DNA from: Blastococcus sp. CCUG 61487
GTDB lineage: Bacteria > Actinomycetota > Actinomycetes > Mycobacteriales > Geodermatophilaceae
DNA length: 64,000 bases
Direction of reading: 5' to 3'
NCBI RefSeq assembly: GCF_005222955.1
Contig: NZ_LWUA01000278.1
Span: 1 to 64,000 of the forward strand
Position 1 is the stretch's first letter, and every line of letters starts with the position of its first letter. The position numbers and the translations under genes are program-made. The notes beneath the pieces are model-generated. The model did not search any database, was not told the DNA's origin, and worked only from the letters and a program-made list of their open reading frames with translations. This document shows, piece after piece, positions 1 to 64,000 of the stretch.

Positions 1-528
1 CCGCCGGCCCCCGCGCCCGCTCCCGCCGCGCCGCCGGCCCAGCAGCCCCGCGAGGACGACAGCGCCCGGGCCTCCCGGATGCTCGCGCTGGCGACCGAGA
101 CCGCGGACCGCTACGTCAACGAGGCCAAGACCCAGGCCGAGCAGATGCTCAGCGGGGCCAAGGCGAACAGCGAGCGGCTGATGAACGACGCGCGCGCCAA
201 GAGCGAGCAGATGGTGGCCGAGGCCAAGCACCGCGCCGACGCGATGATCGGCGACGCCCGCACGCGGGCCGAGACGATGGAGCGCGAGGCGCGCGCCAAG
301 GCCGCGGCGCTGGACCAGGACGCGGAGCGGCGCCACGTCGAGGTGATGGGCAGCCTCGAGGAGAAGCGCTCCAACCTGGAGCGCAAGATCGAGGAGCTCC
401 GCACGATGGAGCGGGAGTACCGCACCCGCCTGCGGTCGTTCCTCGAGTCCAACCTGCGCGACCTCGACAGCCGCGGCTCGGCCGAGCCCGCCTCGAACGC
501 GCGGCAGAACCAGCACGCCACCGCGTAG
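1..528 (+). CDS. divIVA: DivIVA/Wag31-type polar growth protein, C-terminal part
   Basis: The reading frame is open from the window edge, so only the C-terminal part is visible. It begins with a Pro/Ala linker (about 20 residues) and continues as an unbroken Ala/Glu/Arg/Lys-rich coiled coil. Short heptads recur, such as EAKTQAEQM, NDARAKSEQM and EAKHRADAMI, followed by a REYRTRLRSFLESNL segment, which is typical of the DivIVA C-terminus. In Actinobacteria this protein assembles at cell poles and directs apical wall synthesis. The position just before ileS is the usual actinobacterial context. It ends in a short polar tail. The membrane-binding N-terminal domain lies outside the window, so the identification rests on the coiled coil plus synteny. 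Confidence 0.85.
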   Translation, partial: PPAPAPAPAAPPAQQPREDDSARASRMLALATETADRYVNEAKTQAEQMLSGAKANSERLMNDARAKSEQMVAEAKHRADAMIGDARTRAETMEREARAKAAALDQDAERRHVEVMGSLEEKRSNLERKIEELRTMEREYRTRLRSFLESNLRDLDSRGSAEPASNARQNQHATA

Positions 529-553
529 CGCGGGGCCGTGGAGCACGGCCGTC

Positions 554-590
554 GCGACAGGCCCCCGGACGACGTCCGGGGGCCTGTCGC
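554..590 (+). terminator. Perfect 17-bp hairpin after divIVA
   Basis: Two perfect 17-nt arms (554-570 and 574-590) flank a 3-nt loop. The hairpin starts 26 nt after the divIVA stop. There is no T-run, as is usual for high-GC actinobacterial terminators. Confidence 0.8.
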
Positions 591-644
591 ACGTCCGGGG
601 ACGGCGCGGGCGCGCTGGCCGGCGCGGGCGAGCCGCCGTGCCCC

Positions 645-650
645 TATCCT
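645..650 (+). promoter_or_regulatory. -10 box TATCCT, leaderless spacing
   Basis: TATCCT ends 7 nt before the GTG at 658, so the predicted transcript would begin at or next to the start codon. Confidence 0.5.
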
Positions 651-657
651 CCGAGGC

Positions 658-1236
658 GTGATCCTGGGTGCGGCCCTGTTGCTGCTCGTCGGTCTCGGGC
701 TGTTCGTCGCCGGCGTGCTCACCGGTGAGACGGCCTTCTACTGGTCGTGCGTGGGCGCTTGCGTGGTCGCGGCGGTCCTGCTGGTCATCGCGCGGGTCCG
801 GATGGCGCCCGACCGGCCGGCCCGGAACCCGGCGAAGGACGCCGTGCCCGCAGGAGCGCCACGGCAGCCCGGCGGCAGCACCGCGGCCTCGGCCACGTCG
901 CCCCCTGCCACGACGCCGTCCTCACCCCCCGCCACGTCCCCGGCCACGACGCCGGCCTCGACCGCCGCCGATCCGGTGGAGGCGGGGGAGCCCCCGGTCG
1001 AGGAGGTCGAGGTCACCGACCTGCTCCTGGTGGTCGACCTCCAGGACGAGGTCCTGGTCGTCGACGAGCACCCGCGCTACCACGTGGCCGGCTGCCGGCA
1101 CCTGACCGGCCGGACGACCATCCCGATCCCGCTCGACGAGGCGCGCACCGACGGCTTCACGCCCTGCGGCGTGTGCCGTCCCGACGCGACGCTCGCCGCC
1201 CAGGTGCGCGCCCGCAAGCAGGCGACCGAGGACTGA
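658..1236 (+). CDS. Small membrane protein with C-terminal zinc-binding motif
   Basis: I do not recognise a named family. From the GTG at 658 the protein has 192 residues. Two hydrophobic segments (about residues 3-20 and 25-43) are followed by a long Ala/Thr/Pro/Ser linker and a soluble C-terminus. That end carries YHVAGCRHL followed by TPCGVCRP, the His/Cys pattern of Ada-like or nuclease-associated small zinc domains. An upstream in-frame start at 538 would run through the divIVA terminator. GTG 658 is preferred because TATCCT lies exactly 7 nt before it. The zinc motif is seen; a role in metal sensing or surface binding is only inference. Confidence 0.75.
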   Translation: MILGAALLLLVGLGLFVAGVLTGETAFYWSCVGACVVAAVLLVIARVRMAPDRPARNPAKDAVPAGAPRQPGGSTAASATSPPATTPSSPPATSPATTPASTAADPVEAGEPPVEEVEVTDLLLVVDLQDEVLVVDEHPRYHVAGCRHLTGRTTIPIPLDEARTDGFTPCGVCRPDATLAAQVRARKQATED

Positions 1237-1261
1237 GGCCCCCGGGCCCGACCCCTGGGCG

Positions 1262-4200
1262 CTACCCGGCGCGGGCGATCCGCATCTCGAGTCCGGCGGG
1301 CAGGCCCTCGACGACGGCGGTGTCCCCGTCGGCCGCCTCGGTGCCCGCGAGCACCGTCGTGGCGAGCACCTCGCGGGCGAGCTGGTCCCCGTGCTCGGTC
1401 AGCGCCCGGCGCAGCTGCTCGTCGTCGGTGCCCCACCACAGGCGGATCCGGTCGGTGACCTCCAGGCCGCTCTTCTTGCGGGTCTCCTGGACGGCGCGGA
1501 TGACCTCCCGCACCAGCCCGGCCCGCTCCAGCTCGGGGGTCAGCGTCAGGTCCAGCGCCACGGTGAGCCCCGTGCCGCTGGCCACCGTCCACCCCTCGCG
1601 TGGCGTCTCGGTGACGATCAGGTCGCCGTCCGCCAGCGTCACCGGGGCTCCGTCGACATCCACGGTGGCCGTACCGGCGCGGTAGGCCGCGGTCAGCTCC
1701 GCCGGGTCGGCGGCGGCGACCGCCTGGGCGACGGCCTGCACCTGCTTGCCCAGCCGGCGCCCCACCGCGCGGAAGTCGACCTTCACGCTCACGTCGACGA
1801 GCTCGCCGACGGCCGACAGCTCGACCAGCTCGGTCACGTTGAGCTCGTCGGCGACCTCGGCCACCAGGTCGCGGGGGAGCTGCGCCCAGCCGGGGGCGGC
1901 CACGGCGGCCCGGGCCAGCGGTTGCCGGGTCCGGACCTTGGCGCCGGTACGCGCCGACCGGCCCAGCTCGACCAGCCGGCGGACGAGGTCGACCTGCGCC
2001 ACGAGGGCGTCGTCCCGGGCGTCCTCGTCGACAGAGGGCCAGGCGGCCAGGTGCACCGAGTCCGGTGCGTCCGGCCCCAGCCCGGGCAGCACGGCTCGGC
2101 TCCAGACCTCGTCGGTCACGAACGGGGTGAACGGGGCCATGAGCCGGGTCAGGCCGTCGAGCACCTCGTGCAGGGTGGCGAGGGCGGCGGGGTCGCCGTC
2201 CCAGAAGCGCCGGCGGGACCGGCGGACGTACCAGTTCGACAGGTCGTCGACGAACCCGGCGAGCAGCCGGCCGGCGCCCTGGGTGTCGAAGTCCTCCAGG
2301 GCTCCGGTCACGCCGTCGGTGACCGCCGCGAGCCGGGCCAGCGCCCAACGGTCCAGCAGCGGCCGCTCGGCGCGCGCGGGCGCGGGCGTGGCGCGCGGGT
2401 CCCAGCCGTTGGCCTCCGCGTAGAGGGTGAAGAAGCTGGCCGTGTTCCAGTAGGTGAGCAGGACCTTGCGGACCACCTCGGACAGCGTCTCGTGCCCGAC
2501 CCGGCGGGCCGACCACGGAGAGCCGCCGGCCAGCATGAACCAGCGGACGGCGTCCGCGCCGTGCCGGTCCATCAGCGGGATCGGCTCGAGGATGTTGCCC
2601 AGGTGCTTGCTCATCTTGCGGCCGTCCTCGGCCAGGATGTGGCCCAGGCACAGCACGTTCTCGTAGGAGCTCTGCTCGAACACCAGCGTGCCGACGGCCA
2701 TGAGCGAGTAGAACCAGCCGCGGGTCTGGTCGATCGCCTCGCAGATGAACTGCGCCGGATAGGCCGCCTCGAACTCCTCCTGGTTCCGGAACGGTGCGCC
2801 CCACTGGGCGAACGGCATCGAGCCGGAGTCGTACCAGGCGTCGATCACCTGCGGCACGCGCCGGTAGGTGCCCTCCTCGCCGGGCACCGTGAAGGTCACC
2901 TCGTCGATGAACGGCCGGTGCGGGTCCAGGCCGGAGAGGTCGCGCCCGGTCAGCTCCGACAGCTCGGCGAGCGAGCCGACGACGACCATGCGCTGCGGGT
3001 CGGCGTCGTTGCGCCAGATCGGCAGCGGGGTGCCCCAGTACCGGTCGCGGGACAGCGCCCAGTCGACGTTGTTGTTCAGCCAGTCCCCGTAGCGCCCGTG
3101 CTTGATGCTCCCGGGGTACCAGTTCGTCTTCTCGTTCTCGGCGAGCAGCTGGTCCTTGATCGCGCTCGTCCGGATGTACCAGGACGGCTGCGCGTAGTAC
3201 ATCAGCGGCGTGTGGCACCGCCAGCAGTGCGGATAGCTGTGCTCGTACCGCTGCTCGCGCCACAGCAGGCCGCGGGCCTGCAGGTCCTCGACCAGCGCGG
3301 GATCGGCGGCCTTGAAGAAGTGCCCGCCGACGAGCGGGACGTCGGCCAGGAAGTGCCCCGTCGAGTCGATCGGGACCACCACGGGCAGGCCGTAGCTCCG
3401 GCAGACCGCGAGGTCGTCGGCGCCGAAGGCGGGGGACTGGTGCACCAGGCCCGTGCCGTCGTCGGTGGTCACGTAGTCGGCGAGCACGACGAAGTGCGCG
3501 TCCTCGCCGGCCGGGAACTCGACCAGCTCGAACGGCCGCTGGTAGTGCACCCGCTCCCAGTCCCGGCCGGACGTGCGGGCCAGCACCTCGACGTCGTCGA
3601 GCTCGCCGAAGACCGCGCCCAGCAGCGGCTCGGCGACGACGAGCGTGTCCTGACCCCGCCTCGCGACCACGTAGGTGACGTCCGGGTGCACGGCGACAGC
3701 GGTGTTGGAGGGCAGCGTCCACGGCGTCGTCGTCCAGATCAGCAGGTCGGCCCGGCCGGCCCACTCGCCGCTGGTCACCGGCATCCGCACGTAGACCGAG
3801 GGATCGGTCAGCGTCTCGTAGCCCTGGGCCACTTCGTGGTCGGAGAGCCCCGTGCCGCACCGCGGGCAGTACGGCGCGACCCGGTGGTCCTCGACGAGCA
3901 GGCCCTTGCGGTGGATCTGCTGGAGGGACCACCAGACGCTCTGGACGTAGCTGGAGTCCATCGTCCAGTAGGCGGTCGACATGTCGACCCAGTAGCCCAT
4001 CCGGCGGGTGAGGTCGGAGAAGGCGTCGACGTGCCGGACGACGGACTCCCGGCAGCGGGCGTTGAATTCGGCGATCCCGTAGCGCTCGATGTCGGGCTTG
4101 CCCGCGAACCCGAGCTCCTGCTCGACCGCGATCTCGACCGGCAGGCCGTGGCAGTCCCAGCCGGCGCGACGGGGCACGTGCCAGCCCCGCATCGTCTTGA

Positions 4201-4444
4201 ACCGGGGGAAGACGTCCTTGAACGCGCGCGCCTCGATGTGGTGCGTGCCCGGCCGGCCGTTGGCGGTGGGCGGACCCTCGTAGAAGTTCCACTGCGGCTT
4301 CCCGGCCGACGCCTCCAGGCTGCGGGCGAAGACCTTGTCGGCCTCCCACCGCTCCAGGATCTGCCGCTCGAGAGCCGGGAGGTCGACCTGCGGGGGCAGC
4401 GCGGAGAACGGGCCGGTGGCCGAGGGTGAACTCACGGGATCCAT
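1262..4444 (-). CDS. ileS: Isoleucyl-tRNA synthetase
   Basis: This gene charges tRNA-Ile with isoleucine. The protein has about 1060 residues, the length of the long class. The N-terminal nucleotide-binding site carries a HIGH-type motif in GPPTANGRPGTHH and the KMSKS equivalent in DGRKMSKHLGN. The editing domain lies between them, and the C-terminal part is the anticodon-binding helical region. The motif forms resemble the eukaryote-like type found in mycobacteria, a type generally associated with low mupirocin sensitivity (family knowledge, not tested here). ATG 4444 has a purine-rich GGGGAGA directly upstream; GTG 4435 would give better Shine-Dalgarno spacing. The short divergent gap to the next gene leaves no room for a T-box leader. 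Confidence 0.97.
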   Translation of the reverse strand: MDPVSSPSATGPFSALPPQVDLPALERQILERWEADKVFARSLEASAGKPQWNFYEGPPTANGRPGTHHIEARAFKDVFPRFKTMRGWHVPRRAGWDCHGLPVEIAVEQELGFAGKPDIERYGIAEFNARCRESVVRHVDAFSDLTRRMGYWVDMSTAYWTMDSSYVQSVWWSLQQIHRKGLLVEDHRVAPYCPRCGTGLSDHEVAQGYETLTDPSVYVRMPVTSGEWAGRADLLIWTTTPWTLPSNTAVAVHPDVTYVVARRGQDTLVVAEPLLGAVFGELDDVEVLARTSGRDWERVHYQRPFELVEFPAGEDAHFVVLADYVTTDDGTGLVHQSPAFGADDLAVCRSYGLPVVVPIDSTGHFLADVPLVGGHFFKAADPALVEDLQARGLLWREQRYEHSYPHCWRCHTPLMYYAQPSWYIRTSAIKDQLLAENEKTNWYPGSIKHGRYGDWLNNNVDWALSRDRYWGTPLPIWRNDADPQRMVVVGSLAELSELTGRDLSGLDPHRPFIDEVTFTVPGEEGTYRRVPQVIDAWYDSGSMPFAQWGAPFRNQEEFEAAYPAQFICEAIDQTRGWFYSLMAVGTLVFEQSSYENVLCLGHILAEDGRKMSKHLGNILEPIPLMDRHGADAVRWFMLAGGSPWSARRVGHETLSEVVRKVLLTYWNTASFFTLYAEANGWDPRATPAPARAERPLLDRWALARLAAVTDGVTGALEDFDTQGAGRLLAGFVDDLSNWYVRRSRRRFWDGDPAALATLHEVLDGLTRLMAPFTPFVTDEVWSRAVLPGLGPDAPDSVHLAAWPSVDEDARDDALVAQVDLVRRLVELGRSARTGAKVRTRQPLARAAVAAPGWAQLPRDLVAEVADELNVTELVELSAVGELVDVSVKVDFRAVGRRLGKQVQAVAQAVAAADPAELTAAYRAGTATVDVDGAPVTLADGDLIVTETPREGWTVASGTGLTVALDLTLTPELERAGLVREVIRAVQETRKKSGLEVTDRIRLWWGTDDEQLRRALTEHGDQLAREVLATTVLAGTEAADGDTAVVEGLPAGLEMRIARAG

Positions 4445-4497
4445 TCTCCCCGAACCGGCAACCGGGTTCGCACGCCGCACCTCGCGGCCGGTGCCCT

Positions 4498-4503
4498 TAG
4501 GAT
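4498..4503 (+). promoter_or_regulatory. -10 box TAGGAT for DUF4032 gene
   Basis: TAGGAT lies about 36 nt before the ATG at 4539, which leaves a short leader containing the Shine-Dalgarno GGAGGAGG (4526-4533). Confidence 0.45.
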
Positions 4504-4538
4504 CCCCGCGAGGGCGTCGACCCCCGGAGGAGGGCCTG

Positions 4539-5768
4539 ATGCGCTATCTCTTCCGCCCGCCGGCCACCGAGGCGGCCGGCCTGCTCAGCCTCCCGTGGCA
4601 CCAGCCACTGGAGGAGTGGGACCCGGATCTGCTGCTCGACGTGCCCCAGCGGGGCATCTCGCGGCACGTCGTCAGGTTCGTGGCGACCGAGGGGCGGGTC
4701 TACGCGCTGAAGGAGATCTCCGAGCGGCTGGCCCGGCACGAGTACGCGCTGCTCACCGAGTTCGAGGCCGAGGGGCTGCCCGCCGTCCACGTGCTCGGGA
4801 TCTGCGTGGACCGGCCCGACCACCAGGAAGCGATCCTGGTGACCCGGTACCTCGAGTACTCCATGTCCTACCGGTGGCTGTTCTCCCGCCCGCAGGGCGA
4901 GCACTCGACCGACAAGCTGCTGGACACGATGGTGGTGCTGCTCGTGCGGCTGCACCTCGCGGGCGTCTTCTGGGGCGACTGCTCGCTGTCGAACACGCTC
5001 TTCCGGCTCGACGCGGGCGCGTTCACCGCCTTCCTCGTCGACGCGGAGACCGCCGAGCGGTACCCGTCGCTGTCACCGGGCCAGCGCCGCTACGACGTCG
5101 ACCTGGCGCGCGAGCGGGTCGGGGCGGAGCTGCTGGACCTGCAGTTCGGCGGCCTGCTGCCCGAGGGCGTCGACCCGATCGCCGCCGCCGACAGCCTGCC
5201 GCCGCGGTACGAGGCGCTGTGGGACGAGGTCACCCGCGAGGAGCTCATCGACCCCTCCGAGCAGCGGTACCGGGTCGCGGAGCGGCTGCAGCGGCTCAAC
5301 GACCTCGGCTTCGACGTCGGCGAGGTGGAGCTGATCACCGGCGACGAGGGCACCCGGCTGCGCGTCGAGACGCGGGTGTCCGAGCCCGGGCACGACCGCC
5401 GGGAGCTGTTCCGGCTGACCGGGTTGGAAGTCCAGGAGCGGCAGGCGCAGCGGCTGCTCAACGACATCCGTGCCTACCGCGCCTACCTCGAGCAGCGGGA
5501 CGGCCACCCGGTCTCGGACACCTTCGCCGCCCACCGCTGGCTGGCCGAGGTGTACCAGCCCGTCGTCGACGCGATCCCGCCCGAGCTCGCCGGCCGCCTG
5601 GCGCCGGCGCAGATCTTCCACGAGGTCCTCGACCACCGGTGGTTCCTGTCCGAGCGCGCCAAGCGCGACGTCGGGACGACGGAGGCCGCCCGCTCCTACT
5701 TCGAGCACGAGCTGCCCAAGACGCCCAGCGAGGTCACCACCCCGTCGGTGATGATCCGGCGCCGCTGA
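4539..5768 (+). CDS. DUF4032 protein with kinase-like fold
   Basis: This 409-residue soluble protein matches the actinobacterial DUF4032 family, whose N-terminal half resembles lipopolysaccharide/aminoglycoside-type kinases. Kinase-like landmarks are visible: Lys58 in YALKE, a catalytic-loop pattern GDCSLSN (Asp147, Asn152) and a metal-binding Asp168 in FLVDAET. The C-terminal half (about 200-409) is the family-specific part, rich in Arg/Glu. The ATG has an excellent GGAGGAGG 5 nt upstream. The gene sits directly before the trehalose-type importer operon, about 150 bp away with its own leader between them. The substrate is unknown; kinase activity is inferred from residues only. Confidence 0.85.
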   Translation: MRYLFRPPATEAAGLLSLPWHQPLEEWDPDLLLDVPQRGISRHVVRFVATEGRVYALKEISERLARHEYALLTEFEAEGLPAVHVLGICVDRPDHQEAILVTRYLEYSMSYRWLFSRPQGEHSTDKLLDTMVVLLVRLHLAGVFWGDCSLSNTLFRLDAGAFTAFLVDAETAERYPSLSPGQRRYDVDLARERVGAELLDLQFGGLLPEGVDPIAAADSLPPRYEALWDEVTREELIDPSEQRYRVAERLQRLNDLGFDVGEVELITGDEGTRLRVETRVSEPGHDRRELFRLTGLEVQERQAQRLLNDIRAYRAYLEQRDGHPVSDTFAAHRWLAEVYQPVVDAIPPELAGRLAPAQIFHEVLDHRWFLSERAKRDVGTTEAARSYFEHELPKTPSEVTTPSVMIRRR

Positions 5769-5798
5769 CCGGATCGTCCGCCGTTCCCGCGGTGACGT

Positions 5799-5812
5799 CG
5801 GAAGACGTTCCG
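5799..5812. promoter_or_regulatory. Inverted repeat, possible operator of the sug operon
   Basis: CGGAA-GACG-TTCCG forms 5-bp arms with a 4-bp centre in the lower-GC patch upstream of the importer. It could bind a LacI/GntR-type repressor, but no regulator gene is adjacent. Confidence 0.25.
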
Positions 5813-5868
5813 GTAACGGATGGATAGCGCCATGATTTGCGGGTCGTTGTGTGCTGCATCACGCTTCG

Positions 5869-5895
5869 GGGGCGGCGGCGACGGACCGCCGCCCC
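5869..5895 (+). promoter_or_regulatory. Leader hairpin upstream of lpqY
   Basis: GGGGCGGCGG and CCGCCGCCCC pair perfectly (10 bp) around a 7-nt loop. The hairpin lies about 20 nt before the start codon and could stabilise the mRNA or modulate translation. Confidence 0.4.
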
Positions 5896-5915
5896 GGACG
5901 GAGCGGACGGAGGCG

Positions 5916-7271
5916 ATGACCGTGCGGATGGCGGGGAGCCGGAGCCCTGGCGGAGGTCGGTACGGGGCGCTCCCGCCACCGGGCCGACGCCGGTCCCGCC
6001 GGGCGTTGGCGGGCACGGCGGTGTCGTTCGTCGCGGCGTCGGTCCTGTCCGGCTGCGGCGGGGGCACCGGCGGGTCGACGCTGGTCTGGTACACCAACCC
6101 CGACTCCGGCGGCCAGGCCGAGATCGCCCGGCTGTGCACGGAGGAGTCCGGCGGCGCCTACCGGATCGAGACCTCCCAGCTCCCGCGCGAGGCGTCGCAG
6201 CAGCGCGAGCAGCTCATCCGCCGGCTGGCGGCCAACGACAGCTCCATCGACCTGATGAGCCTGGACCCGCCGTTCATCCCGGAGTTCGCCCAGGCGGGCT
6301 TCCTCGCCCCGGTGCCGGACGGCGTGGCCGACCGGGTCACCGAGGACGTCGTGCAGAGCGCGATCGACGGCGCCATGTGGGACGACGAACTCGTCGCCCT
6401 CCCGTTCTGGGCCAACACCCAGCTGCTGTGGTTCAAGAAGTCGGTCGCCGAGGCCGCCGGCCTGGACATGGACCAGCCCGTCACGTGGGACCAGCTGGTG
6501 GACGCGGCCGAGCAGCAGGGCACGACGATCGCGGCGCAGGGCGCCCGGGCGGAGTCGCTGACGGTGTGGCTCAACGCCCTCATCGAGTCCGCGGGCGGGT
6601 CGATCATCGAGGAGAACTCGACCGACCCCGAGCAGATCCAGCTGGGGCTGGCCTCGGACGCGGGCATCCGCGCCGCCGAGGTCATGCGGCGGGTCGCGGA
6701 GGTGACCCCGCCGGCGTTCTCGACGGCGAACGAGGACGCCAACGCCACCGACTTCGAGCAGGGCGACGCCGCCTTCATGGTCAACTGGCCGTTCGTCTAC
6801 CCCCGGGCGCTGGGTGCCGTGGAGGCCGGGACGCTCGACCCGTCGGTGCCCGAGGACTACGGCTGGGCGCTCTACCCCCGGGTCGACGAGGACGAGGAGA
6901 GCGCTCCGCCGCTCGGCGGGATCAACATCGCCGTCGGCGCCTTCAGCGAGAAGGTGGACGCGGCCTACGAGGCAGCGGAGTGCATCGTCTCGGCCGAGAA
7001 CCAGGCGCGGTACTTCGTCAGCGACGGCAACCCGGCGGCGCACCGCGCGGCCTACGAGGACGAGGACGTGCTCGAGGCGTTCCCGCAGGCCCCGCTCATC
7101 CGCGACTCCCTCGAGCTCGCGGCTCCCCGCCCGCAGACGGTCTACTACAACGAGGTCTCCGGCGGCATCCAGCGCGAGTACCACCCCGTGAGCACGATCG
7201 ACCCGGAGCGGACCCCCGAGTCGGCCGCCGAGCTCATCAGCGCCGTCCTCCGAGGGGAGCAGCTGCTGTGA
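5916..7271 (+). CDS. lpqY: Trehalose-type ABC importer, substrate-binding lipoprotein
   Basis: This 451-residue solute-binding protein has an Arg-rich n-region (28-30), a hydrophobic core and lipobox LSGC with the lipidated cysteine at residue 47. It should therefore be anchored on the outer face of the membrane. The mature part matches mycobacterial LpqY in several places, for example NTQLLWF, FEQGDAAFMVNWPF, PLGGINIAVG and STIDPERTPE. LpqY delivers trehalose to SugABC, and the same gene order follows here. An in-frame upstream start at 5820 would run through the leader hairpin; ATG 5916 is preceded by GGACGGAGG. The trehalose assignment is inference from similarity and order; another disaccharide is possible. 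Confidence 0.85.
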   Translation: MTVRMAGSRSPGGGRYGALPPPGRRRSRRALAGTAVSFVAASVLSGCGGGTGGSTLVWYTNPDSGGQAEIARLCTEESGGAYRIETSQLPREASQQREQLIRRLAANDSSIDLMSLDPPFIPEFAQAGFLAPVPDGVADRVTEDVVQSAIDGAMWDDELVALPFWANTQLLWFKKSVAEAAGLDMDQPVTWDQLVDAAEQQGTTIAAQGARAESLTVWLNALIESAGGSIIEENSTDPEQIQLGLASDAGIRAAEVMRRVAEVTPPAFSTANEDANATDFEQGDAAFMVNWPFVYPRALGAVEAGTLDPSVPEDYGWALYPRVDEDEESAPPLGGINIAVGAFSEKVDAAYEAAECIVSAENQARYFVSDGNPAAHRAAYEDEDVLEAFPQAPLIRDSLELAAPRPQTVYYNEVSGGIQREYHPVSTIDPERTPESAAELISAVLRGEQLL

Positions 7272-8230
7272 CCACCACGACGCTTCCGCCGAGCGAGAAG
7301 ACCGAGCCGGTCTCGTCACCACCTGGGGGGCTGAGCGACAAGTCGAAGGCCGAGCGACGCCTCGGCTGGCTGCTCGCCGGCCCGGCGTTCGCGGTGATGC
7401 TCGCCGTCACCGCCTACCCGATCGCCCAGGCGGTCTACGACTCGCTGTTCTCCTACCGGCTCACCAACCCCGACGAGCGGGCGTTCACCGGGCTCAGCAA
7501 CTACTGGGTGGTGCTGACCGACCCGCTGTGGTGGCAGGCGCTGGGCGTGACCCTGCTCATCACGGTCATCACCGTCGTCGTCGAGCTGGTCCTGGGCTTC
7601 GCCCTGGCGATGGTCATGGCCAAGGCGATGCGCGGTCTCCGGCCGGTGCTGCGCGCGGCGATCCTCATCCCGTACGCGGTCATCACCGTCGTCTCGGCCC
7701 TGGCCTGGCAGTTCATGTACGACATCAACACCGGGTTCATCAACAGCTGGTTCACCTGGTTGCCGGGTGTCGCCGAGAACACCGACTGGTTCGGCGACTT
7801 CGGGACCTCGATCTTCGTCATCTGCCTCGCCGAGATCTGGAAGACCACGCCGTTCATCTCGCTGCTGCTGCTCGCCGGCCTGGCGCAGGTGCCCGAGGTG
7901 CTGCAGGAGGCCGCCAAGGTCGACGGCGCCACCTGGTGGCAGCGGTTGTGGCGCGTGACGCTGCCCAACATGAAGGCCGCGATCATGGTCGCGCTGCTGT
8001 TCCGCACGCTGGACGCATTCCGGATCTTCGACTCGATCTTCATCATGACCAACGGCGCCAACGGCACCGAGTCGGTCTCGTTCCTGGCCTACCGGCAGAC
8101 GATCTCCCGGCTGGAGATCGGCCTGGGCTCCGCGGTCTCCGTGCTGTTGTTCATCTCCGTGGTGATCATCGCCCTCGGGTTCATCAAGGGCTTCCGGATC
8201 GACCTGTCGCAGACGAGGGGTGACCGCTGA
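7268..8230 (+). CDS. sugA: Trehalose-type ABC importer, first permease
   Basis: This 320-residue MalF-type inner-membrane permease has six predicted membrane segments after a polar Thr/Pro/Ser-rich N-terminus. The coupling EAA loop reads EAAKVDGATWWQRLWRVTLP and contacts the ATPase. The GTG start overlaps the lpqY stop as GTGA, so translation is probably coupled. It pairs with the next gene to form the heterodimeric channel of the importer. Similarity to SugA comes from family, order and partner. The permease itself does not reveal the sugar. Confidence 0.88.
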   Translation: MTTTTLPPSEKTEPVSSPPGGLSDKSKAERRLGWLLAGPAFAVMLAVTAYPIAQAVYDSLFSYRLTNPDERAFTGLSNYWVVLTDPLWWQALGVTLLITVITVVVELVLGFALAMVMAKAMRGLRPVLRAAILIPYAVITVVSALAWQFMYDINTGFINSWFTWLPGVAENTDWFGDFGTSIFVICLAEIWKTTPFISLLLLAGLAQVPEVLQEAAKVDGATWWQRLWRVTLPNMKAAIMVALLFRTLDAFRIFDSIFIMTNGANGTESVSFLAYRQTISRLEIGLGSAVSVLLFISVVIIALGFIKGFRIDLSQTRGDR

Positions 8231-9063
8231 TGTCCACGAAGGAGAAGGCGTGGTGGTGGGTCGGCGGCGCGCTGATCATCGTCTACTGCCTCTTCCCGAT
8301 CGCCTGGATCGTCTCGCTGTCGTTCAAGGCGCCCTCCGACGTCAGCAACGGCTCGTTCCTGCCGACCGAGGCCACCTGGCGCAACTACGACGACCTGTTC
8401 ACCGGCTCGGCCGGTGACCTGTTCCTGCCGGCGCTGCGCAACTCGTTCGGGATCTGCCTGATCGCGACCGCGATCTCCTGCCTGCTGGCCATGTTCGCGG
8501 CCTACGCCATCGCCCGGCTGGACTTCCGGGGCAAGAAGCTCATCCTGTCCACGGCGCTCGGCGTCGCGATCTTCCCGGTGATCTCGATCGTCACGCCGCT
8601 GTTCAACGTGTGGCGGCAGATCGGGCTCTACGACACCTGGCTGGGCCTGATCATCCCGTACCTGTCGCTGACCCTGCCGATCTCGATCTGGACCATGTCG
8701 GCGTTCTTCCGCGAGATCCCGTGGGAGATGGAGCAGGCCGCGCAGGTCGACGGCGCCACCAGCTGGCAAGCGTTCCGCCGCGTGATCGTCCCGCTGGCTG
8801 CGCCCGGCGTCTTCACCACCGCGATCATCGCCTTCTTCATCGCCTGGAACGACTTCGTCTACGGCATCTCGCTCACCTCGACCGATGCCGCCCGCCCCGT
8901 CCCGGCGGCGCTGGGCCTGTTCTCCGGCGCCTCCCAGTTCGAGGACCCGACCACGGTCACGGCGGCCGCGGCCGTCGTCGTCACGATCCCCGTCGTGGTC
9001 CTCGTGCTGCTCTTCCAGCGCCGGATCGTCGCCGGCCTGACCAACGGAGCGGTCAAGGGATGA
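8230..9063 (+). CDS. sugB: Trehalose-type ABC importer, second permease
   Basis: This 277-residue MalG-type permease has six membrane segments and an EAA loop, EQAAQVDGATSWQAFRRVIV, close to the C-terminus. The start codon shares a base with the sugA stop (TGATG), indicating coupled translation. Together with SugA it forms the transmembrane pore energised by SugC. The length is normal for the family. It is followed by a tiny ORF that bridges it to the ATPase gene, and I see no independent promoter in between. Confidence 0.88.
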   Translation: MSTKEKAWWWVGGALIIVYCLFPIAWIVSLSFKAPSDVSNGSFLPTEATWRNYDDLFTGSAGDLFLPALRNSFGICLIATAISCLLAMFAAYAIARLDFRGKKLILSTALGVAIFPVISIVTPLFNVWRQIGLYDTWLGLIIPYLSLTLPISIWTMSAFFREIPWEMEQAAQVDGATSWQAFRRVIVPLAAPGVFTTAIIAFFIAWNDFVYGISLTSTDAARPVPAALGLFSGASQFEDPTTVTAAAAVVVTIPVVVLVLLFQRRIVAGLTNGAVKG

Positions 9064-9113
9064 CCGCCGTCGTGACCACTGCTCCGCCGACCTCCCGAGG
9101 GGACGAGTACTGA
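9060..9113 (+). CDS. 17-codon coupling ORF between sugB and sugC
   Basis: ATG at 9060 overlaps the sugB stop as ATGA. The frame encodes MTAVVTTAPPTSRGDEY and ends with TGA at 9111-9113, which itself overlaps the sugC ATG (TGATG). A purine-rich AAGGG precedes the start. The ORF is too short for a domain. The double overlap suggests it keeps ribosomes moving into sugC. Alternatively it is an incidental gap with a chance ORF. Confidence 0.4.
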   Translation: MTAVVTTAPPTSRGDEY

Positions 9114-10393
9114 TGGCCTCCATCGAGATGCGCAACATCGTCAAGAAGTACGGCGACGGGTTCCCGGCCGTGAACGACGTCAGCCTGGACATCGCCGACG
9201 GCGAGTTCATGATCCTCGTCGGCCCGTCCGGCTGCGGGAAGTCGACGCTGCTGCGGATGATCGTCGGCCTGGAGGACATCACCAGCGGCGACATGATCAT
9301 CGGCGGCAAGCGGGTCAACGACCTCGCCCCCCGCGACCGCAACCTGTCGATGGTCTTCCAGAACTACGCGCTCTACCCGCACATGACGGTGTTCGAGAAC
9401 ATCGCCTTCCCGCTGCGGCTGGCCAAGACGCCCGACGACGAGGTCAAGCGCCGCGTCCAGGAGGCCTCCGACGTCCTGGAGCTCGGCGAGCACCTGGAGC
9501 GCAAGCCGGCGAACCTCTCCGGTGGCCAGCGGCAGCGGGTGGCGATGGGCCGGGCGATCGTGCGCGACGCCGAGGCGTTCCTCTTCGACGAGCCGCTGTC
9601 CAACCTCGACGCGAAGCTGCGCGGGCAGATGCGCACCGAGATCTCGCGCCTGCAGCGCCGGCTGGGGATCACCACCGTCTACGTCACGCACGACCAGACC
9701 GAGGCGATGACCCTCGGCGACCGGGTCTGCGTGCTGCGCAAGGGGAAGATCCAGCAGGTCGCCTCCCCGCGCGAGCTCTACGAGCAGCCGGCCAACCTGT
9801 TCGTGGCCGGGTTCATCGGCTCGCCGCCGATGAACCTGCTCCCGGCGACGCTCGAGGGCAACGCGCTGACCACACGGTTCGGGAACATCGAGCTCGACGA
9901 GAAGCGGGTGGCCGCGGTCTCCGGCCACGACCTGCTCCTGGTCGGCATCCGGCCGGAGTACTTCGAGGACGCCTCGCTGGTCGACGAGGCCAAGCGCCCG
10001 GTCGGCTCGACGTTCACCGCCAAGGTCGACGTGACCGAGTGGCTGGGCGATTCCCAGTACGCCTACATCCCGTACGAGGCCCCGGAGTCCATCCAGGCCA
10101 AGCTGCGCGACCTCTCCCGCGAGCTCGACGCCGAGGAGCTCCGGACCCAGGCGATCGTCTCCATCGACTCGACCAGCCGGATCCGGGAGAGCCGCGAGGC
10201 CGAGTTCTGGCTGGACAGCCGCAAGGTGCACGTGTTCGACCCGGAGTCGGGGGAGAACCTGACCCGCGACGCCGAGGCGGGCGCCGAGCTCACGCGGATG
10301 GCCACGCAGGACCGGGAGGAGCAGCTCGAGGAGGTGCGCGGCGCGTCGGCCGGCGCCGGCCGGTCCGGCGGGGCCACCGCGGCCTCGGTCTGA
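9113..10393 (+). CDS. sugC: Trehalose-type ABC importer, ATPase
   Basis: This 426-residue UgpC/MsmK/SugC-type ATPase shows Walker A GPSGCGKST (about residue 37), Q-loop MVFQNYALYP, signature LSGGQRQR, Walker B AFLFDEP and H-loop VYVTHDQTEA. These are followed by TOBE/MOP domains and an unusually long Asp/Glu-rich tail (about residues 370-426). It powers the SugAB channel. AGGGGA sits about 12 nt before ATG 9113, within the end of the preceding 17-codon ORF. ATPases of this type are often shared by several sugar importers, so it may also serve systems elsewhere. Confidence 0.9.
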   Translation: MASIEMRNIVKKYGDGFPAVNDVSLDIADGEFMILVGPSGCGKSTLLRMIVGLEDITSGDMIIGGKRVNDLAPRDRNLSMVFQNYALYPHMTVFENIAFPLRLAKTPDDEVKRRVQEASDVLELGEHLERKPANLSGGQRQRVAMGRAIVRDAEAFLFDEPLSNLDAKLRGQMRTEISRLQRRLGITTVYVTHDQTEAMTLGDRVCVLRKGKIQQVASPRELYEQPANLFVAGFIGSPPMNLLPATLEGNALTTRFGNIELDEKRVAAVSGHDLLLVGIRPEYFEDASLVDEAKRPVGSTFTAKVDVTEWLGDSQYAYIPYEAPESIQAKLRDLSRELDAEELRTQAIVSIDSTSRIRESREAEFWLDSRKVHVFDPESGENLTRDAEAGAELTRMATQDREEQLEEVRGASAGAGRSGGATAASV

Positions 10394-10435
10394 GCCCGCT
10401 CCCGCGCGCGTCGTAGCCCCGGACGGGGCCGTCGC

Positions 10436-10441
10436 TATCGT
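10436..10441 (+). promoter_or_regulatory. -10 box TATCGT for lspA
   Basis: TATCGT predicts transcription starting at about 10447, just at the left edge of a long palindrome and 45 nt before the preferred lspA start. Confidence 0.4.
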
Positions 10442-10445
10442 CGGT

Positions 10446-10474
10446 GGCGGCGGCGCCGGACCGGCGCCGCCGCC
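10446..10474 (+). promoter_or_regulatory. 14-bp perfect palindrome in the lspA leader
   Basis: GGCGGCGGCGCCGG and CCGGCGCCGCCGCC flank a single A. As RNA it would form a very stable 5' hairpin just before the Shine-Dalgarno. It may also act as the terminator of the sug operon. Confidence 0.5.
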
Positions 10475-10491
10475 GAGCCGAGGAGCGTCCC

Positions 10492-11055
10492 CTGTCCGAA
10501 CACCACGAGTCCTCCGCCGGCGAGACCCCGGCGGTGAGCGGACGCCGGCCGCTCACCAGGCTGCTCCTGGCCCTCGCCGCGGCCGTGCTCGCGCTCGACC
10601 TGGCCACCAAGGTCGCGGTGGTCGCCACCGTGGAGCGCGGGGAGAACATCCGCCTCCTGGGCGGGGCGGTCTACCTCACCCACCTGCGCAACACCGGCGC
10701 GGCCTTCTCCTTCGCCGAGGGGTTCACGGTGGTCTTCACCGTGGTGGCGCTGGCGGTCGTCGTGGTCATCGTGCGGACTGCCCAGCGGCTGTTCTCGACC
10801 GCCTGGGCGGTGGCGCTCGGGCTGGTCCTGGGCGGTGCCATCGGCAACCTGATCGACCGGATCTTCCGCGAGCCGGGTTTCCTGCGCGGCGGCGTCGTCG
10901 ACTTCGTGTCGGTCTTCGGCCCCAACGGCGAGGTGTGGCCGGTCTTCAACGTGGCCGACTCCGCGATCGTCTGCGGCGGCCTGCTGGGGGCCTTCCTCGC
11001 GCTGCGCGGCATCGACTTCGACGGCAGCCGGGCCAGCGCGGACGACGCCCGATAG
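10492..11055 (+). CDS. lspA: Lipoprotein signal peptidase II
   Basis: LspA cleaves signal peptides of lipid-modified prolipoproteins in the membrane. Four hydrophobic segments are visible, and both catalytic aspartates are in place: GNLIDR in the third conserved block and NVADSAI near the end. The start is uncertain. CTG 10492 has an ideal AGGAG six nt upstream and gives 187 residues. GTG 10444 would place the leader palindrome inside the coding region as an Arg run. GTG 10534 starts just before the first membrane helix but has a weak ribosome site. The gene stands between the sug operon and the RluA-family gene; lspA-rluD order is common in Actinobacteria. Confidence 0.92.
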
Positions 11056-11101
11056 CGACGGCTGCGGCTCCCCGCCCGTCGGGACCCGCACAATGGGGCC
11101 C

Positions 11102-12040
11102 GTGATGAGCTCTCCCGGGACGCACCGCGCCCTGCCGGTGCCCGACGGGCTCGAGGGGCAGCGGGTCGACCAGGCGCTCGCTCGGATGTTCGGGCTGACC
11201 CGCACCGCTGCCGCAGAGGTGGCCGACGCCGGCCACGTCGTCGTCGACGGCCGCGTGCGCGGCAAGGGCGACCGCGTCAGCGGAGGCAGCTGGCTCGAGG
11301 TCGAGCTCCCGCCGCCGCCGGGCGAGCCCGCACCGCCGCGGCCGGTCGAGGGCATGACGATCCTGCACGACGACGACGACCTCGTCGTCGTGGACAAGCC
11401 CGTGGGGGTGGCCGCCCACCCGAGTCCGGGCTGGGACGGCCCCACGGTGATCGGTGGGCTGGCGGCGGCGGGCTTCCGGGTCTCGACCTCCGGCGCCGCC
11501 GAACGGCAGGGGGTCGTGCACCGCCTGGACGCCGCCACGACGGGCGTGATGGTCGTGGCCAAGAGCGAACGCGCCTACACCGCGCTCAAGGCGGCGTTCA
11601 AGGAGCGGACCGTCGAGAAGGGCTACCACGCCCTGGTCCAGGGCCACCCCGATCCCTCGCGCGGCACGATCGACGCCCCGATCGACCGGCACCCGAGGCA
11701 CGACTGGCGCTTCGCGGTGGTGCAGGGCGGCCGCCCGTCCGTCACGCACTACGAGGTCGTGGAGGCGTTCCCGGCGGCCAGCCTCGTCGACATCCGGCTG
11801 GAGACCGGGCGCACCCACCAGATCCGCGTGCACTTCTCCGCCCTGCGCCACCCCTGCGTGGGCGACACCACCTACGGCGCCGACCCGACGCTGGCCGCCC
11901 GGCTCGGCGTCGCCCGCCAGTGGCTGCACGCGGTGCGGCTGGGGTTCGCGCACCCGGCGGACGGCCGGTGGGTGGAGTTCACCAGCGAGTACCCGCCCGA
12001 CCTCGCCGGCGCGCTGGCCGTCCTGCGCGCCGAGGCGTGA
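11102..12040 (+). CDS. RluA/RluD-family 23S rRNA pseudouridine synthase
   Basis: This 312-residue enzyme has an N-terminal S4 RNA-binding domain (about residues 15-70) and a RluA catalytic domain. The HRLDAATTG motif carries the nucleophilic aspartate, and [11 protein letters not shown] is the second family signature. Homologues next to lspA convert uridines of 23S rRNA (RluD type), but the exact target cannot be read here. GTG 11102 is 7 nt after a CACAAT -10-like box; ATG 11105 is the adjacent alternative and differs by one residue. Confidence 0.93.
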
Positions 12041-12050
12041 CGCTGCTGCC

Positions 12051-12836
12051 GTGACCGCCCTGCCGGAGTCACTGGAGGCCTTCGGCCCGGCGGCCTTCGC
12101 CGCCGTCGTCGTCGCCGTGTACCTCATGGCGGGCGAGCCGGTCGCCGGGCACGTGCTGCACCGCCGCTTCGAGGGCCGGCTGCGCACCGATCCGGGGGCC
12201 CGCCGCTCCTTCTACGGCCGGCTGCTCGTCCTCGAGTGGGGCCTCGCGCTGCTGGCCCTGCTCGTCTGGCTCGGCGCGACCGACGTCGACGCGGCCGCCG
12301 TCGGCCTCACCTGGCCCACCTCGTGGCCGGAGCCGCTCACCGGGCTCGTGGTCCTGCTCGTGCTGGTCTTCGTCGTCGCCTCCACCCGGGCGCTGCGCGG
12401 CGGCGTGCTGCTGGAGGCCCCGCCGGCCCGCCGCCCACCGACCCGGGGGCGGCACGCCGAGCCCTCCGGGCACTCGACCCTGGCGCTGCTGCCCCGGACG
12501 CCGGGGGAGCGGCGGCTGTTCACCGTCGTCGGCATCACCGCGGGGGTCTGCGAGGAGTGGCTCTACCGCGGGTTCTTCCTCGCCGTGGTGGCGGCGGTCG
12601 CCGGAGGGTTGCCGGCCTGGGCACTCGTCGCCGTGGCCGCGGTGGCCTTCGGGCTGGCGCACGCCTACCAGGGCCGGGCCGGCGTCGTCCTCACCGGCGT
12701 CCTCGGCGGTGTGATGGCCGCGCTCTACCTGGACACCGGCTCGCTGCTGCTGCCCGTGCTGCTGCACGCCGCCATCGACCTGCGCTTCCTGCTGGTGCCC
12801 ACGCGCGTGCTGCCCGACGGGCGGCCGGCGTGGTGA
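12051..12836 (+). CDS. CPBP family intramembrane metalloprotease
   Basis: This 261-residue polytopic membrane protein carries the three CPBP (Abi/CAAX protease-like) motifs: EEWLYR (Glu168, Glu169, Arg173), FGLAHAYQG (His204) and the final HAAID (His239). These residues bind the metal in the Rce1 branch. A Pro/Arg-rich cytoplasmic loop (about 122-153) precedes the catalytic bundle. Bacterial members act in self-immunity, peptide maturation or regulated proteolysis; no peptide gene is adjacent, so the substrate is unknown. The GTG start lies 10 nt after the pseudouridine synthase. The downstream GNAT overlaps as GTGA. Confidence 0.88.
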   Translation: MTALPESLEAFGPAAFAAVVVAVYLMAGEPVAGHVLHRRFEGRLRTDPGARRSFYGRLLVLEWGLALLALLVWLGATDVDAAAVGLTWPTSWPEPLTGLVVLLVLVFVVASTRALRGGVLLEAPPARRPPTRGRHAEPSGHSTLALLPRTPGERRLFTVVGITAGVCEEWLYRGFFLAVVAAVAGGLPAWALVAVAAVAFGLAHAYQGRAGVVLTGVLGGVMAALYLDTGSLLLPVLLHAAIDLRFLLVPTRVLPDGRPAW

Positions 12837-13300
12837 GCGCGCGGGTGGCGACGGCGGCGGACTGGCCGGAGGTCGTCGACCTGCGCACCCGCGTCTTCGT
12901 GCACGAGCAGGGCGTGCCGCCCGAGATCGAGCAGGACGAGCGCGACGCCGCGGCCGTGCACGCCCTCGCCCGGGACGACGACGGCCGGGTGGTCGCCACC
13001 GGGCGGCTGCTGCTGCCCGGCGACGGCGGGACGACGGCGTCGCTCGGTCGGATGGCCACCGACGCGCGCGTGCGCGGCCGCGGGTTCGGCGCCAAGGTGC
13101 TGGCCGAGCTGCACCGGCAGGCGCGGCTGCGCGGCGTCGAGGTCGTCGAGCTGCACGCGCAGGTCACCGCCCGGCGGTTCTACGAGCGGGCCGGCTACGC
13201 GGCCGTGGGGGAGGAGTACGAGGAGGCCGGCATCCGGCACGTGACCATGCGGCGGCGCCTCGGCTGTGAGCAGACACGTCCTGTCAGACCCTCGGCGTAG
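12833..13300 (+). CDS. GNAT family N-acetyltransferase (ElaA-like)
   Basis: This 155-residue acetyltransferase starts with GTG overlapping the CPBP stop. The N-terminal segment VDLRTRVFVHEQGVP is characteristic of the ElaA/YjcF-like group. The acetyl-CoA pyrophosphate loop is seen in RGRGFGAKVL, and the late RRFYERAGYAAVGEEY is the GNAT motif B region. The acceptor substrate cannot be deduced. The tight overlap implies co-expression with the membrane protease. Confidence 0.85.
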   Translation: MSARVATAADWPEVVDLRTRVFVHEQGVPPEIEQDERDAAAVHALARDDDGRVVATGRLLLPGDGGTTASLGRMATDARVRGRGFGAKVLAELHRQARLRGVEVVELHAQVTARRFYERAGYAAVGEEYEEAGIRHVTMRRRLGCEQTRPVRPSA

Positions 13301-13433
13301 ACACGAACCAGTGCGAGGATCGAGGCAACTCCGCAGGACCCGCTTCGGTACCCGCACCACCGGTCTTCCCCGCCGGTCGCAGGCCGGTCCTCGCCGGCCG
13401 GCACGCACGACCAGTTGAGGAGCTCGACCACCC

Positions 13434-16400
13434 GTGAGCAGCAGTTCGTCCTTCGCGCACCTCCACGTGCACACCGAGTACTCGATGCTCGACGGTGCCG
13501 CGAAGCTGCCCGAGGTGACGAAGGCGGCCGCCGAGCAGGGGATGCCGGCGCTGGCGATGACCGACCACGGCAACGTCTTCGGCGCCTACGACTTCTACAA
13601 GCAGGCGTCGGCGGCCGGCGTGAAGCCGATCATCGGCATGGAGGGCTACTACACCCCGGGCTCGCGCTTCGACCGCGCCCCGTTCGACTTCGGCGACAAC
13701 CTGCTCGACGAGGAGGGCGACGGCGGCTCCAACCGCGGCAAGGCGGCCTACACGCACATGACGCTGCTGGCCCGCACGACCGAGGGGATGCACAACCTCT
13801 TCCGCATCTCCTCGCTGGCCAGCCTCGAGGGCCAGTACCGCAAGCCGCGCTTCGACCGCGACCTGCTGGAGCGCTACGGCAAGGGCCTGATCGCCACCAC
13901 CGGCTGCCCGTCGGGCGAGGTGAACATGTGGCTGCGCGCCGGCAAGGAGGACAGGGCGCGCCAGGCGGCGGCGGACTTCCAAGACATCTTCGGGCGGGAG
14001 AACTTCTACGCCGAGCTGATGGACCACGGGCTGGCGATCGAGCAGAAGACCCGTCCCGCGCTGCTGGGCATCGCGAAGGATCTCGGCATCCCGCTGCTGG
14101 CGACCAACGACCTGCACTACACGCACAAGGAGGACGCCGACGCCCACGACGCCCTGCTCTGCATCCAGACCGGGTCGCGGCTCAACGAGCCGAACCGCTT
14201 CAAGTTCAACGGCGACGGCTACTACCTGAAGAGCGCCGCGGAGATGCGGGCCCTGTTCCCCGGCGAGCTGCAGGTGGCCTGCGACAACACCCTGCTGGTC
14301 GCCGAGCAGTGCGAGGTCACCTTCACCGAGGGCGCCGACCTCATGCCGCGCTTCCCGCTGCCGCCGGGCGAGGACGAGACGTCCTGGTTCATCAAGGAGG
14401 TCGAGCGCGGGCTGCACAAGCGCTACCCGAACGGCATCCCCGACCACGTGCGCAAGCAGGCGGACTACGAGGTCGGGATCATCTGCCAGATGGGTTTCCC
14501 GGGGTACTTCCTCGTGGTCGCCGACTTCATCAACTGGGCCAAGGACAACGGGATCCGGGTCGGTCCCGGTCGTGGGTCGGCCGCCGGCTCGCTCGCCGCG
14601 TACGCGATGGGCATCACCGACCTCGACCCGCTGCAGCACGGGTTGATCTTCGAGCGATTCCTCAACCCCGAGCGCGTCTCCATGCCCGACGTCGACATCG
14701 ACTTCGACGACCGCCGCCGCGGTGAGGTCATCCGCTACGTGTCGGAGAAGTACGGCGAGGAACGGGTCAGCCAGATCGTCACCTACGGGACGATCAAGGC
14801 CAAGGCCGCGATCAAGGACGCCGCCCGCGTGCTCGACCGCCCCTACTCGGTCGGCGACGAGCTGACCAAGCTCATGCCGCCGGACGTGATGGGCAAGGGC
14901 ATCCCGCTGTCGGGCGTCTTCGACCCGTCGCACCCGCGGTACAAGGAGGCCACGGAGTTCCGGGCCCGCTACGAGTCCGACCCGGGAGCGGCCGAGGTCG
15001 TCGACCAGGCGAAGAAGCTCGAGGGCCTGAAGCGCCAGTGGGGCGTGCACGCCGCCGGGGTGATCATCGGCCGCTACCCGCTGATCGACTCGATCCCGAT
15101 CATGCGCCGCGAGGCCGACGGGGCGGTCATCACGCAGTTCGACTACCCGACCTGCGAGACGCTCGGCCTGCTCAAGATGGACTTCCTGGGCCTACGCAAC
15201 CTCACCGTCATCGATGACGCGCTGCGTAACATCGTGGCCAACGGCAAGGAGCCGGTGGACCTGGATGAGATCAGCAAGGACCTGACCGACAAGGCCACCT
15301 ACGAGCTCCTCTCGCGCGGGGACACGCTCGGCGTCTTCCAGTTCGACGGCGGGCCGATGCGCTCGCTGCTGCGGCTCATGCGGCCGGACAACTTCGAGGA
15401 CATCTCCGCCGTCGGCGCGCTCTACCGCCCGGGCCCGATGGGCGCGAACTCGCACACCAACTACGCGCTGCGCAAGAACGGCCAGCAGGAGATCACGCCG
15501 ATCCACCCGGAGCTGGCCGAGCCGCTGGAGGAGATCCTCGGCCAGACCTACGGCCTGATCGTCTACCAGGAGCAGGTCATGGCGATCGCGCAGAAGGTCG
15601 CCGGGTACTCGCTCGGCAAGGCCGACCTGCTGCGCCGCGCGATGGGCAAGAAGAAGAAGTCGGTGCTGGACGCCGAGTTCGTCGGCTTCGAGGCCGGGAT
15701 GAAGGCCAACGGCTTCTCCGACGCGGCGATCAAGACGCTGTGGGACATCCTCGTCCCGTTCGCCGACTACGCGTTCAACAAGGCGCACTCGGCGGCCTAC
15801 GGGCTGATCTCCTACTGGACCGCCTACCTCAAGGCCAACTACCCGGCCGAGTACATGGCGGGGCTGCTCACCAGCGTCCAGGACGACAAGGACCGCCGGC
15901 CGGTCTACCTGGCCGAGTGCCGCCGGATGGGCATCAAGGTGCTCCCACCGGACGTCAACGAGTCCTCCTGGGACTTCACCGCCGTCGGCAACGACATCCG
16001 CTTCGGCCTGGCGTCGGTGCGCAACGTGGGGCACAACGTCGTGGACTCGATCGTGAAGGCGCGCGAGGAGAAGGGCGCCTACAAGGACTTCGCCGACTTC
16101 ATGAAGAAGATCGACACGGTGGCCTGCAACAAGAAGGTCATCGAGTCCCTCGCGAAGGCCGGCGCGTTCGACTCCCTCGGCCACTCCCGGCAGGGCATCG
16201 TCGCCATCCACGCGCAGGCCGTCGACTCCGCGATGGGGCTCAAGCGCAAGGAGGCCGAGGGGCAGTTCGACCTGTTCGGCAGCTTCGGCGGCGACGGGGA
16301 CGGCGCAGCCGACGACCCGTTCGGCAACGCCCTGGACATCGTCATCCCGACGGCCGACTGGTCCAAGAGCGAGCGGCTGGTCTTCGAGCGCGACATGCTC

Positions 16401-16997
16401 GGGCTGTACGTCTCCGACCACCCGCTGCACGGCGTCGAGCACGTCCTGGCCGCCAACGCCGACACCCCGATCGCGGAGATCAACGCCGGCGGCGTCGAGG
16501 ACGGCGCCAACGTGACGATCGCCGGCATCCTCACCTCGGTCGCCCCGCGCACCAACAAGCAGGGCGCGCCGTGGGCGATCGCGACGCTGGAGGACCTGGA
16601 GTCCGGCATCGAGGTGCTGTTCTTCCCGAAGACCTGGGCCGAGGTGTCCGAGAAGGTCGTCCGGGACCAGATCGTCGTCGTGAAGGGCCGGATCAGCCGG
16701 CGGGACGACCAGCCCTCGCTGTTCGGCTCCGAGGTGATCATCCCCGAGCTCACCGAGGGTCCCCGCGGCCCGGTGCTGGTGTCCATGGCCGCGGCCCGCT
16801 GCACCCCGCCGGTGGTGGAGCGGCTCCGTGAGGTGCTCGGCAGCCACCCCGGCACGACCGAGGTGCAGCTCAAGCTGGTCAACGGCAGCCGCGAGACGGT
16901 GCTGCGGCTGGACCAGGGGCTGCGGGTCCGGCCCAGCACGGCCCTGATGGGCGACATCAAGGCGCTGCTGGGACCGACCAGCGTCGCGCTGCTGTGA
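13434..16997 (+). CDS. dnaE: DNA polymerase III alpha subunit
   Basis: The replicative polymerase catalytic subunit has 1187 residues, the normal length. It starts with the PHP domain (FAHLHVHTEYS, MTDHGNVFG) and has the polymerase active-site acidic motif in MPDVDIDFDD (about residue 420). A helix-hairpin-helix region and an OB-fold (about 1030-1110, GANVTIAGILTSV) precede the C-terminal tau-binding tail. GTG 13434 is preceded by GAGGAG. The 133-bp upstream gap (13301-13433) shows no clear -10 box to me and no LexA-type operator. Confidence 0.98.
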   Translation: MSSSSSFAHLHVHTEYSMLDGAAKLPEVTKAAAEQGMPALAMTDHGNVFGAYDFYKQASAAGVKPIIGMEGYYTPGSRFDRAPFDFGDNLLDEEGDGGSNRGKAAYTHMTLLARTTEGMHNLFRISSLASLEGQYRKPRFDRDLLERYGKGLIATTGCPSGEVNMWLRAGKEDRARQAAADFQDIFGRENFYAELMDHGLAIEQKTRPALLGIAKDLGIPLLATNDLHYTHKEDADAHDALLCIQTGSRLNEPNRFKFNGDGYYLKSAAEMRALFPGELQVACDNTLLVAEQCEVTFTEGADLMPRFPLPPGEDETSWFIKEVERGLHKRYPNGIPDHVRKQADYEVGIICQMGFPGYFLVVADFINWAKDNGIRVGPGRGSAAGSLAAYAMGITDLDPLQHGLIFERFLNPERVSMPDVDIDFDDRRRGEVIRYVSEKYGEERVSQIVTYGTIKAKAAIKDAARVLDRPYSVGDELTKLMPPDVMGKGIPLSGVFDPSHPRYKEATEFRARYESDPGAAEVVDQAKKLEGLKRQWGVHAAGVIIGRYPLIDSIPIMRREADGAVITQFDYPTCETLGLLKMDFLGLRNLTVIDDALRNIVANGKEPVDLDEISKDLTDKATYELLSRGDTLGVFQFDGGPMRSLLRLMRPDNFEDISAVGALYRPGPMGANSHTNYALRKNGQQEITPIHPELAEPLEEILGQTYGLIVYQEQVMAIAQKVAGYSLGKADLLRRAMGKKKKSVLDAEFVGFEAGMKANGFSDAAIKTLWDILVPFADYAFNKAHSAAYGLISYWTAYLKANYPAEYMAGLLTSVQDDKDRRPVYLAECRRMGIKVLPPDVNESSWDFTAVGNDIRFGLASVRNVGHNVVDSIVKAREEKGAYKDFADFMKKIDTVACNKKVIESLAKAGAFDSLGHSRQGIVAIHAQAVDSAMGLKRKEAEGQFDLFGSFGGDGDGAADDPFGNALDIVIPTADWSKSERLVFERDMLGLYVSDHPLHGVEHVLAANADTPIAEINAGGVEDGANVTIAGILTSVAPRTNKQGAPWAIATLEDLESGIEVLFFPKTWAEVSEKVVRDQIVVVKGRISRRDDQPSLFGSEVIIPELTEGPRGPVLVSMAAARCTPPVVERLREVLGSHPGTTEVQLKLVNGSRETVLRLDQGLRVRPSTALMGDIKALLGPTSVALL

Positions 16998-17073
16998 CGG
17001 ACCGACCCCTGCCCCCTGTCGCGCGCGAGTCCGCGGCAGGTCCCGGCAGCGGGACATGCGGTTCACTGGGGCG

Positions 17074-17721
17074 GTGAGCACGCCACCCGTCGCGCCCGAT
17101 CGTGCCCCGGACGCGACGCCTCTCCTGCCGGCACCGGCCGACAGGTGGTGCGGTCGGGCAGAGCTGCGGGCCGACCTGCCGCGGGCAGCGTGGCTGGCCC
17201 TCGGCCTGGCCGTCGCCGGCGTCCCGGCAGGGTTGCTCTGGTGGGCCATCGCCCCGCGGGCGGACTTCCGGATCACCGAGGACGGGCCGGCGGTGATCGG
17301 GACGCCGTCGGTCGAGGTGCAGATGGCCGGCGACGGCATCTTCGTGCTGGTCCTCGCCGGGGTGGGGGTGCTGGCCGGCCTGGTCGCCTGGGCCGTGCGC
17401 CGCGCCCGGGGCGTCACGATCCTCGCCGGGCTCGCCGTCGGCACCCTCCTGACCGGTCTGGTCGCCTGGGGCGTCGGGACGCTCCTGGGACGCGGCCCCT
17501 CGGAGGCCGAGCTCGCCGAGGTGGGCGCGGTGGTCACCACCCCGCTCGGGCTGGACTCCGTCGCCGCGCTCGCGGTGGCGCCGTTCGTGGCGCTGCTGGT
17601 GTACCTGCTCGGCGTGATCCTCAACGCCGAGGACGGGCTGGGGCGGACCGAACCCGGACCCGTGCCGCCGCCGGCCCCGCCGCCCGAGGTCCCGGCGTCG
17701 CTCCCGCCCGCTGCTCCCTGA
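17074..17721 (+). CDS. DUF2567-like membrane protein
   Basis: This protein of about 215 residues has an N-terminal proline-rich cytoplasmic segment, a first membrane helix (ALGLAVAGVPAGLLWWAIAP), a short extracytoplasmic stretch and then three more helices before a Pro-rich tail. The topology and the APRADF segment resemble DUF2567 proteins of mycobacteria and relatives. The function is unknown. GTG 17074 lies 6 nt after a weak TTCACT box; ATG 17056 would add six residues. It stands alone between dnaE and a VOC gene. Confidence 0.75.
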   Translation: MSTPPVAPDRAPDATPLLPAPADRWCGRAELRADLPRAAWLALGLAVAGVPAGLLWWAIAPRADFRITEDGPAVIGTPSVEVQMAGDGIFVLVLAGVGVLAGLVAWAVRRARGVTILAGLAVGTLLTGLVAWGVGTLLGRGPSEAELAEVGAVVTTPLGLDSVAALAVAPFVALLVYLLGVILNAEDGLGRTEPGPVPPPAPPPEVPASLPPAAP

Positions 17722-17778
17722 GGCCGGAGCGGGCGGACGACGGGCCCCCGGGCAAGGCTGCCGTGCCACGATCCGGCG

Positions 17779-18186
17779 ATGACGTCCTTCGTGTCGCACA
17801 CCAGCATCGACTGCGCCGACGCGTACGGCCTGTCCCGCTGGTGGCAGGCCGTCCTCGACTACGTCGAGGACCCGGACGACCCGAACGAGCCCGGGCACGA
17901 GGAGTGCCCGATCAGCTCGCGCGACGGGGCGCACCGGCTGCTGTTCATCGAGGTGCCCGGGGCCAAGCAGGTCAAGAACCGGGTGCACCTCGACCTGCGA
18001 CCGCGCGATGGGTCGCGGGACGACGAGTTCGCGCGCCTCCTCGCCCTCGGCGCGACCACGCTCGCCGACCGCCGCAACCCCGACGGCACCGGCTGGGTCG
18101 TACTGGCCGATCCCGAAGGCAACGAGTTCTGCATCCTGCGCAGCGAGGCGGAGCTCGCCGGGAGGCGCGAGCCTGACGCGGGGTGA
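17779..18186 (+). CDS. VOC family (glyoxalase-like) protein
   Basis: This 135-residue single-domain protein has the vicinal-oxygen-chelate fold pattern (beta-alpha-beta-beta-beta repeats). A conserved end block reads VVLADPEGNEFCIL, and an internal KNRVHLDLRP strand offers a candidate metal-binding histidine. The close-to-DUF4240/glyoxalase-like subgroup has no fixed substrate, so I name only the family. ATG is 6 nt after CACGAT. The gene converges with the next one, with only 12 nt between stops. Confidence 0.85.
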   Translation: MTSFVSHTSIDCADAYGLSRWWQAVLDYVEDPDDPNEPGHEECPISSRDGAHRLLFIEVPGAKQVKNRVHLDLRPRDGSRDDEFARLLALGATTLADRRNPDGTGWVVLADPEGNEFCILRSEAELAGRREPDAG

Positions 18187-18198
18187 ACGCGCGTCGGG

Positions 18199-19029
18199 CT
18201 AGTTGACGGTCATCGGGGTGGCGAACCGCTGCAGCGGGACGGGCACCGCCCCGAGTTCGCGCAGCAGCGCCAGTTCGCGGCGGAGCAGCCTGGTCTCCGC
18301 GGCCAGCCGGCGGCGGGTCGCGGACTCCGCGAGCAGCGCCTGACGGTCCTCGGTGGTGAGCAGGGCCGCGGAGGCGACCAGCCAGGACAGTGCGGCCGGG
18401 TCGTCGGCCACCGCGGCGAGCAGGGCCGCTCGTTCGGCGTCCTCGCCGCCGGTGCCCGCCCCGAGCTCGGCGACCTCGGCGACGTAGTCGGTGAACAGCT
18501 CCTCCACGCCGGCGGCCAGCAGTGCGAGGGAGTCGTGGGCCACCGACGCGACGACCTCGTCGAGCGCCTCGTCGCACGGCGGGGTGCCGTTCCCGGCCGG
18601 ACCGTGGCCGCTGCCGGGGTGGACGGTGCCCTCGGCGTCGCCGGCCGCCTCCTCGGCGGCCTCCTCGTCGGCGAGCCACTCCACCTCGCCCTGCAGGTAC
18701 GGCGGGTCCTCGCCCACGACGACGTCGCGCAGCCGGAAGCGGTCGCCCCCGACGGTGACCACGCGGAACCCGCCGTCGGGCTGCGGCCGGACGAGCTGCA
18801 GCCGGGCCGTGCAGCCGATGTCGTAGAGCGCCTCGGCGGGCGCGACGCGCTCCACCTCCCAGCCCTGCCGGATGGCGACGACGCCGAAGAACCGGCGTTC
18901 GTCCTCCTCGGAGAGCGCCAGCAGGTCGTGCACCAGCCGGCGGTACCGCGGTTCGAAGACGTGCAGCGGCAGCACCACACCGGGGAACAGGGGAGTTCCC
19001 AGCGGGAACAGCGGGATGAGCTCGCCCAT
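18199..19029 (-). CDS. LON substrate-binding (PUA-like) domain protein
   Basis: This 276-residue protein consists of the Lon N-terminal substrate-binding domain without the ATPase or protease. It opens with the hallmark [13 protein letters not shown]...LHVFEPRYR and continues with strand blocks ending in GEVEWL. An acidic Glu/Ala-rich insertion (about 120-155) separates a helical C-terminal half. Such stand-alone LON-domain proteins are widespread, and their role is unclear. TAGGCT lies 6 nt before the ATG, so the transcript is probably leaderless. Divergent from hisD. Confidence 0.88.
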
Positions 19030-19035
19030 CCCGGC

Positions 19036-19041
19036 AGCCTA
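19036..19041 (-). promoter_or_regulatory. -10 box TAGGCT, leaderless spacing
   Basis: TAGGCT on the minus strand ends 6 nt before the ATG of the LON-domain gene. Confidence 0.5.
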
Positions 19042-19095
19042 CGACCGGGTGGGGGGTCCGTGCCGGGCGCGACGGGGTGCCCGGCGGCCGCTGGC

Positions 19096-19101
19096 TACGC
19101 T
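19096..19101 (+). promoter_or_regulatory. -10 box TACGCT for hisD
   Basis: TACGCT lies 35 nt upstream of GTG 19137, leaving a leader that contains GGAGG (19126-19130). This is the likely promoter of hisDCB. Confidence 0.5.
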
Positions 19102-19136
19102 GGGAGTTCCCGTTCCACCGCCACCGGAGGCCACCC

Positions 19137-20441
19137 GTGCTCGCCCGCATCGACCTGCGCGGCTCCGCGCTACCGGGAAACCGCGATCTCGCCGGCCTCC
19201 TGCCGCGCGCCGCCACGGACATCGACTCCGTGCTCGCCACCGTGCGCCCGCTGTGCGAGGACGTCCGCATCCGCGGCGCCCAGGCGGTCCGGGAGATCAC
19301 CGCCCGCCTCGACGGCGTGGACAACGAGGACTTCGCCGTCCCGACCGAGGCGCTGGACCGGGCGCTGGCCGAGTGCGACCCGACGCTGCGCGCGGCGCTC
19401 GAGGAGGCGATCGCCCGGGTCCGGAAGGTGCACGCCGACCAGCGGCGCACCGACGTCACCACCGAGGTCGTGCCCGGAGGCACCGTCACCGAGCGCTGGG
19501 TGCCGGTCCGCCGGGTCGGCCTGTACGTGCCCGGTGGGCTCGCGCCACTGCTGTCCAGCGTCGTGATGAACGTCGTGCCGGCGCAGATCGCCGGCGTCGA
19601 GTCGATCGCCGTCGCCTCACCGCCGCAGCGCGACCACGGGGGGCTGCCCGACCCGGGCGTGCTCGCCGCCTGCGCGCTGCTCGGCGTCACCGAGGTCTAC
19701 GCCGTCGGCGGGGCGCAGGCCGTCGCCGTCTTCGGTTACGGCGCGGGCTCCTGCGAGCCGGTCGACATGGTGACCGGGCCGGGCAACGTCTACGTCACCG
19801 CCGCCAAGCGCCTGCTGCGCGGGCTCATCGGCATCGACTCCGAGGCCGGCCCCACCGAGGTGGCCATCCTCGCCGACGACACCGCCGACCCCGCGCACGT
19901 CGCCGCCGACCTGATCAGCCAGGCGGAGCACGACCCGCTGGCCGGGGCGGTGCTGGTCACCGACAGCGAGGCGCTCGCCGACGCCGTCCTGGCGCTGGTG
20001 CCCGGTCAGGTGACCGCGACCAAGCACTCCGACCGCATCACGACCGCCCTGGAGGGCAGCCAGTCGGGCATCGTCCTGGTCGACGACGTGGACGCCGGGC
20101 TGCGGGTCGTCGACGCCTACGCGGCCGAGCACCTGGAGATCCAGACCCGGAACGCCCGCGAGGTGGCCGGGCGGGTGCGCAACGCGGGAGCGATCTTCGT
20201 GGGCGCCTTCTCGCCGGTCTCGCTGGGCGACTACGCCGCCGGCTCCAACCACGTGCTGCCCACGGGCGGGTGCGCCAGGTTCTCCAGCGGCCTGTCGGTG
20301 CAGTCGTTCCTGCGCGGCATCCACGTCGTGGAGTACGACGAGCAGGCGCTGGCCGACGTCGCCGGCCACATCGACGCCCTCGCCGGCGCCGAGGACCTGC
20401 CCGCCCACGCCGCCGCGGTCCGGATCCGGCAGCGCTCGTGA
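19137..20441 (+). CDS. hisD: Histidinol dehydrogenase
   Basis: This enzyme oxidises L-histidinol to L-histidine in two NAD-dependent steps. The 434-residue length is standard. The catalytic Glu-His pair is in [11 protein letters not shown], and the cofactor/zinc region is recognisable in [12 protein letters not shown] and [13 protein letters not shown] 19137 has GGAGG six nt upstream; the in-frame extension to 19077 would cross the promoter. It is the first gene of hisDCB and overlaps hisC as GTGA. Confidence 0.97.
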
Positions 20442-21550
20442 CGTCGATGGACGAGCTCCCGCTGCGGCCGGAGCTGCGGGGACGCACGCCCTACGGCGCG
20501 CCGCAGGTGCCGGCCGAGCACCGGCTCAACACCAACGAGAACCCGCACCCGCTGCCCGACGAGCTGCTCGCCGACCTCGGCGCGGCGCTCGGGCACGCGG
20601 CGCTCGACCTCAACAGGTATCCCGACCGGGACGCCCGCGAGCTGCGCGCGGACCTCGCCGCCTACCTCTCCCGGTCGGCCGGGACGACGGTGCGGCCGGA
20701 GCAGGTGTGGGCCGCGAACGGGTCCAACGAGGTGCTGCAGCAGATCCTGCAGGCCTTCGGCGGCGCCGGGCGGACGGCGCTGGGCTTCACGCCCTCGTAC
20801 TCGATGCACCCGATCATCGCCGCCGGGACCGGCACCGGCTGGGTGGACGGGCACCGCGAGGAGGACTTCACCATCGACGCCGCGGCCGCCGCGGCGCAGG
20901 TGCGTGAGGTCGATCCCGAGGTGGTCTTCGTGACCAGCCCGAACAACCCGACCGGCACCGCCGTTCCGCTCGGAACGATCGAGGCGATCTACGAGGCCAC
21001 CTCCGGCGTGGTCGTCGTGGACGAGGCGTACGCGGAGTTCGCGCGGACCGGCACCCCGTCGGCGCTGAGCCTGCTGCCCGGCCGGCCCCGGCTGGTCGTC
21101 AGCCGCACGATGAGCAAGGCGTTCGGCATGGCCGGGCTGCGGCTGGGCTACCTGGCCGCGGCCCCCGCGGTGGTCGACGCGTTGCAGCTGGTGCGGCTGC
21201 CGTACCACCTGAGCTCGTTGACCCAGGCCGCCGCGCGGGCGGCGCTGGCGCACACCGACGCCCTGCTGGCGACGGTCGACGCGGTGCGCGCCCAGCGCGA
21301 CCGGATCGTCGCCGCGCTGCCGGAGATGGGGCTGACCAGCGTGCCCAGCGACGCCAACTTCGTGCTCTTCGGCCGCTTCGACGACCAGGCGGAGGCGTGG
21401 CAGGCGCTGCTCGACCGCGGCGTGCTGGTGCGCGACGTCGGACTGCCCGGCTGGCTGCGCGTCACCGCGGGCACCGAGGCGGAGACGAGCGCCTTCCTCA
21501 CCGCGCTGGGTGAGGTCGCGCGGGATCGACGCAGCACTCTGGGAGACTGA
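20438..21550 (+). CDS. hisC: Histidinol-phosphate aminotransferase
   Basis: This PLP-dependent class I/II aminotransferase converts imidazole-acetol phosphate and glutamate to histidinol phosphate. The protein has 370 residues. The PLP lysine is in [17 protein letters not shown], the Asn/Tyr cofactor contacts are around SPNNPTGT and VVDEAYAEF, and LNTNENP is the substrate-entry motif. GTG 20438 overlaps the hisD stop; ATG 20447 is an alternative three codons later. It feeds directly into HisD, and HisB follows five nt downstream. Confidence 0.96.
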
Positions 21551-21555
21551 ACAGC

Positions 21556-22164
21556 ATGACCGCACCTGCACGCCGCACCGCCCGGGTGGAGCGCGAGACC
21601 AGCGAGACCAAGCTGGTCGTCGAGCTCGACCTCGACGGCACCGGCACCAGCTCGATCAGCACCGGCGTCGGCTTCTACGACCACATGCTGACGGCGCTGT
21701 CGAAGCACAGCGGCATCGACCTCACCGTGCGGGCCGACGGCGACCTGCACATCGACGCCCACCACACGGTCGAGGACGTCGCGATCGCGCTGGGTCAGGC
21801 CTTCGCGCAGGCGCTGGGCGACAAGCGCGGGATCACCCGGTACGGCGACGCGACCATCCCGATGGACGAGGTGCTCGCCCAGGCGGCCGTCGACCTCTCC
21901 GGCCGGCCGTACTTCGTGCACGCCGAGCCCGAGAACATGACGCCGATGATCGGGCCGGACTACCCGACCTCGCTCACCAAGCACGTGCTCGAGTCGTTCG
22001 CGTTCAACGCGCGGATCAGCCTGCACGTGCGGGTGCTCTACGCGGGCCGCGACGCCCACCACATCGTCGAGGCGCAGTTCAAGGCGCTGGCGCGGGCGCT
22101 GCGCGTCGCTGTGGCGCTGGACCCGCGGGTGACCGACGTCCCCTCCACCAAGGGCGCTCTGTAA
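21556..22164 (+). CDS. hisB: Imidazoleglycerol-phosphate dehydratase
   Basis: This enzyme dehydrates imidazole-glycerol phosphate to imidazole-acetol phosphate. At 202 residues it is the monofunctional type, without the phosphatase domain of the enterobacterial HisB. The two manganese-binding His/Glu clusters are intact: [19 protein letters not shown] and [17 protein letters not shown], together with FYDHML. It lies 5 nt after hisC. A separate histidinol-phosphate phosphatase is therefore needed and is not in this window. Confidence 0.97.
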
Positions 22165-22167
22165 CCG

Positions 22168-22350
22168 GTGACCTACGGGCTTCTCCTGCTGCTGCTCGGC
22201 GGCTTCCTGCTGGGCGGCACCTGGAGCGTCTTCCAGCTGGGGCAGGACGAGGGCGAGCCGCGGTCGACCACCCAGATCGTGATGGCGGTGGTCCTCCTCG
22301 TCGCGGCGCTGCTGGCCAGCGCGGCAGGAGTCCTCTACCTGATCGGCTGA
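22168..22350 (+). CDS. 60-residue two-helix membrane protein
   Basis: GTG starts 3 nt after hisB. The product has two hydrophobic helices (residues 4-22 and 38-58) joined by a short polar loop, GQDEGEPRSTTQ. I know of no function. Small membrane proteins after hisB occur in related Actinobacteria, and the spacing implies cotranscription with hisDCB. Confidence 0.7.
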   Translation: MTYGLLLLLLGGFLLGGTWSVFQLGQDEGEPRSTTQIVMAVVLLVAALLASAAGVLYLIG

Positions 22351-22404
22351 GGCATGTCGGCGCAGCAGGCTGGATCGACGGTCCTGACGTGGCCCGATCG
22401 TCGG

Positions 22405-22410
22405 TAACGT
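22405..22410 (+). promoter_or_regulatory. -10 box TAACGT, leaderless spacing
   Basis: TAACGT ends 7 nt before GTG 22418. Confidence 0.5.
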
Positions 22411-22417
22411 CGCCTTC

Positions 22418-22780
22418 GTGACCGGCGTCCTCGAGGAGCTCAAGGCGTTGGAGCCGCTGTTCCACCGGACCGAGCACGGCACCACGCGCGGAGCCTTCGA
22501 GGCGATGACAGCTCCCGACTTCTGGGAGGTCGGCGCCTCCGGGGCCCGCTACGACCGCGAGTTCGTCTGGTCGGTTCTGGAGCGGCGCTACGCAGAGGAC
22601 GCTCCCGACGAGTGGGAGACCAGTGACTTCGCCTGCCGCCCCCTCGGTGGTGAGACCTACCTGCTCACCTACCGGCTGCGCCAGGGGTCACGCCTCTCCC
22701 GCCGGGTGACGGTCTGGGAGCGGGCGGACGCTGGTTGGCGCGCCGTCTACCACCAGGGCACCGGGCTCGCACCGGGCTGA
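22418..22780 (+). CDS. NTF2-like (DUF4440-type) protein
   Basis: This 120-residue single-domain protein has an N-terminal helix (LEELKALEPLFHRTEHG), a TAPDFWEVGASG turn and late strands VTVWERADAGWRAVYHQGT. That is the cone-shaped NTF2/DUF4440 fold used by small binding proteins and isomerases. No catalytic residues can be assigned. It has its own -10 box and is followed by a strong hairpin, so it is probably monocistronic. Confidence 0.8.
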   Translation: MTGVLEELKALEPLFHRTEHGTTRGAFEAMTAPDFWEVGASGARYDREFVWSVLERRYAEDAPDEWETSDFACRPLGGETYLLTYRLRQGSRLSRRVTVWERADAGWRAVYHQGTGLAPG

Positions 22781-22803
22781 GCGCTACCCCGGAGGCAGTG
22801 CGC

Positions 22804-22842
22804 CCGACCAGCCCGCGCGGGGTGTCCCGGCGGGCTGGTCGG
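22804..22842. terminator. 13-bp stem terminator between convergent genes
   Basis: Arms at 22804-22816 and 22830-22842 pair perfectly around a 13-nt loop. The hairpin lies between the NTF2-like gene (+) and the HNH gene (-) and can serve both directions. Confidence 0.75.
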
Positions 22843-22857
22843 TGGAGCGGGGTTGTG

Positions 22858-24096
22858 TCAGGCGGGGATGAGGAACGGGTCGAGGACGAGGATCTCGGTG
22901 CCGTCGGGGCGGTAGGTGCGCCATCGGCCGTCGGGTTGTCGTTCGATGCGGAAGCCGTGGTGGACCTTGGTGTGGTGCCGTTCGCAGAGGAGCCCTGAAT
23001 TCTCCAGTGAGGTGTCTCCGCCGTCGGCCCAGTGCACGAGGTGGTGGATGTCGCACCACCAGGAGGGGGCGTCGCAGCCGGCGAAGACGCAGTGCTGGTC
23101 GCGGGTCTCCACGGCGCGGCGCAGGTGGGGCGGGAAGAGCCGCTTGCTGCGGCCGACGTCCAGGGGTTGGCCGTCGGGGCCGATGACGATGCGGGTGACG
23201 TTGCCGTCGCAGGCCAGCCAGCGGGCCTTGGCGGCGGAGATGATGCCGCCGAAGCCGGTGCGGGCAGCGCCGGCCCCGGGGTGGGGGTCGACCAGGTCGT
23301 CGAGGTCGATGGTGACCACGACGTGCGGCTTGTGCCCGCGCAGCACCGGCAGGTTCCCCGAGGCGAGCGCGTTGTCGCAGAGCTGGACCAACGCGTCGCC
23401 GGCCTGCTGGGCGCGGGTCCGCAGGTCCCCGGCGGGGCGGGAGGCCTGCAGGATCGATTCGATCGCGGCCTGGAACTTCTCCCCGCCGATGGCGTCGAGC
23501 CGGCCGTGGAAGGAAAGCGTCCCGTCGGTGTGCTTGCTGAAGAAGATGGAGCGCTGGCCGGTGGGGTCCGGTTCGGTGCCATCGGGGTCCAGCCGGTCCA
23601 GGTAGTGCCCGACGGCTTGGCGGAGGTCGGCGTGCGGCCGGGTGGCGGCGATCTCGGTGAGCAGGGCGTCGATCTCGGGCAGATCCACCCCCTGCGCCTG
23701 CGCCCGGGCAACGTTGACCTCCGAGGCGACCGGGGCGATCACCGCGACCGCCTCCGGCGGCACCACGCCCTCGGCGGCCGCCGCCGCCAAGGCGGGTAGC
23801 TGCTGCAGGGCCCGGCCGGTGCGCACCAGCTGCGAGGCGACGGCCTGCGGCAGCCGGTGATGCCCGCGCAGCCAGGAGGCCATCGTGGCCTTGCCGTCGT
23901 GCTCCGGGGCCTGGGTGAGCTCGCACTCCCGCACGGTGCGGGCCAGATCGGCGGCCAGCACGTTCCGGGCCCGCGCCAGCACCCCGGCCCGCTCCAGCAT
24001 CGCGGGGCCGAACGAGGACGTCAGGTCCTGACCGGACAGCGCCCGCAGCGCGCCGGTCAGGCACTCCAGCGGCGTCTCACACCCGGTCGAACACAT
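22858..24096 (-). CDS. DUF222/HNH endonuclease-like protein (13E12 type)
   Basis: This 412-residue protein has an N-terminal helical DUF222 domain (about 1-250) and a C-terminal HNH nuclease site. The latter shows CVFAGCDAP followed by CDIHHLVHWADGG and LLCERHHTKVHHG: His pair, Asn and final His, with cysteines for a structural zinc. Members are multicopy in mycobacteria (13E12 repeats) and Geodermatophilaceae and behave as mobile or dispersed genes. It interrupts the his region between hisB and hisH. TAGCAT lies 6 nt before ATG 24096. I see no inverted terminal repeats or target duplication. Confidence 0.9.
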   Translation of the reverse strand: MCSTGCETPLECLTGALRALSGQDLTSSFGPAMLERAGVLARARNVLAADLARTVRECELTQAPEHDGKATMASWLRGHHRLPQAVASQLVRTGRALQQLPALAAAAAEGVVPPEAVAVIAPVASEVNVARAQAQGVDLPEIDALLTEIAATRPHADLRQAVGHYLDRLDPDGTEPDPTGQRSIFFSKHTDGTLSFHGRLDAIGGEKFQAAIESILQASRPAGDLRTRAQQAGDALVQLCDNALASGNLPVLRGHKPHVVVTIDLDDLVDPHPGAGAARTGFGGIISAAKARWLACDGNVTRIVIGPDGQPLDVGRSKRLFPPHLRRAVETRDQHCVFAGCDAPSWWCDIHHLVHWADGGDTSLENSGLLCERHHTKVHHGFRIERQPDGRWRTYRPDGTEILVLDPFLIPA

Positions 24097-24102
24097 GTAC
24101 GA

Positions 24103-24108
24103 ATGCTA
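24103..24108 (-). promoter_or_regulatory. -10 box TAGCAT, leaderless spacing
   Basis: TAGCAT on the minus strand ends 6 nt before ATG 24096 of the HNH gene. Confidence 0.5.
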
Positions 24109-24255
24109 CCGCAGCGAGCACGCCTCGACCATCCGAATCCCCAGGTCAGAAGCTTGTCCACAGATGCCGACAAGGCCTTGACAGCGTCCCGCGAAGCCAT
24201 CACCCGGCCGGCGCACAGTCGTGGGAATCACGGCGGGGCCTGCTGCGCTGGTCGG

Positions 24256-24261
24256 TAGCGT
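24256..24261 (+). promoter_or_regulatory. -10 box TAGCGT for hisH, leaderless spacing
   Basis: TAGCGT ends 7 nt before GTG 24269. hisH therefore appears to have its own promoter after the HNH interruption. Confidence 0.55.
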
Positions 24262-24268
24262 GACAGGC

Positions 24269-24901
24269 GTGAAGAAGGTGGCGGTCCTCGACTACGGCTC
24301 GGGCAATCTGCGCTCGGCCGAACGCGCGCTCGCGCGCGTGGGCGCCGACGTCACTGTCACCTCCGACGCGCAGACGGCCCTGGAGGCCGACGGCCTCGTC
24401 GTCCCGGGCGTGGGCGCGTTCGCCGCCTGCATGGCGGGGCTGAAGGCGGTCGACGGCCCGCGCATCATCGGCCGCCGTCTCGCCGGCGGCCGGCCGGTGC
24501 TCGGCATCTGCGTCGGCATGCAGATCCTGTTCGAGCACGGCGTCGAGCACGGCATCGACGCGGAGGGCTGCGGGGAGTGGCCCGGCGTGGTGGAGCAGCT
24601 GCACGCCCCGGTCCTCCCGCACATGGGCTGGAACAGGGTCGAGGCGGCGCCCGGCAGCGTGCTCTTCGACGGTCTCGAGGACGAGCGCTTCTACTTCGTG
24701 CACTCCTACGGCGTCCGGAAGTTCCCCCTCGAGCAGGACGGCGGCCCGCTGGCACCGCCCAAGGTCACCTGGGCCGAGCACGGCGACAGGTTCGTCGCCG
24801 GCGTGGAGAACGCGGCACTGTCCGCCACGCAGTTCCACCCGGAGAAGAGCGGTGACGCCGGCGCCCAGTTGCTCACCAACTGGTTGCGCAGCCTGAACTG
24901 A
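24269..24901 (+). CDS. hisH: Imidazole glycerol phosphate synthase, glutaminase subunit
   Basis: HisH hydrolyses glutamine and channels ammonia to HisF. The protein has 210 residues. The class I amidotransferase triad is visible: nucleophile Cys in LGICVGMQ, and His and Glu in FHPEKSG. The oxyanion region is in VVPGVGAF. The start GTG 24269 begins [14 protein letters not shown]; the in-frame extension to 24221 lacks homology and crosses the promoter. It is separated from priA and hisF by four unrelated genes. Confidence 0.97.
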
Positions 24902-24933
24902 GCCGCCTCCACGGAAAACGGCGCGTCTGCACC

Positions 24934-24939
24934 TAGGGT
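24934..24939 (+). promoter_or_regulatory. -10 box TAGGGT for M28 peptidase gene
   Basis: TAGGGT lies 36 nt before GTG 24976; AGGAGG (24965-24970) follows as ribosome site. Confidence 0.45.
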
Positions 24940-24975
24940 GACCGCGTCTGTCCTTCCCGTGGTCAGGAGGACGCC

Positions 24976-27306
24976 GTGCCGAGTGGACGCGCCGCCCACT
25001 GGCGGCCGAGTCGCGCCGCGGGCGGGATCCTCCTGGCAGTGCTCGTCGGCCTCGGCGCCTGGAGCGTGGGAGCGATCGGCGCGCCGGACCCGCGGGCAGC
25101 CGACGCACCGGCGACCGACTTCAGCGCGTCCCGAGCGCTCGAGCACGTCCAGCGGATAGCCGGCGAGCCGCACGTCCCCGGCAGCGAGGCCGCCGACCGT
25201 GTCGTCGACGATCTCGTCGCCACGCTGACCGCGCTGGGGCTGGACACGCGCGTGCAGAACGCCGTCGGGGCCGGGCGGCACGATGCCGGCCGGGCGGAGC
25301 TGGGCCGCGTCCGCAACGTCGTCGCCGTGCTCCCGGGCACCGAGTCGACCGGCCGGCTGCTCCTCTTGGCCCACCACGACTCGACTGCCACGGGCCCGGG
25401 TGCGGCCGACGCCGTCGGGGTGGCGACGGTCCTCGAGACGGTCCGTGCGCTGAGCGCCGGCCCACCGCTGCGCAACGACGTCCTCGTCGTGCTCACCGAC
25501 GGCGAGACGGCGTGCGCGTGCGGCGCGGAGGCGTTCGCCGCCTCCCACCCACTGGCCCAGGACGGCGGCGTCGTGCTGTCGGTCGAGGCCCGGGGCTCCC
25601 GCGGCAGGCCGGTCCTGCTGGCCACCTCACGGGGCGCTGCGGACCTCACCACGCTCCTGGCCGGCGCGGCATCGCACGTCGCGGCCGGGAGCGCCGCCGT
25701 CGAACTGCACCGCAGGCTGGACGACGGGCCGGGCGCGAATGCGCTCCTCGAGGATCCGCGCTACACCGGCTTCCGTCTCGGCCTCGTCGACGGCACCGCC
25801 GCGCGGCACACCGCGCAGGACCTGCCCGACCGGCTCGACCCGGGGGCCCTGCAGGCGTTGGGGGACGACGCCCTGGCGGTGGCCCGGGCACTCGGGGGCG
25901 AGGACCTCCTGCAGGTGGCCGGCGAACCCACCGACGCGACGCTGTTCCCGGTGCTGGGCCGTCAGGTGCACTGGTCGGCCACCGCTGCGCGGCCGCTCGC
26001 CGTCGCGGTCCTGGCGCTGGTCGCCGTCGGCGGCCTCGGCTGGCTGTCGGTACGGCGGGGGTTCACCTGGCCGCGCCTGGCGGCGGCCGGGACGGCCCTG
26101 GCCGCCGTCCCCCTCGTGCTGGGACCGCTGGCGGTCGTCGGTCTGTGGCGCCTGCTCGTCGCCGTCCGTCCCGGCTACGGCGGGATGGCCGATCCCTGGC
26201 GCCCCGGCTGGTACCGCCTCGCGGCCGTGGTGCTCGTCCTCGCCGTCGTCCTCGCCTGGTACGCGCTCCTGCGTCGGAGGTTCGGGGAGACGACGTTGCT
26301 GCTCGGCGGGCTCGCCTGGGTCGCGGTGCTGGCCGTGGTCCTGGCGGTGGTTGCTCCGGGGGCGGCCTACCTGGCCGCTCTGCCCGTGCTGGCCGGTGCG
26401 GCGGCGGGCGCGGTGTGCGCGGTGACCACGTCGCCCGCCGTCCGCGTCGGTGCCGCGTTCCTCGGCGGAGCCGTCGCCGTGGTGCTGCTCGCGCCCGCCC
26501 TCGCGGTCAGCTTCCCGGCGCTGGGGCTCTCCGCGGGGGTGCTCCCGGGTCTCGTCGCCACGGCGCTGGCGCTCGCGCTGCTGCCGGCGCTCGAGCTGGT
26601 CTTCCCCGATCCGGACGAGCCCCGCGTCGCCCCGGTGGCCGTCGTCCCGCTCGTCGCGCTCGTCGTCGCGGGGGCCTGCGCCCTGGTCGGGCTGCAGGTG
26701 GACAGGTTCGACGTCGCGCATCCCCAGCCCAGCCGGCTGGCCTACGCGCTGGACACCGACGGGCGGCAGGCGTGGTGGGTGAGCCCCGACCCGGCCCCGG
26801 GCGGCTACGCCGCCGGCTACGTCGACCGGCGGGGCGAGCTCACGGTCGACTTCCCGTACCTCGCCGGGCGACAGGTGGCGTTCGGCTCGGCCGCGCCGGC
26901 CGGCCTGGCCGCTGCCCGCGTCGAGACCGTCCACGACGCCGAGGTGGGCGGCCGGCGCGAGCTCACGGTGCGGGTCACGCCCCAGCGGCCCGGCGTCCGG
27001 CTGATGGCCCTGCACCTGAGCGCGGGCGACGGGACCGTCGCCCGCGCGAAGGTCGCCGGTCGGGGAGTGGGCGAGGACGCACTCGGCGGCAGCTCGCTGG
27101 AGCTGCTCGTCCACGCGCCCCCGGCCGATGGCGTCGAGGCATCGTTCAGCATCGAGGGCGGGGCCGCGGTCACCCTCCGCGTGGTCGACGGCAGCGACGG
27201 GCTCGACGGCCTGCCCGGCCACGCCCCGCGCCCGGACGGCGTCACGGCGGCCGGCAGCCCCGAGTCAGACCTCCTGCTGGTCTCCGGGACGACGTCCCTC
27301 GGCTGA
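24976..27306 (+). CDS. Membrane-bound M28 family peptidase
   Basis: This 776-residue protein has an N-terminal signal-anchor (18-35), an extracytoplasmic M28 zinc aminopeptidase domain (about 45-310), about nine membrane helices (330-560) and a C-terminal beta-rich domain. That layout resembles ER metallopeptidase 1 (Fxna). Ligand positions seen are His133 (HHDS), Asp145 (GAADAV), the catalytic Glu177, Glu204 (SVEARG) and His278 (ARHTAQD). The usual second Glu of the GEE motif is Thr178 (DGETACACG), so one zinc site may be altered. GTG has AGGAGG 5 nt upstream. The substrate is unknown. Confidence 0.85.
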   Translation: MPSGRAAHWRPSRAAGGILLAVLVGLGAWSVGAIGAPDPRAADAPATDFSASRALEHVQRIAGEPHVPGSEAADRVVDDLVATLTALGLDTRVQNAVGAGRHDAGRAELGRVRNVVAVLPGTESTGRLLLLAHHDSTATGPGAADAVGVATVLETVRALSAGPPLRNDVLVVLTDGETACACGAEAFAASHPLAQDGGVVLSVEARGSRGRPVLLATSRGAADLTTLLAGAASHVAAGSAAVELHRRLDDGPGANALLEDPRYTGFRLGLVDGTAARHTAQDLPDRLDPGALQALGDDALAVARALGGEDLLQVAGEPTDATLFPVLGRQVHWSATAARPLAVAVLALVAVGGLGWLSVRRGFTWPRLAAAGTALAAVPLVLGPLAVVGLWRLLVAVRPGYGGMADPWRPGWYRLAAVVLVLAVVLAWYALLRRRFGETTLLLGGLAWVAVLAVVLAVVAPGAAYLAALPVLAGAAAGAVCAVTTSPAVRVGAAFLGGAVAVVLLAPALAVSFPALGLSAGVLPGLVATALALALLPALELVFPDPDEPRVAPVAVVPLVALVVAGACALVGLQVDRFDVAHPQPSRLAYALDTDGRQAWWVSPDPAPGGYAAGYVDRRGELTVDFPYLAGRQVAFGSAAPAGLAAARVETVHDAEVGGRRELTVRVTPQRPGVRLMALHLSAGDGTVARAKVAGRGVGEDALGGSSLELLVHAPPADGVEASFSIEGGAAVTLRVVDGSDGLDGLPGHAPRPDGVTAAGSPESDLLLVSGTTSLG

Positions 27307-27319
27307 CCGGGGCCGCGCC

Positions 27320-27919
27320 TCACCAGCGGCCGCGGTGGACGACCTCCTCGACCGGCCGCCGCCCGCGGCGCAGCGAGGGGGAGCGGCGGTCGCCGTCGCC
27401 GGGGTAGCCGACCGAGATGCACCCGACCGGCCGGTACTCGGCCGGCACCCCGAACGCGGCCCGCAGCGCGGCCACCTTCTCCGGCGGCACGCCGAAGAAG
27501 CAGGCGCCGAGGCCCTCGTCGACGGCGGTCAGGAGCACCAGCAGGGACGCCATGCCGGCGTCGACGTCCCAGTAGGGGACCGGCCACCGCGATTCGTCGC
27601 GGTCGGTCCAGCCCTTGTCGGGCTGCGCGTAGCGATCGAGGTAGGCCTGCTTGTTGGAGAACGGCAGGATCAGCAGCGGCGCGCGCCGCATCCTGGTGAG
27701 CCACCCGTCCGGTGCGCCGGCGTCGGTGGTGGCGGCCCAGAAGCGTTCCCGCTCCTCCGGCGACTCCAGCACCAGGAAGGCCCAGCCCTGGGTGAAGCCG
27801 GCCGACGGCGCGCGGACGGCGTGCTCCAGCAGCCGGTCGCGCACCTGGGGCGGGACCGGCCGGTCGGGGTCGTAGTCGCGGACCATGCGGCGCCGGCGGA
27901 CGACGTCGGCGAACTCCAC
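27320..27919 (-). CDS. Nitroreductase family protein
   Basis: This 199-residue FMN-dependent oxidoreductase-like protein has an N-terminal FMN phosphate-binding pattern, RRRRMVRDYDPDRPVP. Further blocks follow: RAPSAGFTQGWAFLVL and a C-terminal FFGVPPEKVAALRAAFG / SVGYPGD region, all typical of the nitroreductase fold. The reducible substrate cannot be inferred. The longer in-frame start at 28009 overlaps the divergent DinB gene. GTG 27919 is preferred and has CAGGGT 6 nt upstream. Confidence 0.88.
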   Translation of the reverse strand: MEFADVVRRRRMVRDYDPDRPVPPQVRDRLLEHAVRAPSAGFTQGWAFLVLESPEERERFWAATTDAGAPDGWLTRMRRAPLLILPFSNKQAYLDRYAQPDKGWTDRDESRWPVPYWDVDAGMASLLVLLTAVDEGLGACFFGVPPEKVAALRAAFGVPAEYRPVGCISVGYPGDGDRRSPSLRRGRRPVEEVVHRGRW

Positions 27920-27972
27920 CCGGCCACCCTGCCACCCGCCGGAAACCGGCTGACGGGGGGACCGGACGGCGC

Positions 27973-27978
27973 TACCGT
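27973..27978 (+). promoter_or_regulatory. -10 box TACCGT, leaderless spacing
   Basis: TACCGT ends 6 nt before GTG 27985 of the DinB gene. Confidence 0.5.
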
Positions 27979-27984
27979 CCTCAC

Positions 27985-28497
27985 GTGCCACCGCCCCGCG
28001 AGCGCCCACCCGGCGACGGCGACGAGCGCGCCCAACTGGTCGGCTGGCTGGACCTGCAGCGCGCCGTCGTCCACGCCAAGTGCGAGGGGCTCGCCGAGGA
28101 CGACGCCCATCGCGCGCTGCTGCCGACGTCCCCCCGCATGACGGTGGCCGGGCTGGTCTCCCACCTGCGGTGGACCGAGCACTGCCGGTTCGAGGTGCTG
28201 CTCCAGGACCGCGGCGCGGCGCTCAACCCGCAGTTCGGCGACGTCGAGGACGCTGACTTCGTCGTCGACGGCGTGCCGCTGGCGCGCCTGCTCGAGGACT
28301 ACGACCGCCAGTGCGCCGCGTCGAACGAGGTGGTCGCGGCGACGCCCCTCGACGCGTTCGGGCGGAACACCGAGTACCGCGCCGACACGCTGACCTTGCG
28401 CTGGATCCTCACGCACATGATCGAGGAGACGGCCCGCCACGTCGGCCACCTCGACCTGCTGCGCGAGCAGCTCGACGGCAGCCGCAGCTACTACTAG
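27985..28497 (+). CDS. DinB/DUF664 family protein
   Basis: This 170-residue four-helix-bundle protein matches the DinB superfamily (DUF664 branch). Candidate metal-binding histidines occur in VSHLRWTEHCRFEVLL and in HMIEETARHVGHLDLLREQ, the two family hallmark positions. Many actinobacterial members are mycothiol-dependent transferases or are uncharacterised; the partner thiol is inference. It is divergent from the nitroreductase and 35 nt upstream of priA, which has its own promoter. Confidence 0.88.
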   Translation: MPPPRERPPGDGDERAQLVGWLDLQRAVVHAKCEGLAEDDAHRALLPTSPRMTVAGLVSHLRWTEHCRFEVLLQDRGAALNPQFGDVEDADFVVDGVPLARLLEDYDRQCAASNEVVAATPLDAFGRNTEYRADTLTLRWILTHMIEETARHVGHLDLLREQLDGSRSYY

Positions 28498-28520
28498 GAC
28501 GGCCGTCGGGAGACGGCTCC

Positions 28521-28526
28521 TAGGCT
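28521..28526 (+). promoter_or_regulatory. -10 box TAGGCT for priA, leaderless spacing
   Basis: TAGGCT ends 6 nt before GTG 28533. Confidence 0.55.
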
Positions 28527-28532
28527 GGTCCC

Positions 28533-29264
28533 GTGCCCAAGCTGCAGCTGCTCCCCGCCGTCGACGTCGCCGACGGCCAGGCCGTCCGTCTCGTGCAGGG
28601 GGAGGCCGGCAGCGAGACCTCCTACGGCGACCCCCTCGAGGCCGCGCTGCAGTGGCAGCGCGACGGCGCCGAGTGGGTGCACCTGGTCGACCTCGACGCC
28701 GCCTTCGGCCGCGGCTCCAACCGCGAGCTGCTGGCCCGCGTGGTGGGGGAGCTGGACGTCGACGTCGAGCTCTCCGGCGGGATCCGCGACGACGAGTCGC
28801 TGGCCGCCGCCCTGGCGACCGGCTGCCGGCGGGTCAACCTCGGCACCGCCGCACTGGAGTCCCCGGAGTGGTGCGCCCGCGCCATCGCCGAGCACGGTGA
28901 CCGCGTCGCCGTCGGCCTCGACGTCCGGGGCACCCGGCTGGCCGCCCGTGGCTGGACGAAGGAGGGCGGCGAGCTGTTCGAGACCCTCGCCCGCCTGGAC
29001 GCCGAGGGCTGCGAGCGGTACGTGGTCACCGACATCACCAAGGACGGCACGCTGAAGGGGCCGAACCTGGATCTGCTGCGCGAGGTCTGCGCCGCGACCC
29101 CGCGCCCGGTCATCGCCTCCGGCGGCGTGAGCTCCCTCGACGACATCCGGGCGCTCGCCGGGCTGACCGCCGTCGGCGTCGAGGGCGCGATCGTCGGCAA
29201 GGCGCTCTACGCCGGTGCGTTCACCCTGCCGGAGGCCCTCCGGATCACCGAGGAGCTCGCGTGA
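28533..29264 (+). CDS. priA: Bifunctional HisA/TrpF isomerase (PriA)
   Basis: This (beta/alpha)8 barrel of 243 residues isomerises ProFAR in histidine synthesis. In Actinobacteria lacking trpF it also isomerises phosphoribosyl anthranilate. The two catalytic aspartates are in [13 protein letters not shown] and [15 protein letters not shown], and the PriA-type [16 protein letters not shown] loop is present. No trpF stands with trpC, trpB and trpA 12 kb downstream, which supports dual function. GTGA overlap with the ridA-like gene indicates an operon priA-rid-hisF. Confidence 0.95.
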
Positions 29265-29653
29265 GCGTGGTGCGGCTGGGTTCCGGCAGCCCGTGGGAGT
29301 CGGTCGTCGGCTACAGCCGGGTCGTCGTCCGGGGTGACACGGCGTGGGTGAGCGGCACGACCGCCACCGAGGACGGCGTCGTCGTCCACCCCGGTGACGC
29401 CGCCGCCCAGACCCGCCAGGTGCTCACCAACGTGCAGCGGGCGCTGGAGCGGGCCGGGTTCGCCCTGGCCGACGTCGTCCGCACCCGCATGTTCGTCACC
29501 GACATCTCCCGGTGGGAGGAGGTGGGCCGGGTGCACGGCGAGTTCTTCGGCGAGATCCGGCCCGCGACCTCGATGGTCCAGGTGGCCGCGCTCATCGACC
29601 CCGCGATGCTCGTGGAGATCGAGGCCGACGCGGTGCGCGGGGTGCCCGCGTGA
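29261..29653 (+). CDS. Rid family (YjgF/YER057c/UK114) protein
   Basis: This 130-residue trimer-forming family member has the [10 protein letters not shown] core, a [18 protein letters not shown] segment and a C-terminal LVEIEADAV block. In true RidA imine deaminases an arginine stands in a PAR-S/T motif; here that place reads RPATSMVQV, so the key Arg is Thr. It therefore probably belongs to a non-RidA subgroup without 2-aminoacrylate deaminase activity. It lies inside the priA-hisF operon, with GTGA overlaps on both sides. Confidence 0.88.
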
Positions 29654-30420
29654 GCCTCTCGGTGCGCGTCATCCCGTGCCTCGACGTCGACGCCGGCCGG
29701 GTGGTCAAGGGCGTCAACTTCGTCGACCTGCGCGACGCGGGAGATCCGGTCGAGATGGCCCGCGTCTACGACGCCGAGGGGGCCGACGAGCTGACCTTCC
29801 TCGACATCACCGCCAGCTCCGGGAACCGCGAGACCACCTACGACGTCGTCCGCCGCACCGCCGAGAGCGTGTTCATCCCGCTCACCGTCGGCGGGGGCGT
29901 GCGCGGGGTCGAGGACGTCGACAGGCTGCTGCGCGCCGGTGCGGACAAGGTCGGCGTCAACACCGCCGCCGTCGCCCGGCCGGAGCTGATCAGCGAGATC
30001 AGCCAGCGCTTCGGCAGCCAGGTGCTCGTCCTGTCGGTCGACGCGCGCCGGGTGCGCGACGGTGCCGCCACCGACTCCGGGTTCGAGATCACCACGCACG
30101 GCGGACGCCGCGGCACCGGCCGCGACGCGGTCGAGTGGTGCGTGCGGGCCGCCGAGCTCGGGGTCGGCGAGATCCTGCTCAACTCCATGGACGCCGACGG
30201 CACGCAGGCCGGGTTCGACACCGAGCTGGTCCGGCTGGTCCGCAGGGAGGTCAGCGTGCCGCTGATCGCCAGCGGGGGAGCGGGCGCCGCCGAGCACTTC
30301 CCGCCCGCCGTCGAGGCCGGTGCCGATGCGGTGCTCGCCGCGAGCGTCTTCCACTTCGGGCAGCTGCGCGTCGGCGACGTCAAGGCCGAGCTCGCGCGGG
30401 CAGGCATCCCCGTCAGGTGA
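29650..30420 (+). CDS. hisF: Imidazole glycerol phosphate synthase, cyclase subunit
   Basis: HisF condenses PRFAR with ammonia from HisH, giving imidazole-glycerol phosphate and AICAR. The barrel of 256 residues has the catalytic aspartates in [14 protein letters not shown] and VLSVDARRV, and phosphate-binding loops LTVGGGVRG and [12 protein letters not shown]. The GTG overlaps the rid-gene stop. The 3' end overlaps the convergent next gene by 8 bp. Confidence 0.97.
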
Positions 30421-31024
30421 CGGTGACGCGGGCGACGTCCCGGCGGCCCGAGGCCCAGAGCAGCAGCTCCAGCGGCTCACCGGTGACCGTGCGCCCGCCG
30501 GCCCCGAACCGCTTCTCCGCGCCGTCGACGTCGCTGCGGCGCAGCACCAGCCCGTGCCGGCCGGCCGCGCGACGCCCGTGCAGGCCGGCCGCGGTCCACA
30601 GCTGGTCCTCCGCCCCTGCCGGCAGTGCCCGCGGCGTCCAGCCCGGCTGGGCCCGCCGCACGTCCTCGTGGTGGATGGCGAACTCCGGCACGTTCAGCCG
30701 ATCGGGCCCGGGCCACGCCAGCGGGCTCCACGCCGGAGGTCCGCTGCGCACCAGGGCGACCAGGTCGGCGTAGGAGGAGCGCGCCCGGGTCCGGTCCTCC
30801 ACGGTGTGCGCCCAGGCGCCCAGCCGGGACAGGCCCGGCAGCAGCTCCAGGGCGTAGCCCGGCATCGCGTCGGGACGGCGGTCCCGCACCACCAGGTGCG
30901 CCGCGAGGTGCGCCGTGGACCACCCCTCGCACAGGGTCGGCGCGTCCGGACCGAGCTCGTCCAGCAGGTCGGCGAGGTCGCGGCGCTCGAGGGCGGCGAG
31001 GGAACCGGCGTCGGAAGCTGTCAC
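30413..31024 (-). CDS. TIGR03085 family, mycothiol-dependent isomerase-like protein
   Basis: This 203-residue protein shows the MDMPI_N metal-binding four-helix bundle: [20 protein letters not shown] and [15 protein letters not shown] supply the His/Glu metal ligands. The family is related to mycothiol-dependent maleylpyruvate isomerase and occurs in mycothiol-producing Actinobacteria; the actual reaction is unknown. TACCGT lies 6 nt before GTG 31024 (leaderless). It overlaps hisF tail to tail by 8 bp and is divergent from the ABC exporter. Confidence 0.87.
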
Positions 31025-31030
31025 CGCTCG

Positions 31031-31036
31031 ACGGTA
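31031..31036 (-). promoter_or_regulatory. -10 box TACCGT, leaderless spacing
   Basis: TACCGT on the minus strand ends 6 nt before GTG 31024. Confidence 0.5.
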
Positions 31037-31057
31037 GCGAGCGGCGCGCGGCTGGAA

Positions 31058-31067
31058 TATTCGAATA
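31058..31067. promoter_or_regulatory. AT-rich palindrome TATTCGAATA in a divergent promoter region
   Basis: A perfect 10-bp palindrome in otherwise GC-rich DNA lies between the -10 boxes of the divergent TIGR03085 and ABC exporter genes, about 28 bp upstream of the exporter -10. It is a plausible repressor operator; no adjacent regulator gene is present. Confidence 0.35.
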
Positions 31068-31094
31068 CCGTTCGGTCCACGCCGCCTGCCACCG

Positions 31095-31100
31095 TACGAT
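31095..31100 (+). promoter_or_regulatory. -10 box TACGAT for ABC exporter
   Basis: TACGAT lies 34 nt before GTG 31135; GAGGAG sits 5 nt before the start. Confidence 0.4.
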
Positions 31101-31134
31101 GCGACAGTCCCCCTGTCCGACCCCGAGGAGACCC

Positions 31135-32916
31135 GTGCCGCGCCGCCGTCGAGATGCCGTGGTGCGGCGAGGGATCCGGCACATCGGCCGGGCCATCAGG
31201 CTCCAGCCCGGGATCTTCACCGCCGCCCTGGTGTCCAGCAGCCTGTTCGCGGTGATGACCGTGGCCAGCGCCTACGTGATCGGCGAGATCACCGACCGCG
31301 TGGTGCTGCCTTCCTTCGAGGAGGACTCCGCCTCGGGCGCGGCGCTGACCCTCGCCGTGGTCGCCATCGTCGCGGTCGCGGTCCTGCGGATCATCGGCAT
31401 CGTCGGCCGCCGGCTGCTCGCGGGCATCATGCAGTACCGGCTGCAGGCCCGGCTCCGCCGGGAGGTGACCGGCCAGTACCTGCGGCTGCCGCTGTCCTGG
31501 CACCAGCGCCATCCCACCGGACAGCTGCTGTCCAACGCGAACTCCGACGTCGAGGCGGCCTGGTTCTTCGTCGCGCCGCTGCCCTTCGGCCTCGGGGCGG
31601 TCGTGATCATCGTGATCACCGCCGTCGCCATGGTGGTGACCGACCCGCTGCTGGCGCTCATCGGCCTGGTCGTCTTCCCGCTGGTGTTCGTGATCAACGC
31701 CTTCTACTCGCAGGTGATGGGACCGCGGCAGCAGCGCGCCCAGCAGCTGCGCGCCGAGGTCAGCGAGATCGCGCACGAGAGCTTCGACGCCGCCCTGGTG
31801 GTCAAGACCCTGGGGCGCGAGGAGTCCGAGACCGAGCGCTTCCGCAGCCGGGCCGAGGAGCTCCGCGACGGGCTGGTCTCGGTCGGCCGGGTGCGCGGCC
31901 TGTTCGATCCGATGATCGAGTCGCTGCCCAACCTCGGCACGCTGGCCGTCCTGCTGGTCGGCGCGCACCGCGTCACCAGCGGCGCGATCGACGTCGGCCA
32001 GCTGATCTCCATCGCCTACCTGTTCACCCTGCTGGCGTTGCCGATCCGCGCCATCGGCTGGGTGCTCGCCGAGCTCCCGCGGGCGCTGGCCGGCTACGAC
32101 CGGGTGACCCCGGTGCTCGAGGCCACCGGCGAGACGCCGTACGGCCCGGACGCCGCGGCCGCGGGCGCCGGCGGGGCGGGGCTCGGCCTGCAGTCGGTGG
32201 CCTACCAGTTCGAGGGCACCGACCGGCCGACCGTGCAGGACGTGACCTTCGACGTCGCGGCCGGCCGGACCGTGGCCGTCGTCGGGCCCACCGGCTCGGG
32301 CAAGTCCACCCTCGCCGGGCTGCTCGTCCGCCTCGTCGACCCGGTCGACGGCGCGGTCCTCCTCGACGGGCTGGACCTGCGCCGGCTGCGCGAGGGAGTG
32401 GTCAGCGACGAGGCCGCGTTCGTGGCCCAGCAGGCGTTCCTCTTCGACGACACGGTGCGCGGCAACATCACGCTGGGCGCGCCCTACAGCGATGACGAGG
32501 TCTGGACGGCGCTGCGGGTGGCCGCGGCCGACGACTTCGTCGGCGCGCTGCCCGAGGGCCTCGACACCCGCGTCGGGGAGCGCGGCGCCTCGCTGTCCGG
32601 CGGGCAGCGGCAGCGCCTCGCGCTGGCCCGCGCCATCGTGCGCAAGCCGCGGCTGCTCGTCCTCGACGACGCGACCAGCGCCGTCGACCCCGCCGTCGAG
32701 GCCCGCATCCTGGACGCACTGCGCGCGAGCGAGTCGCCCGCGACGGTCGTGGTGGTCGCCTACCGCCAGGCCACGATCGGCCTGGCCGACGAGGTGGTCT
32801 GGTTCGAGCAGGGCTGTGCGGTGGCCCGCGGCAGCCACGAGCAGCTGCTCGCCGAGGTGCCGGGGTACACGGCGCTGGTCCGCGCGTACTCGCAGGCGCA
32901 GGGGGTGCCGGCGTGA
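31135..32916 (+). CDS. Heterodimeric ABC exporter, subunit with degenerate ATPase site
   Basis: This 593-residue half-transporter has six membrane helices (about 25-325) and a C-terminal ATPase. Walker A GPTGSGKST and signature LSGGQRQR are canonical. The Walker B glutamate is Asp (LLVLDDATS) and the H-loop His is Tyr (VVVAYRQAT). It is thus the regulatory half of a heterodimer whose partner follows with a GTGA overlap. The family exports lipids, peptides or drugs; the cargo is unknown. GTG 31135 with GAGGAG is chosen over a long upstream in-frame extension. Confidence 0.9.
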   Translation: MPRRRRDAVVRRGIRHIGRAIRLQPGIFTAALVSSSLFAVMTVASAYVIGEITDRVVLPSFEEDSASGAALTLAVVAIVAVAVLRIIGIVGRRLLAGIMQYRLQARLRREVTGQYLRLPLSWHQRHPTGQLLSNANSDVEAAWFFVAPLPFGLGAVVIIVITAVAMVVTDPLLALIGLVVFPLVFVINAFYSQVMGPRQQRAQQLRAEVSEIAHESFDAALVVKTLGREESETERFRSRAEELRDGLVSVGRVRGLFDPMIESLPNLGTLAVLLVGAHRVTSGAIDVGQLISIAYLFTLLALPIRAIGWVLAELPRALAGYDRVTPVLEATGETPYGPDAAAAGAGGAGLGLQSVAYQFEGTDRPTVQDVTFDVAAGRTVAVVGPTGSGKSTLAGLLVRLVDPVDGAVLLDGLDLRRLREGVVSDEAAFVAQQAFLFDDTVRGNITLGAPYSDDEVWTALRVAAADDFVGALPEGLDTRVGERGASLSGGQRQRLALARAIVRKPRLLVLDDATSAVDPAVEARILDALRASESPATVVVVAYRQATIGLADEVVWFEQGCAVARGSHEQLLAEVPGYTALVRAYSQAQGVPA

Positions 32917-34745
32917 CGCTCGCGCTCCCCGACGAGGACCGCCGCGAGGGCGCGTTCCGGACGCTGGCCCGCGGCCTGCGGATGATGCCGGAGTTCCGGC
33001 GCGGCCTGCCCGTCACGTTCCTGCTCGCGCTGCTGGCCACGGCCGGCCGCGTCGCCGTCCCGATCGCCGTCCAGCAGGTCATCGACCGCGGCCTGGGTGC
33101 CGAGGGCGGCCCGGATCTCGACCTGGTCACCTGGGTCGTCGCGGGCTGCGCGCTGGTCGTGGTCGTGACCGCCGTGGCGGTCTACCGCATGAACGTGCGG
33201 CTGTTCAAGACCACCGAGACCGCCCTGGCCGGGCTCCGCGTGCGCGCCTTCCGCCACGTGCACGACCTGTCGGTCCTGCACCAGCAGGGGGAGCGGCGTG
33301 GCTCGCTGGTCTCCCGGGTCACCAGCGACGTCGACCAGCTGTCCCAGTTCATGCAGTGGGGCGGCGTGCTCGGGCTGGTCAGCATGGGCCAGCTCGCCGT
33401 CGCCACCGTGGTCATGGCCATCTACTCCTGGCAGCTGACGCTTGTGGTGCTGGTCTGCTTCGTGCCGCTGGGCATCGCCGTCCGCTGGTTCGCCAAGCGG
33501 CTGGCCATCGTCTACGGGATCGTCCGGGAGCGGGTCGGTGACCTGCTGGCCGCGGTCGCCGAGTCCGTCGTCGGGGCGCCGACGGTGCGCGCCTACGGCG
33601 TCCGGGCCCGCACCGCCGAGCGGATCGACGCCGCCATCGACCGGCACTACCGCGCCGCGGTGAACGCCCAGAAGGTGGCGGTCGGGGTCTTCGTCAGCGG
33701 CGAGTTCGCCGCGGCGTTCGCCAACGCCGCCCTCGTCGTGGTCGGGGTCTACCTCGGGCTGGCCGGCGACATCACCGCCGGCACCCTGGTCGCCTTCCTC
33801 TTCCTGGTCACCCTGTTCGTCGCGCCGGTGCAGACCGCGAGCGAGGTCATCAACGAGGCGCAGAACGCCGTGGCCGGGTTCCGCCGGGTGCTCGACATCA
33901 TCGACACCGAGCCCGACGTCCGCGACCCCGCCGTCGACGCCGACACCGGCGCCACCCATCTCCCCGAGGGCGTGCTCGGCGTCCGCTTCGAGCACGTCAC
34001 CTTCCGCTACTCGCCCGACGCCCGCCCCGCGCTCGACGACGTCGACCTGACCATCGAGCCGCGCCGGCGCGTGGCGATCGTCGGAGAGACCGGCTCCGGC
34101 AAGACCACGTTCGCCAAGCTGGTCACCCGCCTCATGGACCCCGTGGACGGCCGGGTGCTGCTGGGCTCCGACGCGCTCGGCTGGGTGCCGCTGCGGGACG
34201 TCGCGTTCACCTCGCTGCGCGAGCGGGTCGTCATGGTGCCGCAGGACGGCTTCCTGTTCGACGCCACGGTGGCCGACAACGTGCGCTACGGGCGGCCGGG
34301 GATGAGCGACGACGAGGTCGCGGCCGCCTTCGACGAGCTCGGCCTCACCGCCTGGGTCGAGGGCCTGCAGCGCGGCGTCGCGACCCCCGTGGGACAGCGC
34401 GGCGACTCGCTGTCGGCGGGAGAGCGGCAGCTGGTCGCCGTCGCGCGCGCCTACGTCGCCGACCCCGACCTGCTGGTGCTCGACGAGGCCACCAGCGCCG
34501 TCGACCCGGCCACGGAGCAGCGGCTCACCCGCGCGCTGGACACGCTCACCGCCGGGCGGACGACGCTGACGATCGCGCACCGCCTGTCCACCGCCGAGCG
34601 CGCCGACGAGATCCTCGTGGTCGACGGCGGCCACGTGGTGCAGCGCGGCACGCACGCCGAGCTCGTGGGCGTGGACGGCACCTACGCGCGGCTGCACGCC
34701 TCGTGGCGCCGCTCGTCGGCCGGCGAGCCGGAGCCCGTGGGCTGA
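32913..34745 (+). CDS. Heterodimeric ABC exporter, subunit with catalytic ATPase site
   Basis: This 610-residue half-transporter has six membrane helices and an ATPase with Walker A GETGSGKTT, canonical Walker B LLVLDEATS and H-loop TIAHRLST. Its own signature is degenerate (LSAGERQL rather than LSGGQ). The competent ATP site is therefore built from this subunit's Walker motifs and the partner's LSGGQ. The start overlaps the partner's stop as GTGA. The substrate cannot be inferred from sequence or neighbours. Confidence 0.9.
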   Translation: MTLALPDEDRREGAFRTLARGLRMMPEFRRGLPVTFLLALLATAGRVAVPIAVQQVIDRGLGAEGGPDLDLVTWVVAGCALVVVVTAVAVYRMNVRLFKTTETALAGLRVRAFRHVHDLSVLHQQGERRGSLVSRVTSDVDQLSQFMQWGGVLGLVSMGQLAVATVVMAIYSWQLTLVVLVCFVPLGIAVRWFAKRLAIVYGIVRERVGDLLAAVAESVVGAPTVRAYGVRARTAERIDAAIDRHYRAAVNAQKVAVGVFVSGEFAAAFANAALVVVGVYLGLAGDITAGTLVAFLFLVTLFVAPVQTASEVINEAQNAVAGFRRVLDIIDTEPDVRDPAVDADTGATHLPEGVLGVRFEHVTFRYSPDARPALDDVDLTIEPRRRVAIVGETGSGKTTFAKLVTRLMDPVDGRVLLGSDALGWVPLRDVAFTSLRERVVMVPQDGFLFDATVADNVRYGRPGMSDDEVAAAFDELGLTAWVEGLQRGVATPVGQRGDSLSAGERQLVAVARAYVADPDLLVLDEATSAVDPATEQRLTRALDTLTAGRTTLTIAHRLSTAERADEILVVDGGHVVQRGTHAELVGVDGTYARLHASWRRSSAGEPEPVG

Positions 34746-34755
34746 CCGCCGCCCC

Positions 34756-34761
34756 TAGGCT
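34756..34761 (+). promoter_or_regulatory. -10 box TAGGCT, leaderless spacing
   Basis: TAGGCT ends 7 nt before GTG 34769. Confidence 0.5.
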
Positions 34762-34768
34762 GCGCCGC

Positions 34769-35185
34769 GTGATCCCAGCGTCGGCCGGCACCCAGTCGTC
34801 CCGGCCACCGGCCGCCGCGGTGCTGGCGGCGGTGCTGGCCATGCTCAGCGCGCTCGCTCCGGGCCTGTTCTTCCTGATCGCGTTCGGCTTCTCCGGCGGC
34901 TCCCCGTCCGGGCAGGAAGTGCTCGTGCTGCTCGTGCCGCTGGTCCTGGCGCTCGGCCTGGTCGTGGGGGCCGTGCTGCTCCTCATCGGCCGGTCGTGGC
35001 TCGTGGTCGCCGCGGCGGGGGCGGTGCTCGGGCTGATGATCATCGGGGGCACGGTGTTCGGCGGATGGGCCGACGGCGCGGCGGGGATCGGGCTCGCCAT
35101 GGGCCTGCTGCCGGCAGTGGCCGCGGTGCTGGCGGCGCTGCCCGCCGTCCGCGGCTGGGTCGCGGCGCGCCGCCCGGCACGCTAG
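34769..35185 (+). CDS. Small hydrophobic membrane protein
   Basis: From GTG 34769 this is a 138-residue protein, mostly hydrophobic, with about four helices and a short basic C-terminus (AARRPAR). I recognise no family. The start is set by TAGGCT 7 nt upstream; the longer frame to 34703 would overlap the ABC gene. It is probably monocistronic. Confidence 0.65.
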   Translation: MIPASAGTQSSRPPAAAVLAAVLAMLSALAPGLFFLIAFGFSGGSPSGQEVLVLLVPLVLALGLVVGAVLLLIGRSWLVVAAAGAVLGLMIIGGTVFGGWADGAAGIGLAMGLLPAVAAVLAALPAVRGWVAARRPAR

Positions 35186-35237
35186 GAGCGATGCGCCGCG
35201 GACCGCGGGCCACGTCACCTCGGAGTGACCGGCCCGA

Positions 35238-35243
35238 TAGCGT
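35238..35243 (+). promoter_or_regulatory. -10 box TAGCGT, leaderless spacing
   Basis: TAGCGT ends 7 nt before GTG 35251. Confidence 0.5.
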
Positions 35244-35250
35244 CCGGGCC

Positions 35251-36912
35251 GTGGAGAACATCACCGAGGCAGACGTCGTCGTCGTGGGTGCGGGCCTCGC
35301 GGGGCTGGTGGCCACCGCCGAGCTGGCCGACGCCGGCAAGCGGGTCGTGCTGGTCGACCAGGAGCCCGAGGCGTCGCTGGGCGGGCAGGCGTTCTGGTCG
35401 TTCGGCGGGCTGTTCCTCGTCGACTCCCCGGAGCAGCGCCGGCTGCGGGTGCACGACTCGCTGGAGCTGGCCCGGCAGGACTGGTTCGGCACCGCCGCCT
35501 TCGACCGCACCGAGGACCACTGGCCGCGGCAGTGGGCGGAGTCCTACCTGCAGTTCGCCGCCGGCGAGAAGCGCGCCTGGCTCAAGGAGCAGGGCGTCGG
35601 GTTCTTCCCCGTCGTCGGCTGGGCCGAGCGCGGTGGTTACACGGCCACCGGCCACGGCAACTCGGTGCCGCGCTTCCACATCGTCTGGGGCACCGGCCCG
35701 GGCATCGTCGCGCCGTTCGAGCGGCGTGTGCGGGCAGCGGCCGAGCGGGGCCTGGTGGACCTGCGCTTCCGGCACCGGGTGGCCGAGCTCGTCGTCACCG
35801 ACGGCGCCGTGACCGGCGTGCGCGGGGCCGTGCTGGAGCCGAGCGGTGTCGCGCGCGGCGAGGCCAGCTCCCGCGTGGAGGTCGGCGAGTTCGAGATCGC
35901 GGCCCAGGCGGTCGTCGTCACCTCCGGCGGCATCGGCGGCAACCACGACCTGGTGCGGAAGAACTGGCCCGCCCGGCTCGGCCCGGCACCGCAGCGGCTG
36001 CTCTCCGGCGTGCCCGCCCACGTGGACGGCCTCATGCAGCAGGCGGTGGTCGAGGCCGGCGCGAGCATGGTCAACGGCGACCGGATGTGGCACTACACCG
36101 AGGGCATCGCCAACCACTCGCCGGTCTGGGACAAGCACGGCATCCGCATCCTGCCGGGGCCGTCGTCGATGTGGTTCGACGCGACCGGCCAGCGGCTGCC
36201 CGTGCCGCTGTTCCCGGGCTTCGACACCCTCGGGACGCTGGCCCACATCGGCACGACCGGGTACGAGCACACCTGGTTCGTCACCACGAAGAAGATCGTC
36301 GAGAAGGAGTTCGCCCTGTCGGGCTCCGAGCAGAACCCCGACCTCACCGGCAAGGACGTCAGGCTCCTGGTGAACCGGGCCCGCGCCGGCGTCGCCGCCC
36401 CGGTGCAGGCGTTCCTCGACAAGGGCGAGGACTTCGTCGTCGCGAGCACCCTGCCCGAGCTGGTCGCCGGCATGAACCGCATCACCGGGGGGACGCCGGA
36501 GCTGGACCTGGCCCAGCTCGAGCGGGAGATCGTGGCCCGGGACAGGGAGATCGCCCACCCGTTCACCAAGGACCTGCAGATCACCGCCATCCGTGGTGCC
36601 CGCAGCTATCTCGGGGACAAGCTGATCCGCGTCGCCCAGCCGCACCGCATCCTCGACCCGGAGGCCGGGCCGCTGATCGCCGTCCGGCTCAACATCATCA
36701 CGCGCAAGAGCCTCGGCGGGCTGGAGACCGACCTCTCCGCGCGCGTGCTGCGCCCGGGCGGCGAGGTGTTCCCCGGGCTGTACGCCGCCGGCGAGGTCGC
36801 CGGCTTCGGTGGCGGCGGCGTGCACGGGTACCGCTCGCTCGAGGGCACCTTCCTCGGCGGGTGCCTGTTCTCGGGACGGACGGCGGGCCGGGCCGTCGCG
36901 GCGGCCCTGTGA
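35251..36912 (+). CDS. FAD-binding dehydrogenase (fumarate reductase/KstD-like fold)
   Basis: This 553-residue flavoprotein has the N-terminal dinucleotide fold VVVVGAGLAGLVATAELADAG and the FAD contact SLGGQAFWSFGG. The C-terminal FAD-closing motif YAAGEVAGFGGGGVHGYR is typical of FAD_binding_2 proteins of the predicted-oxidoreductase (COG3573) group, related to ketosteroid dehydrogenases. No signal peptide or haem motif is seen, so it is cytoplasmic. The substrate is unknown. GTG 35251 is fixed by the -10 box and by the start of homology. Confidence 0.88.
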   Translation: MENITEADVVVVGAGLAGLVATAELADAGKRVVLVDQEPEASLGGQAFWSFGGLFLVDSPEQRRLRVHDSLELARQDWFGTAAFDRTEDHWPRQWAESYLQFAAGEKRAWLKEQGVGFFPVVGWAERGGYTATGHGNSVPRFHIVWGTGPGIVAPFERRVRAAAERGLVDLRFRHRVAELVVTDGAVTGVRGAVLEPSGVARGEASSRVEVGEFEIAAQAVVVTSGGIGGNHDLVRKNWPARLGPAPQRLLSGVPAHVDGLMQQAVVEAGASMVNGDRMWHYTEGIANHSPVWDKHGIRILPGPSSMWFDATGQRLPVPLFPGFDTLGTLAHIGTTGYEHTWFVTTKKIVEKEFALSGSEQNPDLTGKDVRLLVNRARAGVAAPVQAFLDKGEDFVVASTLPELVAGMNRITGGTPELDLAQLEREIVARDREIAHPFTKDLQITAIRGARSYLGDKLIRVAQPHRILDPEAGPLIAVRLNIITRKSLGGLETDLSARVLRPGGEVFPGLYAAGEVAGFGGGGVHGYRSLEGTFLGGCLFSGRTAGRAVAAAL

Positions 36913-36970
36913 GCGGACAGGCAGCGAGGAACGAGCGGTCCGCGGGAGCGAGGGCGGCATCGAGCGGACA
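36911..36970. repeat. Purine-rich GAGCG-type intergenic repeat, copy 1
   Basis: The stretch is built from GAGCG/GCGAGG words and contains the 13-mer GGAGCGAGGGCGG (36945-36957), which recurs upstream of trpA. It fills the gap between two genes. Confidence 0.45.
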
Positions 36971-36979
36971 CTGGGCAGC

Positions 36980-37684
36980 GTGAGCAATCCCTGGGCGGAC
37001 CCCGACCGGCCGCCGGCCGAGCCCTACGGCGGTCCGCCGCCCACGGTCCCGCAGCCCCCGCCGCACGCCGGGGCATACGGCCCGCCGCCTCCGACCTGGC
37101 AGCAGCCGAGCTGGCAGCAACCGGGGTGGCAGCAGCCGGGTTGGGGCCAGCCGGGCTGGGGACCGGCCCCCTACCCGGCGCCCTGGGGGCCGCCGCGACC
37201 GCCCGGGCCCCGGCTGCCGGCGCAGGTGACCACCGCCGCCGTGCTCGCCTTCGTGCAGGGGCTGGTCGTGCTGATCGCGTCGCTGTACCTGTGGTTCTTC
37301 GCCTCGATCGCCGACGTCGCGTCGAGCGGCCGCCCCGACGTCTACACCTCGGCGACCGCGCGGCAGCTGGCCACCGAGGGGACGGTGCTGGCCGTCGTCC
37401 AGCTGGGGTCGGTGGTCGCGCTGGTCGTCGGCGGGCTGCTGGCCCTGACCAAGCGGACGCCCACCGCCTACCGGGTGCTGGCCGGCGCGCACATCGTCCA
37501 GCTGCTCATCGCGTGCTACTGGGCCGCGCGGCTGCTCGACGTCCTCGGGGACCTGCCAGGGAACAACGGCGAGGGCTCGCTGGCGGCCTTCTCGCTGTTC
37601 TTCGTCGCCGCTCCGGCGGTCTCCCTCGGGCTGCTGCTCAGCGGGGCGGCGCGGCGCTGGTTCACCGGCACCCCACCGGCCTGA
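36980..37684 (+). CDS. Proline-rich membrane protein with QPGW tandem repeat
   Basis: This 234-residue protein has a cytoplasmic Pro/Gly/Trp-rich N-terminus (1-75) and four membrane helices (about 83-105, 130-152, 160-185, 200-222). Residues 40-60 are a five-residue tandem repeat of WQQPG type. Such proline-rich tails on four-helix proteins are common in Actinobacteria, and the function is unknown. GTG 36980 follows GACACT by 7 nt. It is upstream of hisI, with 26 nt between them. Confidence 0.75.
37097..37156 (+). repeat. Four 15-bp tandem repeats encoding WQQPG
   Basis: Four in-frame 15-nt units (TGG CAG CAG CCG GGN type) are followed by one more TGG. The third positions vary between units, so the repeat is maintained at protein level. 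Confidence 0.8.
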
Positions 37685-37710
37685 CCGGCGGGCACGGCAG
37701 ACTGACGGGT

Positions 37711-38100
37711 ATGCCCGCCGTCCCGTCCGAGCCCGCCCTCCACCCCGAGGTCGCCGCGCTGCTGCGCCGCGACCGCGACGGCCTGGTGGCCGCGGTCGCC
37801 CAGCAGCACGACACCGGCGAGGTGCTCATGGTGGCGTGGATGGACGAGGAGGCGCTGCGCCGCACGCTGACCACGGGGCGGGCGACGTACTGGTCGCGCA
37901 GCCGGCAGGAGTACTGGACCAAGGGGGAGACCTCCGGGCACCGCCAGTGGGTGCGCGAGGTCCGGCTGGACTGCGACGGCGACGCGCTGCTGCTCCTCGT
38001 CGACCAGGAGGGGCCGGCCTGCCACACCGGGGAGCGCAGCTGCTTCCACCGGCCGCTGCCCGTCACCTCCGGGACGGCTGCCCGGGAGGCCGGGGCATGA
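37711..38100 (+). CDS. hisI: Phosphoribosyl-AMP cyclohydrolase
   Basis: This enzyme opens the adenine ring of PR-AMP in histidine synthesis. The 129-residue monofunctional enzyme has the metal-binding cysteines in [10 protein letters not shown] and [12 protein letters not shown], and the VAWMDEEAL entry motif. ATG 37711 has CAGACT 7 nt upstream. It overlaps trpE as ATGA, linking His and Trp synthesis in one transcript. hisE and hisG are not in the window. Confidence 0.96.
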
Positions 38101-39590
38101 GGCCCGGTATCGCGACGCCCACCCGCGAGGAGTTCGCCTTCGACCGGCCCATGGTCCCGGTGGTGCGCAAGCTGCTGGCCGACAGCGAGACCGCCGTCGG
38201 CGTCTACCGCAAGCTCGCGGGCAACCGCCCCGGCACGGTGCTGCTCGAGTCCGCCGAGCAGGGCAAGCGCTGGGCGCGCTACAGCTTCGTCGGCGCCCGC
38301 AGCGCCGGCGTCCTGACCGAGCGCGGCGGCCGGACGCTGTGGCTGGGGGAGGAGCTCCCCGGCCTCACCGACGACCTGCCGGACGATCCGCTGGCCGCCG
38401 TCCGCACCCTGGCCCGCCGGCTGCGCTCGCCGCGCACGCCCGGCCTGCCCCCGCTCACCGGAGGGCTGGTCGGCTACCTCGGGTACGACGTCGTCCGGCG
38501 CCTGGAGCGGCTGCCCGAGACCAGCACCGACGACCTCGGCATGCCCGAGCTCGCGATGATGCTGGTGACCGACCTCGCGGTGCTCGACCACGCCGACGGG
38601 TCGGTGCTGCTCATCGCCAACGCGCTGCGCGGCGGCGCGGACGGGTACGACGACGCCGTCGCCCGGCTCGACGCGATGGCCGCCGACCTCAACCGGCCGG
38701 CGCCCCCGGGGGTCGCGGTGCTCGGCGAGGCCGCGGTACCCGCTCCGGCCAGCAACATGGCGCCGGGGGAGTACGAAGCGGGTGTCGAGCGGATCCGCGA
38801 GCACATCCGGGCCGGGGACGCCTTCCAGGTCGTGCTCGCCCAGCGCTTCGCGGTGCCGACGACGGCCGACGCCCTGGACCTCTACCGGGTCCTGCGGGCC
38901 ACCAACCCGTCGCCGTACATGTACCTGCTCCGCTTCGCGGGTCGCGAGTCGCCGTTCGACGTCGTCGGTTCCTCGCCCGAGGCGCTGGTCACGGTGACCG
39001 GCTCCTCGGCGGTGGTGCACCCGCCGGCCGGCACCCGCCCCCGCGGAGCCACCCCCGAGGAGGACGCGCGGCTGGCGGAGGGGCTGCTCGCCGATCCGAA
39101 GGAGCGGGCCGAGCACGTGATGCTGGTCGACCTGGCCCGCAACGACCTGGGCCGGGTGTGCGTGCCGGGCTCGGTCGAGGTCCCCGACTTCATGCGGGTC
39201 GAGCACTACAGCCACGTGATGCACCTGGTGTCTACGGTCGCCGGCGAGGTCGCCCCCGAGCACGATGCCCTCGACGTCTTCGACGCCACCTTCCCGGCCG
39301 GCACCGTGTCGGGAGCGCCGAAGCCACGGGCCATGGAGATCATCGAGTCCCTGGAGCCGACGCGACGGGCGCTCTACGCGGGCACCGTCGGGTACGTCGA
39401 CGCCAGCGGCGACATGGACATGGCCATCGCGATCCGCACCGCGGTGCTGCACGAGGGGCACGCCTACGTGCAGGCCGGCGCCGGGGTGGTCGCCGACAGC
39501 GACGCCGCTGCCGAGGAGGCCGAGACCCGGCACAAGGCGCGCGCCGTGCTCTCCGCGATCGCACGAGCCGAGAGCCTGCGGGAGCTGTGA
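38097..39590 (+). CDS. trpE: Anthranilate synthase component I
   Basis: TrpE converts chorismate to anthranilate with ammonia from TrpG. The protein has 497 residues. The feedback site LLESAE is near the N-terminus (about residue 46). The catalytic C-terminal domain shows [31 protein letters not shown] and [18 protein letters not shown]. No trpG or trpD is nearby. ATG overlaps the hisI stop, so translation is coupled. The following membrane-protein gene overlaps as GTGA. Confidence 0.97.
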
Positions 39591-40240
39591 CCGCCCGCAA
39601 GGAGCTGACGACCGCCGTCCTGGGTGCCGTGCTCGCCGGCGCGCTGGCGCTGATCGCGGGCGGCCAGTCGTGGGCCTCGGTGACCGCCGAGCGCCGAGCT
39701 CCGCTCCCGCCGGCGTCGGCCGCCCTGTCCGGCGCCGACGCCGCTCCGCTGGTCCCGGCCGCGGGCCTGGTGCTGCTGGCCGCCACGGTGGCGCTGCTCG
39801 CGGTGCGCGGTGCCGCCCGCGTCGTCGTCGGCCTGCTCGCCGCCGTCGCGGGCGGGGCGCTGGTCTGGTCCGGCGTCCGCGCGCTGACCGGCGGGTTGGA
39901 CGACGCCGCCGCCGACCTGCCGGGTCTGTCCGGCGCGACGGTGACGGGGACGTCGAGCGACGTCGTCGCGACGTGGCCGCTGCTCGCCGTGGTCGCCGGC
40001 CTGATCGGCGTGGGCATCGGTGCCCTCAGCGTCCTCCGCGGCCGGGCCTGGCCGGCCATGGGCCGCCGCTACGAGCGGCCGGGCGCGGAGCCGGGTGGGG
40101 CCCCGGCCGGCGGGCCCTCGCGCAGCGCCCCCACGGCCAGCGACGAGGATCGCGCCGTCGAGGCGTGGAAGGCGCTGGACCGGGGAGAGGACCCCACCAC
40201 CGGCCCCACCGCGGACCCCGCCGACGGGCGCGACGTATAG
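39587..40240 (+). CDS. TIGR02234 Trp-biosynthesis-associated membrane protein
   Basis: This 217-residue protein has four hydrophobic helices (about 9-27, 52-70, 77-95, 122-142) and a polar C-terminal tail ending in [18 protein letters not shown], the conserved tail of this family. Members always neighbour trp genes in Actinobacteria, but no activity is known. The GTG overlaps the trpE stop. The usual small HGxxPAAW or trpM-type genes seen beside trpC in Streptomyces are absent here. Confidence 0.9.
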
Positions 40241-40298
40241 CGGAACCGGCGCGGCTCGCCTCGTCCGCCCCCCGGCCGGACCCGGTCACCGCCGCCTC

Positions 40299-40304
40299 TA
40301 GAGT
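40299..40304 (+). promoter_or_regulatory. -10 box TAGAGT in the trpC leader region
   Basis: TAGAGT predicts transcription from about 40311, giving an 85-nt leader before trpC that contains three consecutive TGG triplets (40350-40358). Confidence 0.4.
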
Positions 40305-40336
40305 GGTTCCACCGATCCGGCTGGTGAGGGGACGAC

Positions 40337-40399
40337 GTGCGACAGGCAGTGGTGGTGGGCAGCGGAGGCGCATCCGCGCCGTCAGGGGCGATCCGGTGA
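40337..40399 (+). CDS. Possible 20-residue leader ORF coupled to trpC
   Basis: GTG 40337 is preceded by GAGGGGA and encodes about 20 residues. Its TGA (40397-40399) overlaps the trpC GTG. In another frame the same stretch reads TGG TGG TGG, followed by codons resembling known actinobacterial Trp leader peptides. That frame has no ATG, GTG or TTG start, only ACG 40332/40335. Whether either frame is translated is open. Confidence 0.35.
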
Positions 40400-41205
40400 A
40401 TGTCCTCGACGAGATCGTCGCCGGCGTCCGCGAGGACGTCGCCGCCCGTGAGTCGCTGACCCCGCTGGCCGAGGTCAAGGCCGCTGCCCTCGACGCCCGC
40501 CCCGCGCTCGACGCCCTCGCCGCGCTGCGCGCCCCCGGGGTCGGCGTCATCGCCGAGGTCAAGCGGCGCAGCCCCTCGAAGGGGGAGCTGGCCGACATCC
40601 CCGACCCCGCCGAGCTGGCGAGCCAGTACGCCGCCGGCGGCGCCCGGGTGATCTCCGTCCTCACCGAGCGCCGGCGCTTCGGCGGCTCGCAGGCGGATCT
40701 CGCCGCCGTCCGCGCCGTCGTCGACGTCCCGATCCTGTGCAAGGACTTCGTGGTCAGCAGCTACCAGGTGCACGAGGCCCGTGCGCACGGCGCCGACGTC
40801 GTCCTGCTGATCGTCGCCGCGCTCGAGCAGAACGTGCTCGTCGGCCTGCTCGAGCGGGTGGAGTCGCTCGGGATGACGGCGCTGGTCGAGGTGCACACCG
40901 AGGCGGAGGCCGACCGCGCGCTGGACGCCGGCGCGTCGGTCATCGGCGTCAACGCCCGCGACCTCACCACGCTGCAGGTGGACAGGTCGACGTTCGAGCG
41001 GATCGCACCGGGCCTGCCCTCGACGGTGGTCAAGGTCGCCGAGTCCGGCGTCCGCGGGCCGCACGACCTCATCTCCTACGCCGCGGCCGGCGCCGACGCC
41101 GTGCTCGTGGGGGAGGGGCTGGTCACGGCCGGCGACGCCCGCCAGGCCGTGGCCGACCTGGTGACGGCGGGGGCGCACCCCGCGACGCCGCGCACCACCC
41201 GCTGA
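40396..41205 (+). CDS. trpC: Indole-3-glycerol phosphate synthase
   Basis: This barrel enzyme of 269 residues closes the indole ring from CdRP. The catalytic Lys/Glu residues are in [35 protein letters not shown] and [11 protein letters not shown] 40396 has AGGGG 7 nt upstream; longer in-frame starts lie inside the leader. The preceding 155-bp gap holds a promoter and leader instead of a gene. trpB follows after 17 nt with its own -10 box. Confidence 0.96.
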
Positions 41206-41209
41206 TCCC

Positions 41210-41215
41210 TAGGCT
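41210..41215 (+). promoter_or_regulatory. -10 box TAGGCT for trpB, leaderless spacing
   Basis: TAGGCT ends 7 nt before ATG 41223 and lies in the 17-nt gap after trpC. Confidence 0.5.
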
Positions 41216-41222
41216 GGGCGGC

Positions 41223-42569
41223 ATGACCGCCAGTTCGCTGCCGCCCGGAGACCTCTCCCTGCCGGCGCGCCCGGGCTGGCCCGACGCCACCGGCCACTTC
41301 GGCGTCTTCGGCGGCCGGTTCGTCCCCGAGGCGCTGATCGCGGCGCTCGACGACCTCACCGAGGCCTACGAGGCGATGCGGGTCGACCGCGCCTTCCTCG
41401 CCGAGTTCGCCGCGCTGCAGCGCGACTACACCGGCCGGCCCAGCGCGCTCACCGAGGTGCCGAAGTTCGCCGAGCACTGCGGCGGCGCCCGGGTGCTGCT
41501 CAAGCGCGAGGACCTCAACCACACCGGCTCGCACAAGATCAACAACGTGCTGGGGCAGGCGCTGCTGACCAAGCGGATCGGCAAGACGCGGGTGATCGCC
41601 GAGACCGGCGCCGGGCAGCACGGGGTGGCGACGGCGACGGCCGCGGCGCTCATGGGGCTCTCCTGCACCGTCTACATGGGCGAGGAGGACACCCGGCGGC
41701 AGGCGCTCAACGTGGCCCGCATGCGGCTGCTCGGCGCCGAGGTCGTCCCGGTGGCCACCGGCTCCCGCACGCTCAAGGACGCGATCAACGAGGCCTTCCG
41801 CGACTGGGTCACCAACGTGGAGACGACGAACTACGTCTTCGGCACCGTCGCCGGCCCGCACCCGTTCCCGGCGATGGTGCGCGACTTCCAGCGGGTGATC
41901 GGCGACGAGGCCCGCGCCCAGGTGCTCGAGCGCGAGGGCCGGCTGCCCGACGCCGTCCTCGCCTGCGTGGGCGGCGGCTCCAACGCGATCGGCATCTTCA
42001 CCGCGTTCGTGCCCGACGACGGCGTCCGGCTGATCGGCCTCGAGGCCGGGGGAGACGGCGTCGACACGGCCCGGCACGCGGCGACGATCACCGGCGGCAC
42101 GCCCGGCGTCCTGCACGGCGCCCGCTCCTACCTGCTGCAGGACGAGAACGGCCAGACCATCGAGTCGCACTCGATCAGCGCCGGCCTGGACTACCCCGGC
42201 GTCGGGCCGGAGCACTCCTACCTGCACGACATCGGTCGCGCCGAGTACCGCCCCGTCACCGACGCCGAGGCCATGGAGGCATTCGCGCTGCTCTGCCGCA
42301 CCGAGGGCATCATCCCGGCGATCGAGTCGGCGCACGCGCTGGCCGGCGCGATGGCGCTGGGCCGCGAGCTGGGGCCGGACGCGCTGCTGCTGGTCAACCT
42401 CTCCGGCCGCGGCGACAAGGACGTCGAGACCGCCTCCCGCTGGTTCGGCCTCGGCGACCGCGACGAGGTGGACCCCGGCCCGGGCCTGGACACCGACCAG
42501 AACCCGACCGAGGGCGCGGTCAGCAACGACGAGGCCGTGAGCGGTCCCGAGGCGGGGGAGACGGCGTGA
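41223..42569 (+). CDS. trpB: Tryptophan synthase beta chain
   Basis: This PLP enzyme joins indole and serine to tryptophan. It has 448 residues, longer than usual because of an acidic tail (about 415-448). The PLP lysine is in [11 protein letters not shown], the substrate motif [12 protein letters not shown] is intact, and the phosphate loop is [10 protein letters not shown]. It forms the alpha2beta2 complex with TrpA. The start is fixed by homology and by TAGGCT 7 nt upstream. Confidence 0.97.
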
Positions 42570-42646
42570 GGCCCGAGAGCGACGCCGGAGTGAGCATCGC
42601 AGCGAGCGCCAGCGAGCGAGGAGCGGAGCGAGGGCGGAGCCGAGCC
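42570..42646. repeat. Purine-rich GAGCG-type intergenic repeat, copy 2
   Basis: GAGCG/GCGAGC words fill the trpB-trpA gap and contain GGAGCGAGGGCGG (42625-42637), identical to a 13-mer at 36945-36957. It is translatable in frame with trpA, but its low complexity argues against coding. Confidence 0.45.
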
Positions 42647-43447
42647 ATGTCACAGCTGGACCGGCGGATCGCCGCGGCGAAGGACGAGGGGCGCGCGGCG
42701 CTCGTCGCCTACCTGCCCGTCGGCTACCCCGACGTCGACGCCTCGATCGGCGCGATGGTGGCGGCCGTCGAGGCCGGGGCGGACGTCATCGAGATCGGCG
42801 TCCCCTACAGCGATCCCGGCATGGACGGCCCCGTCATCCAGCAGGCCGTGGACGTCGCGGTCCGCGCCGGTGTCGGCCTGCGCGACGCGCTGCGTGCGGT
42901 CGAGGCGGTCGCCGCCGCCGGAGCGGTCGCCGTGGTGATGAGCTACTGGAACCCGATCGAGCGCTACGGGGTGGATCGCTTCGCCGCCGATCTCGCCGCC
43001 GCGGGGGGAGCCGGGGCCATCACGCCCGACCTCATCCCCGACGAGGCGGCGGAGTGGATCGCCGCCTCCGACGCGCACGGCCTGGACCGGGTCTTCCTGG
43101 TCGCGCCGTCGTCCACCGACGCGCGGCTGCGCTCCACGACCGCCGCCTGCCGCGGCTTCGTCTACGCCGCGTCGACGATGGGCGTGACGGGCACCCGGGC
43201 CACCGTGGGCAACGCCGCCGAGGCACTGGTGGCACGCACCCGGGCGGCCGCTCCCGACCTGGCCGTCTGCGTCGGCCTGGGCGTCTCCGACGGGAACCAG
43301 GCGGCCGAGGTGGCCGCCTTTGCCGACGGGGTGATCGTGGGATCGGCCTACGTCCGCGAACTGCTCGAGGGCCGCGGGGCCGACGGCGTGCGCGCGCTCA
43401 CCACCGACCTCGCCGCGGGCGTCCGCCGGGCGGGAGTGCAGGCGTGA
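42647..43447 (+). CDS. trpA: Tryptophan synthase alpha chain
   Basis: TrpA cleaves indole-glycerol phosphate to indole and G3P. The barrel has 266 residues; the catalytic Glu and Asp are in VIEIGVPYSDPGMDGPVIQ, and the phosphate region is GVSDGNQAAEVAAFADGVIVG. ATG 42647 begins the recognised N-terminus SQLDRRIAAAK. An in-frame GTG at 42566 would add only repeat-derived sequence. It overlaps lgt as GTGA. Confidence 0.96.
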   Translation: MSQLDRRIAAAKDEGRAALVAYLPVGYPDVDASIGAMVAAVEAGADVIEIGVPYSDPGMDGPVIQQAVDVAVRAGVGLRDALRAVEAVAAAGAVAVVMSYWNPIERYGVDRFAADLAAAGGAGAITPDLIPDEAAEWIAASDAHGLDRVFLVAPSSTDARLRSTTAACRGFVYAASTMGVTGTRATVGNAAEALVARTRAAAPDLAVCVGLGVSDGNQAAEVAAFADGVIVGSAYVRELLEGRGADGVRALTTDLAAGVRRAGVQA

Positions 43448-44370
43448 CCGTCCTGGCGGCCATCCCGAGCCCGTCCCAGAGCGTCTGGGAGCTCGGGCCG
43501 TTCCCGCTGCGCGCCTACGCGCTGGCCATCATCGCCGGCATCGTGGCCGCGATCTGGCTGACCGACCGGCGCTGGCGCGCCCGCGGCGGCGCGCCGGAGG
43601 ACGTGCTCGACATCGCGATGTGGGCGGTGCCGTTCGGGATCGTCGGCGGACGCATCTACCACGTCGTCACCAGCCCGCAGGCCTACTTCGGCGAGGGCGG
43701 CGAGCCGCTGGAGGCCTTCGCGATCTGGAACGGCGGTCTGGGCATCTGGGGCGCCATCTTCTTCGGCGGGATCGGCGCCTGGATCGCCTGCCGCCGCCGG
43801 GGCATCCCGCTGCCCGCCTTCGCCGACGCCATCGCTCCCGGCCTGCTGGTCGCCCAGGCCATCGGCCGGCTCGGCAACTGGTTCAACCAGGAGCTCTACG
43901 GCCGGCCCACCGACCTGCCCTGGGGCCTGGAGATCGACCCGCAGTACCGGCAGGACGGCTACGAGGCGTTCACCACGTTCCACCCGACGTTCCTCTACGA
44001 GCTGCTGTGGAACCTCGCCGCCGCTGCGGTGGTCATCTGGGCCGACCGCCGCTTCCGGCTCTCCCACGGCCGCGCCTTCGCCCTCTACGTCGCGCTCTAC
44101 TGCACCGGCCGGCTCTGGATCGAGCTGCTGCGGATCGACGACGCGAACCGGATCCTCGGCGTCCGGGTCAACGTGATCACCGCGATCGTCGTCGGCCTGC
44201 TCGCCGTGGCCTACCTGGTGTGGCAGCGGGGCCGGCCCCGCGAGGTCATCACCCGCGGCGAGGAGTACGCCGCCCGGGCGCTCGCCGAGAGCGAGGGGAC
44301 GACGGCGGACCCGACCGCGACGAGCACGCGACCGGCCGAGGGCGACCGGCGACCACGCGATCCGGACTGA
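43444..44370 (+). CDS. lgt: Prolipoprotein diacylglyceryl transferase
   Basis: Lgt transfers diacylglycerol to the lipobox cysteine, the first step of lipoprotein maturation, before LspA acts. The 308-residue polytopic enzyme carries the signature GRLGNWFNQELYG, GGRIYHV and FHPTFLYE with conserved His, Tyr and Arg. It has seven membrane helices and an Ala/Thr-rich cytoplasmic tail. It is coupled to trpA by a GTGA overlap, as in related Actinobacteria. Its substrates in this window include LpqY and the LivK-type protein. Confidence 0.96.
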   Translation: MTVLAAIPSPSQSVWELGPFPLRAYALAIIAGIVAAIWLTDRRWRARGGAPEDVLDIAMWAVPFGIVGGRIYHVVTSPQAYFGEGGEPLEAFAIWNGGLGIWGAIFFGGIGAWIACRRRGIPLPAFADAIAPGLLVAQAIGRLGNWFNQELYGRPTDLPWGLEIDPQYRQDGYEAFTTFHPTFLYELLWNLAAAAVVIWADRRFRLSHGRAFALYVALYCTGRLWIELLRIDDANRILGVRVNVITAIVVGLLAVAYLVWQRGRPREVITRGEEYAARALAESEGTTADPTATSTRPAEGDRRPRDPD

Positions 44371-44758
44371 CGTCGCGCCGGAGCTGCCGGGCGCCGGAGT
44401 GACAGGCGCCGTGTGATCGGCGCCTGAGTGAGCGGCGCCGACGCGCGGAATGTGATGTTTTCCGACGTGGCGGTGGTGTTACGGCTGTGTACCCTTCGCA
44501 CGGACCCGTCGGTGATCCCGGCCGGGTCCTCACCGTCGGAACCGGGCCAGCGTTGCCCCGCGCACGACAGCCAGGCCGGGCACCTCCCGGTCGGGCTCGC
44601 GAGTCAGTCGCCGGTAGCCGGGACGTAGGTCCCCCGCCGACGGCCGCACTCGCCCCACGTGCCGCCAGCTACCCCCGACCCTCGACCCTCCGGCCCCCGG
44701 GCCCTCTGCCCCGTCCGTCCCCTCGTCGGGACCGGACGTCGCCGACGACGGGAGTGAC
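44371..44758 (+). promoter_or_regulatory. gltB upstream region: promoter and long structured leader
   Basis: This 388-bp stretch holds no convincing gene. TACCCT (44490-44495) is the best -10 and predicts a leader of about 255 nt. The leader starts with GGACCCG (44502-44508), which can pair with CGGGTCC (44523-44529). CGGTGA (44510-44515) can instead pair with TCACCG (44530-44535). These two hairpins exclude each other. A region of lower GC (44449-44480) precedes the promoter and could bind a nitrogen regulator. I could not match a GlnR or AmtR consensus. Confidence 0.5.
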
Positions 44759-47700
44759 ATGTCCCAGCCGCCCGCCACCACCGCCGTCCCCACCTCGGCG
44801 CTGCCCGCCGCTGTGCCCTTCTCGGCGCTGCCCGCCCCCACCGGCCTCTACGACCCGGCCAACGACAAGGACGCCTGCGGTGTCGCCTTCGTGGCCGACG
44901 CCCGGGGCCGGCGCTCGCGCGACATCGTCGCCAAGGGCCTGACCGCGCTGCACAACCTCGACCACCGCGGTGCCGCCGGCGCCGAGCCGAACTCGGGCGA
45001 CGGCGCGGGCATCCTCACCCAGGTGCCCGACGCGCTCCTGCGCGGCAGCGTCGAGTTCGAACTGCCGCCGGCCGGCGAGTACTCCGTCGGGATCGCCTTC
45101 CTCCCCACCGACGAGGCCGAGCGCGCCGCCCGAGTGGCGGACGTCGCCCGCCTGGCCGCGGAGGAGGGGCTGACGGTCCTGGGCTGGCGGGACGTGCCGA
45201 TCGACCCGGACGGCGCCGACCTCGGCCCCACCGCGCGCGCGGTCATGCCGCACTTCGCGCAGCTGTTCGTCGCCGAGACGATGGGCGCGCGGGCCGACGG
45301 GAGCGCCTTCGGCGGCAACGTCACCTGCCACGGCGTCACCCGGCTCGAGCGCCGCTCGTTCGTGCTGCGCAAGCGCGCCGAGCGCGCCGCCGTCGACGCG
45401 GGGAGCTCGCTCTACATCGCCTCGCTCTCGTCGCGGACGATCACTTACAAGGGCATGCTGACCACCGACCAGCTGCCGCTGTTCTTCCCCGACCTGCGCG
45501 ACGAGCGCTACGAGTCGGCGCTCGCGCTCGTGCACAGCCGGTTCTCGACGAACACCTTCCCGAGCTGGCCGCTGGCGCACCCGTTCCGCTTCATCGCGCA
45601 CAACGGCGAGATCAACACGATCAAGGGCAACCGCAACCGCATGCGGGCCCGCGAGGCGAAGCTCGCCACGGAGCTGTTCGACGGCCCGGCCGGCCCCGCC
45701 TCCGAGCTGGGGCTGGAGCGGATCTTCCCGGTCACCGCCAGCGACTTCAGCGACTCGGCGACCTTCGACGAGGTCCTCGAGCTGCTGCACCTCTCGGGCC
45801 GGTCGCTGCCGCACGCCGTCCTCATGATGATCCCGGAGGCGTGGGAGAACCACGACGAGATGGACCCGGCCCGCCGGGCCTTCTACCGGTTCCACGCCTC
45901 GATCATGGAGCCCTGGGACGGCCCCGCCGCGGTCTGCTTCACCGACGGCACGCTCATCGGCGCCGTCCTCGACCGCAACGGCCTGCGCCCGGGCCGCTGG
46001 TGGCACACCAAGGACGACCTGGTGGTCCTCGCCAGCGAGGTCGGCGTCCTGGACATCCCGGCGGCCGACGTCGTCGCCAAGGGCCGGCTGCAGCCCGGCC
46101 GGATGTTCCTCGTCGACACCGCGTCGGGGCGGATCGTCTCCGACGAGGAGGTCAAGGGCGCCCTGGCCGCCGAGCACCCCTACGACGACTGGCTGCACGC
46201 CGGCCTGGTGCAGCTGCCCTCGCTGCCCGAGCGCCGCCGCGCCCGACCCAGCCACGAGTCCGTGGTCCGCCGGCAGACGATGTTCGGCTACACGGAGGAG
46301 GAGCTGCGCGTCCTCGTGCAGCCGATGGCGGCCAGCGGCGCCGAGCCGATCGGCTCGATGGGCACCGACACCCCGATCGCGGCCCTCTCCGACCGCTCCC
46401 GGCTGCTGTACGACTACTTCGGCCAGCTGTTCGCACAGGTGACCAACCCGCCGCTGGACGCGATCCGCGAGGAGCTCGTCACCAGCCTGGGCCGCACCTT
46501 CGGGCCCGAGCAGAACCTGCTCAAGGCCACCCCCGCCTCGGCGCGGCAGGTGTACCTGCCGTTCCCCGTCATCGACAACGACGAGCTGGCCAAGATCCTG
46601 CACATCGACGACGACGGCGACCTGCCCGGCTACGCCGCCGTCCGGATCACCGGCCACTTCGACGTCACCGGCGGCGGCCCCGCGCTCGCGCAGGCGGTCG
46701 AGGAGCTGCGCACGAAAGTCAGCAAGGCGATCGCGGCCGGCGCCCGGATCATCGTGCTCTCCGACCGCGACTCCGACGAGCAGCGCGCGCCGATCCCGTC
46801 GCTGCTCATGACCGCCGCGGTCCACCACCACCTCGTGCGGGAGAAGACCCGCATGGAGGTCGGCCTGGTCGTCGAGTCCGGCGACTGCCGCGAGGTCCAC
46901 CACGTCGCCCTGCTGCTGGGCTACGGCGCGGCCGCGGTCAACCCGTACCTGGCCTTCGAGTCGATCGAGGACCTGATCCGCGACGGTCAGCTCACCGGCG
47001 TGGAGCCCGCCCAGGCCGTGCGCAACATGGTGAAGGCGCTCGGCAAGGGCGTGCTCAAGGTGATGAGCAAGATGGGCATCAGCACCGTCGGCTCGTACAC
47101 GATGGCGCAGATCTTCGAGGCCGTGGGCCTGTCGAAGGAGCTCGTCGACGAGTACTTCACCGGCACCTCGTGCCCGATCGACGGCGTCGGCATCGACGTG
47201 CTCGCCGAGGAGGTGGCCATCCGCCACCGCCGGGCCTACCCGGAGAACCCCACCGAGACCGCGCACCGCCGGCTCGAGGTGGGCGGGGAGTACCAGTGGC
47301 GCCGCGAGGGCGAGGTGCACCTGTTCAACCCCGAGACGGTGTTCCTGCTGCAGCACGCCACCCGGTCACGGCAGTACGAGGTGTTCCAGAAGTACACCGA
47401 CACCGTCGACCGGCTCTCCGAGGAGGCCGGCACGTTGCGCGGGCTGTTCGGGCTGCGAACGGGCGTGCGCCCGCCGGTGCCGCTCGACGAGGTGGAGCCG
47501 GTGAGCGAGATCGTCAAGCGGTTCCAGACGGGTGCGATGAGCTACGGCTCGATCTCGCAGGAGTCGCACGAGACCCTGGCGATCGCCATGAACCGGCTGG
47601 GCGGCAAGTCCAACACCGGTGAGGGCGGCGAGGACCCCGACAGGTTCACCCGTGACCCGAACGGCGACCTCCGCCGCTCCGCGATCAAGCAGGTGGCCAG

Positions 47701-49429
47701 CGGCCGGTTCGGCGTCACCAGCGAGTACCTGGTCAACGCCGACGACATCCAGATCAAGATGGCCCAGGGCGCCAAGCCCGGCGAGGGCGGCCAGCTGCCC
47801 GGCGGCAAGGTCTACCCGTGGGTGGCCCGCACCCGGCACTCGACGCCGGGGGTGGGGCTGATCAGCCCGCCGCCGCACCACGACATCTACTCGATCGAGG
47901 ACCTCAAGCAGCTCATCCACGACCTGAAGAACGCCAACGACCAGGCGCGGATCAACGTCAAGCTGGTCGCCGAGGTCGGGGTCGGGACCGTCGCGGCGGG
48001 GGTCAGCAAGGCCCACGCCGACCTGGTGCTCATCTCCGGCCACGACGGCGGGACGGGTGCCGCCCCGCTGACCTCGCTCAAGCACGCCGGCTCCCCGTGG
48101 GAGCTGGGCCTGGCGGAGACCCAGCAGACGCTGCTGGCCAACGGGCTGCGGGACCGCATCGTGGTGCAGGCCGACGGGCAGATGAAGACCGGGCGGGACG
48201 TGATCGTCGCGGCGCTGCTGGGTGCGGAGGAGTTCGGCTTCGCCACCGCCCCGCTGGTCGTCTCCGGCTGCGTGATGATGCGGGTCTGCCACCTCGACAC
48301 CTGCCCGGTCGGCGTCGCGACGCAGAATCCCGAGCTGCGCAAGCGGTTCACCGGCCGGCCCGAGTTCGTCGTCACCTTCTTCGAGTTCCTCGCCCAGCAG
48401 GTGCGCGAGTACCTGGCCGAGCTCGGGTTCCGGTCGCTGGACGAGGCGGTCGGCCACGCGGAGCTGCTGGACACCCGGCCCGCGGTCCACCACTGGAAGG
48501 CCGCCGGACTCGACCTCGCCCCGCTGCTGGTCGTGCCCGAGCTGCCCGAGGGGACGCCGCGGCGCAAGGTGCGCGACCAGGACCACGGTCTCGACGTCGC
48601 GCTGGACCAGACCCTGATCCAGCTGTGCGAGGGGGCGCTGCTCGACGCGCAGCCGGTCACCCTCGAGCTGCCGGTGCGCAACGTCAACCGCACCGTCGGC
48701 ACGATGCTCGGCTCGATGGTCACCCGCCGCTTCGGCGGCGAGGGGCTGCCCGACGGGACGATCGACCTCACCTTCGGTGGCTCGGCCGGCCAGTCCTTCG
48801 GCGCGTTCGTGCCGCGGGGGATCACCATGCGGCTCTACGGCGACGCGAACGACTACGTCGGCAAGGGGCTGTCCGGTGGCCGCATCATCGTGCGGCCCTC
48901 GCGCGAGGCGACCTTCGCCGCGGAGGACAACGTGGTCGCGGGCAACGTCATCGGCTACGGCGCGACCGGCGGGGAGATCTTCCTGCGCGGCCGGGTGGGC
49001 GAGCGGTTCTGCGTCCGCAACTCCGGGGCGCTCGCCGTCGTCGAGGGCGTGGGCGACCACGCGCTGGAGTACATGACCGGTGGCCGCGCGGTGATCCTGG
49101 GCCCGACGGGTCGCAACATCGCGGCCGGCATGTCCGGGGGCATCGCCTACGTGCTGGACCTGGCCCGGCACCGGGTCAACCCGGAGATGGTCGACGTCGA
49201 ACCGCTGGACGGCGAGCAGTCCCAGTGGCTGCGGGACGTGCTGGTGCGCTACGCCGGGGAGACCGAGTCGCCCGTGGCGCACGCGCTGCTGGCCGACTGG
49301 GGCCGCTGGTCGGAGCAGTTCAGCGTGATCATGCCGAGGGACTACCGCCGGGCCATGGACGCGGTGCGCATGGCCGAGGCCAACGGGACCGACGTCGACC
49401 TGGCAGTGATGGAGGCAGCGCGTGGCTGA
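44759..49429 (+). CDS. gltB: Glutamate synthase large subunit
   Basis: GltB makes two glutamates from glutamine and 2-oxoglutarate. The 1556-residue precursor has a 39-residue propeptide before the catalytic Cys40 (KDACGVAF), the N-terminal nucleophile of the glutaminase domain. The central and FMN-binding domains follow, with GEGGEDP and [13 protein letters not shown]. The [3Fe-4S] cysteines are in [15 protein letters not shown], and the C-terminal GXGXG beta-helix is rich in GG-turns. It overlaps gltD by 8 bp, giving the NADPH-type holoenzyme. Confidence 0.97.
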
Positions 49430-50924
49430 CACGACGGGATTCCTGAAGTTCGAGCGGGAGCTCCCGCCGCGGCGGCCCGTGGAGGTCCGCATCCGGGACT
49501 GGAAGGACGTCTACTCGGCGCGCCAGAACGGCGAGGATCCGCTGTTCCCGACCGCCGAGGTGCGCAAGCAGGCGGCGCGCTGCATGGACTGCGGCATCCC
49601 CTTCTGCCACCACGCGTGCCCCGTGGCCAACCTGATCCCCGAGTGGAACGACCTGGCCCGGCGGGACGACTGGCACGACGCGATCGAGCGGCTGCACGCG
49701 ACCAACAACTTCCCCGAGTTCACCGGGAAGCTGTGCCCGGCGCCGTGCGAGGGCTCCTGCGTGCTCAACCTGCAGGAGTCGCCGGTCACCATCAAGCAGA
49801 TCGAGTGGGAGATCATCGACCGCGCCTGGGACGAGGGCTGGGTCGCCCCGCTCGCGCCCACCGAGCGCACCGGCAAGTCGGTCGCCGTCGTCGGGTCGGG
49901 CCCCGCCGGCCTGGCCGCCGCCCAGCAGCTGACCCGTGCCGGTCACGACGTGACCGTCTTCGAGCGCGCGGACCGCATCGGCGGGCTGCTGCGGTACGGC
50001 ATCCCCGAGTTCAAGATGGAGAAGGCCGTCCTCGACCGGCGGCTGGACCAGATGCGCGCCGAGGGCACCCGGTTCGTCACTGGCGTCGAGGTGGGCGGCA
50101 GCGCCGAGGCCGACCTGTCGGTCGAGCAGCTGCGAGGCGACTTCGACGCCGTGGTGCTCGCCGGCGGGGCGACGGTCGGCCGCGACCTGCCGGCCCCCGG
50201 CCGCGAGCTGGCCGGCATCCACCTGGCCATGGAGTACCTGTCCTACGGCAACCTGCAGGCGCTGGGCGAGCTCGACGAGCCGCCGATCGACGCGGCCGGC
50301 AAGCACGTCGTGATCATCGGCGGCGGCGACACCGGTGCCGACTGCCTCGGCACCGCGCACCGCCAGGGGGCGGCGTCGGTGACCCAGCTGGAGATCATGC
50401 CGGCCCCGCCGGACAGCCGGGACCACGGCAGCAACCCGTGGCCGACCTATCCGCTGATCATGCGGGTCTCCAGCGCCCACGAGGAGGGCGGCGAGCGGCT
50501 GTACTCGGTGAACACCGAGCGGTTCCTCGGTCATGAGGAGGGCCCCGCCCGCGGCACCGTGCGCGCCCTGCTGCTGCACGAGGTCGAGCGCGTCGACGGC
50601 CGGTTCCAGAAGGTCGAGGGCACCGAGCGCGAGCTCCCGGCGGATCTCGTCTTCCTGGCGATGGGCTTCACCGGTGCCCAGCGCGAGGGCTGCGTCGACG
50701 GGCTCGGGGTCGCGGTCGACGACCGCGGCAACGTCGTCCGGGACGGCGAGTTCATGTCCACCGTGCCCGGGGTCTTCGTGGCCGGGGACATGGGCCGGGG
50801 GCAGTCGCTCATCGTGTGGGCGATCGCGGAGGGCCGGGCGGCCGCCGCGGCCGTCGACACCTGGCTCACCGGCAGCTCGATGCTGCCCCGCCCCGTCACG
50901 CCCACGGCCGTGGCTCTCCGTTAA
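49422..50924 (+). CDS. gltD: Glutamate synthase small subunit
   Basis: GltD passes electrons from NADPH through FAD and [4Fe-4S] clusters to GltB. The 500-residue protein has N-terminal cluster cysteines in [19 protein letters not shown] and [12 protein letters not shown]. It continues with the FAD fold [17 protein letters not shown], the NADPH fold [16 protein letters not shown] and a closing [16 protein letters not shown]. The GTG start overlaps gltB. No terminator hairpin is obvious before pyk. Confidence 0.97.
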
Positions 50925-50957
50925 CCGCCCCGCCCTGCTCCCGTCCCCGACCACCAC

Positions 50958-50963
50958 TAGCTT
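50958..50963 (+). promoter_or_regulatory. -10 box TAGCTT for pyk, leaderless spacing
   Basis: TAGCTT ends 6 nt before ATG 50970. A GGAG inside the spacer is too close to act as a normal Shine-Dalgarno. Confidence 0.45.
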
Positions 50964-50969
50964 GGAGCC

Positions 50970-52385
50970 ATGTCCCGCCGCGCCAAGATCGTCTGCACCC
51001 TGGGTCCGGCCACCGCGTCCGCCGAGCAGGTGATCGCGCTCGTCGAGTCGGGCATGGACGTCGCCCGGCTGAACTTCAGCCACGGCGCGCACGCCGACCA
51101 CGCCGCTGCCTACCGCCTGGTGCGGGAGGCCTCCGACCGCACCGGCCACGCCGTGGCCGTCCTCGCCGACCTCCAGGGTCCGAAGATCCGGCTCGGCACC
51201 TTCGCCGACGGCCAGGTGGAGTGGCCGACCGGCAGCCAGGTCGTCATCACCGTCGACGACGTCGAGGGCACCGCCACCCGCGTGTCGACGACGTACAAGG
51301 ACCTGGTCAACGACGTCTCGGTCGGCGATCGGCTGCTCGTCGACGACGGCAACCTGGCGCTGACCGTGCTCTCGGTGGAGGGGCCCGACGTCACCTGCCT
51401 GGTGGTGGAGGGCGGCCCGGTCTCCAACAACAAGGGCCTCTCGCTGCCCGGCGTCGCGGTGAGCGTCCCCGCGCTGTCGGACAAGGACGCCGACGACCTC
51501 CGGTTCGCGCTGAACCTCGGCGTGGACTTCATCGCCCTGTCGTTCGTCCGATCGCCGGACGACGTGGAGCTGGTGCGGCGCATCATGCGCCAGGAGGGCA
51601 TCGAGGTGCCCGTCATCGCCAAGCTCGAGAAGCCCGAGGCCGTCGAGCGGCTGGACGAGATCGTCGAGGCGTTCGAGGGGCTCATGGTGGCCCGCGGCGA
51701 CCTGGGCGTGGAGCTCCCGCTGGAGCAGGTGCCGCTGGTGCAGAAGCGGGCGATCCAGTCGGCGCGCGAGCGCAACAAGCCGGTCATCGTCGCCACCCAG
51801 ATGCTCGAGTCGATGATCACCAACTCGCGGCCGACCCGTGCCGAGGCCTCCGACGTCGCCAACGCGGTGCTCGACGGCGCGGACGCGGTGATGCTGTCGG
51901 GGGAGACCTCCGTGGGCGCCTACCCGATCGCCGCCGTCCGCACGATGGACCGGATCATCGACGCGGTGGAGGTCGACCACGCGCCCGTGCCGGAGGTCGC
52001 CCGCCGCTCGCGCTCGCGGTCCGGCGCGATCGTCCGCGCCGCCCGCGACGTCGGGGAGGCGCTCGACGTCAAGGCGCTGTGCACCTTCACGCAGACCGGC
52101 GAGACGACCCGTCGGCTCTCCGCGCTGCACCCCCGGCAGCCGCTGCTCGCGTTCACCGTGGACGCCCGGGTGCGCAGCCAGCTGGCGCTGTCGTGGGGGG
52201 TCGAGACGTTCCTCGTCCCGCAGGTCGAGCACACCGACGACATGATCGCCCAGGTGGACTTCTCGCTGCTCTCGATCGGCCGGCTGCAGGTGGGCGACCG
52301 CGTGGTGGTCGTGGCCGGCAGCCCGCCGAACACCGTCGGATCGACCAACCTGATCCGCGTGCACGAGGTCGGTACCGACTCGTGA
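50970..52385 (+). CDS. pyk: Pyruvate kinase
   Basis: This enzyme converts PEP and ADP to pyruvate and ATP. The 471-residue protein starts with RRAKIVCTLGPAT and has the substrate Lys region VIAKLEKPEAVE. The metal and substrate site is in MVARGDLGVELPLE and MLESMI; the B-domain lies between about residues 70 and 165. The C-terminal allosteric domain is complete. Its GTGA overlap with the thioesterase gene suggests they are cotranscribed. Confidence 0.97.
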   Translation: MSRRAKIVCTLGPATASAEQVIALVESGMDVARLNFSHGAHADHAAAYRLVREASDRTGHAVAVLADLQGPKIRLGTFADGQVEWPTGSQVVITVDDVEGTATRVSTTYKDLVNDVSVGDRLLVDDGNLALTVLSVEGPDVTCLVVEGGPVSNNKGLSLPGVAVSVPALSDKDADDLRFALNLGVDFIALSFVRSPDDVELVRRIMRQEGIEVPVIAKLEKPEAVERLDEIVEAFEGLMVARGDLGVELPLEQVPLVQKRAIQSARERNKPVIVATQMLESMITNSRPTRAEASDVANAVLDGADAVMLSGETSVGAYPIAAVRTMDRIIDAVEVDHAPVPEVARRSRSRSGAIVRAARDVGEALDVKALCTFTQTGETTRRLSALHPRQPLLAFTVDARVRSQLALSWGVETFLVPQVEHTDDMIAQVDFSLLSIGRLQVGDRVVVVAGSPPNTVGSTNLIRVHEVGTDS

Positions 52386-53257
52386 GCGAGGAGACCGTGC
52401 CGACGTCGCAGGCCGCCGCGCTCATGGCCGTCCTGGCGCTGGAGGAGCGCGAGCCCGACGTCTTCGTCGGCCAGACGCCGCGCACCAGGATGCAGCGCAT
52501 CTTCGGCGGGCAGGTGGCCGGGCAGGCGCTCATGGCGGCGACCCGCACCCTGCCGGAGGGGCGTGCGGTGCACTCGCTGCACTCCTACTTCCTGCGCCCG
52601 GGTGATCCGAACGAGGAGATCCGCTACGCCGTCGAGCGGATGCGCGACGGCCGGACCTTCAGCACCCGCCGGGTGGTCGCCTGGCAGCGCCGGGCCGACA
52701 AGGACGCCGCGATCTTCGTGCTCACCGCGGACGCGTCGGCGGGGGAGGCCGCGGTGGCCGAGCACTCCCTGCCGATGCCCGACGTGCCGGATCCCGAGAG
52801 CCTGCCGTCGTTCATGGACCTGATGGCCGCCCGCGGCGAGACGCGGGTGTCCCGCAGCCTGGGCGAGGCGGTGGAGCAGCGGCTGCTCGAGCACCCGTGG
52901 GACCGGCCGCCGAAGACCTACCCCAACACGAAGTCCTGGGCGTGGATGCGGGTGTCCGGGCAGCTGCCCGACGACCAGCCCGTGCACGCGGCTGCGCTGA
53001 CGTTCGCCAGCGACCTCAGCCTGCTCGGTGCGGGCACCGCCCGCCTCGGCGGCGGCTGGGGCAAGACGGCGGGCTCGAGCCTGGACCACGCGGTCTGGTT
53101 CCACCAGCCGGTGCGGGCCGACGAGTGGTTCCTCTACGAGACCGACAGCCCCGCGGCGTCGCACGGGCGGGCGCTGTGCTTCGGCCAGATCTGGGCGGCC
53201 GACGGCACCCACGTCGCCACGGTCACCCAGCAGGGCCTCATCCGCTCGCTCGAGTAG
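52382..53257 (+). CDS. tesB: Acyl-CoA thioesterase II
   Basis: This 291-residue double-hotdog thioesterase hydrolyses medium/long acyl-CoA. The N-terminal hotdog shows RIFGGQVAGQALMAA and VHSLHSYFLRPGD. The C-terminal hotdog contains the conserved Asp/Thr/Gln active-site region around SLDHAVWFHQP and a final VATVTQQGLIR. The start GTG overlaps the pyk stop; the same pyk-tesB neighbourhood is known in mycobacteria. It converges on the decarboxylase gene with an 18-nt gap. Confidence 0.94.
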   Translation: MSEETVPTSQAAALMAVLALEEREPDVFVGQTPRTRMQRIFGGQVAGQALMAATRTLPEGRAVHSLHSYFLRPGDPNEEIRYAVERMRDGRTFSTRRVVAWQRRADKDAAIFVLTADASAGEAAVAEHSLPMPDVPDPESLPSFMDLMAARGETRVSRSLGEAVEQRLLEHPWDRPPKTYPNTKSWAWMRVSGQLPDDQPVHAAALTFASDLSLLGAGTARLGGGWGKTAGSSLDHAVWFHQPVRADEWFLYETDSPAASHGRALCFGQIWAADGTHVATVTQQGLIRSLE

Positions 53258-53275
53258 GGCCCCCTCCGCAGCAGG

Positions 53276-54772
53276 TCACCTGCGGGCCGCCGCCTGCTCG
53301 GCGGCCCGGGTGGCGAAGTCGGCGGCCAGCCAGTCGTGGCCCTCGCACAGCAGCGCCCAGGCCCGCTCGACGTGCGTCCGCGTCGTCGTCGGTGAACCGA
53401 CGGCGATCCGCAGGACCGCGCGTCCGCCGACGGTGGTGTGGGTCAGGAAGACCTCGCCGCTGTCGTTGAGCCGCTCGAGCAGGGTCATGGTCGCGACGTC
53501 GGCGTCCACCTCGGCCGGCCAGCGGGGCGTGAGGCACACCAGCGACAAGGGGTGGGGCTGCAGGACGTCGAAGCGCTGGTCGGCCTCGGCCCAGCCGGCG
53601 AGCTCCTGGGCGAGCGCGACCGAGCTGCGGATGTGCGCGCGCAGCCCCTCGGCGCCGTACCAGCGCAGGACGAACCACAGCTTCAGCGCGCGGAACCGCC
53701 GGCCCAGCGGGATCTGCCAGTCGCGGAAGTCGACCACGGCGCCGGCGTCGGTGGCGGCGTTGCGCAGGTACTCGGGGAGGATCGCCAGCGCCCCGGTGAG
53801 CGCGGCCCGGTCGGCGACCCAGAACAGGGTGGCGTCGAAGCCGGTCAGCAGCCACTTGTGCGCGTCGGTGGTGTAGCTGTCGGCCCACTCGACGCCGGCC
53901 TGGAGCTCGCGCAGCTCGGGGACGAGCGCGCTGACGCCGGCGTAGGCCGCGTCCACGTGCAGCCAGGCGCCGTGCTCGCGGCAGATCGGGCCGAGCGCGG
54001 CCAGCGGGTCGACGGCCGTGGTGGACGTCGTCCCGACCGTCGCGCACACCAGCACCGGCGTGTAGCCGCGGGCCACGTCCCGCGCCATCCGGGCGGCCAG
54101 CGCGCCGGGATCCATCGCGAGGTCGCCGTCCACCTCGACGATGCGGACCGCGTCGCTGCCCAGGCCCGCGACGCGCACCGCCTTCTCCATGGAGGAGTGG
54201 GTCTCGGCGGAGACGTAGACGGTGGCCCGGTCGGGCTCGACACCGCAGCGGACGGTGCCGCCGCCGCTGGCGCGGTGCAGCGCGGCCAGGAGCGCGACCA
54301 GGTTGGCGCCGGAGCTGGAGTCCTGGACGACGCCGCCGCCGGAGCCGGTGGAGCGGAAGGACGCCGGCAGGCCGAGCAGTTCGGCGAACCAGTCCATGAC
54401 GTGCTGCTCGAGCTCGGTGGCCGCGGGGCTGGTCACCCAGGACATGCCCTGCACGCCGAGGCCGGCCGAGACGAGGTCGCCGAGGACGGAGGGGCCGGAG
54501 GTGTTGGCCGGGAAGTACCCGAAGAAGCCGGGGTGCTGCCAGTGGGTGAGCCCGGGGACCACGACGCGGTCGAGGTCGGCCAGCACGTCGCCGAAGGGCT
54601 CGCCCTGTTCCGGGGGAGCCGGCGGCAGGGCGGCGCGCACGTCACCGGGCGCTGCCGTCGACCGGACCGGGAAGGTGCCGATCCGCGACCAGTAGTCGGC
54701 GATCCAGTCGACGACCTCGTGGCCGTGCTGCCGGAACTGCTCGGGAGTCATGTGCGGAGCGGGCTCGGTCAC
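53276..54772 (-). CDS. PLP-dependent aromatic-L-amino-acid-type decarboxylase
   Basis: This 498-residue fold-type I enzyme of group II decarboxylases has the PLP lysine in SYTTDAHKWLLTGFD, cofactor contacts in WLHVDAAYAG and an N-terminal WQHPGFFGYFPANTS. These match AADC/tyrosine/tryptophan decarboxylases, but the exact amino acid cannot be read. GTG 54772 (VTEPAPHMTPEQF) is favoured over an in-frame extension to 54946 because TACGGT lies 6 nt before it and the extension is repeat-like. It stands alone on the minus strand. Confidence 0.9.
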   Translation of the reverse strand: MTEPAPHMTPEQFRQHGHEVVDWIADYWSRIGTFPVRSTAAPGDVRAALPPAPPEQGEPFGDVLADLDRVVVPGLTHWQHPGFFGYFPANTSGPSVLGDLVSAGLGVQGMSWVTSPAATELEQHVMDWFAELLGLPASFRSTGSGGGVVQDSSSGANLVALLAALHRASGGGTVRCGVEPDRATVYVSAETHSSMEKAVRVAGLGSDAVRIVEVDGDLAMDPGALAARMARDVARGYTPVLVCATVGTTSTTAVDPLAALGPICREHGAWLHVDAAYAGVSALVPELRELQAGVEWADSYTTDAHKWLLTGFDATLFWVADRAALTGALAILPEYLRNAATDAGAVVDFRDWQIPLGRRFRALKLWFVLRWYGAEGLRAHIRSSVALAQELAGWAEADQRFDVLQPHPLSLVCLTPRWPAEVDADVATMTLLERLNDSGEVFLTHTTVGGRAVLRIAVGSPTTTRTHVERAWALLCEGHDWLAADFATRAAEQAAARR

Positions 54773-54778
54773 CCCCTC

Positions 54779-54784
54779 ACCGTA
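54779..54784 (-). promoter_or_regulatory. -10 box TACGGT, leaderless spacing
   Basis: TACGGT on the minus strand ends 6 nt before GTG 54772. Confidence 0.5.
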
Positions 54785-54957
54785 TTGCCCGCGAGGAGCG
54801 GGGCCCGAAGGGTCCCCGACGAGCGAGGCGGCGCAAGACGAAGACGCCGGGACAGGAGCCGCTCCGCGAGACGGCGTGAGGAATGGGGCCCGGAGGGTCC
54901 CGTGACGATCGCCAGGGGTGGGCTCGACGCCAGTGGGGAACGGCACGTGGCCGCGGT
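54785..54957. repeat. Gene-free stretch with direct repeat and GAGCG words
   Basis: Two near-identical 17-mers, GGGGCCCGAAGGGTCCC (54800-54816) and GGGGCCCGGAGGGTCCC (54885-54901), lie 85 bp apart. Between and before them are GCGAGGAGCGG-type words like those at 36.9 and 42.6 kb. I see no gene in this stretch. Confidence 0.5.
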
Positions 54958-54976
54958 GCCGATCCGGAGGATCGGC
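54958..54976 (-). terminator. Hairpin downstream of the tRNA gene
   Basis: GCCGATCC and GGATCGGC pair perfectly around a 3-nt loop, 14 nt beyond the tRNA 3' end on the minus strand. Confidence 0.65.
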
Positions 54977-54989
54977 AAATCCAGCACAG

Positions 54990-55063
54990 TGCCCCCGGTG
55001 CGACTCGAACGCACACTGCGCGGGTTTTGAATCCGCTCCCTCTGCCGATTGGGGTACGGGGGC
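54990..55063 (-). tRNA. tRNA-Leu(CAA)-like, short variable arm
   Basis: On the minus strand a complete cloverleaf is present. It has a 7-bp acceptor (GCCCCCG/CGGGGGC), U8-A9, and a D arm with a 3-bp stem and GG. The anticodon stem GCGGA/CCCGC has an A-C mismatch at its loop end, and the loop TTCAAAA gives anticodon CAA (Leu, UUG). The variable loop GCAGT has only 5 nt. The T arm GTGCG-TTCGAGT-CGCAC and discriminator A complete it. CCA is not encoded. Normal bacterial tRNA-Leu has a long variable arm, so the class-I shape is odd. Confidence 0.8.
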
Positions 55064-55123
55064 GCGCCGGGGTGGCCGGCCGCCGCGTCAGCCTAGCCGG
55101 GGCCCTGTCGGGGACGACGTCGC

Positions 55124-55129
55124 TAGGCT
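55124..55129 (+). promoter_or_regulatory. -10 box TAGGCT for ANTAR regulator, leaderless spacing
   Basis: TAGGCT ends 6 nt before GTG 55136. Confidence 0.55.
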
Positions 55130-55135
55130 CGGCCG

Positions 55136-55759
55136 GTGAGCAGCGCGCCGGCCAGGGTCCTCATCGCCGAGGACGAAGCACTCATCCGCCTCGATCTGAA
55201 GGAGATGCTCGAGGAGGAGGGGTACGAGGTCGTCGCCGAGGTCGGGGACGGGCAGCAGGCGGTGGATCGGGCCCGTGAGCTGTCGCCGGACCTGGTCGTC
55301 CTCGACATCCAGATGCCGGTGCTGGACGGCCTGTCGGCCGCCGAGCAGATCGCCTCGGCCCGCATCGCCCCGGTGATCGTGCTCACCGCGTTCAGCCAGC
55401 GCGAGCTCGTGGAGCGGGCTCGGGACGCGGGTGCGATGGCCTACCTGGTCAAGCCGTTCTCGAAGACCGATCTGGTGCCGGCGATCGAGGTGGCCCGGGG
55501 CCGCTTCGCGGAGATGACGGCACTGGACGGCGAGGTCCGCACCCTGGAGGAGCGCCTGGCGGCACGCAAGGTGGTGGAGCAGGCGAAGGGGTTGCTCATG
55601 CAGCGTGCGGAGTGGAGCGAGGCCGACGCCTTCCGCGCCATCCAGCGCGCGGCGATGAACCAGCGCACGTCCATGCGGGCCGTGGCGGAGGCCCTGCTCG
55701 CCCCCGGCGCGTCGGCGGATCAGGTGCTCGGGAACGAGGGGCGTAGCCCGACCGGGTGA
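55136..55759 (+). CDS. pdtaR: ANTAR-domain response regulator (PdtaR-like)
   Basis: This 207-residue cytoplasmic regulator has an N-terminal receiver domain with acidic pocket IAEDEA, phosphoacceptor Asp in LVVLDIQMP and Lys in AYLVKPF. The C-terminal ANTAR RNA-binding domain (about 130-190) reads RKVVEQAKGLLMQR and later AMNQRTSMRAVAEALL. PdtaR in mycobacteria is phosphorylated by PdtaS and binds RNA hairpins to prevent termination. The kinase is not adjacent here. Divergent from the tRNA. Confidence 0.93.
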   Translation: MSSAPARVLIAEDEALIRLDLKEMLEEEGYEVVAEVGDGQQAVDRARELSPDLVVLDIQMPVLDGLSAAEQIASARIAPVIVLTAFSQRELVERARDAGAMAYLVKPFSKTDLVPAIEVARGRFAEMTALDGEVRTLEERLAARKVVEQAKGLLMQRAEWSEADAFRAIQRAAMNQRTSMRAVAEALLAPGASADQVLGNEGRSPTG

Positions 55760-55852
55760 CGAAAATGCGTGCAGGCGGTGCTCCTGGGGTGTCCCAGGTC
55801 ACGACCTCATCACGGTGAGTCCGACGCCGGGTCCAGGCGGGTGATCCGCGGC

Positions 55853-55858
55853 TAGGTT
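55853..55858 (+). promoter_or_regulatory. -10 box TAGGTT for the binding-protein gene
   Basis: TAGGTT lies 86 nt upstream of ATG 55945. The leader ends with AGGGAG (55932-55937), 7 nt before the start. The rest of the 185-bp gap after pdtaR shows nothing else I can name. Confidence 0.45.
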
Positions 55859-55944
55859 CGGCGCACCGATCGGGCGTCCGAGCGGCGGGATCCTCCTGTG
55901 GGCCCGCACGGCGACGTCCAGCAGCACACACAGGGAGTTCCTTG

Positions 55945-57276
55945 ATGCGCACAGGCACCACAGCCCGCGCCATCGCCGTGACCGGCGTCGCCCTGCTCGC
56001 CATCTCCGCCTGTGGCGGCGACGACGACGGCGACTCGGCGGCCAGCGGCGGCAACGGCGGCGGCGACAAGCAGGTCAACATCTACGGCGTCGACGGCAAC
56101 ATGGGCAACGCCCTCGGTGAGGACTTCGAGGAGGAGGGCGCCCTCGCGGGCATGAAGGGCACCACGCCCCTCACCGAGCTCTCCGGCGACTTCAAGGAGC
56201 GCCTCGAGGGCGTCTACCCGGGGCTGCAGGACTACAACTACGCCGGCGAGACCTACGACGCCATCATCATCAGCGCGCTGGCCGCGCAGGCGGCCGGCAC
56301 GAACGACGCCAACGTGTTCAAGGACTACGTCAACGGCATCACGTTCGGCGGCGACAAGTGCGAGGACTTCGCGTCCTGCATCGAGATCATGAACGGCGGC
56401 GGCAACGTCGACTACGACGGCATCTCGGGTCCGCTGAGCTTCGCCGACGCCGGTGAGCCGGCGCAGGCGAGCTTCGGCCTGCTGCAGTTCGGTGACGACA
56501 ACGCCCTCGACGACGACGCGACCGAGTACGTCATCGCCGGCGACGAGGCCGACGCCGCCACCGACGAGGGCCCCGCCTACGCCCCGGCCGGGACCACCGG
56601 TGGTCCGCTGATCGTCGGCACGCTGCTGCCCGAGACCGGCAACCTCGCCTTCCTCGGCCCGCCGGAGATCGCCGGTGCGCGACTGGCGCTCGAGGACATC
56701 AACGCGGCCGGTGGCGTGCTGGGTCAGCCGATCCAGCTCATCGAGCGCGACTCGGGTGACCCGACCACGGACATCGCGACGCAGTCGGTCGACCAGCTGA
56801 TCCAGGCCGGTGCCAACGTGATCGTCGGCGCCGCTGCCTCGGGTGTGAGCCTCACCGTCATCGACGCGATCACCGGCGCGGGCATCATGCAGATCTCGCC
56901 GGCGAACACGTCCGACCAGTTCACGACGTACGACGACAACGGCCTGTACTTCCGTACCGCTCCGCCGGACACGCTGCAGGCTCGTGCGCTCGCTGACCTG
57001 ATCATCGACGACGGCAACAACACCGTCGGCGTCCTGGCGCTGAACGACCCGTACGGCACGGGCCTGGCCCAGAACACCGTGGACAACCTGATCAGTGCCG
57101 GCCTCTCCGAGGACGACATCGTCAGCATCACCTACGACCCGCAGGCTGCGAACTTCGACTCCGAGGTCCAGCGGATGGTGGACTTCAACCCCGACGCCAT
57201 CGTGGTCATCGGGTTCGAGGAGTCCTCGAAGATCATCCAGGGTCTGAACTCGAACGGCATCGGCCCGCAGCGGTGA
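55945..57276 (+). CDS. livK: Branched-chain amino acid-type binding lipoprotein, circularly permuted
   Basis: This 443-residue lipoprotein has signal peptide and lipobox ISAC (Cys23), then a Gly/Ser/Asp linker to residue 40. Residues 41-199 are what is normally the C-terminal part of a LivK-type protein (IYGVDGNMGNALGEDF through GPLSFADAG to TEYVIAG). Residues 200-443 are what is normally the N-terminal part (GPLIVGTLLPETGNLAFLG, LALEDINAAGGVLG, IIQGLNSNGIGPQ). Rejoining 200-443 before 41-199 gives a normal family order. The two lobes are complete, in frame and without stops. Substrate by family: Leu/Ile/Val or another amino acid. livHMGF lies opposite, tail to tail. Confidence 0.9.
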   Translation: MRTGTTARAIAVTGVALLAISACGGDDDGDSAASGGNGGGDKQVNIYGVDGNMGNALGEDFEEEGALAGMKGTTPLTELSGDFKERLEGVYPGLQDYNYAGETYDAIIISALAAQAAGTNDANVFKDYVNGITFGGDKCEDFASCIEIMNGGGNVDYDGISGPLSFADAGEPAQASFGLLQFGDDNALDDDATEYVIAGDEADAATDEGPAYAPAGTTGGPLIVGTLLPETGNLAFLGPPEIAGARLALEDINAAGGVLGQPIQLIERDSGDPTTDIATQSVDQLIQAGANVIVGAAASGVSLTVIDAITGAGIMQISPANTSDQFTTYDDNGLYFRTAPPDTLQARALADLIIDDGNNTVGVLALNDPYGTGLAQNTVDNLISAGLSEDDIVSITYDPQAANFDSEVQRMVDFNPDAIVVIGFEESSKIIQGLNSNGIGPQR

Positions 57277-57313
57277 CAACCCGTACCGGGTCGCTGACCC
57301 GGTAGCGAGCCAC

Positions 57314-57348
57314 CAGTGGCCCGGCACCGACACGGTGCCGGGCCACTG
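57314..57348. terminator. 15-bp bidirectional terminator between livK and livF
   Basis: CAGTGGCCCGGCACC and GGTGCCGGGCCACTG pair perfectly around GACAC. The hairpin sits between the convergent binding-protein gene and livF and can terminate both. Confidence 0.85.
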
Positions 57349-57430
57349 TGCTGTCTCGGGACGTGCTGGAGCGGCCGCGCTTCAGGGGCCCGCGCCGAGC
57401 TTGCGAGGCGTGGGGGGAAGCGTGGTCCTT

Positions 57431-58288
57431 CTACTGGGCCTTGGCCAGCGTCCCCAGGTACAGCTCGATGACCTTCGGGTCGTTCATCAGCGACTGGCCG
57501 CTGGCGGTGTAGGCGTTGCGGCCCTGGTCGAGCACGTAGCCGCGGTCGCAGATCTGCAGGCACCGCCGGGCGTTCTGCTCCACCATGATGATCGAGACGC
57601 CGGTGGCGTTGATCCGTCGGCAGCGGATGAACACCTCGTCCTGGTAGGCGGGGGAGAGGCCGGCCGAGGGCTCGTCCAGCAGCAGCACGGACGGGTCCAT
57701 CATCAATGCCCGGCCCATCGCCACCATCTGGCGCTCGCCGCCGGACAGCGTCCCGGCCTTGGCCTTGCGGCGCTCCCCGAGCAGCGGGAACAGCTCGGCG
57801 ACGTACTCGAACCGCTCCTTGAACGACTTCGGGCGCAGGTACACGCCCATCTGCAGGTTCTCCTCGAGGGTGAGCGAGGGGAACACGTTGTTGTTCTGCG
57901 GCACGTAGCCGACGCCGAGCTGCACCAGCCGGTGCGCCGGGGCCGACGTGATGTCCTCCCCGCGCAGGGTGACCGAGCCGGACCGGACGGGGATGAGCCC
58001 GAACAGCGTCTTCAGCAGCGTGGACTTCCCGGCGCCGTTGGGCCCGATGATGCCCACCAGTTCGCCGTCCTGGAGGTAGAAGTCGCACCCGCGCAGGATG
58101 TTGACACCCGGCACGTACCCGGCCACCAGGTCGTCGGCGCGGACCAGCGCGCCCTCGGCCAGCCGGGCGTGCTCCTCGCTCGTCGCCGCCTTCTCGGCCG
58201 GCGACAGCCCGGCCGTCGCCGGCGTGGCCTGGTCGACCCGGGTGAGGTCCTCGCCCGACTCGTCGACCTGGATCAGGGGGTCGCTCAT
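57431..58288 (-). CDS. livF: Branched-chain amino acid ABC transporter ATPase
   Basis: This 285-residue ATPase has Walker A IGPNGAGKST, Q-loop VPQNNNVFPSLT, signature LSGGERQM, Walker B VLLLDEPSAGLSP and H-loop IIMVEQNARR, where Gln/Asn replace the His as usual in LivF. A 47-residue acidic N-terminal extension precedes the first strand and is not part of the core fold. The ATG overlaps the end of livG (ATGA). It works with LivG as heterodimeric motor. Confidence 0.94.
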   Translation of the reverse strand: MSDPLIQVDESGEDLTRVDQATPATAGLSPAEKAATSEEHARLAEGALVRADDLVAGYVPGVNILRGCDFYLQDGELVGIIGPNGAGKSTLLKTLFGLIPVRSGSVTLRGEDITSAPAHRLVQLGVGYVPQNNNVFPSLTLEENLQMGVYLRPKSFKERFEYVAELFPLLGERRKAKAGTLSGGERQMVAMGRALMMDPSVLLLDEPSAGLSPAYQDEVFIRCRRINATGVSIIMVEQNARRCLQICDRGYVLDQGRNAYTASGQSLMNDPKVIELYLGTLAKAQ

Positions 58289-59295
58289 CGCTGGGTCCTC
58301 TCCTGCGTGACGCCACCGGCTCCGGCGCCGCCCTGGGCTTCTTCCTCGCGCGCGATGGACTTCTCCGCCTCGGCGAGGACCTGATCCTCCTCCTCGACGG
58401 TGAGCGGGGCGTCGTGGTGCGCGCCGAGGTAGGCGTCGACGACGTCCCGGTTCTGGCTGATCGACTCGGGCGGCCCCTCGGCGATCACCCGTCCGGCCGC
58501 CATCACGACCACCCAGTCGCTGATGTCGCGGACGACGTCCATGTCGTGCTCGACGAAGATGACCGTCATGCCCTGCTCGCGCAGGTCCTTGACGTGCCCG
58601 AGCAGGCTCTGGGTGAGCGCGGGGTTCACCCCGGCCATCGGCTCGTCGAGCATCACGACCTGCGGGTCGCTCATGAGGGCGCGGGCCATCTCCAGCAGTT
58701 TGCGCTGACCGCCGGAGAGCGTGCCGGCGAAGTCGTCCTTCTTGGTGTCCAGCTTGAACCGCGCGAGCAGCTCCATCGCCTTCTCGGTGTTCGCCGCCTC
58801 CTGCGAGCGCCAGATCGCGGGGATCAGGGCGCGGAAGAAGCCCTCCCCCCGCTGCCCCTGGGCGCCGAGCAGCATGTTCTGCAGCACGGTGAGCCGGGAC
58901 AGCGCCTTGGTCAGCTGGAAGGTGCGGACGACGCCCAGCCGGGCCACCTTGTGCGGCGGCAGGTCGCTCAGCGGCCGGCCGTCGAAGCTCCAGGTGCCGC
59001 TGTTGGGCTGGTCGAAACCGGTGAGCAGGTTGAACAGCGTCGTCTTGCCGGCACCGTTCGGCCCGATCAGGCCGGTGATCCCGCCTCGCTGGATCTCGAG
59101 GTGGTCGACCGACACGGCCGTGAGTCCACCGAACGTCCGGGTGACCCCGTCGACGGTGATGATGGGGTCGGGCTTGGCGACGCCCACCTCCCAGGGCAGG
59201 TCGCGGAGCGCCGCCTGCGCGAGCCGTCGCGGGGCCGCTCCGGCCTCGCCCGCGCCGGAGGCCGTCGCACCGTGCGGTGTCGGGTCAGCGGGCAT
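58285..59295 (-). CDS. livG: Branched-chain amino acid ABC transporter ATPase
   Basis: This 336-residue ATPase has Walker A IGPNGAGKTT, Q-loop VRTFQLTKALSRLTVLQN, signature LSGGQRKLLEMARAL, Walker B QVVMLDEPMAGVNP and H-loop VIFVEHDMDVV. It is about 80 residues longer than usual, with an Ala/Gly-rich N-terminal extension (1-44) and a Glu/Gly-rich tail (about 295-336). The start overlaps the livM 3' end by 11 bp. Overlaps on both sides place it firmly in the livHMGF operon. Confidence 0.94.
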   Translation of the reverse strand: MPADPTPHGATASGAGEAGAAPRRLAQAALRDLPWEVGVAKPDPIITVDGVTRTFGGLTAVSVDHLEIQRGGITGLIGPNGAGKTTLFNLLTGFDQPNSGTWSFDGRPLSDLPPHKVARLGVVRTFQLTKALSRLTVLQNMLLGAQGQRGEGFFRALIPAIWRSQEAANTEKAMELLARFKLDTKKDDFAGTLSGGQRKLLEMARALMSDPQVVMLDEPMAGVNPALTQSLLGHVKDLREQGMTVIFVEHDMDVVRDISDWVVVMAAGRVIAEGPPESISQNRDVVDAYLGAHHDAPLTVEEEDQVLAEAEKSIAREEEAQGGAGAGGVTQERTQR

Positions 59296-60283
59296 CGAGC
59301 ATCACCTCTCGTCGGTCACCGAAGATGCCCTGGGGGCGGAAGACGAGCAGCAGCATCAGCCCGATCCCGACGAGGACGAAGCGGAGCTGCGCCACGTCGG
59401 TGGAGGAGAGCAGGTCGGAGGGGATCACGCCGTTCTCGATCATCGCGCGGAGGCCGGTGTCGGTGAACTGCAGGATGAACAACAGGATCATCGACCCGAT
59501 CACCGGGCCGAGCACCCGGGCGGCGCCGCCGAGGATGACCACCGCGTAGGCCAGGAAGGTGTTCGCGTTCTGGTACTGGTCGGGGATCGCCGAGCCGGTG
59601 CCGACGGCGTACACCATGCCGCCCAGGGCGCCGAAGATGCCGCCGAGCACCAGCGCCTGCATCTTGTAGACGTAGACGTTCTTGCCCAGCGAGCGCACCG
59701 CGTCCTCGTCCTCGCGGATGGAGCGCACCACGCGGCCCCAGGGGCTGCGCACCAGGCCCCAGACGAGCAGGCAGGACAGGGCGACCAGCAGCCAGCCGAC
59801 GAGCGCCACCCACAGCTCACCGCCGGACCAGCTCGTCCCGAGGATCCGGTACCGGCGGCTGGTGTCCCAGGGGGCGAGCGCGATGAAGTCGCCGTTGAAG
59901 CCGGAGATGCCACGGGTGCCGTTGGTGACCGGTGTCGCCGAGACCGAGCGGAAGAGCAGGCGTAGCCCTTCGGCGGCGGCGATGGTGGCGATCGCCAGGT
60001 AGTCCGCTCTCAGCCGGAGGGTGGGCAGTCCCAGCAGCAGGGCGAGGACGACCGCGGCGGCGATGCCGACGAGGACGCCCACCCAGAACGGCAGGTCCCA
60101 CTTGCTCACCGAGATCGCGATGCCGAAGCCGCCGAGCATGGCGAAGGCGATCTGCCCGAAGTTGAGCAGCCCGGTGTAGCCGAACTGGATGTTGATCCCG
60201 ATCGCCAGCAGGGCGAAGAAGATCGCCTGGAATCCCAGGGCCGACTTGCCGGCGATCGCGATCGCGTCGATCAGTTCGCTCAT
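59285..60283 (-). CDS. livM: Branched-chain amino acid ABC transporter permease
   Basis: This 332-residue integral membrane permease has about nine hydrophobic helices. The LivM motifs GYTGLLNFGQIAFAMLGGFG and a cytoplasmic coupling loop, SIREDEDAVRSLGKNVYVYK, contact the ATPases. It pairs with LivH to form the channel. It begins 3 nt after livH and overlaps livG. Length and topology are normal. Confidence 0.94.
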   Translation of the reverse strand: MSELIDAIAIAGKSALGFQAIFFALLAIGINIQFGYTGLLNFGQIAFAMLGGFGIAISVSKWDLPFWVGVLVGIAAAVVLALLLGLPTLRLRADYLAIATIAAAEGLRLLFRSVSATPVTNGTRGISGFNGDFIALAPWDTSRRYRILGTSWSGGELWVALVGWLLVALSCLLVWGLVRSPWGRVVRSIREDEDAVRSLGKNVYVYKMQALVLGGIFGALGGMVYAVGTGSAIPDQYQNANTFLAYAVVILGGAARVLGPVIGSMILLFILQFTDTGLRAMIENGVIPSDLLSSTDVAQLRFVLVGIGLMLLLVFRPQGIFGDRREVMLDAR

Positions 60284-60286
60284 GGG

Positions 60287-61648
60287 TCAGCCCACCCGGA
60301 CGCGGCTGCCCAGGATCCCCTGGGGCCGGATGACGAGGATGACGATCAGGAGGAGCAGCCCGCCGACGTACTTGATGTCGTTGGGGATCACGAGGGTCGA
60401 CATCTGGACGAAGACACCGACGATCAGGCTGCCCAGCAGGGCTCCGTAGGCGGTGCCCAGCCCGCCGAGGGTCACCCCGGCGAACATGAGCAGCAGCAGG
60501 CGGAAGCCCATGTCCCACTGCACCTGGTCGGACATGCCGAGCAGGACGCCGCCGAGCGCGGCGAGCGCACCGCCCATCATCCAGACCACCAGGATCACCC
60601 GGTTGACGTCGATGCCCGACGAGGCGGCCAGGTCCCGGTTGTCGGCCACCGCCCGCATCGCCTTGCCGATCTTGGTGCGCTGCAGCATGAGCGCGACCAG
60701 CACGAGGACGACGACCGAGATGATGATCGAGACCAGGTCGGCGTTCGACAGCCGGAAGACGCCGTAGTCGACGACCTGCGACCCACCGACTCCCCGGTAG
60801 GGGCTGGACCGGCCGCCGTAGACCACCTGCACCAGGTAGCGCAGCAGCAGGGACAACCCGATCGAGACGACGAGAGCGGCGATCAGACCGGTCCCGCGCC
60901 GGCGGAGCGGACGCCACAGGCCCAGTTCGTTGAGCGCGCCGACCGCCGCGCCCACCAGCATGGCGATGAGCGCCGACCAGATCAGTGGCACCCCGCCCTG
61001 GACGTTGATGAACCAGGCTGCGACCGCCCCGATGGTGACCAGCTCGCCGTGCGCGAAGTTCGTCAGCCCGGTCGTGCCGAAGATGAGCGACAGGCCGACC
61101 GCGGCCATCGCGATCAGGAGCCCGAAGCGGATCCCGTCGACGAAGAGCTGGACGGCGCGGATCTGGCCGCTGCCGGCCTCCCGGCTGCCGTCGGACAGGC
61201 CGATGATGACCGCCTGCCGCCGCCCCTCGTCCACGGTGACCGTGCGGGTGTTCTCGCCGGCCAGCTCGACGCCGTCGGGGAGGTCGTCGGCGTCCAGCGT
61301 GACGACGTACTCCCCGGGTCCGGGGACGTCGACCACCCAGCGGCCGCGCTCGTCGGTCGTGACCGAGTCGATCTCCTCCCCGGCGGGGGTGGTGACCTCG
61401 ATGCCGACGTCCGCGATGGGGCCGCTGCGGCTGGTCTGCACCGTCCCGGAGACCTGTTCGCCCTCGGCCTGCGCGACGCCTGGTGCGAGCACGAGGAAGC
61501 CGAGGCCGAAGAAGGCGACTAGCGCCAGCCGCACCAGGGTGTGCTTCCGGGGGGACACGGAGCGTCCCGCAGATCGGGTCGCGGGGTCGGGGTCGGCGCT
61601 CGCCGATCGTCGACCGTGCCGTCGTGCACGGTTGCCCGCGTGCGTCAC
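60287..61648 (-). CDS. livH: LivH permease fused to an extracytoplasmic beta-domain
   Basis: This 453-residue protein has two parts. First comes a signal-peptide-like helix (RLALVAFFGLGFLVLAPGVA, ending AQAEG) and a carboxypeptidase-regulatory/transthyretin-like domain of about 85 residues (EQVSGTVQTSRSGPIADVG, TTDERGRWVVDVPGPGEYVV). A LivH permease of about 285 residues follows (GLSLIFGTTGLTNFAHGEL, DNRDLAASSGIDVNRVI). Ordinary LivH lacks the first part. GTG 61648 has GGGAGG four nt upstream; GTG 61558 would place the signal helix nearer the start. The fused domain may dock the binding protein outside the cell. Confidence 0.9.
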   Translation of the reverse strand: MTHAGNRARRHGRRSASADPDPATRSAGRSVSPRKHTLVRLALVAFFGLGFLVLAPGVAQAEGEQVSGTVQTSRSGPIADVGIEVTTPAGEEIDSVTTDERGRWVVDVPGPGEYVVTLDADDLPDGVELAGENTRTVTVDEGRRQAVIIGLSDGSREAGSGQIRAVQLFVDGIRFGLLIAMAAVGLSLIFGTTGLTNFAHGELVTIGAVAAWFINVQGGVPLIWSALIAMLVGAAVGALNELGLWRPLRRRGTGLIAALVVSIGLSLLLRYLVQVVYGGRSSPYRGVGGSQVVDYGVFRLSNADLVSIIISVVVLVLVALMLQRTKIGKAMRAVADNRDLAASSGIDVNRVILVVWMMGGALAALGGVLLGMSDQVQWDMGFRLLLLMFAGVTLGGLGTAYGALLGSLIVGVFVQMSTLVIPNDIKYVGGLLLLIVILVIRPQGILGSRVRVG

Positions 61649-61681
61649 TCGACCTCCCAGAGCGGATGAATGGAGCACGGG

Positions 61682-61687
61682 ACCCTA
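61682..61687 (-). promoter_or_regulatory. -10 box TAGGGT for livHMGF
   Basis: TAGGGT on the minus strand lies 33 nt before GTG 61648. The rest of 61649-61840 is the divergent gap to the GNAT gene; I see no clear operator. Confidence 0.4.
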
Positions 61688-61840
61688 ACCCGGAGATGTG
61701 ACCCAGCAGTCACTCTCGGGAGACTTGTGACCTTCCCGCGACACTCCGCAGGTGTCGCGGTGCCTGCCGTACCGGCGCGCCGCCGCTGCCCTCACCGGCT
61801 CCGGGTGCACTCTTCCTTCACCATCCGGGGGAGGGCTCCT

Positions 61841-62467
61841 GTGGCAGGGAACGGTTCGCGGTCTCGAGTGGTCACGCGCACGGCGCGTGTCTCGGATCTA
61901 CCCGTCGTGCTCGAGCTGGTCCGCCAGCACCGCGTCGAGGCGCACGCCGAAGAGGTGCTGACCGGGCATCCCCCCGTGCACGCAGCCGGCGCGGGCTTCC
62001 GCCGGCTGCTCGACGACCCCGGTCACCGCGTGGTGCTGGCCGTCGTCCCGGCGCCGGAGGACGGTCCGGAGCTCGGGGTCGGGCTGGCGGTGCTGGGCCT
62101 GGACCCGCTGTCGCTGGTGCTGGGCACCCCGCAGGTCACCGTGGACACGTTCGTCGTGCACCGCGAGCACCGCAGGGCCGGCGTCGGCGCGGCGTTGCTG
62201 GGTGCGGCCGCTGCCTATGCGGCGGAGACCGGCGCGGCGTACGTCGTCGCCGCGGTGCCGCAGGAGGCCGAGCGGCAGCGCTTCTTCGCGCGCATGGGTT
62301 TCGCGCCGCTGACGACGCGGCGGATCGCGTCGCTCAACACGCTCGGCCGCTCGCTCGCGGCCTGGCAGCGTCGCCGGCTGGGGATCATCCCGCTGCCCCG
62401 CCGCGGGCCAGGGGCCGCGCGGCGGCGCAGCGTGCCGCCGCTGCCGTCGGCTACGTCCCCGCGTTGA
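61841..62467 (+). CDS. GNAT family N-acetyltransferase
   Basis: This 208-residue acetyltransferase begins at GTG 61841 behind GGGGGAGGG. The GNAT core shows VTVDTFVVHREHRRAGVGAA, with the acetyl-CoA loop RRAGVGAAL, and the late RFFARMGFAPL block. A basic Pro/Arg-rich tail (about 180-208) follows. The longer frame to 61670 lacks homology and spans the livH promoter. The substrate is unknown. Its 3' end overlaps the convergent hotdog gene by 17 bp. Confidence 0.85.
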   Translation: MAGNGSRSRVVTRTARVSDLPVVLELVRQHRVEAHAEEVLTGHPPVHAAGAGFRRLLDDPGHRVVLAVVPAPEDGPELGVGLAVLGLDPLSLVLGTPQVTVDTFVVHREHRRAGVGAALLGAAAAYAAETGAAYVVAAVPQEAERQRFFARMGFAPLTTRRIASLNTLGRSLAAWQRRRLGIIPLPRRGPGAARRRSVPPLPSATSPR

Positions 62468-62861
62468 GGGTCATGCAGGTCAGCCGGGCGGTGGCGGTCG
62501 GCCGGCCGGCGTCGTCGGTGACCTCGATGAGGAAGGTCGACAGCGTGCGGCCCCGGCGCACCGGCGTGCACACCGCCGTCACGGTGCCCGAGGTGGCGGC
62601 GCGCAGGTAGCTGGCGTTCAGCTCGATCCCGACCACCTGCTTGCCCGGTCCCGCGCCGATGGCCGCGGCCACCGACCCGATCGTCTCCACCAGCGCGCAG
62701 GTCGCGCCTCCGTGCAGGAGACCGAACGGCTGCTCGTTGCCGGCCACCGGCATCGTGGCGACCAGCCGGTCGGGGTCGTAGTCGGTGATCCGGATGCCGA
62801 GCTTGTCGTCCAGCGGGCTGAGCGAGTCCGGGCGCATCCAGTCGGGAGGAGAGGTGCTCAT
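62451..62861 (-). CDS. PaaI-type hotdog thioesterase
   Basis: This 136-residue single hotdog protein has the PaaI/4HBT hallmark FGLLHGGATCALVETIGS (His-Gly-Gly with downstream Glu as catalytic region) and VVGIELNASYLRAA. Homologues hydrolyse phenylacetyl-, benzoyl- or menaquinone-pathway CoA esters; the substrate here is open. TACGGT lies 6 nt before ATG 62861 (leaderless). Divergent from polA. Confidence 0.9.
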   Translation of the reverse strand: MSTSPPDWMRPDSLSPLDDKLGIRITDYDPDRLVATMPVAGNEQPFGLLHGGATCALVETIGSVAAAIGAGPGKQVVGIELNASYLRAATSGTVTAVCTPVRRGRTLSTFLIEVTDDAGRPTATARLTCMTLNAGT

Positions 62862-62867
62862 CCGGGC

Positions 62868-62873
62868 ACCGTA
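62868..62873 (-). promoter_or_regulatory. -10 box TACGGT, leaderless spacing
   Basis: TACGGT on the minus strand ends 6 nt before ATG 62861. Confidence 0.5.
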
Positions 62874-62912
62874 GCCACCTCCGAGGGCGTCCCGGCTGTC
62901 AGTCCGGGCACA

Positions 62913-62918
62913 TAGGAT
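62913..62918 (+). promoter_or_regulatory. -10 box TAGGAT for polA
   Basis: TAGGAT ends 8 nt before ATG 62927, so the leader would be one or two nt long. Confidence 0.45.
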
Positions 62919-62926
62919 CCGTGCCG

Positions 62927-64000
62927 ATGTCCGCTCCGGTCTCCACCTCTGCGTCCACCGCCCCCTCGAGCACCGGCACCCGTCCGCGGCTGCTGCTGCT
63001 CGACGGGCACTCCCTGGCCTACCGGGCGTTCTTCGCCCTGCCGGTGGAGAACTTCTCGACCACGACCGGCCAGCCGACCAACGCCGTCTACGGCTTCACG
63101 TCGATGCTGATCAACATCCTGCGCGACGAGCAGCCCACCCACCTCGCCGTGGCCTTCGACGTGGGGCGCACGACCTTCCGCAGCGAGATCTACGCCGAGT
63201 ACAAGGCGAACAGGTCGGAGAGCCCGACGGACTTCCGCGGCCAGGTGAGCCTGGTGCAGGAGGTGCTCGGGGCCCTGCGGGTGCCGGTCATCACCGCCGA
63301 GGGGTACGAGGCCGACGACGTCATCGCCACGTTGACCGTGCAGGCGGTGGAGCAGGGCATGGACGTGCTCATCGCCACCGGTGACCGCGACGCGCTGCAG
63401 CTGGTCAACGAGCACGTCACCGTGCTCTACCCGCGCAAGGGCGTGTCGGAGATGACCCGCTTCACGCCGGAGGAGGTCGAGGCCAAGTACAACCTCACCC
63501 CGGCCCAGTACCCCGACTTCGCCGCGCTGCGGGGGGACCCGAGCGACAACCTGCCGAGCATCCCGAGCGTCGGGGAGAAGACCGCGGCCAAGTGGGTGCG
63601 GGAGTACGGCTCGCTCGACGCGCTGGTCGACCAGGTCGACACCGTGAAGGGCAAGGTCGGCGAGAAGCTGCGCGAGCACCTGTCGTCGGTGCTGCAGAAC
63701 CGGCGGCTCACCGAACTGGACCGCGCGGTGCCGCTGGAGCTGGGGCCGCAGGACCTCGCCGTCCAGGCGTGGGACCGCAACGAGGTGCACACGCTCTTCG
63801 ACAACCTGCAGTTCCGCGTGCTCCGCGACCGGTTGTTCGCCACCCTCACCAGCGCCGAGCCCGAGGTCGAGGGCGGGTTCGACGTCACGATCGACGACGT
63901 GCCCGCCGGCGGGCTGGGGGAGTGGCTGGACGCCCACGCCCGGGGCCGCACCGGGGTCATCCTCCGCGGCACCTGGGGCCGGGGCACCGGGGAGCTGACG
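62927..64000 (+). CDS. polA: DNA polymerase I, N-terminal part
   Basis: The frame is open to the window edge (358 codons seen). After a 20-residue Ser/Thr-rich lead, the 5'-3' exonuclease domain starts with LLLLDGHSLAYRAFF. It has the metal-binding acidic residues in AVAFDVGRTTFR, GYEADDVIATL and IATGDRDALQLV, and the helix-hairpin-helix in ALRGDPSDNLPSIPSVGEKTA. The polymerase domain lies outside the window. PolA fills gaps and removes primers. Divergent from the hotdog thioesterase. Confidence 0.97.
   Translation, partial: MSAPVSTSASTAPSSTGTRPRLLLLDGHSLAYRAFFALPVENFSTTTGQPTNAVYGFTSMLINILRDEQPTHLAVAFDVGRTTFRSEIYAEYKANRSESPTDFRGQVSLVQEVLGALRVPVITAEGYEADDVIATLTVQAVEQGMDVLIATGDRDALQLVNEHVTVLYPRKGVSEMTRFTPEEVEAKYNLTPAQYPDFAALRGDPSDNLPSIPSVGEKTAAKWVREYGSLDALVDQVDTVKGKVGEKLREHLSSVLQNRRLTELDRAVPLELGPQDLAVQAWDRNEVHTLFDNLQFRVLRDRLFATLTSAEPEVEGGFDVTIDDVPAGGLGEWLDAHARGRTGVILRGTWGRGTGELT

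Follow-up and report, generated by a model that had tools for sequence, protein, structure and literature searches.

A circularly permuted LivK-type substrate-binding lipoprotein beside the LivHMGF importer genes of Blastococcus and its probable recurrence in Actinomycetota

The window considered here, a 64,000-nucleotide stretch of the Blastococcus sp. CCUG 61487 genome (positions 1 to 64,000 of contig NZ_LWUA01000278.1), contains a liv locus with an intact forward-strand ORF (55945..57276; ATG at 55945, stop codon ending at 57276) coding for a 443-residue, circularly permuted LivK-type substrate-binding lipoprotein, an identification that draws on the ORF itself, a Pfam match, its relatives, and their alignment. 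Its upstream neighbor (55136..55759, forward strand) codes for an ANTAR response regulator, recognized by a domain match and locus comparison and used below as a synteny anchor; the regulator is itself closely preceded by a reverse-strand tRNA-Leu (caa) gene (54989-55063), located by a tRNA search. On the other side lie four reverse-strand genes for the components of an importer, viz., a LivF-type ATPase whose gene converges with that of the binding protein (57431..58288; ABC_tran), a LivG-type ATPase (58285..59295; ABC_tran and BCA_ABC_TP_C), a LivM-type permease identified by a domain match (59285..60283), and a LivH-type permease with an N-terminal extracytoplasmic domain (60287..61678) that matches CarboxypepD_reg only weakly (30.2 bits, below the cut-off of 32.3). 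The presence of this LivHMGF importer nearby is in keeping with membership of the LivK type. Between the convergent genes, a repeat search recovered a 16-nt perfect inverted repeat with a 3-nt loop (57314..57348, forward strand), which could serve as a terminator but has no T run; scanning 55700-57500 for promoters and terminators gave no hit.

The encoded order of parts in the binding protein is signal, C-terminal section, linker, and N-terminal section. The signal peptide and lipobox (residues 1-23, 55945..56013; sequence and alignment) end in ISAC, with Cys23 as the expected lipidation site under what we take to be the lipobox pattern, and A22, C23, and G24 are invariant in an alignment of 19 permuted proteins including that of the window. 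A flexible tether (residues 24-43, 56014..56073), with mostly low pLDDT and a variable sequence in the alignment, leads into the C-terminal section of a standard protein, now placed first (residues 41-199, 56065..56541), which was delimited by block profiles and the rotated comparison, residues ~43-197 matching the C-terminal block of standard-order relatives. A linker (residues 200-222, 56542..56610), partly conserved among the 19 proteins, joins the old C-terminus to the old N-terminus and is followed by the N-terminal section of the standard protein, now last (residues 223-443, 56611..57273), which is supported by the Pfam match and the structural model and presumably ends in lobe II. The Pfam Peripla_BP_6 profile matches residues 224-441 through its positions 4-217 of 343 (E = 3.6e-35; 122.7 bits against a curated cut-off of 31.7), and the remaining end of the profile is absent downstream of residue 441. 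The C-terminal section expected of a LivK-type Peripla_BP_6 protein is present (~41-199), ahead of the N-terminal section, and the standard linear order is not met; because the order of the sections is reversed, we count the protein as a permuted variant and not as an ordinary LivK member. NCBIfam gave no match above its curated cut-offs, either for the permuted protein or for one standard-order protein. As a separate observation, Cys139 and Cys145 (56359-56379) are invariant in the 19 permuted and 18 standard-order aligned proteins and possibly form a disulfide.

Rotating the window protein into the standard order restores an alignment of 379 residues at 58.3% identity with a standard-order relative from family f8, as opposed to only 231 aligned residues for the same pair as encoded. 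Together with the confinement of the Pfam match to the N-terminal section and the location of the C-terminal section upstream of it, this bears out the original prediction of a LivK-type lipoprotein in permuted order. All 68 residues that are invariant in the 18 standard-order relatives are kept, and the secondary structure of the rotated AlphaFold prediction agrees with that of a standard-order relative at 92.3% of positions. The AlphaFold model of the permuted protein, made with 18 permuted relatives, has a pLDDT of 85.7 and a pTM of 0.84, against 89.5 and 0.88 for a standard-order control. With a sequential structure aligner, the permuted model matches the solved chain 4n0q_B through its N-terminal section only (Z = 17.6, 2.1 Å, 218 aligned of 345), whereas the control matches 3td9 nearly throughout (Z = 38.4, 2.7 Å, 339 of 350 aligned); a half-length match next to a near-full one is what a permutation predicts for an aligner of this kind. 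The placement of the C-terminal section in the model was judged by secondary structure and pTM, without superposition. On the evidence of these models, the two-lobed, ligand-closing fold is predicted to be kept.

The cut lies between the helix at 427-436 and the strand at 45-49 of the model, equivalent to about residue 220 of 3ipc. If the lobe boundaries of LIVBP are as we presume, this places it in a loop inside lobe II, ~28 residues before the inter-lobe crossover and not, as had been supposed, at the crossover itself (NGIGPQR). A cut in lobe II means that the tether must be on lobe II and that the linker, which AlphaFold predicts at high confidence, must cross the hinge. We accordingly infer that the lipid tether has shifted from lobe I to lobe II; the linker would form a fourth inter-lobe crossover, an inference by analogy with the Treponema pallidum protein Tp0684 (PMC4990184). 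The notion that the gene consists of exact 477- and 732-bp blocks whose common GAC start preserves the junctions carries no meaning, given that the position of D41 is occupied by E, S, Q, P, T, or a gap in relatives and that the old termini merge within the linker at ~200-222.

The permuted order is widespread among relatives. A first set of 60 genomes, counting that of the window, yielded 37 with a match to the window protein at a threshold of E = 1e-10; within the window's family (f1), a match is present in 28 of 36 genomes and absent from eight, and all 28 best matches are collinear over at least residues 7-441, so that the alignment with relatives' orthologs called for by the original prediction yields full-length, permuted matches within the family. 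In an order-level set of 298 genomes, likewise including the window's own (threshold E = 1e-40), 124 match, and by our tally of the match table 92 of these have a full-length match and with it the permuted order (46 in f1, 45 in f16, and one in f13); the other 32 have single-section matches only, to the N-terminal section with or without a separate C-terminal one. Among the f1 genomes listed in this set, the list being taken as sorted by kinship, 46 of 51 have the permuted gene and five have no match. Taken with the eight unmatched genomes of the first set, this indicates that the gene is dispensable in some members of f1. A second permuted copy occurs in four of the 46, and two carry an extra standard-order paralog in a second liv cluster (L189 and L190 of G128 and G272); a search of the window's genome for a second copy returned a single Peripla_BP_6 match. 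Named permuted relatives include those of Blastococcus, Geodermatophilus, Modestobacter, Klenkia, Goekera, and Trujillonella, among others. The named permuted loci L032-L108 (permuted in 77/77) are best matches to a permuted query and constitute a biased sample, the 298-genome set being the fairer one for judging order. Searches at the level of the class (101 of 345 genomes matching at E = 1e-60) and the phylum (49 of 396 matching) brought up further permuted genes in f49, f39, f41, f67, f121, and f80, and that of Desertimonas flava (L109) groups with those of f121 and f80. Family f16 is probably Micromonosporaceae, as judged by the Micromonospora costi sequence (L111) falling within that clade. 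Block profiles assign the examined loci to one order or the other.

Across 142 permuted ORFs, a number that includes genes counted twice from two collections, the cut falls at two positions that are one strand-helix unit apart. In type A (f1, f13, f16, f49, f39, f41), it lies ahead of the strand with the YGxDGN motif (LVDGN in some); in type B (f67, f121, f80, and Desertimonas; 7/142), it lies ~20 residues later, and the YGxDGN strand and helix end the protein. The linkers between the profile blocks span 23-39 residues. In a 78-row tree of rotated proteins (17 f1 rows including that of the window, L109, L111, and L127-L186 without L181), the permuted order appears in five places, with four changes forced by starred branches. 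Topologies uniting all permuted proteins (p-AU = 5e-84), type B (p-AU = 0.0026), or type A (p-AU = 0.00015) as one clade were rejected. Of two groups picked after viewing the tree, f1/f13/f16 with f80/f121/Desertimonas was also rejected (p-AU = 0.0012) and f41 with f49/f39 was not (p-AU = 0.067). With nine long or doubtful rows removed, four changes remain, three of them forced; quick trees of the single blocks show six changes each, of which only three and two are forced, and the rows of Micromonosporaceae, f41, and f121 shift between trees. The rotated window protein is 62.9% identical to the permuted f13 row, 43.4-58.7% to standard-order rows (n = 40), and 43.7-55.0% to the permuted rows that belong to neither f1 nor f13; the nearest standard-order relatives are as close to it as, or closer than, the permuted rows beyond these two families. 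The original prediction held that its novelty would fail if all orthologs shared the order; this is so for every best match within the window's family, but the standard order is retained by relatives from other families.

The surroundings of the gene are, in several clades, those of a resident of the liv locus. Standard-order loci of other families have a same-direction upstream regulator in 21/40 and a convergent LivF in 36/40 cases, and the named permuted loci of f1 have them in 74/77 and 71/77. Both neighbors accompany the permuted genes of f13 (1/1), f41 (1/1), and f49 (2/2), while the convergent LivF alone is found with those of f39 (LivF 4/4, regulator 0/4) and of f80/f121/Desertimonas (LivF 5/5, regulator 0/5). 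The two f67 loci (L140, L141) have neither, 2/2, the gene of L141 being divergent from livH, and the Micromonosporaceae loci (L127-L131, L111) have no regulator and no liv gene near, 6/6; some contigs end too early to reveal all the neighbors. Since both orders occupy the same locus beside the regulator and/or LivF, it is in several clades the resident gene of the liv locus that is permuted and not an inserted stranger, though this is not shown for f67 and f16. LivH matches that cover most of its N-terminal domain adjoin permuted and standard-order genes alike. A link between the permutation and this extra domain was considered and abandoned, for among the 34 standard-order loci with LivH, 28 also have a LivH match beginning at query residue ≤90.

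How the order came to be distributed in this way admits of more than one reading. A misassembled repeat or an artificially rearranged sequence, both raised with the original prediction, might be suspected in a draft genome of 296 contigs, but the identical order is collinear in relatives, including those assembled as single contigs (G007, G017, G021, and G024 of f1), and of the repeats shown nearby the longest measure 28-30 nt, with 70-75% identity. The order seen in relatives and the shortness and divergence of the repeats rule out such an artefact; collinearity across many separately sequenced genomes leaves it practically no credence and upholds the alternative offered alongside it, a real permutation. 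Less easily set aside, albeit still unlikely, is a single ancient permutation that then spread by horizontal transfer or was differentially lost, the two cut positions having come from subsequent trimming at the ends. It can appeal to the restriction of the cut in every permuted protein seen to one strand-helix unit, to the redundant ends that a duplication route would leave and that could be trimmed differently, to the Micromonosporaceae copies, which lie apart from any liv gene and have the look of mobile or paralogous genes, to the f41 and f49/f39 grouping that was not rejected, and to the fewer changes forced by the block trees. It runs up against the rejection of the other one-clade constraints (all permuted proteins, type A, type B, and f1/f13/f16 with f80/f121/Desertimonas), and if the order had been gained once and inherited vertically, reversions to exactly the standard order would be needed. 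The trees have no power to separate gain from loss; repeated gain is the simpler reading because the solved relatives and the Pfam profile both have the standard order. On this simpler reading of the sequences, the permutation would have been gained repeatedly in Actinomycetota, in at least two events and most likely in four or five.

A comparable question arises over function. The window's genome, which is 98.65% complete, has one match to Peripla_BP_6 and one to its own LivM (at E = 1e-5), and because the former adjoins the latter we take the permuted protein to be, most likely, the binding protein of the adjacent LivHMGF importer, a transport role that is inferred, there being no binding or uptake data. 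Both sections are under purifying selection (dN 0.05-0.17 vs dS 0.27-0.51 in six pairs), and D50 of the YGxDGN motif, traced through L149, a standard-order relative, is the counterpart of the Asp in the solved LivJ and Atu2422 chains that we assume to contact the amino group of the ligand. The rival possibility that the gene is permuted but decaying, or that it codes for a non-transport sensor lipoprotein placed beside liv genes by chance, finds some encouragement in the permuted copies without liv genes in Micromonosporaceae and in the ANTAR regulator upstream here, AmiC, a sensor of related fold (1qo0 is among the structure matches), binding an ANTAR regulator. The selection on both sections, the retention of all the standard-order invariants, and the adjacency of the only Peripla_BP_6 and LivM matches all speak against it, as does the lipoprotein nature of the product, at odds with the cytoplasmic location expected of a response regulator; we hold it to be quite improbable and retain the importer's binding protein as the preferred assignment. 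With AmiC and AmiR being a known pairing of the related fold with an ANTAR protein, the adjacency of ANTAR and livK genes may by analogy be more than chance, though the present binding protein is extracytoplasmic. The situation is different in Micromonosporaceae, where the best LivM match is only 32-36% identical in four of five genomes tested and one genome (G255) carries two copies, one permuted and orphaned, the other of standard order within a liv cluster; a transport role is doubtful in those four genomes, and the role of the orphans may differ.

Taking these strands together, we consider it highly probable that the gene is a natural, lineage-fixed circular permutant of a LivK-type receptor for the adjacent LivHMGF importer that arose in place, with the same kind of change repeated in Actinomycetota; its fold is a prediction, and the part it plays in transport, the duplication behind it, and the altered tethering are inferences. 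The proposed route would begin with a tandem duplication of livK at the resident liv locus, followed by a read-through fusion in which the first copy would lose its 5' (N-terminal) section and the second its 3' (C-terminal) section. This would join the old C-terminus in lobe II to the old N-terminus in lobe I via the ~23-residue, hinge-crossing linker, and open new termini in a lobe II loop, leaving the lipid tether to hold lobe II instead of lobe I; the same type of event would have occurred at one of two neighboring cut points, more than once in Actinomycetota. The earlier description of two blocks that exchanged places is accurate for the resulting order but not as an event, for which duplication then loss is more likely. 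Two f31 genomes (L187, L188) have tandem copies of the required kind in the corresponding slot, which holds a regulator, two tandem standard-order livK genes that are 82% identical, and a convergent livF; between these genomes, the downstream copies share 90.6% identity, which implies that the duplication predates the split of the genomes. A GDG motif before the first strand of several standard-order proteins recurs in several permuted linkers, though it is absent from that of the window. Among the loci examined, no fused double-length intermediate, i.e., an ORF with two N-block matches of ≥15 bits, was found, and the only second C-block matches were the 18-19-residue tails of L142, L144, and L145, which are the mark of the type B cut. 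Tandem duplication with partial loss, one of the explanations offered at the outset, hence remains a plausible but inferred route. The in-place component fails for the f67 and Micromonosporaceae loci, and the lack of the convergent arrangement in f67 slightly lowers our confidence in the explanation as a whole. A further, tentative proposal, toward which we remain more skeptical than inclined, is that one actinobacterial livK locus is a permutation hot spot, having been permuted at least three times beside a convergent livF (f1/f13; f49/f39; f80/f121/Desertimonas), always in lobe II, and selected for the shift of the tether from lobe I to lobe II. If true, the hot spot would represent a repeatable, selected change of fold topology and not an accident.

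Most known cases of natural circular permutation are single, old events recognized from deep comparisons. Members of the LivK/LivJ/Peripla_BP_6 (HAAT) group (e.g., 3td9, 3ipc, 4n0q, and 4gnr) resemble the window protein in profile, predicted fold, LivFGMH neighborhood, and invariant residues, and differ in the order of the sections and, by inference, in the lobe that bears the tether; re-cut versions of the Type I fold class have been made in the laboratory, whereas the present permutation is natural. Among Type I binding proteins, a natural permutation is already on record for Tp0684/MglB-2 of T. pallidum, proposed as a 'Type Ic / Cluster Bc' ligand-binding protein, which like the window protein is a two-lobed lipoprotein with an additional fourth inter-lobe crossover, inferred in the case of the window protein, and for which its authors report binding with conformational change, as well as homologs of like topology in other bacteria (PMC4990184). 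By sequence, predicted secondary structure, and the half-length structure match, the window protein meets the definition of a circularly permuted Type I fold. However, Tp0684 is a sugar-binding protein and not of the LivK type, and in it the cut lies in the N lobe, the strands of which moved to the C-terminus, as against lobe II in the present case (PMC4990184). Placement of the first N-lobe strands at the C-terminus is thus not met, subject to our assumption as to the lobe boundaries, and the window protein works like the Tp0684 type but stands outside it. Possible horizontal sharing is raised for Tp0684, with no repeated origins or second cut position in the passages that we could consult (PMC4990184). 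A search of the open-access literature recovered no report of a permuted LivK-type or actinobacterial binding protein, subscription papers lying mostly outside its reach and other wording being missable; neither the cut in lobe II, nor a permutation in the LivK family, nor the repetition of such events at a single locus was found described. Linear profile and structure searches detected only the N-terminal section of the permuted protein, a blind spot by which other permuted receptors may be missed. The presence of both orders at one locus in related genomes, with tandem duplicates elsewhere, makes the route of duplication then loss directly testable, and along with it the cause, be it tether placement, folding order, or chance.
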